NCBI RefSeq assembly: GCF_900114615.1
Contig: NZ_FOTS01000004.1
Location: forward strand, 62,001-126,000
Source of the DNA: Pelosinus propionicus DSM 13327
GTDB taxonomy: Bacteria > Bacillota > Negativicutes > DSM-13327
DNA: 64,000 bases
Direction of reading: 5' to 3'
A program made the position numbers and the translations under genes. Under the pieces are notes generated by a model. That model worked only from the letters and a program-made list of their open reading frames with translations. It made no database searches and was not told the origin of the DNA. The first letter of the stretch is position 1, and each line of letters opens with the position of its first letter. Below are positions 1-64,000 of the stretch, piece after piece.

Positions 1-98
1 AATTCGTCATGAGAGGATGATTTCCTGCTATCACAATCAATTCAATGATTCATAATTGATGTTTTTTACGATTGGAACTATTTACATAATATAAACTC

Positions 99-128
99 GA
101 ATAATCATTTTCTATTTCGCTGATACTA
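99..128 (+). promoter_or_regulatory. Probable sigma-G promoter of the SASP gene
   Basis: A GAATA element at 99-103 and a GATACTA element at 122-128 are 18 bases apart. This fits the forespore sigma-G consensus (GHATR, 17-18 bases, CATNHTA) with one mismatch in the -10. It lies about 30 bases upstream of the SASP gene, and alpha/beta SASP genes are classic sigma-G targets. The rest of 1-98 shows nothing assignable. Confidence 0.55.
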
Positions 129-159
129 TGATTACACCAACATAAGGAGGTGATTATCA

Positions 160-423
160 ATGGCCAGAAGTAGCAAACCTGTTAACCCAGGCTCTGCAAG
201 TGCCCTCGATCGTATGAAATATGAGATCGCAGGTGAACTTGGAATTGCTGATCGAGTACGTTCACAAGGCTGGGCTACCATGACTTCCGCTGACTGCGGA
301 CGTGTGGGCGGACAAATGGTTCGCAGAATGATTGAGCAATATGAATCTGGTTTAAGTGGAACTACCACTCAAGCAACCAGCGGAACATTAACTGCTCAAT
401 ATGATGCAAACAAACAGCCTTAA
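160..423 (+). CDS. Alpha/beta-type small acid-soluble spore protein (SASP)
   Basis: Alpha/beta SASPs coat forespore DNA, hold it in an A-like form, protect it from UV and are degraded by the GPR protease at germination. The 87-residue product has the family features: a KYEIAGELG segment around residues 22-30, which matches the GPR cleavage region, and a C-terminal motif with GGQMVRRMIEQYE around residues 51-63. A strong Shine-Dalgarno sequence (AAGGAGGTGATT) precedes the ATG, a sigma-G-like promoter lies upstream, and a GC-rich terminator follows directly. It is monocistronic. The gene shows that the host makes endospores. Confidence 0.95.
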   Translation: MARSSKPVNPGSASALDRMKYEIAGELGIADRVRSQGWATMTSADCGRVGGQMVRRMIEQYESGLSGTTTQATSGTLTAQYDANKQP

Positions 424-433
424 TCGTATGCAT

Positions 434-463
434 GGGCGGCTAAAAGCCGCCCTTTATTTATTT
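434..463 (+). terminator. Intrinsic terminator of the SASP gene
   Basis: GGGCGGC (434-440) pairs with GCCGCCC (446-452) across a five-base loop and is followed by a T-rich tail. It starts ten bases after the SASP stop and also separates the gene from the convergent PBP gene. Confidence 0.85.
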
Positions 464-473
464 GTTAGTATTC

Positions 474-2435
474 CTATCTTGCTTCAAAATAGACGCTAAT
501 CTCTACTCCTGCTTCTACAATTGTATTTGCCATTATACTTTGCCGTACCGCAATACCTGTCCCCACAGGAACAATTGATAATCCTGCTCGTGTTAACGCC
601 TCCCCTGCCTCACGAATACTCTTTCCAGCCACATTAGGTACTACTACCTTTCCTGGGGGCACTTGAATAGTAGGCATGGGTATCGAATTTGTTTGAATAT
701 TTTCTTTTGAAGCAGGTAATTCATTTGCCATTTGAGGATAAATATTGAGATGACGCATAATTTTACCTAGAATTTCTCCAGCAATCGGCGCTGCAATTTC
801 ACCTCCATAATAGCTTCCTTGAGGATCATCAAGGACAACTAAAATTGCAACTTGAGGATCTTCTACAGGACCAAAACCAACAAATGATGCTACATAACGT
901 CCTGCAGAATAGCCGCTGCCATCATCTTGCAGTTTTTCTGCCGTTCCTGTTTTCCCTGCAAAGCGGTACCCTTTTAAATAAGCTTTTTTACCGCCACCTT
1001 CCAATACGACCTTTTCCATTAAGCCCGTCAGGCGATTAGCTGTTTCAGGGCTAATCGCCTGACGTACTGCTTGCGTCATCCCTTCACGCTCAATAGAACC
1101 GTCCATATTTCGTACTTCTTTGATAATATGAGGCTTTAATAGTACCCCATCATTGGCAATTGCCGATACAGCTGTAATAAGCTGCAATGGTGTAACAGCG
1201 ATACTTTGTCCAATAGACATCGTCGCCACATCAGAATCTCGCATATCTTCTGGCCTAAATAACAAACCTTCTTCTTCACCGGGCAACTCAACACCTGTTG
1301 CCTTTCCAAAACCAAAGGCCTTGGCATATTCGATCAATTTATAAGCTCCCAGCCTCATACCAATCTGTACAAAAATGGTATTAATGGACTGTTCAATAAC
1401 TTGAACAAACGAAACATTGCCATAACTTTCGTCACTCCAGTTTCGAATACGCCGCCCCGATACTTCAACATAGCCGTTATCAATAAATCGTTCTTCCGGA
1501 TATAACTGCCCTTCCTGCAATGCAGCTGCAGCTACAACACTTTTAAAAGTAGATCCAGGTTCATAATTGTATGCTACTGCCCGATTCTTCCACTCCTTGA
1601 TACTATATTTGTAGAATTGGTTAGGATTATAAGTGGGTCGATTAGCCATAGCTAATATTTCTCCCGTATGGGGATTCATGACAATTACAGTTGCTCCTTG
1701 AGGGCGATTGGTGGTCATCGCCTTATCCAAGCTCTGCTCAACGATAAACTGAATGGTACTATCTAATGTAAGATATACATTTTTCCCTTGTTTAGGCGGA
1801 GCAAATGTAAAAATCGATTTAAAAATGGGGATGCCTCGGCTATCTGTATCAACAAAATGTTCCATAGAGGTCCCTTTAATGACTTTATCTAATGCCATTT
1901 CCATGCCATCTAAACCAACGTCATCTGTCCCCACAAATCCTAAAACGTGAGCAGCCAAACTATCATTAGGATAATACCGCTTACTTTCTTCCAAGAAGCC
2001 TAGACCTCTAAGGTTAGATTCTTTGATTACATTCTCTATTTGCTTTGTCACCATCGGCTCAATCATACGCTTGATCCAGATAAAACGGCCTCCTGCAGTT
2101 AACCGTTCTTTAACATCTCCAGGCGGCATTTCTAATAACGGAGCAAGCAGAGATGCTGCAAGATCCGGATCTTTAATTTCAGAAGGATCTGCATATAAGG
2201 ATTTGGTTAATCTACTGACTGCTAACTCCCGTCCGTCTCTATCATAAATCGTCCCGCGAGGCGATTGCAGCGTCTGACTATCTTTCACTTGATTTGCTAC
2301 TTTTGCTGTCATACGATCACCGTCGATGAACTGCAGCCAGCCAATACGCATTGCCAAGATAAAAATCATTATTACTAACAGAATTAAAAATGAAGCAATG
2401 CGTCGCTGCAAGATTACAGCATTCTTTTCTATCAT
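474..2435 (-). CDS. Class B penicillin-binding protein, SpoVD/FtsI family, with PASTA domain
   Basis: A peptidoglycan DD-transpeptidase anchored by an N-terminal membrane segment (about residues 12-32). The dimerisation domain follows, then the transpeptidase domain with the full active-site set: STFK (Ser295-Lys298), SIN (350-352) and KTG (495-497). A PASTA domain occupies roughly residues 593-653. The length of 653 residues fits SpoVD, which builds spore cortex, or FtsI/PbpB, which acts at the septum. A single C-terminal PASTA favours SpoVD, but sequence alone does not decide. It is not next to ftsW, which lies 11 kb away. The ATG at 2435 has a GGAAGGA site about ten bases upstream. A perfect 10-bp inverted repeat lies in its upstream region. 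Confidence 0.9.
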   Translation of the reverse strand: MIEKNAVILQRRIASFLILLVIMIFILAMRIGWLQFIDGDRMTAKVANQVKDSQTLQSPRGTIYDRDGRELAVSRLTKSLYADPSEIKDPDLAASLLAPLLEMPPGDVKERLTAGGRFIWIKRMIEPMVTKQIENVIKESNLRGLGFLEESKRYYPNDSLAAHVLGFVGTDDVGLDGMEMALDKVIKGTSMEHFVDTDSRGIPIFKSIFTFAPPKQGKNVYLTLDSTIQFIVEQSLDKAMTTNRPQGATVIVMNPHTGEILAMANRPTYNPNQFYKYSIKEWKNRAVAYNYEPGSTFKSVVAAAALQEGQLYPEERFIDNGYVEVSGRRIRNWSDESYGNVSFVQVIEQSINTIFVQIGMRLGAYKLIEYAKAFGFGKATGVELPGEEEGLLFRPEDMRDSDVATMSIGQSIAVTPLQLITAVSAIANDGVLLKPHIIKEVRNMDGSIEREGMTQAVRQAISPETANRLTGLMEKVVLEGGGKKAYLKGYRFAGKTGTAEKLQDDGSGYSAGRYVASFVGFGPVEDPQVAILVVLDDPQGSYYGGEIAAPIAGEILGKIMRHLNIYPQMANELPASKENIQTNSIPMPTIQVPPGKVVVPNVAGKSIREAGEALTRAGLSIVPVGTGIAVRQSIMANTIVEAGVEISVYFEAR

Positions 2436-2460
2436 CTATCATCAATCCTTCCTAGAACAC

Positions 2461-2500
2461 AATACTGCAATGTCTTATTATTCGTCTTATTTGCAGTATT
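2461..2500. repeat. Inverted repeat upstream of the PBP gene
   Basis: AATACTGCAA at 2461-2470 and TTGCAGTATT at 2491-2500 form perfect 10-bp arms around a 20-base AT-rich spacer, 26-65 bases upstream of the PBP start. It could be an operator or a 5' UTR stem-loop. No regulator can be assigned. Confidence 0.5.
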
Positions 2501-2535
2501 TCCCTGCAAGAAAAGGAGTTTATCACAACTGCTGC

Positions 2536-2573
2536 CAATGAAAAAAACACCTCTGCAGGTGTTTTTTTCATTG
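2536..2573 (-). terminator. Bidirectional-looking terminator after the amino-acid permease
   Basis: CAATGAAAAAAACACC and its complement ending in CATTG surround a TCTGCA loop, giving an A-rich/T-rich stem with a central GC pair block. It lies 14 bases after the permease stop on the minus strand. Confidence 0.75.
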
Positions 2574-2586
2574 CAAGGAGATCCAA

Positions 2587-3981
2587 CTATTGCTGAAGAG
2601 ATTTTCTCTCTCCATTGCCTTTATGCATGCCCGTTGCATAATACGAAGCAATGATCAAAGCAAACCAGATCGGTGCGATGTATAATGCAACACGAGTCTC
2701 AGGATTAAAAAACATAGCGATAGCAACGAATGCTAGAAAAGCTAAGCTGATCCAATTTGATACAGGTGAAAAAGGCATCGGATATTTAATTTTTGCAATT
2801 TGTTCAGGTGATAAACTATCGCGATACTTCAGTTGTATCAGCAAAATAATTGCCCATATCCAAAGGGCACCAAAAGTTGCAACACTGGTGACATACACAA
2901 ACACTTGGGCAGGAACCAGATAATTTAGCACTACGCCAATCAATAAGAAACCTGATGAAACCAAAATTCCTTTTACAGGAACATGACGATCATTTAATTT
3001 GCTAAACATTGTTGGTGCTTTACCTTGCAATGATAAATTGTAAAGCATCCTCCCTGTACTAAACAATCCACTATTACAAGAAGATAAAGCCGCTGTCAGT
3101 ACTACGAAATTGATAATACCAGCTGCAGCTCTTACTCCAAGCTTATTGAAAGTCAATACAAACGGACTGCCTATTGTACCAATTTGGTTCCAAGGATATA
3201 ACGACATGATGATCGTTAAAGAACCAACATAAAAGATGAGAATACGCCAAAAGACTTTATCAATCGCAGCTGGCAAGGACTTCTCAGGATTCTTTGCTTC
3301 ACCTGCTGTAACACCAATCAATTCAATGCCTAAGTAAGAAAACATTACCATAGTGCTTGCCATAATCATACCTTCTATACCATGAGGGAAAAAACCACCA
3401 TTAGACCAGAGGTTGGAAATGCCGATTGCCACGCCATGATTGGCAACACCGAAAGCAATCATAGCCGATCCAGCTACAATCATCGCTAAAATCGTTACTA
3501 CTTTAATCAAGGCAAACCAAAACTCAAACTCACCGAAGGCACGAACACTGGTTAAGTTAACAGCTGACATTAAAACTAACGCACATAAGGCAGGAATCCA
3601 CTGGGGCACTTCTGGCACCCAAAAGGAAAAATATACACCAACTGCCGTAATCTCTGCCATACATGTAACAACCCACATAAACCAATACGTCCACCCTGTA
3701 ATATAGCCTGTAAGAGGTCCTAAGAAAATATTAGAATGAGCACTAAAGGTACCGGAAACGGGGTATTCCACTGTTACTTCACCTAGCGCCCGCATAATAT
3801 AGAACATAATAATACCAGCCAGAAAGTATACAAGTATTAATGCCGGCCCCGCAGCTTTTATTGCAGCGCCAGCCCCAAGAAATAATCCTACACCAATCGC
3901 TCCACCTAATGCAATCAACTGAATATGACGTTCCTCTAATCCCCGGTGCAGATCTTCCTGCAATGCATTATTTTTTTCCAC
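2587..3981 (-). CDS. Amino-acid permease, APC superfamily (AAT/GABA-permease type)
   Basis: A polytopic inner-membrane amino-acid:proton symporter of 464 residues with about 12 hydrophobic segments. The N-terminus has the family signature ALGGAIGVGLFLGAG near residues 25-39, followed by the RALGEVTVEYP loop after TM2. Translation starts at GTG 3981 behind a GGGGG site. The gene lies downstream of alanine dehydrogenase on the same strand, separated by a hairpin. Alanine or another small neutral amino acid is therefore a reasonable substrate guess, but substrate specificity cannot be read from sequence in this family. Confidence 0.85.
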   Translation of the reverse strand: MEKNNALQEDLHRGLEERHIQLIALGGAIGVGLFLGAGAAIKAAGPALILVYFLAGIIMFYIMRALGEVTVEYPVSGTFSAHSNIFLGPLTGYITGWTYWFMWVVTCMAEITAVGVYFSFWVPEVPQWIPALCALVLMSAVNLTSVRAFGEFEFWFALIKVVTILAMIVAGSAMIAFGVANHGVAIGISNLWSNGGFFPHGIEGMIMASTMVMFSYLGIELIGVTAGEAKNPEKSLPAAIDKVFWRILIFYVGSLTIIMSLYPWNQIGTIGSPFVLTFNKLGVRAAAGIINFVVLTAALSSCNSGLFSTGRMLYNLSLQGKAPTMFSKLNDRHVPVKGILVSSGFLLIGVVLNYLVPAQVFVYVTSVATFGALWIWAIILLIQLKYRDSLSPEQIAKIKYPMPFSPVSNWISLAFLAFVAIAMFFNPETRVALYIAPIWFALIIASYYATGMHKGNGERKSLQQ

Positions 3982-4148
3982 AAATTTTCCCCCTCATATA
4001 GTAAATTTGGGATTACAGCAATTTATCTACAACCACCTCCCTCTAAGCAAATGTCTTCATATACTGTCACTCATCAATCTAGAGTAATTTTAATCATGTA
4101 ACCATGTAATTATTCAATATATTCAGATAATTTTATTTTATATTATAC

Positions 4149-4191
4149 GCAAAAAGCATACTCTTTGCACCGATGTGAGTATGCTTTTTGC
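4149..4191 (-). terminator. Hairpin between ald and the permease
   Basis: Perfect 15-bp arms (GCAAAAAGCATACTC at 4149-4163 and its complement at 4177-4191) enclose a 13-base loop, 56 bases after the ald stop. There is no clear external U tract, so it may terminate partially or protect the ald mRNA 3' end. The rest of 3982-4246 shows nothing else. Confidence 0.6.
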
Positions 4192-4246
4192 AGCTTTACT
4201 AAAGGATGTTTAATTGATAATAAAAATTTGGTCTTTCGACAAACTG

Positions 4247-5365
4247 TTAGCTTAATACAGCTGTTACAGGAGTATAAGGTAAATTCTGATCATCAGCTAC
4301 AGCCTTAAATGTTACTTTTCCATCATAAACATTAAGCCCTCTTGCTAATCCAGCATCATCAATAAGAGCTTGCTTCCAGCCTTTATTAGCAATCTGCAGC
4401 GCATATGGCAATGTTGAATTTGTTAAAGCCAAGGTGGAAGTACGAGCAACTGCTCCCGGCATATTGGCTACAGAGTAATGAATTACACCATGTTTAGTAT
4501 AGGTAGGTTCGCTATGCGTGGTAATTCGATCAATCGTAGACACGGATCCGCCTTGATCAATGGCCACATCTACAATAACAGAACCAGCTTCCATGGTTTT
4601 TACCATATCCTCGCTTACAAGCTTAGGAGCCTTTGCACCAGGGATGAGCACAGCTCCCACTAAAAGATCTGCTTGTTTTACCCATTTTGCAATATTATAG
4701 CTATTTGACATGACAGTAGTTACTCTACCACCAAAAATATCATCTAAATAAGCAAGACGCTCTGTGGACTTATCGAGAATCGTAACACGTGCGCCCATAC
4801 CAACAGCCATCTTAGCTGCATTTGTGCCTACAATGCCGCCACCAACAATTACGACTTGGCCTGATTCTACCCCAGGTACACCACCTAGAAGAATCCCTTT
4901 ACCACCCCAAGGTTTTTCTAAGAACTGCGCACCAATTTGTACTGCCATGCGACCCGCTACTTCGCTCATTGGTGATAATAACGGCAATGAATTATTCCGA
5001 CCTACAATGGTTTCATAGGCAATGCCAATCACTTTTTTCTCTAACAATGCTTTTGTCAGTTCTGGCTCAGGTGCTAAATGTAAGTATGTAAATAATATTT
5101 GTCCTTCATGAAATAACTCATATTCTGGCATCAGAGGTTCTTTTACTTTAATAATCATTTCTGAAGTATCAAATAATTCTTTTTTATCAGCAATAATGGT
5201 CGCTCCCACTTGCGCATAGCTTTCATCAGAAAAACCACTACCAATACCTGCATTTTTTTCAATTAAGACAGTATGCCCTGCTCTGCAAAGATCTTCTGCT
5301 CCCGCCGGAGTCAGTCCTACGCGGTTTTCATTGTTTTTAATCTCTTTTGCTACGCCAATAATCAT
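4247..5365 (-). CDS. ald: Alanine dehydrogenase
   Basis: NAD-dependent L-alanine dehydrogenase interconverts alanine and pyruvate plus ammonia in the cytoplasm. The 372-residue length is standard. Visible family features are the N-terminal [14 protein letters not shown] segment that carries the substrate arginine, the substrate lysine and catalytic histidine regions (KVKEP with Lys75; YLHLAPEP with His96), and the NAD-binding [14 protein letters not shown] loop near residues 172-185. An ATG at 5365 follows GGAGGAG. The gene has its own sigma-54 promoter and an upstream repeat cluster, and the sigma-54 activator gene lies directly upstream. Alanine catabolism is therefore probably induced through that activator. 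Confidence 0.96.
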
Positions 5366-5440
5366 AATAAATCTCCTCCATTTTCGTTATACTACTTTGG
5401 CAATATATAAATACATTATTAGTATTATGATTCATTATAA

Positions 5441-5456
5441 TGCAAGAAGTATGCCA
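5441..5456 (-). promoter_or_regulatory. Sigma-54 (RpoN) promoter of ald
   Basis: Read on the minus strand the site is TGGCATA-CTTC-TTGCA. It matches the -24/-12 consensus (TGGCAYR-N4-TTGCW) at every position, with the GG and GC exactly spaced. Transcription would start near 5429, about 65 bases before the ald ATG. Confidence 0.88.
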
Positions 5457-5576
5457 CATAGAGAATTTCTATGATACATCAGCCACTCTAGCGAACAAAT
5501 ATAAGGTTTTTTTTATTTCACTTATAGAATAAACAGATTTTCTAACCTCATTCTTCAAACAAATCTATAATTAGTC

Positions 5577-5646
5577 AATTCAAAATGGAACGATTAATTT
5601 CCACAATAGATTCCATTGTTACGAATAGGTTCCATTTTATTGAATT
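5577..5646. promoter_or_regulatory. Upstream activator repeats (enhancer-like) for ald
   Basis: A 70-bp block holds four TGGAA/TTCCA half-sites (5586-5590, 5599-5603, 5611-5615, 5630-5634) inside a large imperfect inverted repeat whose ends read AATTCAAAATGGAAC and GTTCCATTTTATTGAATT. It sits 120-205 bases upstream of the sigma-54 promoter, where bacterial enhancers usually lie, and next to the activator gene. Binding by that activator is inferred. Confidence 0.6.
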
Positions 5647-5666
5647 AAAATACATAAATTTCCAGT

Positions 5667-7217
5667 TCAGTCGAGTGAAAAGTCATATTTTCGTAATTTT
5701 TTTAATACCGCAGTATGAGATAACCCTAGTACTGCACCCATACGTCTCGAAGAGCGAAATCGGCGAAGAGTTTCTTTTAATATAACGACTTCCACTTCTG
5801 CCAGTCGTTCCTCTAGTGTTTGATATTTTTCAAATTGCACGCTAGGCGGTGCTGTCTGGGAACCAGATAATCGTCCTAAAAAGATATGTTCTGGCTGCAC
5901 TAACGTTCCATCAACTAAGTTTACGGATCTTTCAATACTATTTTTTAATTCCCGTACATTGCCTGGCCAATTATAATCCTGCAGCCGCTGCAATGCAGCA
6001 GCAGAAAAACCTTGAACAGGATTATGTAATTTCTCAGCAAAATGTTTTAAAAAGAGTTCCCCTAATAGCTGGATGTCTTCAAATCGCTCTCTAAGGGGAG
6101 GTATTAAGAGAGGAATAACATTTAAGCGATAATATAAATCTTCTCGAAAAATTTTATCTGCAACCATATCTTCTAAATTACGGTTGGTTGCCGCAATAAT
6201 ACGTACATCAACAGCCACTTCTTTCGTACTGCCCACACGCCTTACTCGCTTCTCCTGCAATACCCGCAGTAGTTTAACTTGAAGATGGGCAGAGACTTCT
6301 CCCACCTCATCTAGAAATAATGTGCCGCCATTGGCAAGTTCGAACATTCCTGGCTTTCCTCCCTTGGCAGCACCTGTAAAAGCTCCTCGGGCGTATCCAA
6401 AAAGCTCACTTTCCAGTAGAGTCTCAGGGATCGCAGCACAGTTAATCGGCACAAATGCCGCGCCAGCTCTTGTTGATGAGCTGTGCAAAGCTCTGGCAAA
6501 TAGCTCTTTACCAGTTCCTGTTTCTCCACGGATTAATACGGTAGAATCACTCGCGGCATATCTCCGTGCCTGATTGACTACCTGCCTCATGACAGCACTG
6601 GCATAAGGAATATCCGCAAATGTCATGGGCAAAGAGGCTGTCATATTATTCATTAAACTTCTTACTTCTTGAGTATCGCGGATTAAGGCAACCACACCAA
6701 CAACTTCATTATCATTATTCTTTAGAGGAATTGTACTAACTACACAATAACTATTACCCCCATCAATATATACTTCTCGATTATGATATTGACAGCCTGT
6801 CTGAAGTGTTTCCTGTATTAGTAAATTCTTAAACAAGGCAGCTTCTAAGGGTTTGCCGATTACTTTTTTTACAGGCAAATTCAAAATCCGAGCCGCTGCT
6901 GGATTGTATTGTGTAATAAGTCCATCAGGATTAACAGATAAAATCCCATCATGCACTGATGTTAAAATTGCATCGAGCTGCTCAGCTCGTTCTTTACAAG
7001 GCATGGCAGAGATCTCATCAATCTTTTGAATGCCAGTAATCCGGGATAACTCAGCAATGCAGTCCTTGCATTGCTGTATCGGTACGCTTTGACATTCCAA
7101 ATAAATTTTATTCTTCTCAACTTCCATAGATACGATATTCATTCTACGTTTTGCCAGGATAGCGGTAATATCATGAACAACTCCGATACGATCGATGTAT
7201 AATATTCGCAAATACAT
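5667..7217 (-). CDS. Sigma-54-dependent activator with ACT and PAS domains (TyrR-like)
   Basis: An enhancer-binding protein of 516 residues that activates RpoN polymerase by ATP hydrolysis. Domains in order: an ACT amino-acid-binding domain (about 1-72), a PAS domain (about 78-180), the AAA+ domain with Walker A GETGTGKE (231-238), an intact GAFTGA loop (278-283) and Walker B FLDE (301-304), and a C-terminal Fis/TyrR-type helix-turn-helix (about 488-514). The ACT domain suggests that an amino acid is the effector. The gene sits upstream of ald on the same strand, and the repeats plus sigma-54 promoter lie between them, so alanine sensing is the simplest inference. The ATG follows GAGGAG. Confidence 0.9.
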   Translation of the reverse strand: MYLRILYIDRIGVVHDITAILAKRRMNIVSMEVEKNKIYLECQSVPIQQCKDCIAELSRITGIQKIDEISAMPCKERAEQLDAILTSVHDGILSVNPDGLITQYNPAAARILNLPVKKVIGKPLEAALFKNLLIQETLQTGCQYHNREVYIDGGNSYCVVSTIPLKNNDNEVVGVVALIRDTQEVRSLMNNMTASLPMTFADIPYASAVMRQVVNQARRYAASDSTVLIRGETGTGKELFARALHSSSTRAGAAFVPINCAAIPETLLESELFGYARGAFTGAAKGGKPGMFELANGGTLFLDEVGEVSAHLQVKLLRVLQEKRVRRVGSTKEVAVDVRIIAATNRNLEDMVADKIFREDLYYRLNVIPLLIPPLRERFEDIQLLGELFLKHFAEKLHNPVQGFSAAALQRLQDYNWPGNVRELKNSIERSVNLVDGTLVQPEHIFLGRLSGSQTAPPSVQFEKYQTLEERLAEVEVVILKETLRRFRSSRRMGAVLGLSHTAVLKKLRKYDFSLD

Positions 7218-7264
7218 CTTTTACACGCTCCTCTTATCCTTATCAGGATTTCTTCATCCAAATA

Positions 7265-7312
7265 AGGTCAACAAAACCAGCTGGCGTAAAACCAACTGAA
7301 TCTTGTTGACCT
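7265..7312. repeat. Inverted repeat upstream of the ACT-PAS activator gene
   Basis: AGGTCAACAA at 7265-7274 and TTGTTGACCT at 7303-7312 are perfect 10-bp arms 28 bases apart, ending 48 bases upstream of the activator start. It could be an autoregulatory operator or a transcript 3' hairpin for the 53-aa gene. There is no U tract. Confidence 0.45.
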
Positions 7313-7400
7313 CATTGTACAACTTTGTATATTACTTCTTCAAACTAAATTTATTTTCCTGCTGAGGCTGGATGATTGTGATGAAAAAGCTCGTAAACCC

Positions 7401-7562
7401 CTATCCTTTAAATCCCACTGGCTTTACAGGTGAATTACCCAAGATTTTTGCTAACACATCTTTAAACTCTTCCTGCTGTTTTTTTTTCATTCCGTCCCTG
7501 GATTGCGGATTGTCATGCTTTTGGAAATCAATTGGATAAACCCTTGATACCTTAGTAATCAT
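7401..7562 (-). CDS. Small hypothetical protein, 53 aa
   Basis: An ATG at 7562 follows an AAGGAGGG ribosome-binding site, and the frame runs 53 codons to TAG. The product starts MITKVSRVYPIDFQ, has a lysine-rich middle (MKKKQQEE) and ends NSPVKPVGFKG. No membrane segment or cysteine is present, and I do not recognise a family. The strong Shine-Dalgarno site and the position in an otherwise empty gap between two leftward genes support it as real. Confidence 0.65.
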   Translation of the reverse strand: MITKVSRVYPIDFQKHDNPQSRDGMKKKQQEEFKDVLAKILGNSPVKPVGFKG

Positions 7563-7725
7563 TCGAACCGCCCTCCTTACTTCTTCTATATTAAATATAT
7601 CGAAATAAAATAGGCTTTCCTTAACTTAATTTGTTATTTTTTTCCATATTGTATTTCATAGCAACCAGATATATAAGATCGGTTAAGCATAAGAATGAAG
7701 AGATTTTACTATAACTCTCAACTAC

Positions 7726-8994
7726 TTATTCATATAAATAGTATTTTTTAGACATCGCCTTAAACTGATTTGTTTCTTTCTCCCATAAGCTATATAACTC
7801 ATTCAAAGTATATGTCCCTTTTCTAACATCGTCGTCACCCGTAATCAAATCAATCGAGCTTTCATTTTTTCCATTACGCGTAAAAGAAAATCTATCACCG
7901 CTCATTTCTTGTATCGTATATAGTAAGCTGATACCTGTTTTTACAGGCAGGAATGTACTTTTATCAATCACATGCAGCTGTACGCCTGCACATGGCTCAT
8001 TTTGATATAATCCAAAATTGGGAGTAAAGTAAACAGGACGAAAGATTACTCCAGGCAACTGCAGTGCTGTCATTTTTGCTGCCAAATCATATGCATTGAT
8101 CCATGGTGCCCCAACAAATTCAAAAGGTCTTGTTGTTCCTACACCTTCTGAGATATTAGTACCACCAAAAATACCTGTTCCTGGATATACAATCGCTGTA
8201 TCAGGGGTAGGAATATTGGGAGATGTCATTACCCAAGGTAAGTGGGTTTCTTCAAAATTCATTTTTCTTTGCCAGCCTGTCATTTCAATAACCACCAAGT
8301 CACAGCCGATACCAAACTCCGCATTGAACAGCCTAGCCAGCTCTCCTACCGTCATGCCATGCCTTGTTGGGATCGGATACATTCCAATAAAGGATTCAAA
8401 ACCAGGCTTTACTAAATTTCCTTCAACCATTGCCCCGCCGATAGGATTAGGCCTGTCAAAGATCACCATCGTTTTTCCTAACTCTTTACAGGCCTGCATT
8501 GCATAAGCCATTGTATAAATATAAGTATAAGAACGCGCCCCTACATCCTGTATGTCAAAAACCAATACATCAATATCTGCCAACATCTCCGGGGTAGGTT
8601 TTTTCGTTGCACCATATAAACTATAAATAGGCAGTTTGGTCTTTTCATCAACACTAGTATTCACAGAGTCTCCAGCTTTGACAGCACCACGAATGCCATG
8701 TTCTGGAGAAAACAAGGCAACTAAATTTGTTTTTTCATGCAGAACGTCCACTGAACTCTGAAAAGAGCTATTCATTCCTGTAGAGTTTGTAATTAAACCA
8801 ACTCGCTTTCCTGTAAAAATGTGTAAATACTCATCGATTCGGTCAATGCCTAATCGCACTGGGGCAGATTGGTTAGTTTCTAGGTTATTCTTTTGCCTTG
8901 CTTGCTTCTTTGTCTCACCAATGCTTAAAAGGTTTGCCATACCTATAACAAATACCATGAATAATAGTATTCCTTTTGCGATATTACGATTCAT
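7726..8994 (-). CDS. NamZ/YbbC-like exo-beta-N-acetylmuramidase (DUF1343), secreted
   Basis: DUF1343 proteins such as B. subtilis NamZ remove N-acetylmuramic acid from the non-reducing end of peptidoglycan fragments in muropeptide recycling. This 422-residue protein has a hydrophobic N-terminal signal or anchor (about residues 5-25), then the family blocks RVGLITNSTG, FSPEHGIRG, the RPNPIGG loop and the EGVGTTRPFE segment. The ATG at 8994 is chosen because GGAGGTA lies eight bases upstream; an in-frame ATG five codons earlier lies inside that ribosome-binding site. No transporter or kinase for MurNAc lies nearby. Confidence 0.85.
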   Translation of the reverse strand: MNRNIAKGILLFMVFVIGMANLLSIGETKKQARQKNNLETNQSAPVRLGIDRIDEYLHIFTGKRVGLITNSTGMNSSFQSSVDVLHEKTNLVALFSPEHGIRGAVKAGDSVNTSVDEKTKLPIYSLYGATKKPTPEMLADIDVLVFDIQDVGARSYTYIYTMAYAMQACKELGKTMVIFDRPNPIGGAMVEGNLVKPGFESFIGMYPIPTRHGMTVGELARLFNAEFGIGCDLVVIEMTGWQRKMNFEETHLPWVMTSPNIPTPDTAIVYPGTGIFGGTNISEGVGTTRPFEFVGAPWINAYDLAAKMTALQLPGVIFRPVYFTPNFGLYQNEPCAGVQLHVIDKSTFLPVKTGISLLYTIQEMSGDRFSFTRNGKNESSIDLITGDDDVRKGTYTLNELYSLWEKETNQFKAMSKKYYLYE

Positions 8995-9011
8995 CCGTTT
9001 TACCTCCATTC

Positions 9012-9053
9012 AAAAAAAGAGCCCGCGAGCTGCGTTTGCTCGAAGGCTGTCTC
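9012..9053 (-). terminator. Terminator of the Rossmann-MCP gene
   Basis: On the minus strand a stem (GAG, AGCC and CGAGC paired with GCTCG, GGCT and CTC) is followed by seven Ts. It sits between the Rossmann-MCP stop and the ribosome-binding site of the muramidase gene. Confidence 0.7.
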
Positions 9054-9059
9054 ATTCAC

Positions 9060-9749
9060 TTATATACTTGCTCCAGTAATTAATTCTCTTTTTGTATGTT
9101 TTTCTGCTACTGCAGCAGTTTCTTCAATACCAGTAATAATATGCTGCATCGATATTTCAATATTTCCTAAGATATCATTAATCTTTTTAGTTGCCTCTAC
9201 ACTATCTTCTGATAACTTGCGAACTTCTGTAGCTACTACAGCAAACCCTCTGCCATGTTCGCCAGCTCGTGCAGCTTCAATCGCTGCATTTAAACCCAGT
9301 AAATTGGTCTGCTGTGATACTTTATTAATAAAATCAATCACTTCGTGGGTGTTATTAATATGACTTTTTGCTTCACTTACAGATTGTGACAATACTGCAA
9401 CCTTTTCATTTAATTCTTCGCTCATTAAAACCTGAGATTTAATTAAATGATACAACATACCTGTTATAAAGTCATCTACCACTTTAATATTCGGTGTTTT
9501 ATGCTCTTCAATTAATTGATTTACTTTCTGGTTGCCAGTAATATTTAGCACCACATTAACTGTCGGCATTTTAAGACCATCACGAACATCATTAAATGTA
9601 CGAATTCCTAATTTTTGTGCCAGTTGTATTGCTACAGCATCTGATTTTACATCCACAACCCCGACAACTTCCAAATCAGGAACTTGACTCGCCATTTCGA
9701 TAATGCCAACGCCACCTCTACCACCGCCAACTAACAAAATATTAATCAC
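9060..9749 (-). CDS. Soluble chemoreceptor-like protein: Rossmann NAD-binding domain fused to MCP signalling tip
   Basis: A 229-residue protein with no membrane segment. Residues 2-105 form a Rossmann fold of the dehydrogenase/DapB-like kind, with the dinucleotide loop [11 protein letters not shown] at the start and VVGVVD at the end of the second strand. Residues 110-225 are a methyl-accepting chemotaxis signalling hairpin with the highly conserved tip [16 protein letters not shown]. The GTG at 9749 is used because GGGAGG lies seven bases upstream. The design suggests that a nucleotide cofactor or redox state is read out to CheA/CheW. This is inference; no che genes are in the window. The signalling region is short, so it may form compact arrays or act outside chemotaxis. 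Confidence 0.85.
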
Positions 9750-10000
9750 AGATTCGCCTCCCAATATTGTTACACTACGAAACCAAGTATTCCCTTATTA
9801 TACATTATACTATAAATCCGCATTATCCACATCAGCATATTTTTATTATTTTTACTCCTCTAATGGATAATAAAACAAACTTCTTAAAGAGTTTTACTAC
9901 TAATCACATAAATCAAAAAGGATTTTCTTCTTGCCTCCAGAATAATCATTAGTCTAAGAAATATATGACTATATTTAATTATGTCGAACGGAATGAAGTA

Positions 10001-10924
10001 ATGACCTATCTCCTACTCCTTATTTTTCTATTCTCTTTACCCAATCTTGTCCAAGCTCAGCAACTACTTCTGGAGGGAGATGCAACCGTCAAATATGAAT
10101 CCCGTCAATATAAAGAAGTCAATATTGCCGACATGAACTTTATTGAACGGACTATACGCCTAAATGGAAGTGCTCCACTCTCTGCCAAAACCTCACTTTT
10201 CTTTCGTTTCGGTCACCGGTCTTATAGTGGAGACATTATGGATTCGGATAAGAACAAGATAGATCAATACGGTCTACGATGGAAAAATAGTCATAAAGTC
10301 GTTACATTGGGCAGCCAAGAGGCTTACGTAAGTGCATCTGGCGCGATGTTTGATAATAGTTCAAACATTGGCGAAGGTATGTTTAAAGGCATTGACTATC
10401 GTGATAAAAACGGTCATAACGCGTATCATTTTATTGGTGGGCGCATTGATTCTGCTCTTTTTGCCGATAACCAATCCCGCAGCCTTTTGGGAGCGGAATG
10501 GGCTCGTTATTTTGGTGATGTTCGATTATTATTTAGCTACCTGCATATTCCCGATTTGCCCAAACAGGCTGATGATTTTACAGGATTTAGCCTCAGTTCC
10601 CCCTTGGGTAAAGCAGAATTACTTACAGAAATGGCATTTTCTTCTGCACCCACTGACAATAAGGCCTTTCTTCTCGGCGTGAAATACTCTCCCATTAAGC
10701 ATCAGACGATAAAATTAATCGTGGGAAAATTGCCTGACAACGCTGTACCAAAAGGAAAATCCAGCCTCGGCGGCTATGATAATGGCATCCGTGGTTTCCA
10801 GATTTCCACTATTCATGCATTAACGCTGTCCAATCGATTAGTTGTGAAGTATAGTCACGTCAGAACCATTACAGGGAATATTCCGATTCGAAAAACGGAA
10901 GTTGAGTATACACAATTGTTTTAG
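10001..10924 (+). CDS. Probable outer-membrane beta-barrel protein
   Basis: A signal peptide (MTYLLLLIFLFSLPNLVQA, cut near AQA/QQ) is followed by about 285 residues of alternating polar and hydrophobic stretches rich in aromatic residues, ending in an aromatic-rich strand with terminal QLF. This is the pattern of a 12-16 stranded outer-membrane barrel with a C-terminal phenylalanine. Together with the spore genes it indicates a diderm, spore-forming Negativicute. The ATG at 10001 is preferred over an in-frame one 12 codons upstream because it begins the signal peptide; neither has a strong ribosome-binding site. Substrate and exact family are unknown. Confidence 0.65.
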   Translation: MTYLLLLIFLFSLPNLVQAQQLLLEGDATVKYESRQYKEVNIADMNFIERTIRLNGSAPLSAKTSLFFRFGHRSYSGDIMDSDKNKIDQYGLRWKNSHKVVTLGSQEAYVSASGAMFDNSSNIGEGMFKGIDYRDKNGHNAYHFIGGRIDSALFADNQSRSLLGAEWARYFGDVRLLFSYLHIPDLPKQADDFTGFSLSSPLGKAELLTEMAFSSAPTDNKAFLLGVKYSPIKHQTIKLIVGKLPDNAVPKGKSSLGGYDNGIRGFQISTIHALTLSNRLVVKYSHVRTITGNIPIRKTEVEYTQLF

Positions 10925-10971
10925 CAGTAGTTAAATTAACCTTCCGTTGATTTAAACTACACTGATTATGC

Positions 10972-11004
10972 AAATAGCCGCTCCAATGACAGGAGCGGCT
11001 ATTT
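10972..11004. terminator. Bidirectional terminator between convergent genes
   Basis: AAATAGCCGCTCC (10972-10984) and GGAGCGGCTATTT (10992-11004) are perfect 13-bp arms with a seven-base loop, between the barrel gene (+) and the charged secreted protein gene (-). Confidence 0.85.
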
Positions 11005-11006
11005 GA

Positions 11007-11330
11007 TTACCTATTTTCTCGGATTTTACGAAATTCTATTTCATGGCGTTCTTTTTCATGTTTCTGTCTTTCGTGCCATTGATTTTCTGTTTCATGAGGG
11101 CGTCTCTTCATTTCTTGTTCATGGCGTTTCTTTTCAGCATGTTCCCGCTCTTGTCGGTCCTTTTCACCACGTTCTGGTTGATTCGGCTTGTTTTCTTGTC
11201 GATCATATTGCTGCTGCATGGGAGTTAAATCGGGATGCTGAGGCGAAGCTTCTATTACAGATGCACCTATCCCTAGCTGCATGACACCTAACATTGAATA
11301 AATGGCTATTTTCTTAATTATATTTTTCAT
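11007..11330 (-). CDS. Secreted, highly charged small protein
   Basis: A 107-residue protein with a clear N-terminal signal peptide (about 1-28, cleavage near VIEAS) and a mature part almost entirely of charged residues with repeated RHEQE, WHERQ and ERHEIE elements. It probably forms one long helix. ATG 11330 follows AAGGAGGA. A decayed paralogue is at 57333-57662 on the other strand. I do not recognise a named family. Repeated His/Glu could bind metal, but that is speculation. Confidence 0.8.
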   Translation of the reverse strand: MKNIIKKIAIYSMLGVMQLGIGASVIEASPQHPDLTPMQQQYDRQENKPNQPERGEKDRQEREHAEKKRHEQEMKRRPHETENQWHERQKHEKERHEIEFRKIRENR

Positions 11331-11433
11331 TTATAGTTCCTCCTTCATTAGATTAATCTTAGTATAATTTAGATATATGACAAGAAAATGACAGATTCTC
11401 TAAAATGACTTACTATCTTGAATAAAACAGCAA

Positions 11434-11473
11434 AATCGCCCTAGCAAGAAGGCCCTTTCCTCACTAAGGCGGT
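11434..11473 (-). terminator. Putative terminator of the cotJ operon
   Basis: On the minus strand ACCGCC-TTAG pairs imperfectly with CTAG-GGCGAT, followed by TTTTGC. It lies 12 bases after the cotJC stop. Confidence 0.5.
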
Positions 11474-11484
11474 TATTATCATCC

Positions 11485-12078
11485 CTATTTTTTTATCGTG
11501 CAACCGCACCACATATTTTTCTTCCCCATATGTTCCTGTATATCATTTAAACATTCACCAAACCGTTGGAAATGTACGACTTCTCTTTGCCATAGAAAAC
11601 GAAGCATATCCTTCACACAAGGATCATTCGTCATCTCAATGAGATGTTCATAGGTAACACGAGCTTTTTGCTCGGCCGCCATATCCTCGGTTAGATCTGC
11701 TATTGGATCACCCAGGCAAGCAATATACTGCGCAGACCAGGGAACACCATTCGCATCTGTCCAAAATAGTCCATGATTATGCTGGACATATTGCCCTCCC
11801 CACCCTGCTGCTTCATAATCTTGAGGACTTGCTCCCTCAGTCAGTTTATATACCAGGGCTGCAATCATTTCCATATGCGCCAATTCTTCTGTGCCGATGT
11901 CCGTCAGTAATGCAATTGCTTTATTGGTTGGCATAGAATAGCGTTGATTCAAATAGCGCAAGGATGCACCTAGCTCGCCATCTGGCCCTCCATATTGGGT
12001 AACTACTAGCTTGGCGAATCCTACATCAGGTCGAGTAACCTTTACGGGGTGCTGTAAACTTTTTTCATATATCCACAT
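11485..12078 (-). CDS. cotJC: Spore coat protein CotJC (manganese-catalase-like)
   Basis: CotJC is a ferritin-like, Mn-catalase-related inner coat protein. The 197-residue product starts MWIYEKSLQHPVKV, as the family does, and has the QYGGPDGELGASLRYL and DIGTEELAHMEMIA segments (Glu and His metal ligands) and a late QREVVHFQRFGE block. The longest open frame would add 26 residues that overlap cotJB out of phase; ATG 12078, with GGGGGA upstream, is the start that matches the family. It is the third gene of a cotJA-cotJB-cotJC operon. Confidence 0.95.
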   Translation of the reverse strand: MWIYEKSLQHPVKVTRPDVGFAKLVVTQYGGPDGELGASLRYLNQRYSMPTNKAIALLTDIGTEELAHMEMIAALVYKLTEGASPQDYEAAGWGGQYVQHNHGLFWTDANGVPWSAQYIACLGDPIADLTEDMAAEQKARVTYEHLIEMTNDPCVKDMLRFLWQREVVHFQRFGECLNDIQEHMGKKNMWCGCTIKK

Positions 12079-12094
12079 TATGCAATTCCCCCAT

Positions 12095-12352
12095 CTATAT
12101 TTCCCAAGGCCAGGGACTTTCCACCCATTGCCATGGTTCTTTAGAATATCCGCCAAATCCGAAATTTAAAAGAGGCCCAAATTCGTCTTGATAAGCTTGT
12201 TTACGTTTTTCCAGAATTTGAACGGCACAGTTAAAATCATTAATCGCATCAGCATCACAAGGATGAGTGTCTAAATATAAATTAAGTTCTACAGCAACAA
12301 ATTGTATTTCTTGAATTTTCTTTAGCATACTCCTTTGCTTTTCACAATTCAC
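12095..12352 (-). CDS. cotJB: Spore coat protein CotJB
   Basis: An 85-residue CotJB with the family pattern: an N-terminal helix (LKKIQEIQFVAVELNLYLDTHP) and the aromatic-rich tail FGPLLNFGF followed by PWQWVESPWPWE. CotJB is needed for CotJC assembly in the coat. The GTG at 12352 is placed eight bases after GGGAGG; a GTG three codons earlier overlaps that site. The gaps to cotJA (18 bases) and to cotJC (16 bases) show co-transcription. Confidence 0.93.
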   Translation of the reverse strand: MNCEKQRSMLKKIQEIQFVAVELNLYLDTHPCDADAINDFNCAVQILEKRKQAYQDEFGPLLNFGFGGYSKEPWQWVESPWPWEI

Positions 12353-12370
12353 TGCTTTCACCTCCCAATA

Positions 12371-12679
12371 TTACCTTGGTATCGGATATACACCGTATAA
12401 GCTCGGGAATAAGGTTCCCTTCTTTAATGCTTCCTGAGGACTAAAAGCTTCATCATAGCATTGCCATGGAACATATGCATGAGCTAACATCATCTTTACA
12501 TTTGTCTTTTGACAATTATATTTTTCATTCATATTCCACATATTCATACTGTCTCTTTCCAGTTCTTCCCGATCATCATTTTCTTCGACCCGTTCGACTT
12601 TTATCTCAATCGGTTGGTCCTTTATCTCAATCGGTTCGTCCTTTTCTTCAGCCTGTGGATTATATACCTTCCTTTTCAC
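12371..12679 (-). CDS. cotJA: Spore coat-associated protein CotJA
   Basis: A 102-residue CotJA. The C-terminal 50 residues carry the family block MMLAHAYVPWQCYDEAF and end GTLFPSLYGVYPIPR. The N-terminal half is acidic/lysine-rich with a short duplicated element (PIEIKDQPIEIK). Translation starts at GTG 12679, seven bases after GGGGAGGA. It is the first gene of the operon. Confidence 0.9.
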   Translation of the reverse strand: MKRKVYNPQAEEKDEPIEIKDQPIEIKVERVEENDDREELERDSMNMWNMNEKYNCQKTNVKMMLAHAYVPWQCYDEAFSPQEALKKGTLFPSLYGVYPIPR

Positions 12680-12730
12680 TGATTCATCCTCCCCTCATAC
12701 TACTTATTACATTTTATGTAATGGTGTCGC

Positions 12731-12759
12731 GGTATGTGACTTAAAATAAGGAAATATAC
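12731..12759 (-). promoter_or_regulatory. Possible sigma-E promoter of cotJABC
   Basis: On the minus strand GTATATT (12753-12759) is followed after 16 bases by CATACC (12731-12736), resembling the mother-cell sigma-E elements (KMATATT and CATACAHT) with a spacer slightly longer than usual. cotJ is sigma-E dependent in B. subtilis. Confidence 0.35.
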
Positions 12760-12805
12760 TAGAACATAGTCATTTTGAAGCATAAAATACAAAAGTACTT
12801 AAATG

Positions 12806-12851
12806 CAAAGAGCACCGAGTGAAGAATTAGTTCTCCACCCGGTGCTCTTTG
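12806..12851 (-). terminator. Terminator-like hairpin after the PspC gene
   Basis: CAAAGAGCACCG (12806-12817) pairs perfectly with CGGTGCTCTTTG (12840-12851). It lies 60 bases downstream of the PspC gene on the minus strand, between it and cotJA. Confidence 0.65.
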
Positions 12852-12910
12852 TATCTTGCGTTCAGCGCTTCCCTTAAAGATTTCTTTTTTAAACTTATTA
12901 AAAAAACGGA

Positions 12911-13186
12911 TTAGCCCATGGATGGCATAATCAAAAAGGCAAGTATGTATAATAAGATACCTGCCCCCCGGTATAAGACTAATAACGCCCACGCAAATCG
13001 AATGATACTGACATCAATGCCAGTATAATCACTAACCCCGGCGCATACCCCAAAAAGCATGCCGCGAGCTGGATCGAGAGCTAACTGCTTGTGTAAAGAA
13101 TGGATTCCATCTACATCTCCCTGGAAAAATTGCCATGCTGTTAATGCACTTACTAAATAAGCTCCAATACGAATAAGACCAAACAT
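12911..13186 (-). CDS. PspC-domain membrane protein
   Basis: A 91-residue protein whose second half is a PspC domain: LDPARGMLFGVCAGVSDYTG around residues 37-56, then a hydrophobic stretch (about 65-88) ending LAFLIMPS. A first hydrophobic segment lies near residues 5-20. PspC proteins sense or respond to envelope stress in the phage-shock system; no pspA is nearby. An overlapping 77-codon frame at 12759-12992 is a shadow. Confidence 0.85.
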   Translation of the reverse strand: MFGLIRIGAYLVSALTAWQFFQGDVDGIHSLHKQLALDPARGMLFGVCAGVSDYTGIDVSIIRFAWALLVLYRGAGILLYILAFLIMPSMG

Positions 13187-13454
13187 AGCATTCTCACCTC
13201 CCTAGGTATGTTATCCCACATCCTTCATTAATTTATACTTTGATAGATGATAGCAATAGAGACGACCTAGCAGCCGCCTCTATTAGCTATAATTTTTATA
13301 CTGTTACATAATAGGATCATTTATATTTGCACTATAAAGAAAAAATTTAATCAAATAATCAAACACATACAAAACCATTTTCAATAATATATTGCATAGT
13401 GATAGACAATATTTATGTAGAAAGTAAGCCAATGTCTAATTTTACACGGTGACA

Positions 13455-14642
13455 TTATTTAACTCGGTTTAGAGTTCTGGCTTGTCTTGCTAATTTCAAA
13501 CGAGTGCTGCGGCTGGTATCTGGCTCTGGTGCAATATCTTGAAGCAGAACACGATCAGTCTGCCGCCCTACACTCAGAATGAGACCAATTGCCATGAGAT
13601 TAACAATCAATGACGTTCCTCCAAAACTAATAAAAGGCAGTGGTACGCCTACTACTGGAAAGATGCCCGAAACCATAGCGACGTTAATAATAGCTTGGCC
13701 TACAATTAGAAGAATGCTGCCCATCGTCAATAATTTACCCAATCCATCTGGAGCCTTCAAGGCAATGCGTACACCATAATAGGCTAATAAGCCCATAAGA
13801 CATAATACCCCGAGAGCCCCTACGAATCCCATTTCCTGGCACAATACAGCAAATGCAAAATCGGTATGAGCTTCTGGCAAATAGTTAAATTTACTTGACC
13901 CCATGCCAAGACCCGTTCCCCAAAACCCACCGGAACCAATTGCCAGCAAACCTTGTACCGTCTGATAACCGATACCCAATTGATAATCCCAAGGATTGAT
14001 CCATGCAGCAATACGCTCCGCACGATAACTGGCTGCAAAGGTTGCATAAATAAATAAGGCAACACCACCACCCACTAAAGTTAACAGTTGCTGCTTTGGC
14101 AATCCAGCAATCATATACAACATAAGGCTTATGCCAACGATAATAACTGCCGTTCCCATATCAGGCTGCTTCAATACGATCATTCCTAATATTGCTGCAA
14201 TATAAAAAGGTGCAGAAAGCAGGGTAATTCTACGCTTACGATCAATTAGCGGACCTAAAAATCCTGCAGTAATCATAAGTCCGGTCAGTTTTGCTAATTC
14301 GGAAGGCTGGAATTGAAAGCCAATATTTAACCAACGCCGTGCACCATTTACTTCAATACCAACAAAATGTACCGCAATCAGCAAGCTGATCGTTACTAAC
14401 ACGAGTGGAAAAAGAAAACGATTGAATCGATGATAATCGATTCTGCTGATAACCAGCATCGCCATAATCCCAATACTAAAGGAAATCAAATGCCTTTTTA
14501 AATAATAATAACCATCTCCCATTTGCTGACCAGCTTCTACAAAACTAGCACTGAATATATTTACCGTGCCAATCATGAACAATAACAGGGAAATGCAGAT
14601 AACAGCTTCAGCGTTGCTCCGCCACAATTGAGATAACTTCAT
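13455..14642 (-). CDS. ftsW: FtsW/RodA/SpoVE-family peptidoglycan polymerase
   Basis: A SEDS-family lipid II polymerase with about ten membrane segments in 395 residues. Family markers are NIFSAS in TM1, the GARRWLNIGFQFQPSELAKL loop (about residues 99-118) and the PVVGVPLPFISFGGTSLI segment near residues 327-344. It pairs with a class B PBP; the PBP at 474-2435 is a candidate, though not adjacent. FtsW (division) and SpoVE (cortex) cannot be told apart here. ATG 14642 follows AAGGAG. The flanking gap 13187-13454 has only a weak hairpin near 13252-13281. Confidence 0.9.
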   Translation of the reverse strand: MKLSQLWRSNAEAVICISLLLFMIGTVNIFSASFVEAGQQMGDGYYYLKRHLISFSIGIMAMLVISRIDYHRFNRFLFPLVLVTISLLIAVHFVGIEVNGARRWLNIGFQFQPSELAKLTGLMITAGFLGPLIDRKRRITLLSAPFYIAAILGMIVLKQPDMGTAVIIVGISLMLYMIAGLPKQQLLTLVGGGVALFIYATFAASYRAERIAAWINPWDYQLGIGYQTVQGLLAIGSGGFWGTGLGMGSSKFNYLPEAHTDFAFAVLCQEMGFVGALGVLCLMGLLAYYGVRIALKAPDGLGKLLTMGSILLIVGQAIINVAMVSGIFPVVGVPLPFISFGGTSLIVNLMAIGLILSVGRQTDRVLLQDIAPEPDTSRSTRLKLARQARTLNRVK

Positions 14643-14774
14643 TTTGTTTCTCCTTCACTACCCAATAACCCTATTATACAAAATTAATCCCCTAGACCCA
14701 ATAACCAATTTGAGATTTTAGAATATTATATAAGGAAATCGGCATTTATAAATTGGGATAACCGAGGTGATTAT

Positions 14775-15794
14775 ATGGAAATCCAACCTTATCAACTTGT
14801 TGTGATTGATGATACAACTCATGCCTTACTCCTCGTTGATGGTCAACAAGGAGAAATCATTGCTGAAATGCCCTATCCGCCAGATTATACCCCAACAGAG
14901 CTGCTGCTATCATCTGATCAGAGTAAAGTTTATATGCCTGTAGTAAAAGCAAATGGTAAAGGTGCACTCTTCGTAGGAAATTTAGAACAAAGATCCGTCT
15001 ACCGTTTACCGATAGAGCTGCCTCCTCCTACACAATTTACACTGGCGCCAAAAGGTAATTGTGCCTATATAGCAGATCCAAATGGCGGCTTATATTCTCT
15101 AACTATACCGTCTATGTCCCTAACGGCTTGGGGAAATCCAGCAGAAGCGGCCTGTGTCGGTTTAGCTGCAGACCACGATGCGATTTACAGTGTCTGGGAG
15201 CATGACAATCAAGGTACACTGGCAGTATTTAGTACTGCAGGTCAATTACTACAAGAATATTCTTTACCAGGAATACCTACTAATGTAATTCTTCATGGGG
15301 ATGAACACATTTTAGTACCTTTTACCAGTACAACATTTACTTTGGAAGGCATTATGATTTTTACAATCATTAAGGCAACGGAAACAACTCCTGCATCTAT
15401 GACATCACAAAGCTGCTTATACCCTAAAAATAAAACTTCATGTCCTGCCTATCCTTCTCACATTGCAGCTTGTCCTAACGAACAAACTGCCTATGTTGTC
15501 AATGAAGAAAGTGCCTCTATTACAGTGATTGACCTTACCACTGCATCCATTTCCCGTCTCATTGAGCTGAATCGTTCTATATCCTGTTTACATATCATCC
15601 CTGCCAGTCAACTAGCGATTGCTACCAGTCATATTTTTGCTGACCTTAGCATGATCGATTTAGCCAATGGACGCCTACTATCCGTTACAGATACAAAGCG
15701 CGAGCTGTTAGGCTACATCGCACTTGTACCGATTCATCCACCGGATGTTGACACTACAACAACCATCCAGTTAATAAATAAAGACTTGGCGTAA
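14775..15794 (+). CDS. Beta-propeller-like protein of unknown function
   Basis: A 339-residue protein of repeated four-strand units like YVTN/SMP-30-type propellers (for example VVIDDTTHALLLVDGQQG, AYIADPNGGLYSL, AYVVNEESASITVIDL and SMIDLANGRLLSV). No signal peptide or catalytic motif is visible, so it is probably cytoplasmic. ATG 14775 follows GAGGTG. The stop codon is inside the loop of its terminator. No operon partners; function unknown. Confidence 0.75.
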   Translation: MEIQPYQLVVIDDTTHALLLVDGQQGEIIAEMPYPPDYTPTELLLSSDQSKVYMPVVKANGKGALFVGNLEQRSVYRLPIELPPPTQFTLAPKGNCAYIADPNGGLYSLTIPSMSLTAWGNPAEAACVGLAADHDAIYSVWEHDNQGTLAVFSTAGQLLQEYSLPGIPTNVILHGDEHILVPFTSTTFTLEGIMIFTIIKATETTPASMTSQSCLYPKNKTSCPAYPSHIAACPNEQTAYVVNEESASITVIDLTTASISRLIELNRSISCLHIIPASQLAIATSHIFADLSMIDLANGRLLSVTDTKRELLGYIALVPIHPPDVDTTTTIQLINKDLA

Positions 15795-15812
15795 TGCCAA
15801 GTCCTATTTATT
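15783..15812 (+). terminator. Terminator overlapping the propeller gene's stop codon
   Basis: GACTTGGC (15783-15790) pairs with GCCAAGTC (15795-15802), and the TAA stop at 15792-15794 is in the four-base loop. A T-rich tail follows. It also separates the convergent DUF2935 gene. Confidence 0.85.
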
Positions 15813-15824
15813 AATTGTAAGTAT

Positions 15825-17012
15825 TCAATCCTTTTTCTTTCCCAACTGACGAGGCCACTTGCCACTCCACTTATATTTAGCATCACTATTTTTTGTCTCA
15901 ATCACTTGTGCTGTGGAAGAGGTGTCCTCTTCTTCAATCAGGATATCCTCTAGAACCAGCTTTTCTTCTGCGTGTTTCCCTTTGCTTTCAAAATGACTAT
16001 GCTTTTGTTCCTTATTTCCTTTTACTTTATTACTAATCTTCTCTTGCGGTACTTCCTCTATTTTCGGCTCTCTTTCTTTTGTTTCTGGTAAAACCTCTTC
16101 TTCTCTATCTGAATTTATCATCCCTGGTATGGAGCATGTAGCAAAATCGCCGATTTTAGACAATGAAGAAGTTTCATCACAATATTCCAAAGACGCTGCC
16201 GTTGTATTCTTCATAATTCCTTTTTCCATCATTGTCAAGATTAAGAGAAAATGATCCGCTTCTCGTCTAACATGATCAGCTAATAGCGCTGGGATCAAGC
16301 CGACTAACCGACATTCTCTAATCATCTCTTCAGCAGCACGCTTAAAATCTCTAATGCGCAAAACAGCAGCGCGAACATCCTGTAGGAAGCGTTTAAACGA
16401 AGCTACCTCTGGATAGCTCTGCAGCATGCTAGAAAAATCACGGCCTTGCAGGTACAGATCATCAAATTCTTGAGAAAAGCTATTAGCTGTTTGAATCAAA
16501 TTCCGCTCTGATGGATCTAGTAAATGACTAATAAATTTAGCATGGTCCGCCATTATCCGCAGCCAGAACACATTTTCCTGGGCTTTTGCCCCTCCAGATA
16601 AAGCTACTTTTCCATTTTTAATTTTCTCTAACAAACGCATAAAATACTCGGCTTCGCGAGCCATATGATCAAGAAGTAACGGAAAGTTATAACCACCCAG
16701 CTTGCACTCTAACATGCGATGTAATAAATCACGCTTAAACGTATAAAACTCTTTCAATAAGGCTTGGGTGTCAGTCACTAACTCCATGAACTTCTTGTCA
16801 TTTTGCAATCGCTCTGCCCGTACGCGCAAAGACTCAAACTCCTGATAAAAGGCTTGCGCATCGTCAATAAAATCTTCCTGATCACAAGGCAGCCCCGATT
16901 TAATAAATAAAGCATGCTCTTCCATAATCCGTAACCAAAATTTTACCTCTTCTAAGTTAAGTGGTTCCAAGGGCTCAGGAACCATATATGACATGAGTTG
17001 ACGCGACGACAT
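15825..17012 (-). CDS. Double DUF2935 (ferritin/hemerythrin-like) protein with charged tail
   Basis: Two DUF2935 helical repeats occupy about residues 15-135 and 145-265. Each has the pattern FWLRIMxxHAxFI at its start and DHxxREAxxFxxLL at its end, whose His and Glu residues are likely di-metal ligands. The rest (about 270-395) is a low-complexity acidic/lysine-rich tail (EEVLPETKEREPKIEE and similar) ending PRQLGKKKD. ATG 17012 with GGGAGAG seven bases upstream is chosen over a GTG nine codons earlier. DUF2935 proteins are common in spore formers; their role is not established. Confidence 0.8.
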   Translation of the reverse strand: MSSRQLMSYMVPEPLEPLNLEEVKFWLRIMEEHALFIKSGLPCDQEDFIDDAQAFYQEFESLRVRAERLQNDKKFMELVTDTQALLKEFYTFKRDLLHRMLECKLGGYNFPLLLDHMAREAEYFMRLLEKIKNGKVALSGGAKAQENVFWLRIMADHAKFISHLLDPSERNLIQTANSFSQEFDDLYLQGRDFSSMLQSYPEVASFKRFLQDVRAAVLRIRDFKRAAEEMIRECRLVGLIPALLADHVRREADHFLLILTMMEKGIMKNTTAASLEYCDETSSLSKIGDFATCSIPGMINSDREEEVLPETKEREPKIEEVPQEKISNKVKGNKEQKHSHFESKGKHAEEKLVLEDILIEEEDTSSTAQVIETKNSDAKYKWSGKWPRQLGKKKD

Positions 17013-17223
17013 AGCAACACTCTCCCTTTTTGATCCCACTACACATTTATTACATTCTATGCCGAAAGTTTAAATTCTGTCATAAAAAAATGGAACCTAA
17101 CACTTTTATTTTTATCGCTGACTAAACCACCCTAAAACTCTAATTCTATAACAGTGCAAGTAAAAGCGGCGAAGTCGCATTTATCTTAGATTATTACCAA
17201 GTTTAAGTATGTGCTTGCAGCCT

Positions 17224-18093
17224 TTATGAATGAAGATTAATGCAAAGATTAACCACCTTTATTTCCCAGGATCTTCCTGTGTAAGAAAGCACTGTTTCCA
17301 CATGAGCAAGACCATCAGCATTGTAAGCCCCAGAGATACGCTGTATGCCTTTTAATTCATAAATGCCGTCATGATTCATATCAACTGGTTCCAACTTTCC
17401 AAATGGTGTCACCATGAGCTTTGTTTGCTTTTTAAGCTTTCCTTCTTCATTATAAAGACCCAAGCGAAGATAATCGGCAGTACGATTATGAACATCCATC
17501 GTTATACCTGAACCAGCACCGCCATTGATTTCCACTTTAAATCCGTCAAGGAATTGACCGGATACTAAACTTTCATTATTATCTTTCTCATCAAAAAGAA
17601 TGAATGGTGTCTCGCCCAATGCAACAACCTGATTATAGTACCAGCCGCCGCTGCCGCCGGATGCAGCAGTCACCAAGGCATCAACCATTTTATCACCAGT
17701 GAAATCTCTTAATAATAATTTAGCCTGATAACCGCTTATTTTATCCAAAACTATATCGGTTCGCCTGTGATCAGCCCCATTTTCGACAATCAGCTTCATC
17801 GAATCCACATAGGACGAAGAATCTGCTTGCTTATGTCCAATCAGATAAACCGTATCAGCGACTCCATCACCATTGACATCTCCTTCCTGCATATCCAATA
17901 CCTGATAGCCTTCTGGCAGCCATTGCCGCGAAATTACATCCTCTACGCCGCGAGTGGAACCGATAATTCCTCCATTATGATTATAGACGGGTCTGGATAC
18001 ATAATCGATTTGATTTGCTTCGGCAAGACTAGCCAATGGGGCTATCATCAAGCCTAAAGTCAAAACCGCCGTAAAATGATAGTTTTTATACAT
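17224..18093 (-). CDS. Secreted FG-GAP/VCBS-like calcium-binding-loop protein
   Basis: A 289-residue protein with a signal peptide (about 1-26, cut near SLAEA). Three loops resemble EF-hand or FG-GAP calcium loops: GDVNGDGVADTV, RDFTGDKMVDAL and VDMNHDGIYELKG, plus glycine-rich stretches. ATG 18093 follows AGGAGG at good spacing; 16 upstream codons are excluded. It probably acts in the envelope or outside the cell. Exact role unknown. Confidence 0.75.
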   Translation of the reverse strand: MYKNYHFTAVLTLGLMIAPLASLAEANQIDYVSRPVYNHNGGIIGSTRGVEDVISRQWLPEGYQVLDMQEGDVNGDGVADTVYLIGHKQADSSSYVDSMKLIVENGADHRRTDIVLDKISGYQAKLLLRDFTGDKMVDALVTAASGGSGGWYYNQVVALGETPFILFDEKDNNESLVSGQFLDGFKVEINGGAGSGITMDVHNRTADYLRLGLYNEEGKLKKQTKLMVTPFGKLEPVDMNHDGIYELKGIQRISGAYNADGLAHVETVLSYTGRSWEIKVVNLCINLHS

Positions 18094-18249
18094 AACCAAA
18101 TTCCTCCTTTTCCATTCTACTTCTAACCTTATTAACGTCACAGCAACGAAAAAGTAACTATATCGAAAAAATACATTCTAGAGTTATCCTTCCGTGGGAA
18201 CCACCCAAAGCATATAGATGTTCTGCTTCGATCTCTAAGTACATAGTAA

Positions 18250-18300
18250 GAAACCTTCTGGGATAGCATTTTTCAACTATCCCAGAAGGTTTTCTTTTTA
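18250..18300. terminator. Terminator downstream of trmB
   Basis: AAACCTTCTGGGATAG (18251-18266) and CTATCCCAGAAGGTTT (18277-18292) are perfect 16-bp arms with a ten-base loop. It lies 27 bases past the trmB stop; the better T tract is on the plus strand, so it may work both ways. Confidence 0.8.
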
Positions 18301-18318
18301 ACCGCCATTTCTATACCC

Positions 18319-19005
18319 TTATGAAAATTTCACTTCACACCGATTAATCGGCGTTCCTATACCGCTAAATTTCTTTTCATATTCCGTCATAATATTACCT
18401 TGATAATCACTGTTATGCAAATCAAATGTTACCTTAGAGACCTGCAGATTGCAAGTTTCAAATTGTTCTAAGGAAAATTCAAATAAAGGTCTGTTGTCTG
18501 TCTTAAAAAATAGTTCACCGCCAGCAGGCAAAAGAATCCGATACTTGCTTAAAAAAATAGCATGGGTTAATCGACGTTTCGCATGTCTAACCTTTGGCCA
18601 TGGGTCACAAAAATTAATATATAAGCGATCCACTTCCCCTGGAGCAAAAATATCCAATACGTGATTAATATCGAAAACCAGCAGCCGAACATTGGTCAGT
18701 CCCTTTTCTCTCACTTTCTGAGCTGCATAATATAGGACATCCTGCTGCGCTTCAATACCAATAAAATTAATACTTGGATTTTTCTCCGCCAATTCACTAA
18801 TAAACTGACCTTTCCCTGTACCTAACTCAACGTAGAGGGGTGCTTGGCGTCCAAAAACCTCATGCCAATGTCCCTTACGATGTTCATGTGCATTTTCTTT
18901 AGAACCTGGCTGATCAGGCACACCGAAAGGTATCTCTTTTATTACTACAATATCACCATATTCTTCCAATGCCGCATCTACCCACGGCTTTCTTCTCAGT
19001 CGCAT
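18319..19005 (-). CDS. trmB: tRNA (guanine-N7-)-methyltransferase
   Basis: TrmB uses SAM to make m7G46 in tRNA. The 228-residue product starts MRLRRKPWVDAAL, as the family does, and shows the SAM-binding motif VELGTGKGQFI, the IGIEAQ strand end, the FCDPWPKVRHAKRRL substrate block and the C-terminal TEYEKKF segment. ATG 19005 is the family-consistent start; a 14-codon extension is excluded. It lies 22 bases downstream of the regulator gene and probably shares its transcript. Confidence 0.95.
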   Translation of the reverse strand: MRLRRKPWVDAALEEYGDIVVIKEIPFGVPDQPGSKENAHEHRKGHWHEVFGRQAPLYVELGTGKGQFISELAEKNPSINFIGIEAQQDVLYYAAQKVREKGLTNVRLLVFDINHVLDIFAPGEVDRLYINFCDPWPKVRHAKRRLTHAIFLSKYRILLPAGGELFFKTDNRPLFEFSLEQFETCNLQVSKVTFDLHNSDYQGNIMTEYEKKFSGIGTPINRCEVKFS

Positions 19006-19027
19006 TCCATTCCCACCTGTACCTTTA

Positions 19028-20932
19028 TTATTCTTTGTCCAATCCAAATTTTTTTAAATATCGATATAATGTAACACGGCTGACATCTAGCATATTTGCC
19101 AAGCGGCTAATATTACCACCAGCAACTTTCCAAGCTTCAACAAAAATATCCTTATCTTCTTTCCATGCTGTGCTGATACCAGTCTCACCTAATAAACTTA
19201 TGTCCTTCAGCGCAATTGTATTTCCCTCTGTATTAAAAAAGGCTTGTTCTGCAACTCCTTGAAGCTGTTTAATATTTCCAGGCCATTCATAAGACATTAA
19301 TAGCTCTTTTGCTTCATTCTGCAACTCTTTTACTAACATGTTATGCTGTTCCGCTAATTCACTAATAATATGTTCTGCGAGCAGCGGAATATCTTCCCGT
19401 CTTGCCCGCAATGGAGGAATGCGAAGCATGCTTTTCGAAACGATCTCGTATAAAGGAGAGAAGAAAGCCCCTTTCTCCGTGAGTCGCTTCAAATCACTAT
19501 CACAAGCAGCAATAATTCGAATATCAAAACCACGTTCCACTTTTTCACCTAAACGACATACCTTACACGTTTTTAGAGCATCTGCCAGCCGAGCTGCCAC
19601 ATGCATAGGCATCTTTTCAATCTCATCTAAAAACAAGGTTCCGCCATTTGCCAGTTCTAATTTTCCTGGGCGGCTTTCATCTCGATATTCACCGCTGCCA
19701 AACAGCTCTTCTTCCAGCACCTCAGGTAATATATCACCACACTTTAAAGAAATAAGAGGTCCAGCAGCTCTGCCGCTTGCCTGATGAATTGCATGGGCCA
19801 TACGCTGTTTACCAGTCCCCGATTCCCCCTGCAGCAGCAGATGATTATTATTTCGAGCCACCCTGCCTGCTTTTTCTTGCATAGTAATAAAGGCAGAAGT
19901 TTCTCCAACCATACTAGTCAGACTGTACCTAGCCTTATATCCAACCGCATGAGCCACAAGAGTTCTTAAATCTTCAATTGGCAATGATACTGCCACTACG
20001 CTCGTTACCGCTTTATCCTGCTCCAAAGGCACTACCGTTGTAATATCTTCATATGTTTTTCGCTGGGTAATCCATGTTACTTCCTTGTTATAGGATGGTA
20101 TACCTTTGAATCCTTTATACAAAGGTGTATGACGATAATTTAAGACTACATCGTTTAAATTAGCTACTACATCCTTTGTCGCTACTGCATCAATACCCGC
20201 TAAGCGGCTTTTCCCCAACTTATTGCTATATACCACATCACCACCTGGTATGATATGGTATACCGCAAAGGGTACCGAATCCAAAATTACATGCCGAGCC
20301 TCCAGCTGCGCTAGCATTGTTAGGTGTTGTTCCATAGCGTATCGAATACTAAGCAGCAATGAAACAACTGCGCTATGAGGCAACTCTTCTTGCTCTACAG
20401 AAACAATGGTCACAATATACACAAGTTGTCCATCTACCATAATAGGAACAGAACAGGCATCACCATCTTGGCACTCTTTGATCCACATTTCTGGACCAAA
20501 CAGCAAAAATGGAGCCTTATGCTCATGCACAATACTAATACTCGACGTTCCTATATCTTCCCCAGCAAGTCTGGCACCCTCTAACTGACCAGGACTCTTT
20601 TGAAAAAAAGGCAAAGCATAATTTTTCATTACATAACAGTCTTGATCAAGTAACAGCAAGCTTAAATTATATACATTAAAATGTTCTCGTGTCTCGTTAT
20701 ATAGCCCATTTAAATACTCCATGGCAGCATGATGCAAATTTTGCCTCCGAGCTAGCTCATCTTTTGGAAGTTTAATTAATGTTGGCATGGTTTGAGAAGT
20801 AATCCCTCTTTGTTTACTTTGCTCCCAAGACTCAGCCACCCATGGATGTACATTAGGATCCATCACGCTTTCATCAACAAATCTTTCATAGTAATTCATT
20901 AATTTCTCTTTACTGCGCCGTTCCCGTATCAT
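19028..20932 (-). CDS. Enhancer-binding-type regulator (AcoR-like) lacking the GAFTGA loop
   Basis: A 634-residue protein with AcoR-like organisation: an N-terminal GAF-like sensor region (about 60-210), a PAS-like segment (about 215-320), an AAA+ domain with Walker A GESGTGKQ (369-376) and Walker B LFLDEI (433-438), and a C-terminal Fis-type HTH (about 600-632). The stretch that should hold GAFTGA, between EELFG (about 408-412) and RPGKLELANGG, reads SGEYRDES. GAFTGA contacts sigma-54 and is essential for RpoN activation, so this protein probably does not activate sigma-54 promoters and may act as a repressor or sigma-70 regulator, as TyrR does. ATG 20932 follows GGAGG. Confidence 0.88.
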   Translation of the reverse strand: MIRERRSKEKLMNYYERFVDESVMDPNVHPWVAESWEQSKQRGITSQTMPTLIKLPKDELARRQNLHHAAMEYLNGLYNETREHFNVYNLSLLLLDQDCYVMKNYALPFFQKSPGQLEGARLAGEDIGTSSISIVHEHKAPFLLFGPEMWIKECQDGDACSVPIMVDGQLVYIVTIVSVEQEELPHSAVVSLLLSIRYAMEQHLTMLAQLEARHVILDSVPFAVYHIIPGGDVVYSNKLGKSRLAGIDAVATKDVVANLNDVVLNYRHTPLYKGFKGIPSYNKEVTWITQRKTYEDITTVVPLEQDKAVTSVVAVSLPIEDLRTLVAHAVGYKARYSLTSMVGETSAFITMQEKAGRVARNNNHLLLQGESGTGKQRMAHAIHQASGRAAGPLISLKCGDILPEVLEEELFGSGEYRDESRPGKLELANGGTLFLDEIEKMPMHVAARLADALKTCKVCRLGEKVERGFDIRIIAACDSDLKRLTEKGAFFSPLYEIVSKSMLRIPPLRARREDIPLLAEHIISELAEQHNMLVKELQNEAKELLMSYEWPGNIKQLQGVAEQAFFNTEGNTIALKDISLLGETGISTAWKEDKDIFVEAWKVAGGNISRLANMLDVSRVTLYRYLKKFGLDKE

Positions 20933-21160
20933 ATAAATCCTCCATATATTTGATATTCTCTACTTACCAGTATACAAATGATCCACCCTTGGAAGATCTT
21001 ACTTTTTCTTTTTTTAAACCAAATTGATGTTTTCTTATTTTATTAATCTTATATTTGACGTTTTCCTAAAAAAATAATATCACATATTGAATAAAATCCA
21101 TAGTTTTCTCGCCATTATTCTTTGCAATTGATACATTTGTCAATTATTTGCTTCACAAAA

Positions 21161-21203
21161 AAATTGAGTAGGTAGGCGTATTCCTGCCCGACCTACTCAA
21201 TAA
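21161..21203 (-). terminator. Terminator of the H-NOX chemoreceptor gene
   Basis: ATTGAGTAGGT and GGC pair with GCC and ACCTACTCAAT around a short loop, followed on the minus strand by seven Ts. It begins 13 bases past the stop codon. Confidence 0.88.
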
Positions 21204-21215
21204 AGACTGGCTCTA

Positions 21216-23012
21216 TCAAGTACGATACTGATTGATATCTTTTCCGAAATGCTGGATTACAACCTTAAATTCACCAATCTTCCCCATCATATCTACAAGT
21301 TTATCGTTATAAATCTGAACGGATGCACTAACTTCCTGGCTCGCTGCCGAATTTTCCTGAGAAATGGCTGCCAAAGACTCAATTTTACCATACACTTGGC
21401 CAAGTCCAGTCATCTCATGTTCCAATTTTCCAATCATCTCTACAATATTCGTAGCTACATTCTGCACATTGCCCACATGACGACTATTACTAGCTACTAC
21501 CTCATTGAGCTGATGACTTTCCACTGCCAATACATCATATTCTTCTTCAATCATCAATACCACACCGCTAATAATCTCCATTAAAATCTTAAGGTCACTT
21601 GTAATGCTATCTGAATGCTGATGGGACTGCTCTGCTAATTTGCGTACTTCCTCTGCAACAACTGCAAACCCCCTGCCTTGTTCACCAGCCCTTGCTGCCT
21701 CAATTGCAGCATTAAGAGCTAATAGATTGGTCTGCCCCGCAATCGCTGCTACCATCCCTGTAATTTCCGTTATTTTAGTTGCCTGAGACTGCAAGTTATT
21801 AGCCGACTCTCTCACCTCAGCAAACTTTTTTAAACTATGCTGCAGCTTAGATCCCGATGTCTCTACCTCTTGAAAACCTTGATTGATTTCCGATACAGCT
21901 GCTTCGAGTTGTATCTTATTATGATTCTGCTCTACAACAAACGTTTTTAAGGTTTCTAAATTACCACTTAAAATACCAACTGCCTCGGTAGTCTCAATTG
22001 CCTGGTTACCAGCAGCAGTTGCTACATCATAAACCACTCCCGAGATCCCCCGCGAAGTAGCCTTCATATCATCTGCTAATACATTAAAGGTATCAGCATA
22101 TTTATTCATTTCATCGCTAGTACCTTTAAATCCTACAAACTCGCGCTTCAATCGTTTTTTATACAAGGATAATCCCTGCATAATACTCTCGAACTCATCA
22201 CCAGTAGAAAGATTCGTTTCATGAAAATACTGCCGATCCCGCATGTTGCTGATTTCTTCCTGAATGATAGCAAAAGGTGCTAATAAAAAGGAGGACACAA
22301 TTCCCGCAAGTCCACCACTAATTAATGCTGACCATAAAGGAACTGAAATACCTACTACGGATAATATTCCATTTACTGCCGCGGTTACAACGGCAACAGC
22401 TACACCTATTTTGACAGGTAAACTTTTAATAAATCCAAAAGACAGCAACTGATTCACACGATATTTTTTATTATATGTAATAGGCTTAGAGAATCGAATT
22501 TTTAGCTTTACATGTTCAGAAGATTTTTCCAAGACTTCTGTTTTAATTTCCTCGTTAAAATGCTCCGCACCACCGACAAGAAGACCATTGAGATACCCGA
22601 ACATTCCTCGTTTTGATTTATAACTAAAGATTGCCTCATATTCTGAAATGGGCTCAATTAAGATTTCTGGCGGATTAGCACCTGGAATTCGTTGTACAAC
22701 AACCACATGCACATCATACATGGACCTAAGAAAAGAATACAAAGTTTCCTGCTGAAAAAAAGCCGGATAGACAGCTAAGAAAGCTCTAACATTATCCTTG
22801 CCAATCGTCAACCAAATATCATCTTCTGATTTCCCTAAGGAAGTTGCCAAGGATGTTATAAACTTTTTGACCCCAATATCTTCAACATCTTCCATTGGGC
22901 CAACAATACGATCCTTCTCCCATCCTGCACTCTCCATTGCTTTGTTGACCAAATCCTGACCCCATGCATTACGTGCAGTACTAACCCAAGTGGCAACAAC
23001 TGTTCCCTTCAT
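21216..23012 (-). CDS. H-NOX (heme nitric oxide/oxygen-binding) chemoreceptor
   Basis: A 598-residue chemoreceptor. Residues 1-185 are an H-NOX domain. With ATG 23012 as the start, the heme ligand is His102 and the porphyrin-binding YxSxR motif is Tyr131-Ser133-Arg135, exactly the canonical numbering; this supports the start, as does GGAG eight bases upstream. Two or three hydrophobic segments follow (about 203-260). The MCP signalling domain with tip [20 protein letters not shown] covers about residues 330-598. Fusions of this type in anaerobes bind NO, and O2 in some cases, and drive taxis. The product sits in the inner membrane with the heme domain in the cytoplasm. It is divergent from a siroheme reductase gene. 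Confidence 0.95.
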
Positions 23013-23153
23013 TCCTATCACTCCATTTTAAATACGTAGCAGCAATTTTATATTATATTGTACTGTGCTGTATAGCATTTCGCTATTTATTTACAAAATC
23101 CTGCCATTTTACTATGAATATTGGTGCATCATATTTTAATAAATTTTTTTGAT

Positions 23154-23169
23154 TGTGATCTTCGTCACA
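23154..23169 (+). promoter_or_regulatory. CRP/FNR-family operator (HcpR-like) at the siroheme reductase promoter
   Basis: TGTGA-TCTTCG-TCACA is a perfect CRP/FNR-superfamily palindrome, and with its flanks (ATTGTGA...TCACAG) it is close to the HcpR box. A TATAAT -10 lies at 23190-23195 without a good -35. The predicted start near 23202 places the box centre at about -40.5, the class II activator position. Confidence 0.75.
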
Positions 23170-23233
23170 GACTCCGATATGTATCCACTTATAATATAAG
23201 GTGCAACTGTATTACCATCTAAGGAGGCTCTTC

Positions 23234-23902
23234 ATGAAGATACCATTAGCAACGATTCCGATACTGAATAAAAAAGTTAAATTCCCAGTAACTCCGCATA
23301 TTCCAGGTGGGTTAACTACTGCAGCGCAACTTAGACTCATTGCCGACATTGCTGACAAATATAATGGTTCATTAAAGATCGTGGGAAATACGATTACAAT
23401 TATCGGACTTAATCTGGTCGATGGAGAAAAGGCCATGACTGAGCTTGGCTGCCAAGGTGAATCTTTCATTGCAAAACAAGTACGCGCCGTTAATTTCTGC
23501 CCTGGAAAACCTGACTGCCCTAGAGCATTGCAAGACAGTACCGCCTTAGGTCTTGCACTGGATAAAGAATTCTTCGGTCAAGAATTACCCAGCAAGCTGC
23601 GTATTGGTGTTAGCGGCTGCCCAAATTGCTGCATTGAACCTTTTGTCAAAGATATTGGCATGTATGGAACAGCCAAAGGATATACCTTAGCTGTTGGCGG
23701 TAACTCAGGCTTTTCTGCGCAAATTGCAACCACTGTTGCTGAAAACGTACCTGCCGATGAGATTGCATCGATCGTGAACAGCATATTAATTTACTTTCGC
23801 CAGCATGGAAAAAATAAAGAGCGCTTAGGACAGGTTATTGAAAGGCTCGGCTGGGATCACTTTTCACAAGAGACTCTGCCAGAAGAATATAGAAAAAAAT
23901 AG
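23234..23902 (+). CDS. Low-molecular-weight siroheme nitrite/sulfite reductase-like protein
   Basis: A 222-residue single-domain member of the siroheme reductase family. It has the 4Fe-4S/siroheme cysteine set: CPGKPDC (C-x5-C), then GCPNCC (C-x3-C) about 40 residues later. An N-terminal ferredoxin-like half has the PHIPGGLTTAAQL segment. The size fits the small monomeric sulfite reductases of anaerobes (assimilatory-type or P590-like) rather than NirB or CysI. The substrate (nitrite, sulfite or NO-related) is uncertain. ATG 23234 follows AAGGAGG; 11 upstream codons are excluded. The promoter has an HcpR-like box and the divergent neighbour is an NO sensor, which favours a nitrosative-stress or nitrite role. 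Confidence 0.85.
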   Translation: MKIPLATIPILNKKVKFPVTPHIPGGLTTAAQLRLIADIADKYNGSLKIVGNTITIIGLNLVDGEKAMTELGCQGESFIAKQVRAVNFCPGKPDCPRALQDSTALGLALDKEFFGQELPSKLRIGVSGCPNCCIEPFVKDIGMYGTAKGYTLAVGGNSGFSAQIATTVAENVPADEIASIVNSILIYFRQHGKNKERLGQVIERLGWDHFSQETLPEEYRKK

Positions 23903-23919
23903 AATTTTTTTAAACCGCG

Positions 23920-23987
23920 AAGATGCGAAGAAATGCAGGACACGAAGAATAGAAACGATATCTTCGGTGTGCATTTCTTCGCATCTT
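23920..23987. repeat. Long inverted repeat with internal CGAAGA units
   Basis: Perfect 18-bp arms (AAGATGCGAAGAAATGCA at 23920-23937 and its complement at 23970-23987) flank a 32-base spacer. The left side also repeats CGAAGA-type units in tandem (starting about 23917 and again at 23943). It lies just after the siroheme reductase gene and could be its terminator or a dispersed intergenic repeat. Confidence 0.65.
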
Positions 23988-24030
23988 TATAATCATTCCT
24001 CTTTTTATGATACGATACATTAATCCATAA

Positions 24031-24060
24031 AACAAAAAATTCTCGCTTTCGCGAGAATTT
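24031..24060 (-). terminator. Strong intrinsic terminator
   Basis: AAATTCTCGC (24037-24046) pairs with GCGAGAATTT (24051-24060) over a four-base loop, followed on the minus strand by TTTTTTGTTTT. It would end transcripts from the HD-GYP gene or the candidate RNA. Confidence 0.88.
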
Positions 24061-24151
24061 ATTACTTATTAAAATTCGGGGCAACGGAGTTCCCCCAAGA
24101 TTATCTCAGCATCCACCCCAACACTAAGTAATCATTAACTCCGCTGCTTCA
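24031..24151 (-). ncRNA. Candidate structured small RNA ending in an intrinsic terminator
   Basis: Read on the minus strand the segment has three pairings outside the terminator: CGGAGTT (24091-24085) with AACTCCG (24143-24137), TAAGTAAT/ATTACTTA (24125-24132 with 24061-24068), and TTGGGG (24121-24116) with CCCCGAA (24081-24075). The second and third are nested and the first crosses them, forming a pseudoknot. A GCGAG-stem terminator with a T6GT4 tail ends it (24031-24060). A TAAAAT -10-like box lies at 24158-24163, with no clear -35. It follows the HD-GYP gene and could instead be part of its 3' UTR. No known RNA family is recognised. Confidence 0.5.
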
Positions 24152-24225
24152 TTATCTATTTTACCATAGTTTCCTTAACTATAAAAGTGGCAAGTGTCAC
24201 TCTTTTGTAAAAACTTTATCTTTTT

Positions 24226-25455
24226 TTAAGTATGAATCTTTGTCTGCACCAAATGATTCACACAATCCAAATTCTTAAACAAATTTTTCACAATTTTTTT
24301 GTCAATTTTATTGTGCCTCACCATACTATACATAATCTTTTTCACCTCACTAGGCGACAATAAACTTCGATAGGAACGATCTTCTGTTAACGCAGCAAAT
24401 ATATCAGCTACCGCTACAATCCTTGATCCCATCTTAAGACGATCTTCCTGCATGCGAAAGGGGTATCCTCTTCCATCTAACGTCTCATGATGATATGCCG
24501 CCCATTCAGCGATGACTTCAAACTCGTCAATCTGTTCTAATATCCGATACGTGTAATATGCATGCTGCTTAATAATATCAAATTCTCTAGGAACTAATTT
24601 TTCCGTTTTTTCTAACAGCTGCTTTGGCACAGCTAATTTTCCCAAATCATGAAGTAAACCAGCAATTTGTATGGCCTTACATTCTTCTTCACTATAGCCT
24701 TCTAGTCCCGCTAAAAATGAGGAAATCATTGCTACGTTCCGCGAATGGGCACCTGTAAATGAACTCGTCTGATCAATAATCTTCGCAAAAATTTCAGCAA
24801 TATCAAGTATATCATCTACATTAAAACGCGTATAACCATATTGATTAACATTATCAAAAAAGCGCTGAGCATAGGTTGTATCTGCTAAGTCCAGCCAAAA
24901 ACTTTCTTGCTGGGAGCAAGTCTGAAGAGCTGCAATTACTTCAGGATCAAAATAAATTCCTCCTAGACTTTCCAGTCTGGATAAAATACTGCCTTTTTGT
25001 CCTAATATGTATTTTTCTTCATCAATTAATACATCCAAACGATCTGCGACATTTATGATTCGACTGATTAGAGGTATCTCACTCCCCATTAATCCAGAAG
25101 GACTGGAACCGTCATAAAAATCATGATGATGACGAATGTAAACCGCCAGCACACCTAATATCGGTGAATCTTTTAATAAACGATATCCAACCTCAGCATG
25201 ATCATAAATGGTGTCCTCTACTTCAAAAGTACGCAGCTTTACTCGCTCATCCCAACTTGAAGCAGCACCTAAATCATGAAGCAAGGCTGTATATACTAAA
25301 ATTTCATGCTGCGACTCCATCATATTCATAGACCTGCCTATCCGACTGCTAATCATTGCCGTACGCCAGTGGTGGTGGGATAGCCCTCCATTAGAAAGTT
25401 CTAACGATAAGGACAAGGCGCGGAATAAATTAATGGGATGGATATTATATACCAT
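24226..25455 (-). CDS. Double HD-domain protein with C-terminal HD-GYP domain
   Basis: A 409-residue protein with no membrane segment. The first half is an HD domain (ALLHDLGAASS, later HHHDFYDGSSPSG). The second is a proper HD-GYP domain with LLHDLGKLAVP and HHETLDGRGYP, the residues used for metal binding and c-di-GMP phosphodiesterase activity. The first domain lacks the GYP triad and may be regulatory. ATG 25455 lies seven bases after GGGAGG; an ATG two codons earlier abuts that site. It starts 17 bases after the citXG stop. Confidence 0.88.
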   Translation of the reverse strand: MVYNIHPINLFRALSLSLELSNGGLSHHHWRTAMISSRIGRSMNMMESQHEILVYTALLHDLGAASSWDERVKLRTFEVEDTIYDHAEVGYRLLKDSPILGVLAVYIRHHHDFYDGSSPSGLMGSEIPLISRIINVADRLDVLIDEEKYILGQKGSILSRLESLGGIYFDPEVIAALQTCSQQESFWLDLADTTYAQRFFDNVNQYGYTRFNVDDILDIAEIFAKIIDQTSSFTGAHSRNVAMISSFLAGLEGYSEEECKAIQIAGLLHDLGKLAVPKQLLEKTEKLVPREFDIIKQHAYYTYRILEQIDEFEVIAEWAAYHHETLDGRGYPFRMQEDRLKMGSRIVAVADIFAALTEDRSYRSLLSPSEVKKIMYSMVRHNKIDKKIVKNLFKNLDCVNHLVQTKIHT

Positions 25456-25472
25456 CTCCATCCCTCCCTTTT

Positions 25473-26861
25473 CTATGACGATTTATTCTGGAGGTTTATT
25501 AATGAATGTAAAAACCATGTTACTGCCAGCAAATCTGCAACGCCGCCGGGACTAACATTTTCTTGAATAAATTCTTGATCTAAATCCTTACACCGATCCC
25601 GTCCATCACCCGTTTCCATTCCGCCTGCCTCAATTACCATTTGCGCTTGTTCCCGAACCCATACTCGCATCTTATCAGGATGATGGCGGTGCATGACGGT
25701 AGTATCATCTACACAGGTCATAAGCACCAGCAATGTATGTACTAAGGCATCATTAATTGAAAACCCTTTATCCAAGGCTTCTCGCAAGGCTGGCAGTGCC
25801 TTATATCGTACCGATGGCAAACCTTCTGCTAATTCTCCACGAATACCCGTAATACCATAGGTAACGTATAAACGTTCTCCAGCAGTCAGTTCTTGCCCAC
25901 TCTTATGAATAGCGCCTGCTAATTCCTTTTCTACAATTCCGTTTACCATTTTTGATGCATGCTCTAATACAGTGCTTTGTGTTATGAGCAAGGAACGTCC
26001 ATGAAGCCATCCAGTAATCCCCGTCATAATTCCAAGTAAAAAAATCAATCCCTTTTGAGTGTTAACCCCTCGAGTCGCGGTCAGCATCGCTTGCTCAGCT
26101 TCCAAACCAATGATCCTAAGAACTGGCAGCAGTTCTTCCACTATTCCTTCATGAAGAATTCCTGCCTGCGCACAGCGATTCATATAACCTCCGAGAGAAG
26201 CGGAGCTTGCCATGAAACTGTAAAAATCCATATCCTGATGCGCACCACTATTGATTCGATCCACTAAACCTGGCGAAGGAGTACATGTAACTTCGTACAA
26301 CATCGCTTCAATGGCCAACGCCCCGATACGTTCAGCGGCGGAACTAATCCATCTGGTTTCAAAGGCTCTAAATTGACATAGCAGCTTTTCCACTACATTT
26401 AACAAATCTTGCATAGTGTGCCGCCCTTCGCGTCGGCACACTACAAATTCACCACCACAAACGAAGCAATTGCGCCCTTTCCCCTCATCCCGGCGGGATA
26501 AGAGAGTACCAGCCTGATCAAATACATCAATGTCCAGTAAGCGCGAAAAAGTAAATAACTCCTCAATCTTCTCGGCTGCTTTCTTTACTACCCAACCGTC
26601 ATTGTCAATTGCTAGCAAGGCCTCCGGGCCTGTGGATAGATTGATCTGCTCTTCTGCTACAACTTCAAATTTTTTTTTCACCTCATGCACAGCATAATCT
26701 CGAAGGCGTCTAAAAACGGGCGTGTCTTTTACTGCCCCTGGCACATTTAAGGTAATACTGACTATTATCTTTTGATACTTTTCTTTAAAAGCTTGCTGAC
26801 GATTATACCTGTCCTCTTTTGCAGCTAATACATCCTCTAATGTAACAGACTCTATTTTCAT
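25473..26861 (-). CDS. citXG: CitX-CitG fusion: citrate lyase prosthetic group transfer and synthesis
   Basis: The N-terminal part (about 1-175) is CitX-like holo-ACP synthase, and the remainder (about 180-462) is CitG, triphosphoribosyl-dephospho-CoA synthase, with SPGLVDRINSGAHQDMD and ATRGVNTQKGLIF blocks. Together they make and attach the phosphoribosyl-dephospho-CoA group of citrate lyase ACP. CitX and CitG are separate in many bacteria and fused in some. No citC/D/E/F genes are in this window, so the partner lyase must be elsewhere or absent. ATG 26861 follows GGAGTG. Confidence 0.88.
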   Translation of the reverse strand: MKIESVTLEDVLAAKEDRYNRQQAFKEKYQKIIVSITLNVPGAVKDTPVFRRLRDYAVHEVKKKFEVVAEEQINLSTGPEALLAIDNDGWVVKKAAEKIEELFTFSRLLDIDVFDQAGTLLSRRDEGKGRNCFVCGGEFVVCRREGRHTMQDLLNVVEKLLCQFRAFETRWISSAAERIGALAIEAMLYEVTCTPSPGLVDRINSGAHQDMDFYSFMASSASLGGYMNRCAQAGILHEGIVEELLPVLRIIGLEAEQAMLTATRGVNTQKGLIFLLGIMTGITGWLHGRSLLITQSTVLEHASKMVNGIVEKELAGAIHKSGQELTAGERLYVTYGITGIRGELAEGLPSVRYKALPALREALDKGFSINDALVHTLLVLMTCVDDTTVMHRHHPDKMRVWVREQAQMVIEAGGMETGDGRDRCKDLDQEFIQENVSPGGVADLLAVTWFLHSLINLQNKSS

Positions 26862-26882
26862 TACAACACTCCATTTTTTGAC

Positions 26883-27608
26883 TTACTTCTTCTGTAGAGA
26901 AGAAAGGATCTCCACGACTTTATGAATTAATGTCTTATTTAAATATTGACGATTTTTGCAGGTCAAAATATAATGATTCAATTGATTATCGTGAAATAAA
27001 ACGGGTACACTACTATTATGAGCCTTTACATGAACTGCCTCGTTAGTGAATAGGACAATTCCCTCGACCCATACATTAATCCCTTGTTCCTTTAAAAATT
27101 TAGACAGTTTATATACTTGACCTTTTACCTGCTTTACAGGATTGACCATTTTCTTAGAATATTTTCCTCCGCCCCGCCCTACTTTATGCTGCGTCCATTC
27201 CGCATCTTGTGCATCTCCTACAATGTGACCATTGTGATTTTTAACCTCTACTACATATACGCCTTTCATACCTACTATAATCAAATCCGTTTCTTGGCTA
27301 TAATTCTGATACGAAATGCTTACATTAGTAAATACATGATAATCCTCTGGGAGATGCAATGCTTCCACTAAACCAATCGTTTCCCCTTTTGCGCCAAAAC
27401 GAAATATAACTCCACGTCTAATATAATAACTGGATAAAACAATGGCAGTGATCAGCGGCGCTAAATAATACCACTGATTTACCTGTAACTTATGCACGAA
27501 AATTAAGAAAAAAGACATACATACAACTACTAAAAGTACGATCCCTGCAAATAGACTTCGATTGGCTTTTCCAATTAAATTATTTCTCCCCTTATGAAAT
27601 TGAGCCAT
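26883..27608 (-). CDS. Membrane-anchored NERD-domain protein
   Basis: Two hydrophobic segments near the N-terminus (about residues 18-38 and 45-62) are followed by a NERD (nuclease-related) domain with TDLIIVGMKGVYVVEVKNHNG, which carries the Asp and Glu-x-Lys of the nuclease fold. NERD proteins are putative nucleases or DNA-processing proteins. The ATG at 27608 has GGGAG eight bases upstream, giving 241 residues. The frame is open 35 codons further to a GTG at 27713 with no good ribosome-binding site, so a longer product is possible. Confidence 0.8.
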   Translation of the reverse strand: MAQFHKGRNNLIGKANRSLFAGIVLLVVVCMSFFLIFVHKLQVNQWYYLAPLITAIVLSSYYIRRGVIFRFGAKGETIGLVEALHLPEDYHVFTNVSISYQNYSQETDLIIVGMKGVYVVEVKNHNGHIVGDAQDAEWTQHKVGRGGGKYSKKMVNPVKQVKGQVYKLSKFLKEQGINVWVEGIVLFTNEAVHVKAHNSSVPVLFHDNQLNHYILTCKNRQYLNKTLIHKVVEILSSLQKK

Positions 27609-27764
27609 ACCTTTTACTCCCTTATGTTCTCTAGTCTCTGGCTTAGCATCCAATGTTGCTAAACCACCCTCTTTCGCGGACTCAAATGCATGTAACACTT
27701 CATCAGAATCCACTCTTGATTATCCGTACAATCTATAAGGTTACTTATTCTGTTTAAACCCCAA

Positions 27765-27790
27765 AAAACCTCCACACGATCGGAGGTTTT
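27765..27790. terminator. Terminator-like hairpin between divergent genes
   Basis: AAAACCTCC (27765-27773) pairs with GGAGGTTTT (27782-27790), followed by TATTCTTTG. Both flanking genes point away from it, so it may end an unannotated short transcript or attenuate one of the leaders. Confidence 0.6.
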
Positions 27791-27879
27791 ATTCTTTGCA
27801 TTATTTTTAAACAAAATTTCATTTCTTCCGTTAAATCATCTTCTGCAATATAATGTATATATCACTGGAGGCTGACAAC

Positions 27880-28869
27880 ATGTATGAAGATACTGCATTA
27901 AAGGCATATAAGCGCAAAATTCATTGGCAAGTGCTGTTAGTAATTAGTATTGTACTCATCTCTGTTATCAATGTAGCTGGTTTATTCGCCGGTGCCGTTT
28001 TCTACAAAGAATTCTGTGTATTAAATACCCGCACCAGTTTAGAGAGATTCAATCCCCTTAAATCTCGCTTGCAGAGAGGTTTACAAACAAAGAATTGGCA
28101 ATCAATCAATATCCAATCACCTTTTGGCTATTACTTAAAAGGAACATACCTACCTTATGCAGAACCTTCTAGTAAGACAGTCATTATCGTACACGGCATT
28201 GCTGCCAATCGCTTAATGAGCTTATGGTATGTAAATATCTACCTTGATAAAGGATATAATGTGTTAATTTATGACTCAAGAGCCCATGGCGAAAGCGGCG
28301 GTACTTCCACAACATGGGGATTTTATGAAAAATACGATCTTGAAGCATGGGTAGAATGGGTGGCAGACGAACATCCAAAAGGTGTTATTGGTGTACATGG
28401 AATCTCCATGGGAGCAGCGACAGCCCTTATGCAAGCTGAGCTTAATGAATCTTCTAAACAAGTAGATTTTTATATCATCGACAGCGCTTATAGCAATTTA
28501 GAAGACTTGCTAACCAAACAAATTGGTGCCGCTGTAAATTCTCGTAATCCCCTATGGATCAAAACCTTATTAAAATATTCCAGCGCAGTAGCCTATATCC
28601 AAAACCGTTTTTTTTATAAAGATGTATCCCCTATTCACGCGGTTGAAACTGTTACTACACCCATCTTGTATTTACATGGCGAAACAGATCCCCTTGTTCC
28701 TGTAAGTATGTCTCATCAATTATATGACGCTACCAAAGGCTATCGCCAAATCCACACTTTCCCTGACACAGGACATGCCATGGCCATCTTCGACAGTAAA
28801 GTTGAATACCGAAATGTCATAACCCATTTTATTGAAGTAGTGACTGCTATAAAAAAAGAAGCCTCTTAA
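27880..28869 (+). CDS. Membrane-anchored alpha/beta hydrolase
   Basis: A 329-residue serine hydrolase-fold protein. One membrane segment (about 15-38) precedes the hydrolase domain, which has IIVHGIAANR (oxyanion region), the nucleophile elbow GISMGAA, and late LYLHGETDPLVP and DTGHAM motifs holding the acid and histidine. The arrangement resembles B. subtilis YqkD. The substrate is unknown. ATG 27880 follows GGAGG at eight bases; nine upstream codons are excluded. The stop codon lies in the loop of its terminator. Confidence 0.85.
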   Translation: MYEDTALKAYKRKIHWQVLLVISIVLISVINVAGLFAGAVFYKEFCVLNTRTSLERFNPLKSRLQRGLQTKNWQSINIQSPFGYYLKGTYLPYAEPSSKTVIIVHGIAANRLMSLWYVNIYLDKGYNVLIYDSRAHGESGGTSTTWGFYEKYDLEAWVEWVADEHPKGVIGVHGISMGAATALMQAELNESSKQVDFYIIDSAYSNLEDLLTKQIGAAVNSRNPLWIKTLLKYSSAVAYIQNRFFYKDVSPIHAVETVTTPILYLHGETDPLVPVSMSHQLYDATKGYRQIHTFPDTGHAMAIFDSKVEYRNVITHFIEVVTAIKKEAS

Positions 28870-28886
28870 ACTGAGGCTTCTTTTTA
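28857..28886 (+). terminator. Terminator overlapping the hydrolase stop codon
   Basis: GAAGCCTC pairs with GAGGCTTC across a seven-base loop that holds the TAA stop (28867-28869), followed by TTTTTATT. The end of the convergent 43-aa gene overlaps the tail. Confidence 0.85.
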
Positions 28887-29015
28887 TTGTTTATCGAAAT
28901 GATTAGCAATACGTCTTAATGATTTTGCAATATGGTATAGCAGATAAAAGAATCCTGCCGCCGCCGCAATATGGGCCACACCAAAAGCAATACCAAGCGC
29001 TGGATTTCCATGCAT
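28884..29015 (-). CDS. Small single-pass membrane protein, 43 aa
   Basis: ATG 29015 follows GGAGGTG at good spacing and the frame runs 43 codons to TAA. The product starts MHGNPALGIAFGVAHIA, has one hydrophobic helix (about residues 7-27) and a basic amphipathic tail (KSLRRIANHFDKQ). I do not recognise a family. The ribosome-binding site and clean frame support expression. Confidence 0.7.
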   Translation of the reverse strand: MHGNPALGIAFGVAHIAAAAGFFYLLYHIAKSLRRIANHFDKQ

Positions 29016-29179
29016 TATAGTTTCACCTCCAGTTTTACAATACACTCATTATCTCATGCACCTATGACAACCATATGACAATTCTCTCCTTTATAAGAAA
29101 ATCATTACATACTCTATTAAACTTTTTAGTATTACAAAATATACATATATTAACATTTATAGAATTTTAAGTATATTTA

Positions 29180-29219
29180 TTGACTAACTAACAACTTAAT
29201 GTTATTATAGGGTTGTTAG
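29180..29219 (+). promoter_or_regulatory. Promoter and overlapping inverted-repeat operator of dapB
   Basis: TTGACT (29180-29185) and TATTAT (29203-29208) are 17 bases apart, a good sigma-A promoter. CTAACAAC (29188-29195) and GTTGTTAG (29212-29219) form a perfect inverted repeat spanning the spacer, -10 and start site, so a repressor could block it. The regulator is unknown. Confidence 0.7.
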
Positions 29220-29243
29220 TATTATATATGGGGGGCGAATAAA

Positions 29244-30062
29244 GTGAAAATCGCATTAGTAGGATTGGGTAGAACAGGAAAAGTCGTGGCAGAATATCTT
29301 CTTTCGCAGAATGTGCTTAGCATGGTATTGTGTAGACCGAATAGTACTAATGCTAATAAAGATCTTGGCGAAATATTAGGTCGTAATGACACAGGAATTA
29401 TGATCGAGACCAGCGACCATTTAGAAAGAAAGCTATTTCAATATAAGCCAGATATTCTTATTGATTTTTCACGCGCAAGCTTTTTAACCGACAACATTCA
29501 TATCTTAGAAAAGTGCGGCGTAAGTGTAATTACAGCAGTAACTGACTATGACTTTGCGGAATCGGAAAAAATAAAAAACGTAGCACAAAAAGGTAATATT
29601 GGTGTCGTTATGGCTCCTAATATTACATATGGCGTTAATGTATTGATGTTGATGACTGAAATAGCAGCAGAATTAATGAACTCTTATGATTTTGAAATTT
29701 ATGAAGAGCACCATAAGCTGAAAAAAGACAGTCCTTCAGGAACTGCCAAGAAAATTGCTCTGAAAATACAGGAAGGTCTGGATCGCAATGATGAGATTCC
29801 AACTCATGCCGTTCGGGCTGGCGGTATTATTGGAAAGCATAAAGTTCTCATTTGCGGTGAATATGATTCTATTGAAATCTCTCATCAATCCTACTCCAAA
29901 AAAGCCTTTGCTCAAGGTGCTTATAAAGTATCACAATTTCTAATGGGAAAAACGGGTTTTTATGAAATGAGCGATGTTTTTGAACAGGAGAGAGAACAAA
30001 AAAGACAACTCATGGCCTTGCGCAAAATGATGGAAGATATTAATGTTTTGAATTTAGCGTAG
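29244..30062 (+). CDS. dapB: Dihydrodipicolinate reductase (DapB-type)
   Basis: DapB reduces dihydrodipicolinate in the lysine/diaminopimelate pathway; its substrate also feeds spore dipicolinate. Visible features are the NAD(P)-binding VGLGRTGKVV at residues 5-14 (the usual GRMG is GRTG), and the active-site block EEHHKLKKDSPSGTAKK with the catalytic histidines and lysine. The length of 272 residues is near the family norm, with an extended charged C-terminus. GTG 29244 follows GGGGGG. No other dap genes are adjacent, so this may be a second, separately regulated copy. Confidence 0.88.
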   Translation: MKIALVGLGRTGKVVAEYLLSQNVLSMVLCRPNSTNANKDLGEILGRNDTGIMIETSDHLERKLFQYKPDILIDFSRASFLTDNIHILEKCGVSVITAVTDYDFAESEKIKNVAQKGNIGVVMAPNITYGVNVLMLMTEIAAELMNSYDFEIYEEHHKLKKDSPSGTAKKIALKIQEGLDRNDEIPTHAVRAGGIIGKHKVLICGEYDSIEISHQSYSKKAFAQGAYKVSQFLMGKTGFYEMSDVFEQEREQKRQLMALRKMMEDINVLNLA

Positions 30063-30110
30063 AAAATCTGCTATACTATCGTAGTAGATTCATTCTATGG
30101 AGGTGATTTT

Positions 30111-30218
30111 ATGGGAAAAGTATCCCCTAAAAGCAGTTATAAGAACATTAAATCTGCAGAGAAAAGTACAAAGTTCTTTATTGACAAACAGGCACCTAAA
30201 AAGCCGGTAAAAAAATAA
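30111..30218 (+). CDS. Small basic protein, 35 aa
   Basis: ATG 30111 follows GGAGGTGATTTT, the frame is 35 codons, and the product is lysine- and serine-rich (MGKVSPKSSYKNIKS ... KKPVKK). It lies 48 bases after dapB and before a strong terminator, so it may be co-transcribed with dapB. No family recognised. Its size and composition recall minor spore proteins, but nothing proves that. Confidence 0.65.
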   Translation: MGKVSPKSSYKNIKSAEKSTKFFIDKQAPKKPVKK

Positions 30219-30261
30219 TAAGATCTTTGAACCCGTCTTTTTAGACCAGGTATTGCTCAAA

Positions 30262-30303
30262 AAGCTCCTGTAAGAATTTGTTTATGAATTCTTACAGGAG
30301 CTT
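30262..30303 (+). terminator. Terminator after dapB and the 35-aa gene
   Basis: Perfect 17-bp arms (AAGCTCCTGTAAGAATT at 30262-30278 and its complement at 30287-30303) with an eight-base loop. The region 30304-30507 shows nothing else. Confidence 0.75.
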
Positions 30304-30507
30304 CTTACAATCTGCTGGTCCTACATGCATTGTATAATTTTTTTTTCTGACACTGCCATATGTAATGTTATTTTAGGTATAATGCCTATCAGCCCCTCAT
30401 CCTTAATGCAACTGATTACTTGTATCTTATATATCACAGAAATCTTACATATCATATATAATGAAGATCAAACTATTGATGGCATTTCATAACGGAAAAA
30501 GAAAAGA

Positions 30508-30563
30508 TTGACAGCAAAATGTGACTACTTTATAATCTAGTTAACGATCGTTAACTAGATTAT
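30508..30563 (+). promoter_or_regulatory. Sigma-A promoter with 32-bp palindromic TetR operator
   Basis: TTGACA (30508-30513) and TATAAT (30531-30536) are exactly 17 bases apart. A perfect 32-bp palindrome (30532-30563, core GTTAACGATCGTTAAC) starts inside the -10 and covers the start site, ending 15 bases before the TetR ATG. Bound repressor would exclude polymerase, so the operon is very likely autoregulated. Confidence 0.9.
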
Positions 30564-30577
30564 ATGGAGTGATTCAG

Positions 30578-31156
30578 ATGAATACATTGTTTTCCCACGA
30601 CGGCAAAAAGAAAGATATTATTAAATCAGCATTGGATTTATTTGCAGGGAAAGGCTATGATGGTGTTTCTGTAAGAGATATTGCGAAAACAGCAGGAGTC
30701 TCTGAAGCTGCCTTATATAAGCACTTTAAAGGCAAAGAAGATTTAGCGTTATATATATTCAACGCCATTATCCAGAATTACTCTGATCGCCTGCTTCTGT
30801 TAAAAGATCAGCCTCTTAGTTCTATTGATAAGCTTTGTAAAATAGTAGAATACACGTATGATCTATATGAGATGTATCCTGCTGAAATTCGTTTCGCTCT
30901 GCTATCCCAATATTATTTCTGGGATTTATTAAGTAACGAAAATAAGCCTCATATCATCATAAAACGGATCATAGAAGAAGGAATCGCTGCTGGAGAGATT
31001 CACAGGCAAGAAGTTTATTTGTGGATCGCAGTCTATTCAGGAGTCATGTTACAGCCCTTAGCTCAATATCCTTATTTTCATGAAAATCTGCCGGATATAC
31101 AGACACTAAAAAAGAACGTTATCGAAATGGTGCGTAAATTGTTTGCAAGAGAGTAA
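30578..31156 (+). CDS. TetR-family repressor of the lipid operon
   Basis: A 192-residue TetR regulator. The N-terminal HTH is typical: ALDLFAGKGYDGVSVRDIAKTAG and VSEAALYKHFKGKEDL (about residues 15-55). The rest is the helical ligand domain. ATG 30578 lies after GGAG at eight bases; a GTG three codons upstream is excluded. It is the first gene of an operon with the Aas-like and LplT-like genes and lies directly behind a 32-bp palindrome, so it probably responds to an acyl-CoA, fatty acid or lysolipid. Confidence 0.93.
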   Translation: MNTLFSHDGKKKDIIKSALDLFAGKGYDGVSVRDIAKTAGVSEAALYKHFKGKEDLALYIFNAIIQNYSDRLLLLKDQPLSSIDKLCKIVEYTYDLYEMYPAEIRFALLSQYYFWDLLSNENKPHIIIKRIIEEGIAAGEIHRQEVYLWIAVYSGVMLQPLAQYPYFHENLPDIQTLKKNVIEMVRKLFARE

Positions 31157-31205
31157 AAAATGAGCTATTACTGATAATAAAGAATAAATAACAGGGAGCA
31201 AACCA

Positions 31206-33329
31206 ATGCTGAGATATTTATTGAGAATTTTACTTCGCTTACTCTTTAAATCAAAAGTAATCGGTTTTAAGGAGATGCGTTTTGACGGTCCTACAATTGT
31301 ATTACCTAATCATGTATCCTTTTTAGATGCAGTATTCTTATATGCCTATCTGCCCAGTACTATTTGTTATGTAATTAATACAGATATTGCGGAAAAACTG
31401 CGCTTTTATCTCCAATTTATTAATCATATTAAAATTGATCCTTTAAACCCTTACTCATTAAAGAAGATCCTGGGCGTATTAAAAGCCGGCAAGCCCTTAG
31501 TCATTTTTCCTGAAGGACGTATTACCCGTACGGGAAGTTTAATGAAGATTTATAGCGGCATCGGCTTTATCGCCTTCCGGACCAATGCAGCAATTTATCC
31601 AGTGATCTTCTCAGGATTGGAATATTCCAAATTCTCACGAATTCAAGATAAGGTACGCTCTAAATGGTTCCCAGAAGTATTGATGTATGCTGACGAGGTC
31701 ATTCATCTAGAATCTGGCGGAAACAAAAGCATCCGACTGCAGAAACGCGAAATTGGCGACAAAATTCGTACGATTTTGGAAAATACCATGTTCAAGGCTA
31801 AAGAATATACGCAGGTTGAAATCAATTTATTCAATGAATTATTGCTAGCGGGCAAGACTCACGGCATGAACAAGATGATGGCAGAGGACATCAGCGGAAA
31901 GATTACCTATCGAAAAACAATTATCAGCAGCTATGTCTTGGCCAGTGCTTTTCGTACAGCTCTGGCATCAGACAAAAGGGTTGGAGTCTTATTACCCAAT
32001 TCGATCGGTCATGTCGTTGCACTGTTTGCCTTATTTTATCTAAACAAGACACCTGCAATTCTAAACTTTAGCGCAGGTATACAAAACAACTTAGACTGTG
32101 GAGAAACAGCAGGAATCAAAACCATCCTTACCTCTCGTACCTTTGTAGAAAAAGCTAACTTTCAATCCTATATCACCCAGCTGGCTGCTAAATTTACCAT
32201 CCTTTATCTTGAAGATTTAAAAACTACCCTATCGAGTACTGATAAAGCTTCAGGCTTATTCAATTACTTCTTAAGAAAAAAAGCCTCTCCCATTGGCAAT
32301 AAAGAGATCATACTCTTTACCAGCGGCAGTGAAAGCAAGCCTAAAGGGGTTGTATTGCCCCATTCTAGTATCCGGGCTAACCTTCATCAGATCTCATGCG
32401 TTATCGATTATACCCACAGAGATAAAATGCTAAATGCTCTGCCCATGTTTCACTCTTTTGGTCTGACGGCAGGAACGCTGCTGCCCATTATGGAAGGAAT
32501 GGAAGTATTCTTGTATCCCAGCCCTCTCCACTATAAAATGATTCCTGAAATTGCATATGACCGAAATGTTACGATCTTGCTAGGAACCCCAACCTTTCTG
32601 ATGGGATATGGAAAATATGCTCATAACTATGACTTTTATAACGTACGATTTGTTTTGGCTGGCGGAGAAAAACTGAAAGATGATGTGCGCAATCTTTGGA
32701 ATGAAAAATTTGGTATTCGTATTTTTGAAGGCTACGGAACTACAGAAATGTCCCCAGTGCTTAGTTTCAACACACCCATGTTTAATCGCCGTGGAACTGT
32801 CGGTAAATTTCTTCCCGGAATCCAATGGCGATTGGATGCCGTAGAAGGCATTGAAAATGGTGGAAACCTCTTCGTAAAAGGGCCGAATGCTATGAAAGGC
32901 TACCTATTGCATGGCAATGGCTTTGTACCTTCAGAAGAGTGGTATAATTGCGGTGATGTTGTTGCCATTGACAAGGAAGGTTTTATTACCATAAAATCAC
33001 GTTTAAAACGCTTTGCAAAAATTTCCGGCGAGATGATTAGCTTGGATGCTGTTGAAAAGGTTGCGGAAAGCTGCTTTGCTACTGATAAAAATGCAGCAAT
33101 CAGCACTTCTGATACAAGAAAAGGTGAAAAGATCATCTTGTACACACTCTACAAAGATGCGACGAAACAGCTGCTACGAGAATACATCAACCAAAGCGGA
33201 CAAAGTATGCTGGTTATGCCGACCGCATTACGAATTGTTGATACCTTACCCTTGCTGGGAAGCGGTAAGATTGACTATGTAACCTTAAAAGAAATGGCCG
33301 CAAAGGAGCTGGGTAACGTTGAGTCTTAA
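31206..33329 (+). CDS. aas: Aas-type bifunctional lysophospholipid acyltransferase/acyl-ACP synthetase
   Basis: A 707-residue fusion. The N-terminal PlsC-like acyltransferase (about 1-200) has NHVSFLD (Asn35-Asp41) and FPEGRITRTG. The C-terminal AMP-forming synthetase (about 210-700) has LFTSGSESKPKGV and YGTTEMSP. E. coli Aas has the same order and size (719 residues) and reacylates lysophosphatidylethanolamine on the inner membrane, activating fatty acids as acyl-ACP. The next gene is the matching LplT-type transporter and overlaps by 11 bases. ATG 31206 follows GGGAG. Confidence 0.9.
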   Translation: MLRYLLRILLRLLFKSKVIGFKEMRFDGPTIVLPNHVSFLDAVFLYAYLPSTICYVINTDIAEKLRFYLQFINHIKIDPLNPYSLKKILGVLKAGKPLVIFPEGRITRTGSLMKIYSGIGFIAFRTNAAIYPVIFSGLEYSKFSRIQDKVRSKWFPEVLMYADEVIHLESGGNKSIRLQKREIGDKIRTILENTMFKAKEYTQVEINLFNELLLAGKTHGMNKMMAEDISGKITYRKTIISSYVLASAFRTALASDKRVGVLLPNSIGHVVALFALFYLNKTPAILNFSAGIQNNLDCGETAGIKTILTSRTFVEKANFQSYITQLAAKFTILYLEDLKTTLSSTDKASGLFNYFLRKKASPIGNKEIILFTSGSESKPKGVVLPHSSIRANLHQISCVIDYTHRDKMLNALPMFHSFGLTAGTLLPIMEGMEVFLYPSPLHYKMIPEIAYDRNVTILLGTPTFLMGYGKYAHNYDFYNVRFVLAGGEKLKDDVRNLWNEKFGIRIFEGYGTTEMSPVLSFNTPMFNRRGTVGKFLPGIQWRLDAVEGIENGGNLFVKGPNAMKGYLLHGNGFVPSEEWYNCGDVVAIDKEGFITIKSRLKRFAKISGEMISLDAVEKVAESCFATDKNAAISTSDTRKGEKIILYTLYKDATKQLLREYINQSGQSMLVMPTALRIVDTLPLLGSGKIDYVTLKEMAAKELGNVES

Positions 33330-34494
33330 GCCTTCTCCCCTTAACGCCTTGTTCTTAGCTCAATTTATATCTGCCTTTGTTGATAACATGATCTTATTCA
33401 TTGCCTTGGGGATTATCCATAGAGATGGCTATCCTGGCTATTATCTGCCTCTTGTACAAAGCACTTTTTTATTATCTTATATTGTTTTATCTCCCTGGGT
33501 TGGCAGGTTCGCGGATAAAAAAGCAAAATCTCAAGTACTAATGGCGGGTAATGTCATAAAAACATTGGGAATACTCCTTCTTCTTGCCAAATGCGATCCC
33601 GCTTTGAGCTACGGTGTGGTCGGTATTGGTGCCGTCATTTATAGCCCTGCAAAATATGGTATCCTGCCCTTTCTGGCAAGAGGAGAAGATGCCCTCTTGC
33701 GGGCAAACTCCAGCTTAGAAAGCTACACTATTGTAGCTATTCTTACAGGCTCTGTTGCAGGCGGTTATTTATCCGATATATCCATTCCACTATCATTGAT
33801 AGCCTGTATCGTACTTTACGTCATATCCATTGGCGTAAATGCACTTATACCAAAAGATCCTGGCAATAGAGGGATTCAATATCGCAACGCAATTACCGAA
33901 TTTGCTAATGATGCAATTGCCCTGTTTCGCGATAAACAAAGTCATTTTTCTCTGTTAGGTACTGGCTCATTTTGGATGGCATCTGCCGTCTTGCGTATGA
34001 TTATCTTTGCTTGGGTCCCCCTTACCCTTGGCATTAGCAGCAGGATGGACATTAGCATGATTATTGCCGTTACCGGAATTGGAATAGCCATAGGAGCCGT
34101 AATTACTCCTTATCTCATTACCGTGAAAGAGTATCAACGTACTGCATGGTATGGTTTGGGTATGGGACTTTGTATTCTAGCATTTTTATGGGTTACGACT
34201 TTACCCATCGCCATTATCTTCTTACTCTTAATCGGCTGTATGGGAGGTATCTTCATTGTTCCCATGAATGCGTGCCTGCAGCATGTCGGTCATCAAACCA
34301 TAGGAGCAGGCAAGACCATTGCCATCCAAAATTTTGTGGAAAATGGTTTTATGTTTCTCGGGGTATTAGCCTATACTTTTGCTTTAAAATTGGGCATATC
34401 CATTCATACTTCATTGGCGACTGCCGGCATTGTCTTACTAGCTTTTGTTGCCTATTTGATTGTACTAACCTATAAAAAAACTGACACTGACTAA
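33319..34494 (+). CDS. lplT: LplT-like lysophospholipid transporter (MFS)
   Basis: A 391-residue, 12-segment major facilitator protein starting NALFLAQFISAFVDNMILF, like LplT, which flips lysophospholipids inward to Aas. The start is TTG 33319 with GGAG ten bases upstream, inside the end of aas, giving translational coupling. A strong terminator follows directly. The aas-lplT pairing is known from enterobacteria. In a diderm Negativicute it fits inner-leaflet phospholipid repair. Confidence 0.88.
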   Translation: MSLKPSPLNALFLAQFISAFVDNMILFIALGIIHRDGYPGYYLPLVQSTFLLSYIVLSPWVGRFADKKAKSQVLMAGNVIKTLGILLLLAKCDPALSYGVVGIGAVIYSPAKYGILPFLARGEDALLRANSSLESYTIVAILTGSVAGGYLSDISIPLSLIACIVLYVISIGVNALIPKDPGNRGIQYRNAITEFANDAIALFRDKQSHFSLLGTGSFWMASAVLRMIIFAWVPLTLGISSRMDISMIIAVTGIGIAIGAVITPYLITVKEYQRTAWYGLGMGLCILAFLWVTTLPIAIIFLLLIGCMGGIFIVPMNACLQHVGHQTIGAGKTIAIQNFVENGFMFLGVLAYTFALKLGISIHTSLATAGIVLLAFVAYLIVLTYKKTDTD

Positions 34495-34537
34495 AAGCAG
34501 CCCTTCCGAATACTAGATTCGGAGGGGCTGTTTTAAT
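34495..34537 (+). terminator. Terminator of the tetR-aas-lplT operon
   Basis: AAGCAGCCC and CCGAAT pair with ATTCGG and GGGCTGTT, with a T-rich end, starting at the lplT stop. Confidence 0.85.
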
Positions 34538-34646
34538 ATCACAGTAGAAAAGTTATTACGCAAATAAAAAATTATTCTTGGGCATACTACCTGTGCACAG
34601 TTTAATCCCCCTCTATTTCATTACATTTGAAAAACAGGAGATCTCT

Positions 34647-35219
34647 ATGATAAAAGATAAATCAACCTTATTGAAAGTAAGCGTACTCTTTCTAGCCATT
34701 CAGCTCGTACTCATTTTTCAATTAAACAATCTAGGCCAATCCAGCTATGCACGAAGTGTTATGGCAACCACATCGTTTTGGATCTTGTATACCTTTCTAG
34801 AGGCTAGATACGGGTTTTATATGAATACCTATGTGAGAGGTATTATCATCCTCTCCCTACTGTGCGATAGTTTTTTTGGCAGCTATTTAGATTTTTATCA
34901 AACATCCTTTACTTTCGACAAACTCTTGCACATCTTTGGCTCCTATTCCTTCTCCTTATTTGCCTATATCTTAGCGGTTCAATTACTTAGCCATCCTCTC
35001 AGCAGAGCATTTAAATTCATTTTTATTCTATCCCTGGGTCTTAGTATTGGAACTTTTTATGAGATTCTAGAATTTATCACCGATACCATTTCACATCCAA
35101 CTCCAATTAGCCAGCCAAGTCTGCTGGATACGGACCTCGATCTGATTGGTGATTTAATCGGAGCAATGATGGCTGCCATCCATGGAACATATCGGACTTT
35201 TATGAATCATAACTTTTAA
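34647..35219 (+). CDS. DUF2238 membrane protein
   Basis: A 190-residue protein with five or six hydrophobic segments and the family block DKLLHIFGSYSFSLFAY, followed by GTFYEILEF and DTDLDLIGDLIGA. The conserved Asp, His and Glu residues face the membrane. The family (YjdF-like) has no firm function. ATG 34647 follows AGGAG; 23 upstream codons are excluded. It converges on the DUF362 gene with a three-base gap. Confidence 0.8.
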   Translation: MIKDKSTLLKVSVLFLAIQLVLIFQLNNLGQSSYARSVMATTSFWILYTFLEARYGFYMNTYVRGIIILSLLCDSFFGSYLDFYQTSFTFDKLLHIFGSYSFSLFAYILAVQLLSHPLSRAFKFIFILSLGLSIGTFYEILEFITDTISHPTPISQPSLLDTDLDLIGDLIGAMMAAIHGTYRTFMNHNF

Positions 35220-35221
35220 AC

Positions 35222-36367
35222 TTATCTAAATAATAATCTATGCAGCCAATGTTTTTTTATAGAAACGGCTTTCTCAGGGCATAACTCGTGACAGCAAAAA
35301 CAACTTATACATTGATTAAGGTCTAGTATCGGCTTACCAGAACTCATCTCAATGATCTTTGCAGGACATCCTCTCGCACACTCACCACAGGAAATACATC
35401 GACTATAGTTAAATACAGGTTGTGCCCGCAAGCCATTGATTAAGAACTCTTCAACAAATTTTGGTACTTTTCCACTTACTAAGCTTTTACCTAAAGATCC
35501 TGGCAATTTAAAAGGAGGTATATGTATATCGTCTAACTGCAGTCCTTTAACTGACAAATCGTTAATCTCTCCACTAAAAAGTCCTCTTTCCTTTGCAACT
35601 TTTATAGTCGGAACTTGCAAGGGCAGCATTCCCATGATATGAGCTCCAACTGTATCTAATGCATACGGATTCTCAGATGCCAAAATCAACCCAACCTGTC
35701 TTTTGTCCCCTGCGGAAGGTCCATCCCCTTCCATGCCTTCGATTGCATCAATGATTGTAAAAACAGGTTTAATATACTCACATATATCCACTAGATGATG
35801 AGCAAAATTTTCCGCACTATTCATTTTAAAATGATATTCAGCTTTGGTTAGGCCAGGGATAACACCAAATAGATTTTTTACTCCTCCTGTATACAGCATC
35901 ATTCCATGTGTCTTAAACTTAGCTGCCGATACAATGAAATCAATTTCTTCTGCAATTTTTATGATTTGCATCTGCTTTAATTTTTGTGCCTCTTCATTAA
36001 TAATATCAATAACTGACGTATCATAGTTTAATTCACAGCCGGTATTTTCGGAAACTTTTTTCATCCCAGAAGCTTTATAAATGCTGAGCAAACGTTTTAT
36101 ATTATAAGGGCCGCCCGGACTATCACCGATAATGACGCTGCATCCTAACCCCTGCAGATACCTAACGATCGCTTCGACGACTGCCGGGTGGGTGGTCACC
36201 GCATCTTCTGGATAATTTTTCTTTAATAAGTTGACCTTAACCAAAACCCTGACTCCGTTTTTTAACCTGCTTTTGATTCCAGGAATTCCATCTAGACAAT
36301 CATAAACTGCCTTTTCTACTTCTTCCTGCTTGTAGCTTTCAGATTGGGCAATACTGACTATTTTCAT
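35222..36367 (-). CDS. DUF362 protein with two C-terminal 4Fe-4S clusters
   Basis: A 381-residue protein. DUF362 (about 30-300) includes VKVNLLKKNYPEDAVTTHP and AKFKTHGMMLYTGGVKNLFG. Two ferredoxin motifs, CISCGECARGCP and CISCFCCHELCP, lie near residues 325-365. DUF362 proteins are putative redox proteins of anaerobes with unknown substrate. ATG 36367 lies six bases after GGAG, rather than the TTG four codons upstream. It is monocistronic. Confidence 0.85.
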   Translation of the reverse strand: MKIVSIAQSESYKQEEVEKAVYDCLDGIPGIKSRLKNGVRVLVKVNLLKKNYPEDAVTTHPAVVEAIVRYLQGLGCSVIIGDSPGGPYNIKRLLSIYKASGMKKVSENTGCELNYDTSVIDIINEEAQKLKQMQIIKIAEEIDFIVSAAKFKTHGMMLYTGGVKNLFGVIPGLTKAEYHFKMNSAENFAHHLVDICEYIKPVFTIIDAIEGMEGDGPSAGDKRQVGLILASENPYALDTVGAHIMGMLPLQVPTIKVAKERGLFSGEINDLSVKGLQLDDIHIPPFKLPGSLGKSLVSGKVPKFVEEFLINGLRAQPVFNYSRCISCGECARGCPAKIIEMSSGKPILDLNQCISCFCCHELCPEKAVSIKKHWLHRLLFR

Positions 36368-36656
36368 TTTCTTCTCCAATCATAATACTTAATTTTACTA
36401 AATAACTCCGACTTCCTTCCTACAATCCATCATTCGGCCTTAACAGAGTTAGTTTGATATTAAAAATTTAACTAGATTATACTGTTCTTAACAAATTTGA
36501 TCAACATTATTCAAACATCTGCCGACCAAAATAGATCTACACCTGTGATTTATGACCTCTGGCTCATACCAACTTTTATATAGTGACGATAAGTCATTTG
36601 TATGATAAAATAATTATTATGTAAACTAGTTAGTATGATAGAAAGGATTTGGGATT

Positions 36657-36863
36657 ATGCGTCCAGTATGCAAAATTCTGATGCTTCTGGCAGTTCCAGT
36701 AAGGTTAGTAAAGGCTATTTACTCCGGGAATATTAGTGTTTGTCAGCAACGAAACAGCATTGAGGTAAAATCCGATGAAACCGTGAATACTTTTCAAGTA
36801 TCTCAAGTATATAACGATGCTATTGAAGGTATGAAAATCGAAACAACTATATTTGACTCATAA
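36657..36863 (+). CDS. Small putative secreted protein, 68 aa
   Basis: ATG 36657 follows GAAAGGAT and the frame is 68 codons, closed by a strong terminator. The first 22 residues are hydrophobic with basic residues (MRPVCKILMLLAVPVRLVKA), like a short signal peptide; the rest is polar. No family recognised. The 289-base gap upstream (36368-36656) shows nothing else that I can assign. Confidence 0.5.
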   Translation: MRPVCKILMLLAVPVRLVKAIYSGNISVCQQRNSIEVKSDETVNTFQVSQVYNDAIEGMKIETTIFDS

Positions 36864-36868
36864 CAGCC

Positions 36869-36908
36869 AAAGGACAAGGAGTACTAACGTCGGTACTCCC
36901 TGTCCTTT
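36869..36908. terminator. Terminator between the 68-aa and SGNH genes
   Basis: AAAGGACAAGGAGTAC pairs with GTACTCCCTGTCCTTT with one mismatch and is followed by a T-rich stretch on the plus strand. It serves the 68-aa gene and possibly the convergent hydrolase gene. Confidence 0.8.
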
Positions 36909-36924
36909 TCATTTATTTTATAAT

Positions 36925-37509
36925 CTATTTTCCAATTAATAGTATTTTCATTTCTGTAAAGAATTCAACAGCTACACCAGCCATGACTTTGTATCCCGCT
37001 TTGTTTGGATGTATGCCATCAGAATGTAAGCCTTCCTTGATCTTGCAGCTGTCTTCCTCTACCATTGCCTCATAAAAATTAATGACTGCAATAGTATTTT
37101 CAACAGCGTATTGGCATATTTTTTCTCGATACAGTCTAAGCAGGCTTTCTGCTTCCAAATCATTACAAGGAATTGGAAGACCAAAAATTGGAATTATTGT
37201 ATTGTCTACCGCCAGCTCTGCCATAGTTTGAAGATTGTTTATCACTTCGTCTGCAGATATCTTAGCATAAGCATCGTTGGTGCCGCCCATAATGATAACA
37301 TGGGACAGTTTTTGGCGTAAAACATCTTTATAAAAGCGCTCCAGCATGCCATCGGTAGTATCACCATTTACTCCTTTATTAACATGTTCGATGTTTAGCT
37401 GTTTCGCTGCTAAGTTAAACCAGGAACCTTCTGATGTATAGGGGAAACCATAGGTTATGGAGTCACCGATAGCAACTATTTTACCTCTATATGTTCCATG
37501 TGATTTCAT
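36925..37509 (-). CDS. SGNH/GDSL-family esterase
   Basis: A 194-residue SGNH hydrolase with all four blocks: AIGDSITYG (Ser nucleophile, residues about 12-20), the Gly in KGVNGDTTDG, GGTND (Asn) and DGIHPNKAGY (Asp-His pair). No signal peptide is visible, so it probably acts in the cytoplasm on an acyl or acetyl ester. The start at ATG 37509 has only a weak AGGATGGG site close to it. Confidence 0.88.
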   Translation of the reverse strand: MKSHGTYRGKIVAIGDSITYGFPYTSEGSWFNLAAKQLNIEHVNKGVNGDTTDGMLERFYKDVLRQKLSHVIIMGGTNDAYAKISADEVINNLQTMAELAVDNTIIPIFGLPIPCNDLEAESLLRLYREKICQYAVENTIAVINFYEAMVEEDSCKIKEGLHSDGIHPNKAGYKVMAGVAVEFFTEMKILLIGK

Positions 37510-37625
37510 CCCATCCTATCTATGTTCGTTCATACTACTATATTTAACGAAACAAGATAATGTTCCTCTTTATCCGACTAAGTAATTCACTATTTCTCAC
37601 CACTATGCCTAGCCTTTAATGATCT

Positions 37626-38444
37626 TTAGAACAATATTGGCATAATCCTATAAATAATATCATGGATTACATCATCATCATTACTTACAGCAACCCAATC
37701 TGCAATCTTCTTTACATCTTCTTGGGCGTTAGCGGGTGCAACTCCACAATCAGCACGCTGCAGCATTTCAACATCATTTTCAAAATCACCTACAGCAATC
37801 ACCTTTTTAAAACGGTATGCTTCCATATTCAGTAATTCACCAAGCATCTTTCCTTTTGAAACCTGCTTACCAACAATCTCTAAATAAGTAACTGCCGAAA
37901 AAAACTGATTTGTTTTATTATCCAAATGAAATTCGGTTAATAAATTCCGACTAGCCAGTAAATGTTCATGGCTGTCACAAAGGATAATTTTAATCCATGA
38001 TTGTTCCAAAATATCATCAATTTGGGCATAAACAAACTCCTGTTTCTCTCGTTTCATATGCTCATCAATATTGACAGGATCAGTAACCACATAGAGTTGT
38101 TCTTCTATAAAAACTTCAATGCACATTTTCGGAAATGACAGTATACAACATCTTAGGAAATCGCTTACATCATTGCTTTTCATCTGCATTGTTTTTAAAA
38201 AGCGCTGCTCCTGCCAGGAAAAAAGTGCCCCGCCATTATAAAGAATACAGGGTGCATTGATCATAAGATCTGTCATGTAAGGTACTACGTTTTTTTGCGT
38301 GCGTCCTGTTGCGATAGAAAAGTGTCCGCCTTGCTCTACAAAATAGACAATGGCTTTCTTATTTTTTTCCGAAACCTTGTGTTCACTGTTGGCAAGAGTT
38401 CCATCCAAATCCGAAATAAGAATAAAATCCTGATACGGTTTCAA
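37626..38444 (-). CDS. HAD-superfamily phosphatase, Cof-type
   Basis: A 272-residue Cof-like HAD hydrolase with ISDLDGTLA (nucleophile Asp), STATGR-like motif II (SIATGRT), and GDFENDVEML for motifs III/IV. Such enzymes remove phosphate from sugar phosphates and other small molecules. It follows the frameshifted response regulator and an AfuABC-type transporter on the same strand, which suggests intracellular dephosphorylation of an imported sugar phosphate. The start is probably TTG 38444, eight bases after GGAG; a GTG at 38462 overlapping the upstream stop is an alternative. Confidence 0.85.
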   Translation of the reverse strand: MKPYQDFILISDLDGTLANSEHKVSEKNKKAIVYFVEQGGHFSIATGRTQKNVVPYMTDLMINAPCILYNGGALFSWQEQRFLKTMQMKSNDVSDFLRCCILSFPKMCIEVFIEEQLYVVTDPVNIDEHMKREKQEFVYAQIDDILEQSWIKIILCDSHEHLLASRNLLTEFHLDNKTNQFFSAVTYLEIVGKQVSKGKMLGELLNMEAYRFKKVIAVGDFENDVEMLQRADCGVAPANAQEDVKKIADWVAVSNDDDVIHDIIYRIMPILF

Positions 38445-38461
38445 ATTTTCAGCTCCTTCCA

Positions 38462-39269
38462 CTATTTATGAATAATACAGCCGCTATGTTTAACAAATTC
38501 GGTAGGAGTGGTCTTTGTATATTTCTTAAATACGGCGCAAAAATGCTTATAGTCACTAAAGCCTGTCAAATCAGAAACTTCATACACCCGATGAATCCCT
38601 TTTTTTAATAGACCAATCGCCTTTTGAATACGATAGCGTGTCAATAATTCTAAAAAAGTCTGTGATGTTGCTTCCTTAAACTTACGACTTAGATAACTGG
38701 CACTTACATCTAATTCATCGGCAATCGAATCAATGCTGATCTTCTCATGATAATGATCACGAATTTTATAAAGCGCCTGTGCAACATAACTATTTTTAAG
38801 GGTATCTCCATTTAGATATACATCCCAGTCTACAAGCTTACCAATATCCCGTTTCTTGGTAAGTGCAATAATATTAGAATAAGTTTTTCGCTTCTTCCAT
38901 ACTTTCCTTGATTCTCTTGATTGTATTTTTCAGTTCCTCTTCATCCACAGGTTTAAGCAAATAATCTGATACCTGCAGATGTACTGACTTACGCGCATAA
39001 TCAAAATTGGCATGGCTTGTCAAAATGATGCTTTTAAATGGCTTAATCTCCATACTTTTGGCCTTTTCCAACATCTCGATGCCATTCATGTGGGGCATAA
39101 TGATGTCTGCAATGACCAGATCGATTTCATATTGCTCTAACATAGCAAGTCCTTCTTTACCATTCTCTGCTGCGCCCACCACCATACAATCCATACTCAG
39201 CCAGTCAATTGTGTAAACAAGTCCTCTGCGTATAATTTCTTCATCCTCAACAATCAGTACCTTGAGCAT
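38462..39269 (-). pseudogene. YesN-type AraC response regulator interrupted by a +1-type frameshift
   Basis: The first 131 codons (39269-38874) give a receiver domain with phospho-acceptor Asp55 (DLVIADIIMPH) and a KPVDEEEL segment, then hit TAA. Reading on in the next frame from the A5 run near 38890 gives an uninterrupted linker and a complete AraC DNA-binding domain (SASYLSRKFKEA, then FSDYKHFCAVFKKYTKTTPTEF) to the stop at 38462. One extra A in GCGAAAAAC explains the break. It may be a real mutation, a sequencing error or a programmed shift. The intact protein would be about 268 residues, the partner of the YesM-type kinase just upstream. ATG 39269 follows AAGGAGG. Confidence 0.85.
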
Positions 39270-39316
39270 ATGAGTTTACCTCCTTTTATTTCAACCAAAA
39301 AAGCGGTAACCGTCAT

Positions 39317-41017
39317 TTATTGTTTTCTATGAATGGGCAAAAGAATTTTTACAATCGTTCCTTTACCATAACTGCCGTCAATTTCCACCCCATAAGAATC
39401 ACCATACATCAACTGAATCCGTCGATTGACATTATATAGTCCTGAATGTGGTGAAACATTCGCAGGTGATATCAGCATAGCCCGAATCTCGCTAAGTGAC
39501 TGTTCATCAATTGCAGTACCATTGTTGGTAATGGTAAGAACAAGTGTGTTCTCAATCATCTTGATTTCAATTTCTACCAGCATATGCTGACAATCGTGAA
39601 AACCATATTTTACTGCATTTTCAATAATCGGTTGAATCAGCAATTTAGGAACACTGCAATGCTTCAGTTCTTCTGGTATCTGAAGAATATAATTCAGCCG
39701 GTTACCAAATCGATATTTCTGAATATCGAGGTAACTTTGGGTATATTCCATATCTTCCTGAATAGTTACCCCGCTGCTGCTGGTACTAATGCTGTAGCGC
39801 AATATATTCGACAGGGCAATTATCATTTTATTGGCTGCAGCAGGGTCTAACTTAATCATAAATTTGATATTTTCTAATGTATTAAATAAAAAATGCGGAT
39901 TAAATTGTGACTCAAGCTGTTTAATTTCAGAAATAACCGTTGCTCGTGCCTTTTCATGATTGGTTTGCATAAGCTCTTTGAGACTGAAAAGCATTCGATT
40001 ATAAGCCTCACCGATTATTTCAAATTCATTATTCGTATTGATAGAAAGACGCATATCCAGATTCCCCTGTTTCACAGCCGAAAATGCTTCTACAAGCTGA
40101 TCTATCATTTTTGTTTTTTCTTCGACTTGCTTTTTTACACTGATAACAATGGACAGGGATACTATAATTAATACCCCAATGAGAATCATCACTGCATTCA
40201 CCAGCTGACTGACGATACCGCCGATAGAAGTAAACGCATACACCGTTAATTCTCCGTCTAGAATTGCTTTTTTGCTGCTATAATACTTTGTATCTGCAAA
40301 AGAAAAATAGCCATTCCCATGCTGAAATTCAGGTTTCATTTTGTTCATAGCAGCACCAAAAAAATCATCTGTACAAATTGGCATATAGTCATAACGATCC
40401 TTTACAACAATATGCACGTCAGGATTCGTCATTGCACTTAGAATTTGTGCGGCGGGCACAACAAAGAGAACATAGCCAGTGATCTTACCTTCTTCCAGTA
40501 TGGCTTTACCAATGATAAGATCCATCTGGGAGTCAAAACCGTGAATTGAATTCGCAAAAGTAAAGATTGGTTCCATTGACTTTCTCTTGATCTGCCCTAT
40601 AATGCCCCAATCTGCAGTCCTTGCCAACTCGGCAAATTCCGGATCTTGTATTTGATTTGAAATTAACCGATTCATCTGAGTATCAAAAATATAAAAATCC
40701 GTGTGTACACCTATCATATTGGTATATTGATATAATTTTTCATATATTTTTGCCTTTGCAGTGTTGTTATCACGCAGCACATTCATATTACAAAGGCCGG
40801 CAATGTCATTGGCGTTATCTAAATAATTAGAAATCATTGTACTCATCATATCACAACTAGCATTCAATCGATTGTGATTGCGTTCCAGCACATTGGTATT
40901 CCAATACGCAAAAGCAAGTATAAATACGATAATTGAAATAATAAAAATCGGGATTAGCGCATAAATGGTAAAAGTTCGCCGTAATTCATCCTTCAAGTGG
41001 TTCACTTTTCTACTCAT
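39317..41017 (-). CDS. YesM-type sensor histidine kinase
   Basis: A 566-residue membrane kinase: TM1 (about 16-38), an extracytoplasmic sensor domain (about 40-265), TM2 (about 270-292), HAMP (about 295-350), His-kinase box QFNPHFLFNTLENIK with His375, and an HATPase domain ending in DGSYGKGT. The family pairs with YesN-type AraC regulators, as here, and usually senses sugars or sugar derivatives for a neighbouring ABC transporter. ATG 41017 follows GGGGTG. Confidence 0.92.
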   Translation of the reverse strand: MSRKVNHLKDELRRTFTIYALIPIFIISIIVFILAFAYWNTNVLERNHNRLNASCDMMSTMISNYLDNANDIAGLCNMNVLRDNNTAKAKIYEKLYQYTNMIGVHTDFYIFDTQMNRLISNQIQDPEFAELARTADWGIIGQIKRKSMEPIFTFANSIHGFDSQMDLIIGKAILEEGKITGYVLFVVPAAQILSAMTNPDVHIVVKDRYDYMPICTDDFFGAAMNKMKPEFQHGNGYFSFADTKYYSSKKAILDGELTVYAFTSIGGIVSQLVNAVMILIGVLIIVSLSIVISVKKQVEEKTKMIDQLVEAFSAVKQGNLDMRLSINTNNEFEIIGEAYNRMLFSLKELMQTNHEKARATVISEIKQLESQFNPHFLFNTLENIKFMIKLDPAAANKMIIALSNILRYSISTSSSGVTIQEDMEYTQSYLDIQKYRFGNRLNYILQIPEELKHCSVPKLLIQPIIENAVKYGFHDCQHMLVEIEIKMIENTLVLTITNNGTAIDEQSLSEIRAMLISPANVSPHSGLYNVNRRIQLMYGDSYGVEIDGSYGKGTIVKILLPIHRKQ

Positions 41018-41072
41018 GTTTCACCCCGATTCTCTATATCAACTACGACCATACAAGTGTTTACATTTTTTA

Positions 41073-42728
41073 TTATAAACTAATATCTCTGCTGCCGGAA
41101 ACTTTAAAGAATAAAAGCAGGCCAATGACTGTAGTCAGCGTTAGAATGGTAGACAGTGCTGCTGCCGTACCATAACTTGCACGAATCACTTCTGTATAAA
41201 TAGCCACGGACATTGTCTTCGTTCCGCCGGTATACAAGATGACGGATGAACTTAATTCATTAATACAGGTAATCCAACTTAAAATCGCCCCGGATAACAC
41301 TCCTGGTATCATCATTACCGCAGTAATTTTAAAGAAAGTCCTTAATGGTGATGCACCAAGACTAATGGATGCTTCCTCCACACTGGGACTGATTTGATAC
41401 AAAATGGCTGAGCTTGAACGCAAGGTATAAGGCAAGCGTCTAATGACCAGAGAAACAATAATAATCGTTGCTGTTCCCGATAAGATGAGGGGATCCTTAT
41501 TAAATGCCAAAAGCAACGTGATGCCCAATACCGATCCAGGAATAATATAAGGAAACATGGTAAGAGTATCAATCATATCAGTAAGCCAGCTTTTCCGCCG
41601 TGTCGTGATGTAAGCAACAAGCATACCGAAGAAAACAATCAGCAAAATGGCCGCAAAGGAATACACATAGGTATTGGTAATTGCTAAAGCCAGATTGTCA
41701 AAAACGATACGATAACTATCCAAAGAAAATCCCGATACGAATATTTGCCCCTTTGTTTTTAGAAAAGAAGTGTATATCACGGTAACTTGCGGGATGATGG
41801 ATACCAACACCAGTCCATAAATAGCGATATGCATTACTGCATTCTTTATTCCTGACAATCCTTTCGCCTGCATGGGCCTAAGGGAACTCATGGTAAAGGA
41901 TTTTCGATTTACCACGTATTTTTGCAATAAGAAAATCGTTGTCGTAAGAATAACCATTAAGGTTGCCATGGCTGCGGCAAAATTGGCTTGCCCACCCACT
42001 TCATTAATAAATTCAGAATAAATCATGACCGGCATAACGTTAAAACCTTCCCCAATGAGCATGGGTGTGCCAAAATCAGCTAATGCATTCATAAAGACCA
42101 TCAGGGCGCCCGCAAGCAGCGTGGGCATCACCAGCGGCATTATCACCGTTACTACCTTTTTTATGCCGTTGCAGCCGAGGCTTTCTGCCGCCTCAATCAG
42201 GGATGCATCAATCTTTTTCAATGCCCCGGATACATACAAATAAATAAAGGGATACAGCTTTAATGTAAGCACTAAGAGTATGCCGCTAAAACCATAAATA
42301 GATGGCCATTCCATCTGGAATAAGTCAGAAAGAAACTGCGTTATTATACCGCTTCGCCCGCCTAACAATACCCAAGAGTAAGCACCAATAAAGGGGGGCG
42401 ATAGCATGGAGATAATCACAAGTACCTCGACTGCCCCCTTGCCTTTTACCTTAAATGCCGTCATAAAATAGGCTAATGCCGTACCAATCAGGATGGATAG
42501 AATGGTTACACAAGTAGTAACCCACATGCTATTGATCAACGATTGATAGTAGTACTTTCTACTGAAAAACTTACCAAAATTTTCTAAGGTAAAAAAACCA
42601 GTAGCCGGGTCCAGGAAACTGCTGATAAACAATGAAAATAAGGGATACATCAAAAACAGTCCAAATACAGCAACAGATGAGATGGTAACGAATGTCCAGA
42701 AATCCCAGGTAAGCAGCTTCTTATTCAT
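41073..42728 (-). CDS. afuB: ABC transporter permease, FbpB/AfuB type (duplicated)
   Basis: A 551-residue permease made of two homologous halves, each with about six membrane segments and an EAA loop (EAAESLGCNGIKKVVTVIMP near residue 185 and EASISLGASPLRTFFKITAVM near residue 455). This fusion is typical of iron/AfuB/ThiP-type transporters. The eight-base overlap with the ATPase gene shows coupling. See the binding protein for likely substrate. Confidence 0.9.
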   Translation of the reverse strand: MNKKLLTWDFWTFVTISSVAVFGLFLMYPLFSLFISSFLDPATGFFTLENFGKFFSRKYYYQSLINSMWVTTCVTILSILIGTALAYFMTAFKVKGKGAVEVLVIISMLSPPFIGAYSWVLLGGRSGIITQFLSDLFQMEWPSIYGFSGILLVLTLKLYPFIYLYVSGALKKIDASLIEAAESLGCNGIKKVVTVIMPLVMPTLLAGALMVFMNALADFGTPMLIGEGFNVMPVMIYSEFINEVGGQANFAAAMATLMVILTTTIFLLQKYVVNRKSFTMSSLRPMQAKGLSGIKNAVMHIAIYGLVLVSIIPQVTVIYTSFLKTKGQIFVSGFSLDSYRIVFDNLALAITNTYVYSFAAILLIVFFGMLVAYITTRRKSWLTDMIDTLTMFPYIIPGSVLGITLLLAFNKDPLILSGTATIIIVSLVIRRLPYTLRSSSAILYQISPSVEEASISLGASPLRTFFKITAVMMIPGVLSGAILSWITCINELSSSVILYTGGTKTMSVAIYTEVIRASYGTAAALSTILTLTTVIGLLLFFKVSGSRDISL

Positions 42729-43836
42729 ACTGCTTCACATCCCTGATTAAATTCATCCTTTGGTCCGCAGTAAAAATATTGATTTTTGCTTTGTTCGGCC
42801 GAAGAATCATTGTCTCACCAATTTCGAACACTTTTTCTGCATGGCCTAAGTCTTGTGAAAATTCAGTTGCAGATTGATTTTTCATCACCATACCAGGAGC
42901 AAAAGCAAGTGTATAATTTACATATTTACCGAGAAATACCCGGTTATGAATTGTGCATGGTATGCCATCTTCTTGTACTGAAAATTCTTCCGGTCTAACA
43001 GAAATAATAACCTCCTGCCCATCTGTTACTGCACTAAGATTATCCATTTCCAGCTGATAACCGTCCTGAAACAAAACAAAAGTCTTATGATCTTCGACTT
43101 TTATTTTGCCAGCAAATAGATTCGAATGGCCGATGAAAGTTGAAACAAATACATTATAAGGCCTTGTATAAATGGACTGGGGTTTTCCAATCTGCTCAAT
43201 TACGCCGGTTTGCATAACTGCAATTCTATCGGAAATAGCCAAGGCTTCCTCCTGATCATGAGTTACATAAACAGTGGTAATTCCTACTTGATTCTGCACT
43301 TCACGAATGGCACTGCGCATTTCTACGCGAAGTTTTGCGTCTAAATTAGAAAGAGGTTCATCCATAAGGAGTACATTGGGATGAATCACAATGGCTCTTG
43401 CTAAAGCAACCCGCTGCTGCTGACCGCCAGAAAGTCGTTCCGGTAAGCGATCTTGATATTCTTCAATTTTTACTGCTTTTAAAATAGCATCCACTTTGGT
43501 TTTAATCTCTGCCTTGCTGAATCTTCGCAGTTTTAGACCATATTCTATATTTTCCCGTACTGTTAAATGAGGAAATATGGCATAACTTTGAAATACCATA
43601 CCAATATTACGTTTATGAGCCGGAATCTCATTGATCACCAAATCATCAAATTTGATTTTTCCTCCCTCAATACTATTGAATCCTGCAATCATTCTTAGTA
43701 ATGTCGTTTTGCCACAGCCTGAAGGTCCTAATAACGTAAAAAACTCTCCATTTTTGATATGGGCTGATAAATCGGGGATAATCGTTACTTGATCGTATCT
43801 TTTAGTTACATGGTCAATATGAATTGCAACACTCAT
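42721..43836 (-). CDS. afuC: ABC transporter ATPase, FbpC/AfuC/PotA type
   Basis: A 371-residue ATPase with Walker A GPSGCGKTT (37-45), the Q-loop, signature LSGGQQQRVALARA, Walker B VLLMDEPLSNLD and the H-loop YVTHDQEEA. A C-terminal TOBE regulatory domain follows (about 280-360). It powers the AfuB-type permease. ATG 43836 follows GAGG. Confidence 0.93.
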   Translation of the reverse strand: MSVAIHIDHVTKRYDQVTIIPDLSAHIKNGEFFTLLGPSGCGKTTLLRMIAGFNSIEGGKIKFDDLVINEIPAHKRNIGMVFQSYAIFPHLTVRENIEYGLKLRRFSKAEIKTKVDAILKAVKIEEYQDRLPERLSGGQQQRVALARAIVIHPNVLLMDEPLSNLDAKLRVEMRSAIREVQNQVGITTVYVTHDQEEALAISDRIAVMQTGVIEQIGKPQSIYTRPYNVFVSTFIGHSNLFAGKIKVEDHKTFVLFQDGYQLEMDNLSAVTDGQEVIISVRPEEFSVQEDGIPCTIHNRVFLGKYVNYTLAFAPGMVMKNQSATEFSQDLGHAEKVFEIGETMILRPNKAKINIFTADQRMNLIRDVKQYE

Positions 43837-43880
43837 AGATTAAACCTCCGTTTAAAACTTCGGACATTTTGATAGATTGA

Positions 43881-43910
43881 CAGCCCACAACAAATAGCTT
43901 GTGTGGGCTG
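43881..43910 (-). other. Intra-operon hairpin between binding protein and ATPase genes
   Basis: CAGCCCACA (43881-43889) pairs with TGTGGGCTG (43902-43910), with no U tract. Such hairpins often stabilise the mRNA of the binding protein, which is needed in excess, or lower expression of the genes after it. Confidence 0.6.
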
Positions 43911-43929
43911 TATAGCAACCATGACCGGA

Positions 43930-44970
43930 TCAATTAACGCTGGTAAATATGTCTTTAAATTTATCTAGCCATTGCCTTTGATTGGCTACAACCACTTTTT
44001 CATCATCATTGATAATGTTGATTTTTGACTTTTCAATCAAACCTTTTGGCGGTTCGACGTCATCACGGACAGAACGTCTGTGTAATTGCTGTACGATAAT
44101 AGTCTGGGCATCTTTACTGGTGATAAAATCAATAAATTTCTTTGCATTTATCATATTTTTTGCATTTTTTATGACGTAGACACCATCTGGCTTAGAAATA
44201 ACCCCTTCTTTCATATAAACCAATTTTACGGGAGCGCCGTCAGCAACGTATTTTGCACCGCCTTCTTCGAAAGTACAGCCTACAGCGTATTCACCATCAG
44301 CCACGCCTTTGTAAACAGCTGAAGAACCACTAAGCAGCTTACCATCTAGATTCGCACAGAGTGCTTTTACATAATCCCAGCCTTTTTCCGGATCACCTTT
44401 GCCCATGGCGTAGAGCATATTGATTAAATGTTCATAAGAAGAAGAAGATTTTGATGGATCCGAAAAGGCAATTTTGCCTTTTAATTTTGGATTTAATAAG
44501 TCTTCATACCCTTCCATTTTGATATCCCCAATTAAATTGGTATTGACCATAATTACACTTGGAATATCGGTAAATCGAGTCAAAGAACCTTCTGTATTCT
44601 TAAATGCCTGCTGAATCTTATCTTCATTAACTGAAGTGTAATTTTCAAATAAATTGGCCTTCGGCTTCATCGTACCAAGTGATCCGCCCCAGAAAATATC
44701 ACCCAGCGGATTTGCTTTTTCTGATTCCACCCGTTTTAGCAATTCACCACTGCCAGCCGCAACAACTTCTACTTTTATACCACTTTGTTTTTCAAATTCA
44801 CTTACTAATGGATTGATAAACGTCAACGGATGGGGACAATAAATAACCAATTTGTCTGTTTTTTCGGTTCCAGATTTTTCTGTCGTGGCTTTCGTATTTC
44901 CACCACCACAGCCGACAAGAAGTAAAGAGGGAAAAAGTAAAATGAGCATCAAAGACATAAGCTTTTTCAT
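43930..44970 (-). CDS. afuA: Periplasmic-binding lipoprotein, AfuA-like
   Basis: A 346-residue binding protein with a lipoprotein signal (LLLVGC, lipid Cys21) and a type II binding fold starting KLVIYCPHPLTFINPLV. It resembles the ferric-iron/AfuA family but lacks the adjacent tyrosines that bind iron in FbpA. AfuA of Actinobacillus binds hexose 6-phosphates, and a sugar phosphate fits the YesM/YesN kinase and HAD phosphatase neighbours. Substrate is inference. ATG 44970 follows GGAGG; 11 upstream codons are excluded. Confidence 0.85.
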   Translation of the reverse strand: MKKLMSLMLILLFPSLLLVGCGGGNTKATTEKSGTEKTDKLVIYCPHPLTFINPLVSEFEKQSGIKVEVVAAGSGELLKRVESEKANPLGDIFWGGSLGTMKPKANLFENYTSVNEDKIQQAFKNTEGSLTRFTDIPSVIMVNTNLIGDIKMEGYEDLLNPKLKGKIAFSDPSKSSSSYEHLINMLYAMGKGDPEKGWDYVKALCANLDGKLLSGSSAVYKGVADGEYAVGCTFEEGGAKYVADGAPVKLVYMKEGVISKPDGVYVIKNAKNMINAKKFIDFITSKDAQTIIVQQLHRRSVRDDVEPPKGLIEKSKINIINDDEKVVVANQRQWLDKFKDIFTSVN

Positions 44971-45171
44971 TAATTTTCCTCCATTCAAGTGCTCTCTACC
45001 CAAATTATATATAAACCATTTCTGCTGAACAATCCCAGAAATATCTATAACTATCTGAATTAATGAACTTCTATAGTTTTTATTTCAATATTCCAATTAT
45101 TCGAAATATTAATCTTAGAAGCGAAAGACCTCCGATGTATGATTGACTCTTAGTCCATTCGCAGTAATTTT

Positions 45172-46593
45172 CTATTTTATTTTCGATACACCCTCTTGCA
45201 GGCACCAAACCTGATGTAATAGCTTAACACCCTGATCAATTTCATTGCTGCTCATACTACCAAATCCAAGCATGACTTGAGAGTTGGCAGCATTATGATG
45301 CAGATACGTACTGGAGAGAGGGAACAGTCTCACCTCTCTTTCCTGAGCGCGATAAATCAGTTCCTCTTCATTAAGGGAATTGCCAATCAGCTCTAAAATA
45401 ATATGAAGCCCCGCTCCCTGTCCAATGATATGAGCTTGAGAGGCAAAATGCTGCTGGATCGATTCGACGATTGCATCATGCTTCTTTTTATATACATTTC
45501 GCATTTTGCGCAAGTGTTGTTCCCAATACCCTTGTTCCATAAACTTATGGAGTGTTCTCTGGTCTAATAAAGAAACATTCGCAGCATACTCCCTAAACAT
45601 TTCACGATAAACATCGAGTAATCGATAAGGTAATACCATATAACTGACCCGGAGAGCAGGCGATAATACCTTAGAAAACGTACCTACATAAACGATATTT
45701 CCTTGGGGATGTAATCCCTGCAGGGCAGGAATCGGTTTGCCCAGGTATCGCAGTTCACTGTCATAGTCGTCTTCAATAATGACGCCTCCGACATTTTCTG
45801 CCCAGTCAATTAATCGTAGTCTATTTGCCACAGGCATAACATGTCCTAAAGGAAACTGATGGGAAGGTGTGACATACACAATGGTACTGTCAGTCTTTTG
45901 CAGACACCCTAAATCAATACCCTCGGAATTGACTGGTATCGGGGTAAGAGAAAAGGAATGATTCCGAAAAACAGCTTTTGGAATAAAGTGTCCGGGATCT
46001 TCCATGGCAAAGCTAGAATGATTTTTCCTCAATATAGGTGCCAGAATCGATAAACTGTCTTGAAGCCCAGAACAAACGATGATTTGCTCTGGATCACAAG
46101 AAATCCCCCGTGAGCGAGACAGATATCGCTGTATCTCATAGCGCAATGCAAAATCGCCCTGCTGATTGCCATAAAAAGCAAGCTGTCTCGACTCTTCCTT
46201 TAAACACTCCACATACAATTTGCGCCATAGGTTGACAGGGAAACTTTCTGGCGAAAGACACGCAGGATGAAAATCAAAGGAAATTGTTTTTGTATCTTTA
46301 GAAACGGTTCTCGCTGATGTAATGCTATTGCTAGGATAGGCTGGAAAGACGTCTGGTTCTATAAAAGAGACATAGTATCCACTTCTTGGCTTGCTGTGTA
46401 TATACCCCTCAGCACATAACTGCTGATAGGCATACTCTACCGTATTGCGGCTTACAGATAATTCAATAGACAAATTCTTAACTGATAGAAGCTTTGCAGC
46501 GGGGAGCAATTCTCCTGATAAAATTTGCTTCTTGATGTGGCTGTAGATCTTTTTGTGCAACGGCTGGCGGTCCTTATTGTCCAATATAAACAT
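45172..46593 (-). CDS. MocR/PdxR-family regulator (GntR HTH plus aminotransferase domain)
   Basis: A 473-residue fusion of a GntR winged helix (about 10-75, with LSVSRNTVEYAYQQL) and a fold-type I aminotransferase domain (about 110-465). The PLP lysine is in GTFSKVLSPALR. MocR proteins use PLP as effector or cofactor and often control a divergent gene. Here the divergent gene is a PNPOx-fold flavoprotein and an operator-like repeat lies between them. ATG 46593 follows AGGGTG. Confidence 0.9.
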   Translation of the reverse strand: MFILDNKDRQPLHKKIYSHIKKQILSGELLPAAKLLSVKNLSIELSVSRNTVEYAYQQLCAEGYIHSKPRSGYYVSFIEPDVFPAYPSNSITSARTVSKDTKTISFDFHPACLSPESFPVNLWRKLYVECLKEESRQLAFYGNQQGDFALRYEIQRYLSRSRGISCDPEQIIVCSGLQDSLSILAPILRKNHSSFAMEDPGHFIPKAVFRNHSFSLTPIPVNSEGIDLGCLQKTDSTIVYVTPSHQFPLGHVMPVANRLRLIDWAENVGGVIIEDDYDSELRYLGKPIPALQGLHPQGNIVYVGTFSKVLSPALRVSYMVLPYRLLDVYREMFREYAANVSLLDQRTLHKFMEQGYWEQHLRKMRNVYKKKHDAIVESIQQHFASQAHIIGQGAGLHIILELIGNSLNEEELIYRAQEREVRLFPLSSTYLHHNAANSQVMLGFGSMSSNEIDQGVKLLHQVWCLQEGVSKIK

Positions 46594-46720
46594 GACTCTT
46601 CACCCTAATCCCATTATTTTCAAGGCTCTTAACTATCGCCATTATATCCAGGGTAATCTAGAGTGTCAAGGCACTGGAGATCATTTCTCAAAAAACTGAC
46701 CCCATGTTATATTTGAAAAT

Positions 46721-46740
46721 TACCCCTGTAATTAGGGGTA
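46721..46740. promoter_or_regulatory. Operator-like inverted repeat between MocR and PNPOx-like genes
   Basis: TACCCCT (46721-46727) and AGGGGTA (46734-46740) are perfect arms six bases apart. A TATACT -10-like box at 46750-46755 places the repeat over the -35 region of the rightward promoter. MocR binding is inferred. The 290-base gap also contains a CAGCGG/CCGCTG hairpin near 46836-46856. Confidence 0.6.
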
Positions 46741-46884
46741 GTTTTATTTTATACTATGAATATGGCATTCGCAACGTATGGTTATGCATTGTGACATGAT
46801 TGCGAGGGCACAATAACGATGTCCGGCAGCGGATAACCTTACCGCTGACAAACTTCTTACTTTAAACAGAAAGGATGTATTTTC

Positions 46885-47262
46885 ATGCTTAACGAAAAAT
46901 TATTGGACGTGCTTTCTCATCCCGCAGATGGAGCAATCTCAATTGTTACCAGCGGCGACGATGGTCCTCATGTAGTGAATACCTGGAATAGCTATATCAC
47001 GGTTACACCGGATGACAAACTATTGATTCCCGCTTCCGGCTTTGTTAAAACAGAGAGAAACCTCAGCACTCATAATGATGCGACTCTTTCCATCGCCAGC
47101 AGGGAAATCGAAGGTTACAGAGGAAAAGGAACTGGCTTCATTGTGAAAGGAACCACCCGTTTTATAAAATCCGGTGAGGATTTCGAGTTCATGAAAGAAA
47201 AATTTTCATGGATTCGTGCAGTATTAGAAATCACAGTAACTTCTGCAAAACAAATGCTTTAA
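46885..47262 (+). CDS. PNPOx-fold flavin-binding protein
   Basis: A 125-residue split-barrel protein of the pyridoxamine 5'-phosphate oxidase-like/flavin reductase group, with PHVVNTWNSYITVT and an FVKTERNL segment. It probably binds FMN and may reduce a small substrate. It is too short and diverged to be called true PdxH. ATG 46885 follows AAAGGATG. Divergent from the MocR gene, which probably controls it. Confidence 0.75.
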   Translation: MLNEKLLDVLSHPADGAISIVTSGDDGPHVVNTWNSYITVTPDDKLLIPASGFVKTERNLSTHNDATLSIASREIEGYRGKGTGFIVKGTTRFIKSGEDFEFMKEKFSWIRAVLEITVTSAKQML

Positions 47263-47345
47263 CACCTCAAGCTACGAATGAAACATCATAAAAAGGTGCT
47301 TGCCAATCAAGTAATACTGCGTTCACAAAAAATCATCCTGCTATA

Positions 47346-47382
47346 GATTAGGCCTTAGTCAGCAATTGACTAAGGCCTAATC
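47346..47382. terminator. Long hairpin between convergent PNPOx-like and eutC genes
   Basis: GATTAGGCCTTAGTCA (47346-47361) and its perfect complement (47367-47382) are separated by five bases. There is no U tract, but the position between two converging genes suggests bidirectional termination. Confidence 0.7.
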
Positions 47383-47415
47383 CTATATGTTAGCTGTTGA
47401 ATACAGCCTTTCTAC

Positions 47416-48183
47416 TCAGATTTTCAGCTCCACGCCGCTTTTTTTCTCGCGAATTAATACTTCTACCAGATTTACAAGCTGTGCACCAGCTTCTACCGGC
47501 GGTACACCTTTGCGGTGAATGTTGGAAATCACGGTTCTTTGTGATTCCGGCTTTAAGGTGCTGGACTCATAAGCCATATAGGAACTCATGCTTTCATCCG
47601 TTGCCAAACCTGGCCTTTCACCAACCAGCAAGATCGTTACCTTCGCCTGTATGGCTTCACTAATTTGATCCATAGTCGCAACCCTGCCGTATTTCACAAA
47701 GATAGGCGTACCGATTGTATACCCCTTGGCGGTTAGCCCATCCATTAGAATCGGATAAATATCGGCTAAATTGGCATTAATGGCACAGGCACTTAAACCA
47801 TCAGTTGCTATGATTTGCACATCAGGACTCTCAATACAATTACCCTTAATTCCATCGAGAGTTTCCTGAGAGAATACTCTTCCTAAATCCGGTCTTTTGA
47901 TATACTGCTCTTTATCTTCTGCCAGAGTCTGTACTTTAAAAAACCCCAGCTGATCAACAATCGATTCATCGACCTCCGACCAAACTGCATCCATTGCTAC
48001 TGCATGATCCGCTCTAAATTTCAATAAGGTTTCGGTTTTGCACCGATCCCCTGCTCTGCCTAAACAAATTCTTGCATTGGTTGTTTTTTTTAGCCTGCTG
48101 CAACTTTCCGTATCCCGAGGATTATCAATGGTCACCCGTTCATAGTAATCGACCAGGGATATATCTTTTATCATTTCACTCAT
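47416..48183 (-). CDS. eutC: Ethanolamine ammonia-lyase small subunit
   Basis: EutC with EutB forms the B12-dependent enzyme that converts ethanolamine to acetaldehyde and ammonia. The 255-residue protein has RICLGRAGDRCKTETLLKF and DHAVAMDAVW near the N-terminus, and later VLLVGERPGLA-like (ILLVGERPGLATDESMS) and AYES segments. It is a little shorter at the N-terminus than enteric EutC (about 295 residues), where the targeting tail for the microcompartment lies. ATG 48183 follows GGAG; a GTG four codons upstream overlaps the site. It ends the eut operon. Confidence 0.95.
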   Translation of the reverse strand: MSEMIKDISLVDYYERVTIDNPRDTESCSRLKKTTNARICLGRAGDRCKTETLLKFRADHAVAMDAVWSEVDESIVDQLGFFKVQTLAEDKEQYIKRPDLGRVFSQETLDGIKGNCIESPDVQIIATDGLSACAINANLADIYPILMDGLTAKGYTIGTPIFVKYGRVATMDQISEAIQAKVTILLVGERPGLATDESMSSYMAYESSTLKPESQRTVISNIHRKGVPPVEAGAQLVNLVEVLIREKKSGVELKI

Positions 48184-48197
48184 AATGTACTCCACTC

Positions 48198-49556
48198 CTA
48201 AGCTGTAAAGATGGAAGGATCTCCAGCCTTTTTAGTTAATTTCCCATTTTCCAATATGCCAAGCTCTTCCATTCTTTGATTAAATTCCTTAATCGGTTTT
48301 TTACCCGTAATGTCTCGCAGGCTGGCAATATCGTGATAGCTGGTCGTTTGGTACATTAACATTACATCATCGCCTCCAGGAATACCCATGAAATAGGTGC
48401 AATCACATGCTGCAAGCAGCAAGGCTAAATTTTCTACATCGTTCTGGTCGGCTTTCATGTGATTGTTATAGCACACATCCACTCCCATAGGCAAACCCGT
48501 TAATTTCCCCATAAAATGATCTTCCAGCCCTGCTCGAATCATTTGCCGGCCGTCATACAAATATTCCGGACCGATAAAACCAACTACTGTATTCACTAAA
48601 AAAGGATGATACCGTTTCGCCAGACCATAACATCTTGCTTCCATCGTCAACTGGTCGGCGCCATGATGTCCTTCTGAAGACAGCTCTGAGCCTTGCCCGG
48701 TTTCAAAATACATAAAATTTGGACCTCGGGAACTCTTCTTTTCCCTCATGACTTCATAGGCTTCATCCATGAGTTTTACCGTTATACCAAAGGCTTCATT
48801 GGATTTTTGGGAGCCCGCCAGGCTTTGAAACATCAGATCCATGGGAACGCCTTTCTGCAAAGCAGCCATTTGGCTCGTAACATGGGCTAATACACAATTT
48901 TGGGTAGGAATATCCCATTTCACCATAAAATCTTTAAAACTATGTAAAACAGCTGATATGCTGCTTATTGTATCCACTACAGGATTTAAACCGATAACGG
49001 CATCACCAATACCGTAACTAATCCCTTCCATAGTAGAAGCCATAATGCCGGCTAAACCATCCGTAGGATGATTGGGCTGCAACCGTGAAGACAGCGTACC
49101 CCCTTCACCAATTGTCGTATTGCAAGTAGCAAGGTTATGTATTTTCTTAGCAGCATATACTAAGTCCATATTACTCATTAATTTCGTAACGCCAGCAATC
49201 ATTTCCGAAGTTAAGCCATCATGGATATTTTTGATCTCATCCTCACTTGATTTTAGTAAAAATTCTCTAAAGTCTCCCACCGTCATTGATTTGATCATGC
49301 CAAAAGCGCTTGGATCAACTCCATCTTGAATGGCTCTTGTAACTTCGTCATCTTCATAAGGAACTACGGGATTATTTCGCAGATCCTCAAGGGTCATTTC
49401 TGATAAAACAACCTTCGCTGCTACTCTCTCTGCTGTATCCCGGGCTGCAATGCCTGCCAGAATATCACCTGATTTTTCCTCATTGGCTTTAGCAAGTACT
49501 TCCTTTATATCTTTAAACTCATAACTTTTCCCAAAAAGCCTTGTCTTTAGTATCAT
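48198..49556 (-). CDS. eutB: Ethanolamine ammonia-lyase large subunit
   Basis: The 452-residue catalytic subunit with the family blocks TIGEGGTLSSRLQPNHPTD, FETGQGSELSSEGHHGADQ, the substrate-site GMIK- and SYGIGDAVIGLNPV segments, and the late GIPGGDDVMLMYQT motif. It carries the active-site barrel and part of the cobalamin site. ATG 49556 follows AGGTG; three upstream codons are excluded. It lies between eutA and eutC. Confidence 0.97.
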   Translation of the reverse strand: MILKTRLFGKSYEFKDIKEVLAKANEEKSGDILAGIAARDTAERVAAKVVLSEMTLEDLRNNPVVPYEDDEVTRAIQDGVDPSAFGMIKSMTVGDFREFLLKSSEDEIKNIHDGLTSEMIAGVTKLMSNMDLVYAAKKIHNLATCNTTIGEGGTLSSRLQPNHPTDGLAGIMASTMEGISYGIGDAVIGLNPVVDTISSISAVLHSFKDFMVKWDIPTQNCVLAHVTSQMAALQKGVPMDLMFQSLAGSQKSNEAFGITVKLMDEAYEVMREKKSSRGPNFMYFETGQGSELSSEGHHGADQLTMEARCYGLAKRYHPFLVNTVVGFIGPEYLYDGRQMIRAGLEDHFMGKLTGLPMGVDVCYNNHMKADQNDVENLALLLAACDCTYFMGIPGGDDVMLMYQTTSYHDIASLRDITGKKPIKEFNQRMEELGILENGKLTKKAGDPSIFTA

Positions 49557-49582
49557 TTTCTTCACCTGTTCTTTTCATTTCT

Positions 49583-50983
49583 TCACTGCTTAAAAATTAG
49601 CGTTTTTACAACAGTAGGTACTACATTGGCAATGGATTTGCCGATATCAATATAATCACCATTATCAACCTTAATTTGATCAATACAAATTACCCTTGTT
49701 CCTGTATTCAGCATATTCATTACCGTTTGCCCCAATGCTTTAGCAAAATCATTTTCAACAATTACAATCACCGGATGGGAACCCATCGCATTGGCGGCAA
49801 TGGCTTTTGCCATCTCTTTTATTTGCCCATAGGATGGTGACTTCGGACCTTTGAACGCAAGGGCTACGGGAATATCGCCATATCGTTTGATTTTCTCACC
49901 AATTCCGTTGAACATAAGATTGATATCCTCATTCTCTGCAAGCTTAATAATAGGAATATTTTTAAGAGGAAGCAGGTCCTCATCAAACAAAATCGTGCTG
50001 CCGCTGATTTTTATAGAATGACTGCCTGCCCCTATGACAGTAGCCCGTATCTTCTCTCTAGCTTCTACAAGATGATATTGATCATTTTCAAAGGCTTTTC
50101 GAATGGAGCATCCTAATAATGGGCCAATATCTCCAAATAGCGTAACGTCTTTCATACTGCCGATTTCATAATCGCTGTAGATAAATTCAGCAACGCCACC
50201 GGAAAACATGATCTTTTCTGCTTTCAGCCCCTTATGACTGTGACCAATAAACAGCTTCACAGCCTCTTCTTCTAAGCCTTCGCTGCTGCTTATTTGTACA
50301 AATATTTTGGCAAAAGCATCTGTAAGAGCTTTTATGTCTTCCAACTTAGCCTTTGCCCCAAGAACCAATTCGAGCTGCAAATAGTTAATAAGCTGGGTTA
50401 TCTTTTCGGAAATATAGCAAATCACACCTTGCTGATCAATCTGTATCAGCCTTCCACCGATATCCAAGGCAAAAGAGTCAATCACTTCCCCTTCCCAAAA
50501 GATTGCACCGTTGGTGGTACCCCCGCCAATATCAAAGTTAATGACTCTGGCAGTAAAATGATTTGATGCTTCCGCAGCTCCCGCCCCATAACCCGCCAAA
50601 ATGGACTCTAAATCCGGTCCTGCCGTTGCAACAACAAAATCGCCAGCAAAGTCAGATAAAACACGGAGTACTTCCTCGGCATTGTTTTTACGAGCAGTTT
50701 CACCCGTAATAATAATGGCTCCTGTCACGATTTCATCTTTTTGAATACCGGCCTTATCATATTCAGATTCAATGATTGCTTTTAATTCCGGTAGATGAAT
50801 CTTGTCTCTTGCCAATAATGGGGTGAAATGAATCTCACTTTTATAAAGTATCTTCTTATCGGTAATTTTCATTTCAGGAATCAGAAAAGAAGTCGCTGTA
50901 TTTTCTACCTTTATTCGGCTGAAGATAACCTGTGTCGTTGTTGTGCCAATATCAATGCCTACACTCAAAAATTCTCTTTCCAT
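49583..50983 (-). CDS. eutA: Ethanolamine ammonia-lyase reactivating factor
   Basis: EutA is an actin-like ATPase that exchanges damaged cobalamin in EutBC. The 466-residue protein has SVGIDIGTTTTQVIFS at the N-terminus, the NFDIGGGTTNGAIF phosphate-2 loop, and a VTLFGDIGPLLG block. ATG 50983 is chosen; a GTG five codons upstream abuts the AAGGTG site, so the start is a little uncertain. First of the three enzyme genes, just after the permease. Confidence 0.93.
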   Translation of the reverse strand: MEREFLSVGIDIGTTTTQVIFSRIKVENTATSFLIPEMKITDKKILYKSEIHFTPLLARDKIHLPELKAIIESEYDKAGIQKDEIVTGAIIITGETARKNNAEEVLRVLSDFAGDFVVATAGPDLESILAGYGAGAAEASNHFTARVINFDIGGGTTNGAIFWEGEVIDSFALDIGGRLIQIDQQGVICYISEKITQLINYLQLELVLGAKAKLEDIKALTDAFAKIFVQISSSEGLEEEAVKLFIGHSHKGLKAEKIMFSGGVAEFIYSDYEIGSMKDVTLFGDIGPLLGCSIRKAFENDQYHLVEAREKIRATVIGAGSHSIKISGSTILFDEDLLPLKNIPIIKLAENEDINLMFNGIGEKIKRYGDIPVALAFKGPKSPSYGQIKEMAKAIAANAMGSHPVIVIVENDFAKALGQTVMNMLNTGTRVICIDQIKVDNGDYIDIGKSIANVVPTVVKTLIFKQ

Positions 50984-51066
50984 TCCAAATCTACCCACAC
51001 CTTCTATTAGGGATACCTCTAATTGAAATTCTGGGACATGTCATGAAACCCATGCCCCAGCCTCGC

Positions 51067-52455
51067 CTATTTATCTAACTCATCAAGAACACCAAACTCT
51101 TCCTCAAAGGGACGAATATTCTTATTTCCCCAAATATAATAATATACAATGGCTACCCCATAAACAGCTAACACCCATGGTACTACTTCACTAGAAGCAT
51201 AGAACAAACTAACGAGACAAAAAATCGCAATCAGAAAACTAATCAGGGGGACTACTGGATAGGAAACCCTAAAAGGTCTTTTAAGAGCTGGCTCTTTCAC
51301 CCTTAAAACAAATAAACTTACTAAACTGATTAAATACATCGCAACGGAACCAAACACCGCAATGGTAATGACCACATTTGTAAGCCCTGTCAATGCGGCT
51401 CCCAATCCTATAATGCCAGGAACGATAAGCGCCCATACCGGTGTATGATGCTTAGGATCAACATATGCTAAAAATTTTGGCAGATACCCAGTACGAGCCA
51501 TGGCATAGGTCTGGCGGGAATAGCCCACAATGATGCCATGCAGAGAAGCAATCAGGCCAAATAATCCAATGAAGTTCATCAACATGGCACTGAAGGATCC
51601 CTCGCCATAAACAGAACTTAACGCTAAAGGAAGCGGAAAATCAACAGAGTCAATTAACTTTACATCCGTAATCCCCGCAGTAAGGAATAACGTGAGAAAT
51701 GCCATGATCATCAACGTTGCCATACCACTTAGAAAGCCAATGGAAATGTCTTTTTGGGGATTGACCATTTCTTCTGCACTCATCGCACCGCCTTCAATGG
51801 CTAAGTAGAACCAAATAGCAAATGGTACAGCAGCCATGACACCGCTAAAACCATTGGGCAAAAGAGGTTCCGCCATAACCCGGGACAATTCAAAATGAGG
51901 CAATGCCAAGCCCCAATAGATCACCAGACCAATCAAAGCAACAATCGTAACAATTAGTTCAAAGGTAGCAGATACCTTCATCCCCCAATAATTGATAAAA
52001 ATGAATAATAAGAAGGCGACTACCGTTGCCGTCATAATCTCAATGCCTGGAAACATGTTGTGAATGTAGCCGCCTACTGCCAAAGCAATGGCAGGTGGAG
52101 CAAATACAAATTCAATCAAGCAGCTCACACCATTCATATATCCCCAAAATTTTCCTAATGCACGCCGGGCATAAGCAGAAGGTCCGCCGGCATGAGGAAT
52201 TGCTGTCGCCAGCTCCGAATAGGATAAGATAAATGTGACATAAAAAATTGTCACCGGTATTAACGCCAAAGCAAGACCCATGACCCCGCCTACAGCAAAA
52301 CCATAACTCCAACCAAAATAATTACCTGATATAACAAGCCCAACCGCCAATGCCCATAAATGGATTGGCTTTAACACGCGAGAAAGATTTGCGCGATCAC
52401 CATCTTTCTTATGCTGAATAACCGGATTGACTGTTTCTACCCTACTGCTTTCCAT
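51067..52455 (-). CDS. eat: Ethanolamine permease (APC family)
   Basis: A 462-residue, 12-segment APC transporter with the ethanolamine-permease pattern GLVISGNYFGWSYGFAVGG in TM1 and IPHAGGPSAYARRALG after TM2. It imports ethanolamine for EutBC. ATG 52455 follows GGAGGAGG. Its leader holds an ANTAR-type antiterminator and terminator. Here it replaces EutH, and no shell or aldehyde dehydrogenase genes are in the cluster, so acetaldehyde must be handled elsewhere. Confidence 0.92.
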   Translation of the reverse strand: MESSRVETVNPVIQHKKDGDRANLSRVLKPIHLWALAVGLVISGNYFGWSYGFAVGGVMGLALALIPVTIFYVTFILSYSELATAIPHAGGPSAYARRALGKFWGYMNGVSCLIEFVFAPPAIALAVGGYIHNMFPGIEIMTATVVAFLLFIFINYWGMKVSATFELIVTIVALIGLVIYWGLALPHFELSRVMAEPLLPNGFSGVMAAVPFAIWFYLAIEGGAMSAEEMVNPQKDISIGFLSGMATLMIMAFLTLFLTAGITDVKLIDSVDFPLPLALSSVYGEGSFSAMLMNFIGLFGLIASLHGIIVGYSRQTYAMARTGYLPKFLAYVDPKHHTPVWALIVPGIIGLGAALTGLTNVVITIAVFGSVAMYLISLVSLFVLRVKEPALKRPFRVSYPVVPLISFLIAIFCLVSLFYASSEVVPWVLAVYGVAIVYYYIWGNKNIRPFEEEFGVLDELDK

Positions 52456-52487
52456 ACCTATTTCCTCCTCCGTAATGTGTCAGGTCA

Positions 52488-52536
52488 AAATAAAAGCCTA
52501 ATACAACCTTCTTTTCTAAGAAGAATCATATTAGGC
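52488..52536 (-). terminator. Leader terminator before eat
   Basis: GCCTAATA pairs with TATTAGGC, and an inner CTTCTT pairs with AAGAAGG; on the minus strand the tail reads TTTTATTTT. The 5' arm is shared with the antiterminator hairpin, so the two are mutually exclusive. Confidence 0.85.
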
Positions 52537-52550
52537 GACGTTGCCTGATA
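52529..52550 (-). promoter_or_regulatory. ANTAR (EutV) antiterminator hairpin in the eat leader
   Basis: On the minus strand AGGC-AACGTC-GCCT forms a hairpin with a six-base loop that has A1 and G4, the ANTAR-recognition signature, extended by TAT/ATA beyond one mismatch. Its 3' arm is the 5' arm of the eat leader terminator. An upstream hairpin ACT-AATCGT-AGT (52567-52578) may be the partner P1 stem but lacks G4. Confidence 0.75.
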
Positions 52551-52576
52551 TTAAGTTAATAAGACGACTACGATTA

Positions 52577-52615
52577 GTGAGAGCCGTTAATCCACGAAGG
52601 CTACCCCCTCCTCAC
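52577..52615 (-). repeat. Extra stem-loop in the eat leader
   Basis: On the minus strand GTGAG (52615-52611) pairs with CTCAC (52581-52577) around an inner AGCC/GGCT helix. It lies between the upstream terminator and the antiterminator. Its role is unknown. Confidence 0.5.
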
Positions 52616-52621
52616 TGTAAC

Positions 52622-52678
52622 AAAAAAATAAGCGCTTAATAAAAATGTTAAATGAGTTTAACATTTTTATTAAGCGCT
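52622..52678 (-). terminator. Very stable terminator after eutV
   Basis: Perfect 22-bp arms (52631-52652 and 52657-52678) with a TGAG loop and a T7 tail on the minus strand. It closes the eutWV transcript. A hairpin AGC-AATAGC-GCT just upstream shares its 5' arm, so it might also be under EutV control. The stretch 52679-52780 is AT-rich with no clear promoter. Confidence 0.9.
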
Positions 52679-52780
52679 ATTGCTACAATATTCCTTTTTG
52701 AAAAAATTCTTTAATCTTTGGTTTTATATTATTCGCCCTAATCAGAAATAGTCCTGCAAAAACAAAAAGTTTTTATTTTT

Positions 52781-53353
52781 TTATTTTTTTATTTTTTCAA
52801 TAATCCTTTGGGCGATTTGAGCAGGAGTCGTCTGCCGCTGCATGGATTCCTGCAATAAGCGTTTATGAGCCTCTCCAGCAGAAATACCCAAACGATCTTG
52901 GATGATGGACCGCGCTTGACTGATTAATTTTTGATTTTTTAAGTTTTCTTTCGTTTTGTCCAGTTCTTGATGCGTACTATACATGTCTTTCCAACGAGCA
53001 TATGCAATCTGCACCGCAGCAATGAGATTCTTCTCTGAGACCGGTTTAACCACATAACCATATACATGTACGCTTTCTGCCCGTTGCAGCATCCGGGGCT
53101 GACTATGAGCCGTTACCATGACAACTGGTATATTTAAACTATACATGCATTGTGCCACTTCCAAACCGCTTATTCCTGGCATCATAATATCCATAATGAC
53201 CAAATCCGGTACATTCTCTTTGACTAACCGTACTGCCTGCTCCCCATTACCGCATTCTGCGCGCACCCTGTGACCAGCCTTCTCCAGCATTTCTCTCATA
53301 TCCGCCCGTATTAATACTTCATCCTCTACCAATAAAATTGATAAGGGTTTCAT
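52781..53353 (-). CDS. eutV: EutV-like response regulator with ANTAR RNA-binding domain
   Basis: A 190-residue protein: receiver domain (about 1-120) with phospho-acceptor Asp55 in VIMDIMMPG and the conserved Lys in YVVKPVS, a short coiled linker, and an ANTAR domain (about 128-188) with RSIIQDRLGISAGEAHKRLL. EutV-type regulators bind paired hairpins in nascent RNA and prevent termination when phosphorylated by EutW. The start ATGA overlaps the eutW stop. AAGGAGG precedes it. Confidence 0.93.
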   Translation of the reverse strand: MKPLSILLVEDEVLIRADMREMLEKAGHRVRAECGNGEQAVRLVKENVPDLVIMDIMMPGISGLEVAQCMYSLNIPVVMVTAHSQPRMLQRAESVHVYGYVVKPVSEKNLIAAVQIAYARWKDMYSTHQELDKTKENLKNQKLISQARSIIQDRLGISAGEAHKRLLQESMQRQTTPAQIAQRIIEKIKK

Positions 53354-54792
53354 CCTGTTTCCTCCTTTTTATGCACTGGGAATGAAATGTTAGCAACTAC
53401 GGATTGACCACAATTCTCGAATTGAAAGGTGCCTCCCAATTGTTCACAAATAAGCAGCTTCACGATGTATAAACCAAGCGTCCCCCCCTTGCTTATCGCA
53501 GCATAATCCCATAACCTGCAGCCGCTGTCTCTCACCTCAACATTGATATTGGCATCAGACTCTCTCACAATTATACTGATTTCACCATGAGCATCCGCCT
53601 TAATACCATGCTCCAAACTATTTGCAACTAGCTCATTCAGCACTAATGCTACTGGCACCGCTTGGCTGGCATGAATCAGGACAGCCTGCCCCTGCACCAT
53701 TGTTTTTACCTTCTGCTCCGGTAAAATATAACTTTGGACAACCTGCTCTAGGATGTACTCTGCCAAATCATGCAAATTGACAAGATCACGATATTGATAG
53801 GTAAAAATCTCATATACCTTGGCAATGGATAATATCCGATTAATCGTCGCGGTAAACTCCCGCCGCACAGCTTTCCATTTTGAACGGCGCATTTGCAGGC
53901 GCAATAAGGAAATTACATTTTGCAGTGTATTTTTGACCCGATGGTTAATTTCTTGAATAATAATATTTTGCATACCTAGCTGACGTTCTTTTTGTCGCAA
54001 CTCTGTAACGTCTTGAAAGGATAGTACACAGCCGTTAAACTCTCCCCCTGTTAACAGCGGATGAGCTTGAAAAAGATAGCTTGCATTGTCAAACTCATAA
54101 TTCCTGGGATTCTTTAACCCCTCCATCATTTCTGGAAGAGACACAAAAGATAACAATAGCATAAGATTGCCATCTAGTGTATCCCCTTCATATAAACTCT
54201 TGGAAATGCACATAGCCTGCTTATTGGCGTATACAATCTTTCCCTTATCATTCAAGATGAAAACACCATTACCAAGCCACTCCTCCCAGCCATATCCTGT
54301 AACTCGTAAAGACATTAACGTATGGCTTAAGTGCTCTGCTGTTTGGCTCAGTAATTGAACCTGCTGTTCCTGGCGAATTTCTTTGGAAATATCCTTTTCC
54401 ATGATTAAAACACCAATCACTTGGCCATTATCATTCGTTAAAGGAACTACGGTTTGAGCAATTGGTACTCCCTCTTGGCTCACACCGCGGATATTATAAA
54501 AACTTTGCCCCGTTGAAAAGGCCTGATATACAGCTGGCTCACACGCAGCATAGGCCAATTCACCTACTACGCTGTTACGATATAACGATGGCGAATTGGG
54601 GGAGCTTGCCCATGCCAAAACAATTGCATCTTCTTGATTCACCGTCAAAGCATCAATAAAAATATCCGTACCCGTTAATGTGGCAATCACAGGCAGCTGA
54701 TTTACCATATTCTCTAGAATCATAATATCAGGTATCATTAGATCCGTATGTGCTAAGCACAAATCCCGGATGGAATGCTCTGTTTCTGCCAT
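53350..54792 (-). CDS. eutW: EutW-like soluble sensor histidine kinase
   Basis: A 480-residue cytoplasmic kinase: an N-terminal GAF-like/Pdtas-type sensor (about 1-140), a PAS domain (about 165-270), a HisKA_2 box EINHRVKNTLQNVISLL with His284, and an HATPase domain with LNELVANSLEHG. In enterococci and listeriae EutW senses ethanolamine and phosphorylates EutV; the same arrangement and neighbours are seen here. ATG 54792 follows GGAGG. Its own leader has an ANTAR-type antiterminator, which implies positive autoregulation. Confidence 0.9.
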   Translation of the reverse strand: MAETEHSIRDLCLAHTDLMIPDIMILENMVNQLPVIATLTGTDIFIDALTVNQEDAIVLAWASSPNSPSLYRNSVVGELAYAACEPAVYQAFSTGQSFYNIRGVSQEGVPIAQTVVPLTNDNGQVIGVLIMEKDISKEIRQEQQVQLLSQTAEHLSHTLMSLRVTGYGWEEWLGNGVFILNDKGKIVYANKQAMCISKSLYEGDTLDGNLMLLLSFVSLPEMMEGLKNPRNYEFDNASYLFQAHPLLTGGEFNGCVLSFQDVTELRQKERQLGMQNIIIQEINHRVKNTLQNVISLLRLQMRRSKWKAVRREFTATINRILSIAKVYEIFTYQYRDLVNLHDLAEYILEQVVQSYILPEQKVKTMVQGQAVLIHASQAVPVALVLNELVANSLEHGIKADAHGEISIIVRESDANINVEVRDSGCRLWDYAAISKGGTLGLYIVKLLICEQLGGTFQFENCGQSVVANISFPVHKKEETG

Positions 54793-54833
54793 AAAAAGAC
54801 CTCCGGCTTAAATTGCAATAGCCAAAATAATAT

Positions 54834-54882
54834 AAAAAAAGCCTATTATAATCATTCGTTCTTACCAATGATTATAATAGGC
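54834..54882 (-). terminator. Leader terminator before eutWV
   Basis: Perfect 16-bp arms (GCCTATTATAATCATT and its complement; 54841-54856 and 54867-54882) with a ten-base loop and a T7 tail on the minus strand, 42 bases before the eutW start. Confidence 0.9.
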
Positions 54883-54893
54883 TCCATTGCCTA
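54878..54893 (-). promoter_or_regulatory. ANTAR (EutV) antiterminator hairpin in the eutWV leader
   Basis: On the minus strand TAGGC-AATGGA-GCCTA forms a perfect 5-bp stem with a six-base loop carrying A1 and G4. The 3' arm is the start of the terminator's 5' arm. This is the ANTAR P2 architecture. A P1 stem upstream is not clear, although an AACGCA element occurs just before. Confidence 0.78.
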
Positions 54894-54956
54894 ATTGCGT
54901 TGCTCACTTTGATTTTCTTTTTTTACTATCCACTCACTTATTTACCATCCGATTAT

Positions 54957-54983
54957 AAAATTCCTGCAAAGTCATAGACTTTG
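54957..54983 (-). terminator. Weak terminator after the rtcB-prfH-47aa operon
   Basis: CAAAGTC (54977-54983, minus strand) pairs with GACTTTG across three bases, with a T-rich stretch a few bases on. It directly follows the 47-aa gene stop. Confidence 0.45.
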
Positions 54984-54984
54984 T

Positions 54985-55128
54985 TTATTTTTTTATACGA
55001 TCTAGCTCTACAGTGACCTTAATGGCTGTGTTCTGAGGATCTTCCAGCATTCTCAGCGTTTCACTGAGCTCTTCAAAGAAACAGGAAAAGAGGGGATGAC
55101 AGCCCTTACTTCCTGCTTCTTCATACAT
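54985..55128 (-). CDS. 47-aa protein coupled to prfH
   Basis: ATG 55128 starts four bases after the prfH stop, with its GAGGG site overlapping that stop, and the frame runs 47 codons to TAA. The product (MYEEAGSKGCHPLFS ... TVELDRIKK) has two cysteines, an amphipathic helix region (FFEELSETLRMLED) and a charged end. I know no family. Position as third gene of an rtcB-prfH operon suggests a role with them; that is inference. Confidence 0.7.
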   Translation of the reverse strand: MYEEAGSKGCHPLFSCFFEELSETLRMLEDPQNTAIKVTVELDRIKK

Positions 55129-55132
55129 ACGT

Positions 55133-55771
55133 TTAGCCCTCTAATCGATTACTATACTTCAATTTAAAGCTTTCTCCTTCATAAATCCTGGTAGGATTTC
55201 CTCGCGTAAGAGTATTATGCTGACTCCACATCAACCTTTTATTATCAAGAGATTGTTCGGCATTCCTTGTATTAAGATATTGAAACAAACGGGCAAGAGC
55301 TAGTTTCTTGTTCATGGATTGGGATCTCTCCTCACTTGCAATTACCGTCAGACCTGTTGGTACATGCGTCGCGCGTACTGCCGTTTCTACTTTATTGACA
55401 TTCTGCCCACCAGGACCGGAGCTTCTCATAAACGCAATGACCACATCATTTTCTGAAAAATTCACTTTATCCTGTTCATGAAATACCTCCACATCAATAA
55501 ACCAATTTTTCCGTTTATGCTTTGGTCGATATGGACTTTTGCAAATCCAACATATCGTTCCCTGCATGTTCTGTACAGCTTCCACTATCTTATCACCCTT
55601 TAATGATAACAATACTGACTTAAAGCTTTCTGAATAGTTTCCAGGAATGGCACTCACTACTTCAGCACTGATACCTTTGCTGCTCCACTCTTCTTTTATT
55701 GTTTTAAGAAAAAGACCTACCGCTAGCGAACATTCGTCTGGTCCTTTTCCTGAACTAATTTGAACCCACAT
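55133..55771 (-). CDS. prfH: PrfH, release-factor-like peptidyl-tRNA hydrolase
   Basis: A 212-residue class I release-factor homologue with the catalytic loop SSGPGGQNVNKVET (GGQ at 121-123) and the following basic SQSMNKKLALARL helix. It lacks the stop-codon recognition domain of RF1/RF2. PrfH is known to release nascent chains from ribosomes whose 16S rRNA was cut in the decoding centre, after which its partner RtcB reseals the RNA. The gene lies 11 bases after rtcB. ATG 55771 follows TAGGAGG. Confidence 0.92.
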   Translation of the reverse strand: MWVQISSGKGPDECSLAVGLFLKTIKEEWSSKGISAEVVSAIPGNYSESFKSVLLSLKGDKIVEAVQNMQGTICWICKSPYRPKHKRKNWFIDVEVFHEQDKVNFSENDVVIAFMRSSGPGGQNVNKVETAVRATHVPTGLTVIASEERSQSMNKKLALARLFQYLNTRNAEQSLDNKRLMWSQHNTLTRGNPTRIYEGESFKLKYSNRLEG

Positions 55772-55782
55772 GTTTATTCCTC

Positions 55783-56886
55783 CTACCCTTTATATGTTAA
55801 AACAGGTTTTAATGTTGCGATCACTTTTACCAGTCCGGCATCTACAAGGTCTTGAATAATGATATCAATATTCTTATACGCTTCTGGTGCTTCTTCAAAG
55901 AGAAGCTTATTATTACTACAAATAACCTTGCCTTTAAATTTAGTCTGTTTAATGGTTTCCTTTGTATACTTGTTTTCAAGCTGTCCTTTACACATACTGC
56001 GTTCCCACTTTCTCCCTGCTCCATGGGCAAGAGAATATCCAGCTATTGCAGTATCCTCTCCTGGAATAACGAGATAGGTTAAGGTCCCCCTAGAACCAGG
56101 AATTGCAATAGCCCCGGAATCTCCAGGCGCCGCACCTTTACGATGAACATATAAGTTTTTTTCTCCTACTACTTTCGCCGTTATGCTGTTGTGGACACTA
56201 TCGATGATTTTTGTGGTGTCAGTTTGCATCTGTAATGCTTTGAGTAAGCGGTAACCAATCAATTCTCTATTCAGCATAGCCCAATTAACAGCTGCATCGT
56301 GCTTTATTAAATATTGCTTAGCAACCTCCGTATTTTTTGCTAGTCCGCTTTGCGCCTGGTGGTCATGAATAAATTCATCCAATATGGCTTGACCATACCC
56401 TCTTGAGCCACTGTGCACTAGAAGCATGATATGATTCTTGCTCAGTCCCAGCTTCTCGAATTCTGCAGTATCAAGTATCGTTGCAACTTCCTGAATCTCG
56501 GCAAAGTGATTTCCCCCACCGATGGTTCCTAAGCTTGCATGAAACTGAAAATCACTAAAATCATGATCATTTCCCTCAGACATGTCAATTTGAGAAAGTT
56601 CTTCTAGCTCCTCTAGCTTCCTCTCCCATCTGTCTAATTTCATTTTCTTTTTTTCAATAGCTGTCATAAACAGGCTTACCCCACAGCCGATATCATTACC
56701 AATTAGGTGCGGATAAATAATACTTTCTGTGATAAACGCAGCACCTACAGGAGTTTTCCCCGGATGCAGATCAGGCAGCCCAACGATTTTCTCAATCCCA
56801 GGTAAAGCAGCAATTTGGGTAAGCTGATCTACGGCTGCACTTTCCAGCCAATTCTTTTCTGATGAAATAATTGTTATTTTATTCAA
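55783..56886 (-). CDS. rtcB: RNA ligase RtcB (PrfH-associated type)
   Basis: RtcB joins 2',3'-cyclic phosphate or 3'-phosphate ends to 5'-OH ends using GTP and Mn. The 367-residue protein has the metal and nucleotide motifs GNDIGCGVSLF (Asp65, Cys68), GGGNHFAEI (His127), VHSGSRGYG, and AHGAGR, whose His288 is the guanylylated residue. It is shorter than the tRNA-repair RtcB (about 408 residues), as in the RtcB2 group linked to PrfH. The likely start is TTG 56886, 13 bases after GGAG. Leader hairpins lie upstream. Confidence 0.92.
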   Translation of the reverse strand: MNKITIISSEKNWLESAAVDQLTQIAALPGIEKIVGLPDLHPGKTPVGAAFITESIIYPHLIGNDIGCGVSLFMTAIEKKKMKLDRWERKLEELEELSQIDMSEGNDHDFSDFQFHASLGTIGGGNHFAEIQEVATILDTAEFEKLGLSKNHIMLLVHSGSRGYGQAILDEFIHDHQAQSGLAKNTEVAKQYLIKHDAAVNWAMLNRELIGYRLLKALQMQTDTTKIIDSVHNSITAKVVGEKNLYVHRKGAAPGDSGAIAIPGSRGTLTYLVIPGEDTAIAGYSLAHGAGRKWERSMCKGQLENKYTKETIKQTKFKGKVICSNNKLLFEEAPEAYKNIDIIIQDLVDAGLVKVIATLKPVLTYKG

Positions 56887-56931
56887 AATTTATTTTTTCT
56901 CCTTTGATTTCTTAAACCCTTAAATGAGCAT

Positions 56932-57031
56932 AAAAATACCGTGGATTAGTAACCACGGTTCAAATGTAAGGGCAAATTTCCTACCCTTAAGACTAAAATT
57001 AGCAATAAAAAATACACGATAACACATCGTG
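56932..57031 (-). promoter_or_regulatory. Tandem terminator hairpins in the rtcB leader
   Basis: Two intrinsic-terminator shapes lie upstream of rtcB on its own strand: CACGAT/ATCGTG (57015-57031) with a TATTTTTTATT tail, and ACCGTGG/CCACGGT (56938-56959) with an ATTTTT tail, only 46 bases before the start codon. A weaker AAGGG/CCCTT stem (56968-56988) lies between. This layout suggests transcription attenuation of the operon. The remaining stretch 57032-57332 shows no gene or clear promoter. Confidence 0.6.
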
Positions 57032-57332
57032 CATACCTGTTATAGCTAAATTCATTTACTTATTTCAGGTGACGGTTACTTCACAGCTAGTCAGACACAA
57101 CTAATAAAGGGTCAAGAATCCCCACTCTCGTTGCCTCTGATCCTATATTTAGTTATAAACCATTTACCTCAAAAGATATTCTAATAATCATAACTAACAC
57201 GTCCTTTCACCATACTGCCTATATATTGGTAAATCATAATCAAATGTATTATAGTTCAAATATTTTTCCATGTCAATATTTTTAAAAAAGACGCAGGAAC
57301 GATAGAAGATATAAAATATAGCCGTATTTTCA

Positions 57333-57662
57333 ATGGTAGGTATGCTGCAAGTAGGTTTTGGGGTATCAATAATAGAGGCTTCACCCCTACAGAATAATTC
57401 AGCATCTGTTTCACAACAATCCAATGACTCAAATCGGCGTCAAAACCGTCCTTGCCTGGATAGAAATAGTGATAGAGAGCAACAACGGTATGATCTGGAA
57501 CAAGCTCGACAAGGTCGGGAACGAATAGAGAATGAAAGACATGAAATTGAAATCAAACGACATCCAGATGAAGGCAGACGCGACTGGAAAGAACGTCAAA
57601 AAAAAGAAAATGAACGCCATGAAGAAAACATGAGGCGGATTGCCAACTTCATTCTTGGTTAG
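57333..57662 (+). pseudogene. Decayed paralogue of the charged secreted protein
   Basis: The open frame of 109 codons matches the protein at 11007-11330: GFGVSIIEASP against GIGASVIEASP after the signal peptide, then the same ERHEIEIKRHP and WKERQKKENERHE repeats. The first part of the signal peptide is lost: codons just upstream read N-I-A-V-F-S in frame, matching I-A-I-Y-S, but are preceded by TAA at 57312-57314, and no ribosome-binding site precedes ATG 57333. A terminator follows the frame, so the gene was once functional. Confidence 0.75.
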
Positions 57663-57667
57663 TCCAT

Positions 57668-57713
57668 ATAAGACCAGCCGTCGATCTTTAATTAGATAGA
57701 CGACTGGTCTTAT
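57668..57713 (+). terminator. Terminator after the decayed paralogue
   Basis: ATAAGACCAG, CGTC and ATCT pair with AGAT, GACG and CTGGTCTTAT, with one or two mismatches, just after the stop. Confidence 0.75.
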
Positions 57714-57839
57714 GTAAGATCTATTAAAAGTTTTGCATTATGCTTGTTAGCAACGTAAGATATACCAGCTCCATATTGACGTATATTTATCATGAATCAG
57801 GCCAAAACTTAAAAATAAACAACTCTTAGGGGGATTCAT

Positions 57840-58373
57840 ATGAGCAATCAGACATTACTGTGGACAAGTTTCGTAATCTCTTGGCTATCTGTCATTTTCA
57901 TAAAGAAAGAAAACCTTAAACGCTATATGCCTGTTGCATTATTGGGCGCACTACTGTCAACCATTGTCATAGAGACAGGCATTACTTTACATTGGTGGTC
58001 AACTAAGGAAACTGTCTTTCCATTTGTAAATATGCCGATATTTATTTATGGCTCTTTCCTTGTTGGTATTCTTTGGATCTTTACATTTAGTTATAAACGC
58101 TTTTGGCTGTTTCTTGCCACAAATGCATGTATTGATCTCATTCTCATCATCCCATTAGATAATTGGTTTGTCAGGCGGGGTATTTTAGAATTGTATAATA
58201 TAACTACCCTCCAAATGTTTCTGATGTCAATTGGACACGCCACCCTTTTATATTGCTATCAGCTTTGGCAGGAAGGCGAAGCCAGCCCGTTCAAAAGGCT
58301 GAATGTAAATCTATCACCTAATGTACAGTCTGCTGCCAGCAAGCCTCTTAGAGATGATAACGAAGAAGATTAA
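57840..58373 (+). CDS. Multi-pass membrane protein of unknown function
   Basis: A 177-residue protein with about five hydrophobic segments, a positively charged loop (IKKENLKRY) and a polar C-terminal tail (about 145-177). It has conserved-looking ETGITLHWW and IPLDNWFVRRG elements. It resembles small membrane proteins of spore formers of the CBO0543 type, but I am not sure. ATG 57840 follows AGGGGG. Confidence 0.7.
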   Translation: MSNQTLLWTSFVISWLSVIFIKKENLKRYMPVALLGALLSTIVIETGITLHWWSTKETVFPFVNMPIFIYGSFLVGILWIFTFSYKRFWLFLATNACIDLILIIPLDNWFVRRGILELYNITTLQMFLMSIGHATLLYCYQLWQEGEASPFKRLNVNLSPNVQSAASKPLRDDNEED

Positions 58374-58406
58374 ATTCCTGCTCACATATAAAGCACAAGT
58401 AAAATG

Positions 58407-59633
58407 TCATGCAAGCTTTTCACTATATTCATCTTTTTTCAAATTTTCCTGTTTATTTCTAATGAGATGATATCCATATATTACAGCAAACGCTGCTAAG
58501 AATACAATAGAGATTCGATACATAACAGCATAATTGGTATGGGTAGCAATCAGACCTAATAGTACGGCACCTACTGAATATCCCAAATCCAAAGATGATA
58601 AAAATGTGCCATTAGCAGCTCCTCTTCGTTCCGCAGGTGACCGGGCAATTGCCCATGCTTGCAGCGAAGGATGAGCCGCCCCATATCCTAATCCATAGAA
58701 TAGTGAAGATACAATTAACATATACGTCGTAGTTGAATAAGACAGCATCAAGAGACCAGCGATCATAAGCACGATTCCTGGAACTATTACGAAAGCATGT
58801 CCCTTTCGATCAAATAATTTCCCGGCAAATGGGCGACTGATTAAAATCATTGAAACATGTCCAACAAAATAAATTCCAACATTTTGAATCCCGGTTTCTT
58901 GACCAAACAGCATAATGAAGCTCATAATTCCGCCAAAGGTGATTGAATGCAAAAAACATAAAAAAGCAGGAAGCAATGCGCTTTTCTCAAATAAATCATT
59001 CCAATGGACGCCTTTTGTAACACGCTTAGGCTTAATCTCTTTTTTTGCAGAATCCATTGAAATACCTTGCGTTAATAACATTCCACCTCCAACCAAAATG
59101 GTAGAGATCAGTAAAATAACATCAAAACTATAGCGCTTCATCGCCTCAATTCCAAGCACGGTTGCAAAAGAAGTTCCTAAAATAATTGACAATGCAAAAT
59201 ATCCGGTACCTTCTCCCCGCTGCTTAGGAGATACAATATCCGACATGATCGTTGCCAGTACGGTTGATGTCATCCCCCATCCGATTCCTTGGCAAAAGCG
59301 CAATACCAGTATAATGCCAATTCCTGAAGCCACAAAATAAGAACAGTTGAAGACAATCAGGATGCTCATGCCTGCTATCAGCAATGGTCTTCTTCCAAAT
59401 GTATCTGCTGCACTACCGCTAATGGAACGAACTATTAGAGCAGAAATTGAGACAACTGCAAAGGGAAGACTTGCTTGTAAATCAGTTCCGCCAATTTGTT
59501 TAATGTATAATGGAAAGGTCGGAATCAGCATTAAAATGCCTTGATATATAAAAAAATTTCCAAATAGGAGTAATAAAAAACTTCTAGACCAAAGGGTTGC
59601 ACTACTACGACTTTCGATATGTTTTATTTCCAT
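58407..59633 (-). CDS. Major facilitator superfamily transporter (drug-efflux type)
   Basis: A 408-residue, 12-segment MFS protein with the DHA1-like loop 2-3 motif SGSAADTFGRRPLL and the loop 8-9 repeat AGKLFDRKGHAF. Substrate unknown. ATG 59633 follows GGAGG; eight upstream codons are excluded. It lies directly downstream of the MarR gene (50 bases), which is the usual arrangement for a MarR-controlled efflux pump. Confidence 0.88.
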   Translation of the reverse strand: MEIKHIESRSSATLWSRSFLLLLFGNFFIYQGILMLIPTFPLYIKQIGGTDLQASLPFAVVSISALIVRSISGSAADTFGRRPLLIAGMSILIVFNCSYFVASGIGIILVLRFCQGIGWGMTSTVLATIMSDIVSPKQRGEGTGYFALSIILGTSFATVLGIEAMKRYSFDVILLISTILVGGGMLLTQGISMDSAKKEIKPKRVTKGVHWNDLFEKSALLPAFLCFLHSITFGGIMSFIMLFGQETGIQNVGIYFVGHVSMILISRPFAGKLFDRKGHAFVIVPGIVLMIAGLLMLSYSTTTYMLIVSSLFYGLGYGAAHPSLQAWAIARSPAERRGAANGTFLSSLDLGYSVGAVLLGLIATHTNYAVMYRISIVFLAAFAVIYGYHLIRNKQENLKKDEYSEKLA

Positions 59634-59683
59634 TGTATGCCTCCATGTCAACCACATATTTAACTAAACTTTATTTTTGTGGC

Positions 59684-60124
59684 TTATATCGTGATGTTTT
59701 TGTCATATTCCTGCGCATTTTGAAAAATGTTCTTTAACAGCATTGTTAATTCTTTCTGCTTTTCCTCGGATAAATCATTCAAAATAGCACTCCTATGATG
59801 TCCTACGATTTCTCTCCATATAAGGCATTGATCCACTGCCTCTTGACTTAGTGTAACTTTTTTTTCTCTTTTATCAGTACCTGCCATCCGCATGATTAGA
59901 CCCTTTTTCTCTAATTTGACTAAACTTTTAGATACTGCAGGCGGTTCAATATTTAAATAGCTTGCTAACTCTCCTTGAGTCATTGATCCCTTCTCTTTTA
60001 GCGTTGTAATAATCGACCATTCAGAACTATAGATCCCAAGAGGCTCTAACCTTTTATTTAAACCTTTGGAAATAATACGAACCGTTTGAAAGAGTTGATG
60101 TAATAATACTTCAGAGTTTTCCAT
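59684..60124 (-). CDS. MarR-family repressor
   Basis: A 146-residue winged-helix protein with the MarR core EKGSMTQGELASYLNIEPPAVSKSLVKLEKKGLI and a wing (MAGTDKREKKVTL). ATG 60124 follows AAGGG at eight bases; a GTG three codons upstream is excluded. A perfect 22-bp palindrome lies just upstream, so it probably represses itself and the MFS gene. Confidence 0.92.
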   Translation of the reverse strand: MENSEVLLHQLFQTVRIISKGLNKRLEPLGIYSSEWSIITTLKEKGSMTQGELASYLNIEPPAVSKSLVKLEKKGLIMRMAGTDKREKKVTLSQEAVDQCLIWREIVGHHRSAILNDLSEEKQKELTMLLKNIFQNAQEYDKNITI

Positions 60125-60147
60125 ATTTCTCACCCTTCTTTACATTC

Positions 60148-60169
60148 AATAGTTAACTAGTTAACTATT
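60148..60169. promoter_or_regulatory. Palindromic MarR operator
   Basis: A perfect 22-bp palindrome with half-site AATAGTTAACT, 24 bases upstream of the marR start, overlapping a TTGAAA/TATTGA promoter-like pair on the minus strand. Confidence 0.85.
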
Positions 60170-60321
60170 TTTCAATTATATATTCCGCAGATTTATTTGT
60201 CAAATAGATCTGCAATGAATACTAGCATTTTCTATTGTTTTCGCACTGATTGGATACAGTATAATCCCTGCAATTATTACAATACAATTATTCGCTAAAA
60301 CGAGCATAAGGATTCGTTTAG

Positions 60322-60486
60322 AATTGTCATGCCACTGGTTTTAACCAAAGTCATTTTACAAACTGCTTCAAACAATATCTAGAAGTTACGCCTGACAGCA
60401 TGCTAAAGGGTTTGAACGGTTATACCAAAAGAAGCAAGGAAGGAGGGATACTAGCCACCACTTCCTGCTTCTTTGAAGTAAACTAA
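60322..60486 (+). pseudogene. Remnant of an AraC-family regulator (C-terminal helix)
   Basis: From 60325 the plus strand encodes CHATGFNQSHFTNCFKQYL followed by EVTPDSML, which is the second recognition helix and end of an AraC DNA-binding domain. The frame has a TAG at 60319-60321 directly before it and no start codon; the preceding sequence gives only fragments. The stop is at 60484-60486. It is a truncated gene, probably the former regulator of a neighbour. Confidence 0.75.
60428..60474. terminator. Hairpin downstream of the PanE-like gene
   Basis: AAAGAAGCA and GGAAG pair with CTTCC and TGCTTCTTT across a longer loop, 32 bases past the panE-like stop on the minus strand. It overlaps the AraC remnant. 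Confidence 0.55.
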
Positions 60487-60505
60487 TCAGGAGTAGTGGA
60501 GACAC

Positions 60506-61429
60506 CTATCCCTGTATTTTACGTTTGAGTGCTTCATATGCTTTGCAGCTCACGGGAACTTTTACCCCGCATGCTGCTGCAAGACGGCATATTTCACCAC
60601 CAAACATTTCAACTTCACTGGTAACCCCCGCTTGGATGTCTCTTTTAAGAGAACTAGTGCCTTCATCTTTCATGACCCACATAATTTTCATACTTCGCTC
60701 AACGATGTCTTCGGGTTGAGAAATTCCAAGTGCTTTAGCAACCTTGGCCGTTTCCTCCGCTAGGGTTCGTACCATTTGAACTTTCTCAGAGTCAGCACGC
60801 AACTCCCCAGCATTGATTCCATAAAGGGCCGTCACAACAGAAAAAGCACAATTAAAATTATACTTTGCCCAAATATCAGCCTCCGCATCAGGACTCACTA
60901 CACATTCTATACCACTTTTCTGTAAAATATTTGCCAATTGCCGTAAATTTGTTTCTGCTTTTGAGTCTAAATTTTCGCTTCCAACAATGATTTTATTATA
61001 CTTGTCCTTTTGCTCAATGACTCCTGGCGCAATCGCTTCTGACGTCACGTAAATACAACCATCTAAAACAATACCTTTACCAAGTAAACTTTTGAGTTTG
61101 CGACTGCTGCTCACACCGTTGAGTAGTGGTATAACTAGCGTGTTGTCTCCGACCATAGGCATAATAGACTGATAAGCCGTTTCAATGGAATAACCTTTTA
61201 CACAAACGAATACTGCGTCAACATTACCAATCTCAGATCCATCCTGGGTAATCATTCGAGGTTGTACAACAAAAGAGCCATGTAGATCACTATGCACCTG
61301 CAATCCTTTCGTACGTATCTTTTCCAGTGTTGCACCGCGTGCTAAATACGATATATTTTCTCCCGCTCTTGCCAATAGCCCTCCGATATATCCGCCGATT
61401 CCCCCTATGCCAATCACTGCTAATTTCAA
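60506..61429 (-). CDS. 2-dehydropantoate 2-reductase-family protein (PanE/ApbA-like)
   Basis: A 307-residue NADPH-dependent reductase of the ketopantoate reductase family: KLAVIGIGGIGGYIGGLLARAG at the N-terminus, the LLNGVSS loop, and the catalytic Lys/Asn region KYNFNCAFSVVTAL. It may make pantoate for CoA or act on another 2-keto acid; several paralogues are common. The likely start is TTG 61429, nine bases after AGGAG, since the ATG three codons upstream touches that site. It lies 28 bases after the EamA gene. Confidence 0.88.
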   Translation of the reverse strand: MKLAVIGIGGIGGYIGGLLARAGENISYLARGATLEKIRTKGLQVHSDLHGSFVVQPRMITQDGSEIGNVDAVFVCVKGYSIETAYQSIMPMVGDNTLVIPLLNGVSSSRKLKSLLGKGIVLDGCIYVTSEAIAPGVIEQKDKYNKIIVGSENLDSKAETNLRQLANILQKSGIECVVSPDAEADIWAKYNFNCAFSVVTALYGINAGELRADSEKVQMVRTLAEETAKVAKALGISQPEDIVERSMKIMWVMKDEGTSSLKRDIQAGVTSEVEMFGGEICRLAAACGVKVPVSCKAYEALKRKIQG

Positions 61430-61457
61430 TTCCAACATCTCCTTTTAAAAAATCATA

Positions 61458-62408
61458 CTAAGAATTCTCACAAGCGACATTTTTGATCGGTGAAGCTGTG
61501 CAATTAATTATAATAATACTAATCAAAATCATGATTCCACCTATAATTTGAGCTGGGAAAATGCTTTCTGCTAATAAAAAATGACCGCTAAGCACGCCAA
61601 TAATTGACATCAGGTTTAGATAAAGTGTTGTGATTGTAACATCAAGTTTACTTAAAGCATAGATATATAAAAAATAACCGAGAGCAGAGCAGCAAATCCC
61701 AAGATATAAAATATTCCCCAGAGCATTCCATGAAAATAAATGCCATTGATGATATTCAAACAAGGAAAGAGGAATTAAAAACAAGGTACCAAACAAAGTT
61801 TGGTAGGTCGTCAAAAATAAACCCGAGTATTTACCATTCAGTGATTTATTAAGCAGTGTATACAAGGACCAGGAAAGCATAGCCCCAACAATGCAGAGAT
61901 TCCCAAGAAAAGTCTGAGAAGAAAAGTCTAGTTTCCCATTAGCTGTAATTGCCAAATACGCTCCAGACATTGCGCCTATAATTCCGATGGATTGGATCAG
62001 CGGCAATTTTGTCTTAAAGACAAGCACATCCAATGCAATCGCAAGAATTGGAATGATCGCCGTAATCAAAGCAGCACTTGACGCTGTGGTGAGACTAATT
62101 CCCGTATTTTCAAGATAAAAATATAGAGTTATACCGAAGAACCCTGCAATCGTCATTTTTCCCAAATCACAGCGTTGTAGCTTAGCAGCTGGTTCTTTCT
62201 TCTTTGTAAGTAAAAATAAAATTGTACTGGCAATCATGAAACGTAACAAGGCTAATGTAATCGGAGGCACTTCACTTACCGCGGTTTTGATACTGATAAA
62301 TGACATGCCCCACAAAGTGACTGTAACAAGCATTGCCAGATTGGCAAGAATTTTATCAGCCGCAAGAAGTTTCATGTTGGTTTTAACTTTTTCTAAGAAT
62401 ATTTGCAT
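61458..62408 (-). CDS. EamA/DMT-family transporter
   Basis: A 316-residue protein with ten hydrophobic segments in two EamA repeats (about 22-155 and 168-305), starting LWGMSFISIKTAVSEVPP. The family exports or imports metabolites such as amino acids. GGAGG lies 13 bases before ATG 62408. It forms a unit with the PanE-like gene. Confidence 0.88.
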   Translation of the reverse strand: MQIFLEKVKTNMKLLAADKILANLAMLVTVTLWGMSFISIKTAVSEVPPITLALLRFMIASTILFLLTKKKEPAAKLQRCDLGKMTIAGFFGITLYFYLENTGISLTTASSAALITAIIPILAIALDVLVFKTKLPLIQSIGIIGAMSGAYLAITANGKLDFSSQTFLGNLCIVGAMLSWSLYTLLNKSLNGKYSGLFLTTYQTLFGTLFLIPLSLFEYHQWHLFSWNALGNILYLGICCSALGYFLYIYALSKLDVTITTLYLNLMSIIGVLSGHFLLAESIFPAQIIGGIMILISIIIINCTASPIKNVACENS

Positions 62409-62598
62409 TGATTTTTTTCTTCCTCCAAAGCGCGAATTTACTTCTCGAAAATCTATCTAGATGAGATAAATGTTTATCATCACTCTTAAAGTTACTATTA
62501 GACTTATGTATTAGCATATTAAAACGAATTGGCATTGTCAATAAAGGGTTTTTCTATTACAAACTATTTTCATACTGCATTTCCGATACGATAAAAAT

Positions 62599-62631
62599 AA
62601 AAAAACCACCTACCGGTAAGATAGACGGTTC
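62599..62631 (-). terminator. Terminator of the zinc-ribbon gene
   Basis: On the minus strand a ten-pair stem (ACCGTCTATC with the complementary GGTAGGTGGT region, some G-U pairs) is followed by seven Ts and a further T-rich run. Confidence 0.8.
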
Positions 62632-62633
62632 TT

Positions 62634-62741
62634 TTACTTATTAGATATTTGTACTTTTACTTTTTTGCCGCAATTGGGGCATTTGCCTCTGCCTTGAGGA
62701 CTAAGAATAACGCTGCATCCGCATTGAGTATGAACCAACAA
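62634..62741 (-). CDS. Tiny zinc-ribbon protein, 35 aa
   Basis: TTG 62741 follows AAGGAGG at eight bases, and the frame is 35 codons, closed by a terminator. The product has CGC near residue 7 and CPNC at 21-24, a minimal zinc ribbon (C-x-C...C-x2-C), with a basic end (GKKVKVQISNK). It probably binds zinc and perhaps nucleic acid or a protein. No named family. Confidence 0.7.
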   Translation of the reverse strand: MLVHTQCGCSVILSPQGRGKCPNCGKKVKVQISNK

Positions 62742-62756
62742 GTACAACACCTCCTT

Positions 62757-63330
62757 GGAGATTACTAAAATAGCATCTGCTATTGGATTTATTATACTAC
62801 AAAATTATTAAATAATGTTGTTAGCATCTTGTTAATTTTTTAAAGACAAAACAGAACGATATAGACATGGATACTAGCGGTAGTCGATTTCTCTCTGTCG
62901 CTTCTATACCGATCTGCCATTTTACATATTAAAATAAATATGTGACAAAATTGTGACGAAAATATATCAGTCTATTTTATTAAAGATAAACGACTTAATA
63001 TAATCTCAATGCGCTAAATTTACTTAACTACTTGACCTCTATGCGATTTGGTAAATATTATAAAAAACAAATTCACTTTTACTAGTTTTTTGAAGGAATA
63101 TAAAAAACTCCGACGAATTTTTACAATAAAATCCTTTAATTACATTTTTATACTTAAATATTTCTTTGATAATTTTACAAAAAATTATCAGAATCTCAAT
63201 TGCCTACAGCTTATGACAATGATAATCTTTCTTATCCTACCTATGAGCTTGTATGTCCAACATTATGAAAAAGCACACCTTAATGTCAGGTAGAATTTCG
63301 TAATTGATCACGAATTAGTACCATTTACTG
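62757..63330. other. AT-rich intergenic stretch without assignable gene
   Basis: About 570 bases of AT-rich sequence upstream of the carbamoyltransferase gene. One 81-codon frame (63048-63293) starts at TTG without a ribosome-binding site and has a composition expected of random AT-rich DNA. Two TGTGAC half-sites occur near 62940-62958. I see no clear promoter or RNA. Confidence 0.6.
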
Positions 63331-63343
63331 GGAGGAATGATTT

Positions 63344-64000
63344 ATGGCAACTTCGAATGACCCAATGTATCATTTAGGAATCAACTTAGGGCATGACCGT
63401 TCAGCAGCAATCGTAAGTAAAGGTAAAATTGAAATTGCAATACAGCAAGAACGACTAGATAGGACAAAAAACAGTATCGGCTTTTTACATCAATCATTAG
63501 GAGATTGTAGAAACATTCAAATTCCCCATGAAGCAATTCAATATTGCCTACGAAAACACAATATTAAAATAAATGATCTTTCTAGTATTACAGCCAATAT
63601 GCCTGGAATAGATTATTCAAAAGACATCTTGGAAAGAATCTTCCCAAAAGAATTCTCTGATAAAATCTGTATGATTCCAAGTCATCATTTATCTCATGCT
63701 TACTCTGCCTACTGGCCATCTGGTTTTGAAGATGCAATTATTCTCGTTGCCGACGCTTCAGGCAGTGCTGACAAAGAGGGTTTTACAGAATCATATAGCT
63801 TGTATATTGCAAATGGTACCGAGATAAAATTGTTGCATAGTGAAAAGGTAAAAGCATATTTGGCTTCACTTTCCACCCTTGGTTCTATATATGAGTTGAT
63901 TACAAAATTGGCTGGTTTTTCAACTACTATTGGAGAAAATCTTGCAATACCAGAGGCAGGAAAACTTATGGGACTAGCTCCCTATGGAACTTATTGCGAT
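63344..64000 (+). CDS. Carbamoyltransferase, NodU/CmcH/TobZ family (5' part, runs off the window)
   Basis: The ATG at 63344 follows GGGAGGAATGATTT, and 219 codons are open to the window end. The product starts with HLGINLGHDRSAAIV, has QQERLDR, and then the metal-binding block SHHLSHAYSAYWPSGF followed by ILVADASG and LMGLAPYG, the N-terminal Kae1-like domain of O-carbamoyltransferases. These enzymes carbamoylate hydroxyls on antibiotics, nodulation factors or surface sugars using carbamoyl phosphate and ATP. The context to the right is not visible, so it may open a biosynthetic or surface-sugar cluster. Confidence 0.92.
   Translation, partial: MATSNDPMYHLGINLGHDRSAAIVSKGKIEIAIQQERLDRTKNSIGFLHQSLGDCRNIQIPHEAIQYCLRKHNIKINDLSSITANMPGIDYSKDILERIFPKEFSDKICMIPSHHLSHAYSAYWPSGFEDAIILVADASGSADKEGFTESYSLYIANGTEIKLLHSEKVKAYLASLSTLGSIYELITKLAGFSTTIGENLAIPEAGKLMGLAPYGTYCD

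Follow-up and report, generated by a model that had tools for sequence, protein, structure and literature searches.

A putative ribosome-monitoring attenuator ahead of the rtcB2-prfH rRNA-repair operon of Pelosinus propionicus DSM 13327

The rtcB2-prfH rRNA-repair operon of P. propionicus DSM 13327 is preceded by a leader of about 350 nt, which begins at a strong promoter and carries a short upstream open reading frame (uORF), followed by two intrinsic terminators, T1 and T2, just before rtcB2. With a probability of roughly 0.7, this leader would monitor ribosomes and act as an attenuator, the details of the RNA switch being a prediction. An initial annotation of the same DNA had proposed that the operon is controlled by termination in its leader, and this proposal is supported by the conservation of the uORF and of both terminators across distant Bacillota.

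The operon is encoded on the minus strand of the window, as the whole 64,000-nt stretch analysed here is called, in a genome of 5.4 Mb; unless noted otherwise, all features below are on this strand. The rtcB2 gene (55783–56886, TTG start) encodes an RtcB that scores 498.8 bits with NF007153/PRK09588 (cut-off 407) and 438 bits with TIGR03073 (cut-off 271.8). Release factor H is encoded by prfH (55133–55771), which follows directly downstream on the same strand after 11 nt and whose product scores 234.7 bits with TIGR03072 (cut-off 166.7). By these family models, both proteins are firmly placed, as a member of the PrfH-linked RtcB subfamily and as PrfH, respectively. Ribosomes cut by colicin E3 are rescued and religated by PrfH and RtcB2 (PMC9223846). 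No report on how the two proteins are switched on upon ribosome cutting was found in the searchable papers, and a conserved leader ORF would offer a directly testable sensor, also in laboratory E. coli. A genome of the same genus (G004) is colinear with the window on both flanks of the operon and lacks rtcB2-prfH. Further downstream (51067–54927), the window encodes a PdtaS/EutW-like histidine kinase, an ANTAR response regulator and a permease of the amino-acid/ethanolamine type; a strong hairpin with a U-tract before the kinase gene could be an ANTAR target. A near-perfect hairpin at 57665–57716 is located between a 109-aa frame (57333–57662) and a 177-aa frame (57840–58373), both on the plus strand, and gave just a microRNA-shape match under threshold in Rfam.

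The leader starts from a sigma-70 promoter that matches the consensus at 12/12 positions (TTGACA-17-TATAAT, 57248–57276) and is also present in the aligned leader of the sister species (G005). The uORF comprises 12 codons (MIIRISFEVNGL, 57153–57191), ends 266 nt upstream of rtcB2 and contains an SD-like GAGGTA at codons 8–9. Its Shine-Dalgarno (SD) sequence, AAAGGA (57202–57207), has a duplex energy of −8.9 kcal/mol and is part of a GAAAGGA that is conserved in the leader alignment A2. Promoter and uORF with SD are additional to the initial annotation, which had reported two terminator hairpins, the nearer one 46 bases before rtcB. Both hairpins are present: T1 (CACGATNNGTTATCGTG plus U-tract, 57034–57012), found by the terminator scan and by a T1 pattern search, and T2 (ACCGTGGTTACTAATCCACGGT plus U-tract, 56959–56938), found by the terminator scan. 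The distance from the U-tract of T2 to rtcB is indeed about 46 nt, with the stem ending 51 nt before the rtcB start. The pair is above chance, as the region after the uORF yields a terminator in about 1% of cases when shuffled. Between uORF and terminators, minimum free energy and centroid folds contain a stem-loop, P2 (57091–57140), which is followed by a conserved control segment, AGTAACCGTCACC (57068–57080). The latter could serve both as the 3′ arm of a putative stem, P1, and as an antiterminator. The proposed 5′ arm of P1, GGTGA (57207–57211), abuts the uORF SD and is complementary to TCACC (57072–57068), whereas AGTAACC of the control segment could pair with GGTTACT of T2.

Since the leader of the sister species is nearly identical to that of the window, more distant loci were needed, and 80 further loci were collected by scanning genome contigs with an RtcB2 alignment. 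The order promoter, SD, 12-codon ORF, T1, T2, rtcB2 is common to the other loci of the same subfamily in the class, with the leader ORFs MTVTINYEVISL, MLVMNHFKVNRI, MFAIFIFKVNRI and MLVIVNFAVNEI. The same leader is found in clostridia, namely Ruminiclostridium cellobioparum (MTAIINYEVLSL), Acetivibrio (MTTIIYEVFSL) and Pseudobacteroides (MTTINLEVLKI), and shorter versions occur in Hungatella, Clostridioides difficile, Tepidibacter and others. Eight long-type leaders keep the uORF start, GAGGTR and the TAA stop, and in their alignment the uORF length (11, 12 or 14 codons) varies by whole codons alone. The 400 nt upstream of rtcB2 were then scored for ATG uORFs of 7–16 codons, with loci of related genomes and shuffles as controls. 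At an SD duplex of ≤ −10 kcal/mol, 19/26 Bacillota rtcB2 loci possess such a uORF (24/26 at ≤ −8 kcal/mol), compared to a mean of 0.43 and a maximum of 3 in dinucleotide shuffles; among control genes in the same DNA, 0/165 reach −10 kcal/mol and 2/165 reach −8. At least one terminator follows the uORF in 20/27 leaders (shuffles: mean 0.44, maximum 3). When 381 genomes of the class were searched with the T1 pattern, all five matches fell in rtcB2 leaders; an RtcB of the PRK09588/TIGR03073 type is carried by 6/381 of these genomes. In distant lineages (myxobacteria, deltaproteobacteria, planctomycetes and others), uORFs show no clear excess (2/56 vs. 0.75 expected), and the leader is therefore not universal.

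Operons are commonly insulated by intrinsic terminators, and two hairpins in series might do no more than shield rtcB2-prfH from upstream transcription, with no conditional read-through. We regard this as quite unlikely: T1 and T2 are preceded by a perfect promoter and a uORF that belong to the operon itself, the minus strand near rtcB holds no equally good promoter, and the same order is conserved across RtcB2 proteins that are merely 50–60% identical. Another explanation, improbable to a lesser degree, is that the attenuator senses a ligand or a protein, be it a small molecule or RtcB2/PrfH in an autoregulatory circuit, and that the uORF is incidental. The strong structure of the leader (whole-leader folding z = −3.8) and the very high primary-sequence conservation of T1 and GTAACCGTCACC are in favour of this explanation, but the most widely shared leader element is the uORF, which persists even without a terminator or a common RNA structure, and an Rfam search of the leader returned no family at the gathering threshold. 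Two Rfam candidates for the identity of the leader, mir-4662 and rli56, were rejected with scores under their gathering thresholds. The conserved GTAACCGTCAC was also considered as a decoy of the 16S decoding-site strands; the resemblance was treated as coincidence, because other leaders lack the GTGAAG half.

Several variants were noted among the Bacillota leaders. A valine near the uORF end (20/27 leaders) is in the context G-GTG or G-GTA in 20/20 cases, an SD-like motif at which ribosomes might pause. A locus of the same phylum (G606) has a 24-codon uORF with a strong SD and, by eye, a terminator-like hairpin after it that was not counted by the scan. In the Clostridia MAG SKW257 (L049, ~2500–3000), an additional small gene of helix-turn-helix-like type lies between rtcB2 and a leader with the uORF MFVKIRISIEVLAP, T1 and T2. 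Five loci, C. difficile (L066) as well as L062, L070, L083 and L105, combine RtcB2 and a uORF leader, and no prfH was found in their fetched DNA, so that the leader appears to go with rtcB2 and not with prfH. At two prfH loci (L045 and L046), neither a leader uORF nor a terminator was seen by eye, and the adjoining RtcB starts unlike the RtcB2 type.

How uORF translation could be coupled to termination is suggested by a segment that is common to the long leaders, GTAACCGTCACCTG. Its 3′ part is complementary to CAGGTGA beside the uORF SD, which corresponds to P1. The arms are ATATTAGGC and GCCTAATAT in L040–L042 (duplex p ≤ 0.017 each) and CAGGTGA/TCACCTG in L053, and the pairing thus seems to be kept though the arm sequence changes between leaders. 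P1 is strong in L040–L042 and weak in the window, where it comprises 5 bp only and is not significant in a crude duplex test (p = 0.57). The T2 apex, GGTTAC, is matched by its complement GTAACC in the 5′ part of the segment, and in L040–L042 both sides change in step to CAACCA/TGGTTG. For this antiterminator-T2 match, the combined Fisher p is 0.002, with modest single-leader p-values, relatedness ignored and the hypothesis formed on the same sequences as tested; one leader, L054, does not fit. P1 and antiterminator draw on adjacent stretches of the segment. Such a layout suggests that the segment is freed by a ribosome at the uORF start. The following switch can be envisaged: As long as ribosomes translate and leave the uORF normally, AGTAACCGTCACC would be held by the leader-SD region in P1, T1 and T2 would form, and most transcripts would stop. 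A ribosome that initiates but fails to elongate, due to a drug or a cut decoding centre, would remain on the uORF start and block P1, and the freed segment could pair with the GGTTAC apex of T2 (and with GTTAT of T1). With both terminators blocked, the polymerase would read into rtcB2-prfH, and the operon product would rescue and religate such ribosomes, thereby closing the loop. By sequence, the signal could be either a stall at the start or a late stall, and either a drug or cut rRNA.

A different arrangement is found in six clostridial leaders without terminators, where the uORF end (GAGAGAAT) and the ribosome binding site (RBS) of rtcB2 (GGAGAGAAT) compete for the intervening ATTCTCTC. With other sequences, gammaproteobacterial leaders have this three-way topology of uORF, anti-RBS and RBS, too. 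For leaders of this kind, combined pairing tests that ignore relatedness gave a Fisher p of 2e-8 for uORF:anti-RBS and of 3e-6 for anti-RBS:RBS. From the topology, the operon is predicted to be ON without a ribosome on the uORF or with one that stalls early, and OFF once the uORF is translated to its end. The rtcB2-prfH operons of enterobacteria and other gammaproteobacteria have uORFs of their own, among them MTNPLSMTLCRPFQD in E. coli, MTTTNMNTLCGQSQK in Proteus, MQNTSTSFAGLVR on an IncC plasmid and MTITSTFFAGLIR in Colwellia. The common denominator, we infer, is that uORF translation is monitored and that early stalling switches the operon on. Stated most broadly, rtcB2(-prfH) operons of Bacillota and Gammaproteobacteria would be gated by leader ORFs of ~10–15 codons that detect ribosomes stuck at the ORF start, such that repair would be triggered by the very ribosomes that are cut in the decoding centre, with peptides and switches (terminators or RBS sequestration) varying by lineage under the same logic; this generalization is tentative, and we give it slightly less than even odds.

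Two observations concern the distribution of the gammaproteobacterial leaders. The 194-bp leader of E. coli (L135 1237–1430, E. coli CE10) is present in 5361/5426 complete genomes, and an rtcB2 match covering 80% of a Providencia query in only 1202/5426; the leader seems to outlive the operon. In K. pneumoniae (L142), rtcB2-prfH with its uORF lies beside sul1 on the conjugative IncC plasmid.

At the other end of the operon, the initial annotation had seen a third gene, a 47-codon frame (54985–55128) tightly coupled to prfH and possibly encoding a small adaptor, inhibitor or damage sensor. Its description of the junction is accurate: the ATG lies 4 bases past the prfH TAA, and AGAGGG just before the prfH stop is a plausible SD. 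As a gene, however, the frame does not stand out, and a true third gene is very improbable. The initial annotation itself had named a lack of conservation beside other rtcB-prfH pairs as evidence against the idea, and such a lack is what was found: when all fetched loci, 52 of them with prfH downstream of rtcB2, were searched by tblastn with the 47 residues, no homologue was returned, and apart from the frame itself the only matches were two pieces lying apart in the sister species. Neither Pfam nor NCBIfam contains a matching family, and among ten genomes of its family, the frame is whole only in the window's own genome. In the sister species, the two pieces are located on one contig. Codons 1–17 also follow prfH, with ATA in place of the start codon and an in-frame TGA that ends the frame, and codons 19–41 are found 3.2 kb further on, within a 154-codon frame whose sequence resembles a zinc-dependent alcohol dehydrogenase in its C-terminal part. 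The second half accordingly covers a remnant (55006–55080, codons 19–41) from the 3′ end of a gene resembling those of alcohol dehydrogenases, a tail that is matched in G004 as well. The first half (codons 3–18) overlies a 14-bp hairpin at 55075–55122 (−23.7 kcal/mol, z = −3.15; z = −4.0 in the sister species), which is repeated elsewhere: similar palindromes occur downstream of a panE-like gene (60429–60473) as well as in G004 and G005, and could represent a dispersed palindromic repeat or a shared terminator. The 47-codon frame is best read as a chance frame across a DNA rearrangement junction with no part in the operon, which removes one spurious small protein from consideration.

The arrangement of the leader resembles ribosome-mediated attenuators of the erm/cat type, in which a short leader ORF and mutually exclusive hairpins control the next gene; the genes controlled in the window repair ribosomes, however, and the sequences are presumably unrelated. 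The only described precedent that was found in the literature search is PA5471.1-armZ of P. aeruginosa. There, PA5471 (armZ), a member of the PRK09588 family, is co-transcribed with PA5470 (prfH) and induced by ribosome-targeting drugs via the 13-aa leader PA5471.1 and downstream terminators (PMC3516279; PMC12057347; PMC13041342), and a stop at codon 3 of PA5471.1 activates armZ (PMC13041342). Gene order is shared with the window, a PRK09588 RtcB followed by prfH with a short leader ORF upstream and terminators in between. Position and family agree as well: PA5471.1 lies ~250 bp upstream, and the uORF of the window stops 266 nt before rtcB2. The peptides differ, as Q3 and F4 of PA5471.1 (PMC13041342) have no counterpart in MIIRISFEVNGL, and P. 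aeruginosa ArmZ has been ascribed an anti-repressor role that targets the regulator of an efflux pump. Drug induction is described for P. aeruginosa and would be a prediction for the leader of the window. Of the two parts that the initial annotation had considered new to the system, the small protein falls away and termination control holds up, but attenuation of this gene family is not wholly new, because armZ-prfH of P. aeruginosa is controlled by the leader peptide PA5471.1.

For leaders of other rtcB2-prfH operons, no paper was found, although subscription papers were possibly missed by the search. A leader is not mentioned in the 2006 paper that defined the operon, nor is one reported for the operon of E. 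coli ATCC 25922 (PMC9223846), which protects against colicin E3 and has the same two genes in the same order. Sequenced E. coli copies resemble the window in having an upstream uORF with a strong SD (MTNPLSMTLCRPFQD), but they are without the T1/T2 pair, and their leader looks like RBS sequestration. E. coli K-12 has a truncated homologue, ykfJ, whose expression can be induced by 4-azaleucine, a compound that disturbs translation (PMC3516279). With the conserved leader ORFs described here, the antibiotic-response leader of P. aeruginosa ArmZ could be placed as one example within a broader mode of control of ribosome-repair operons.
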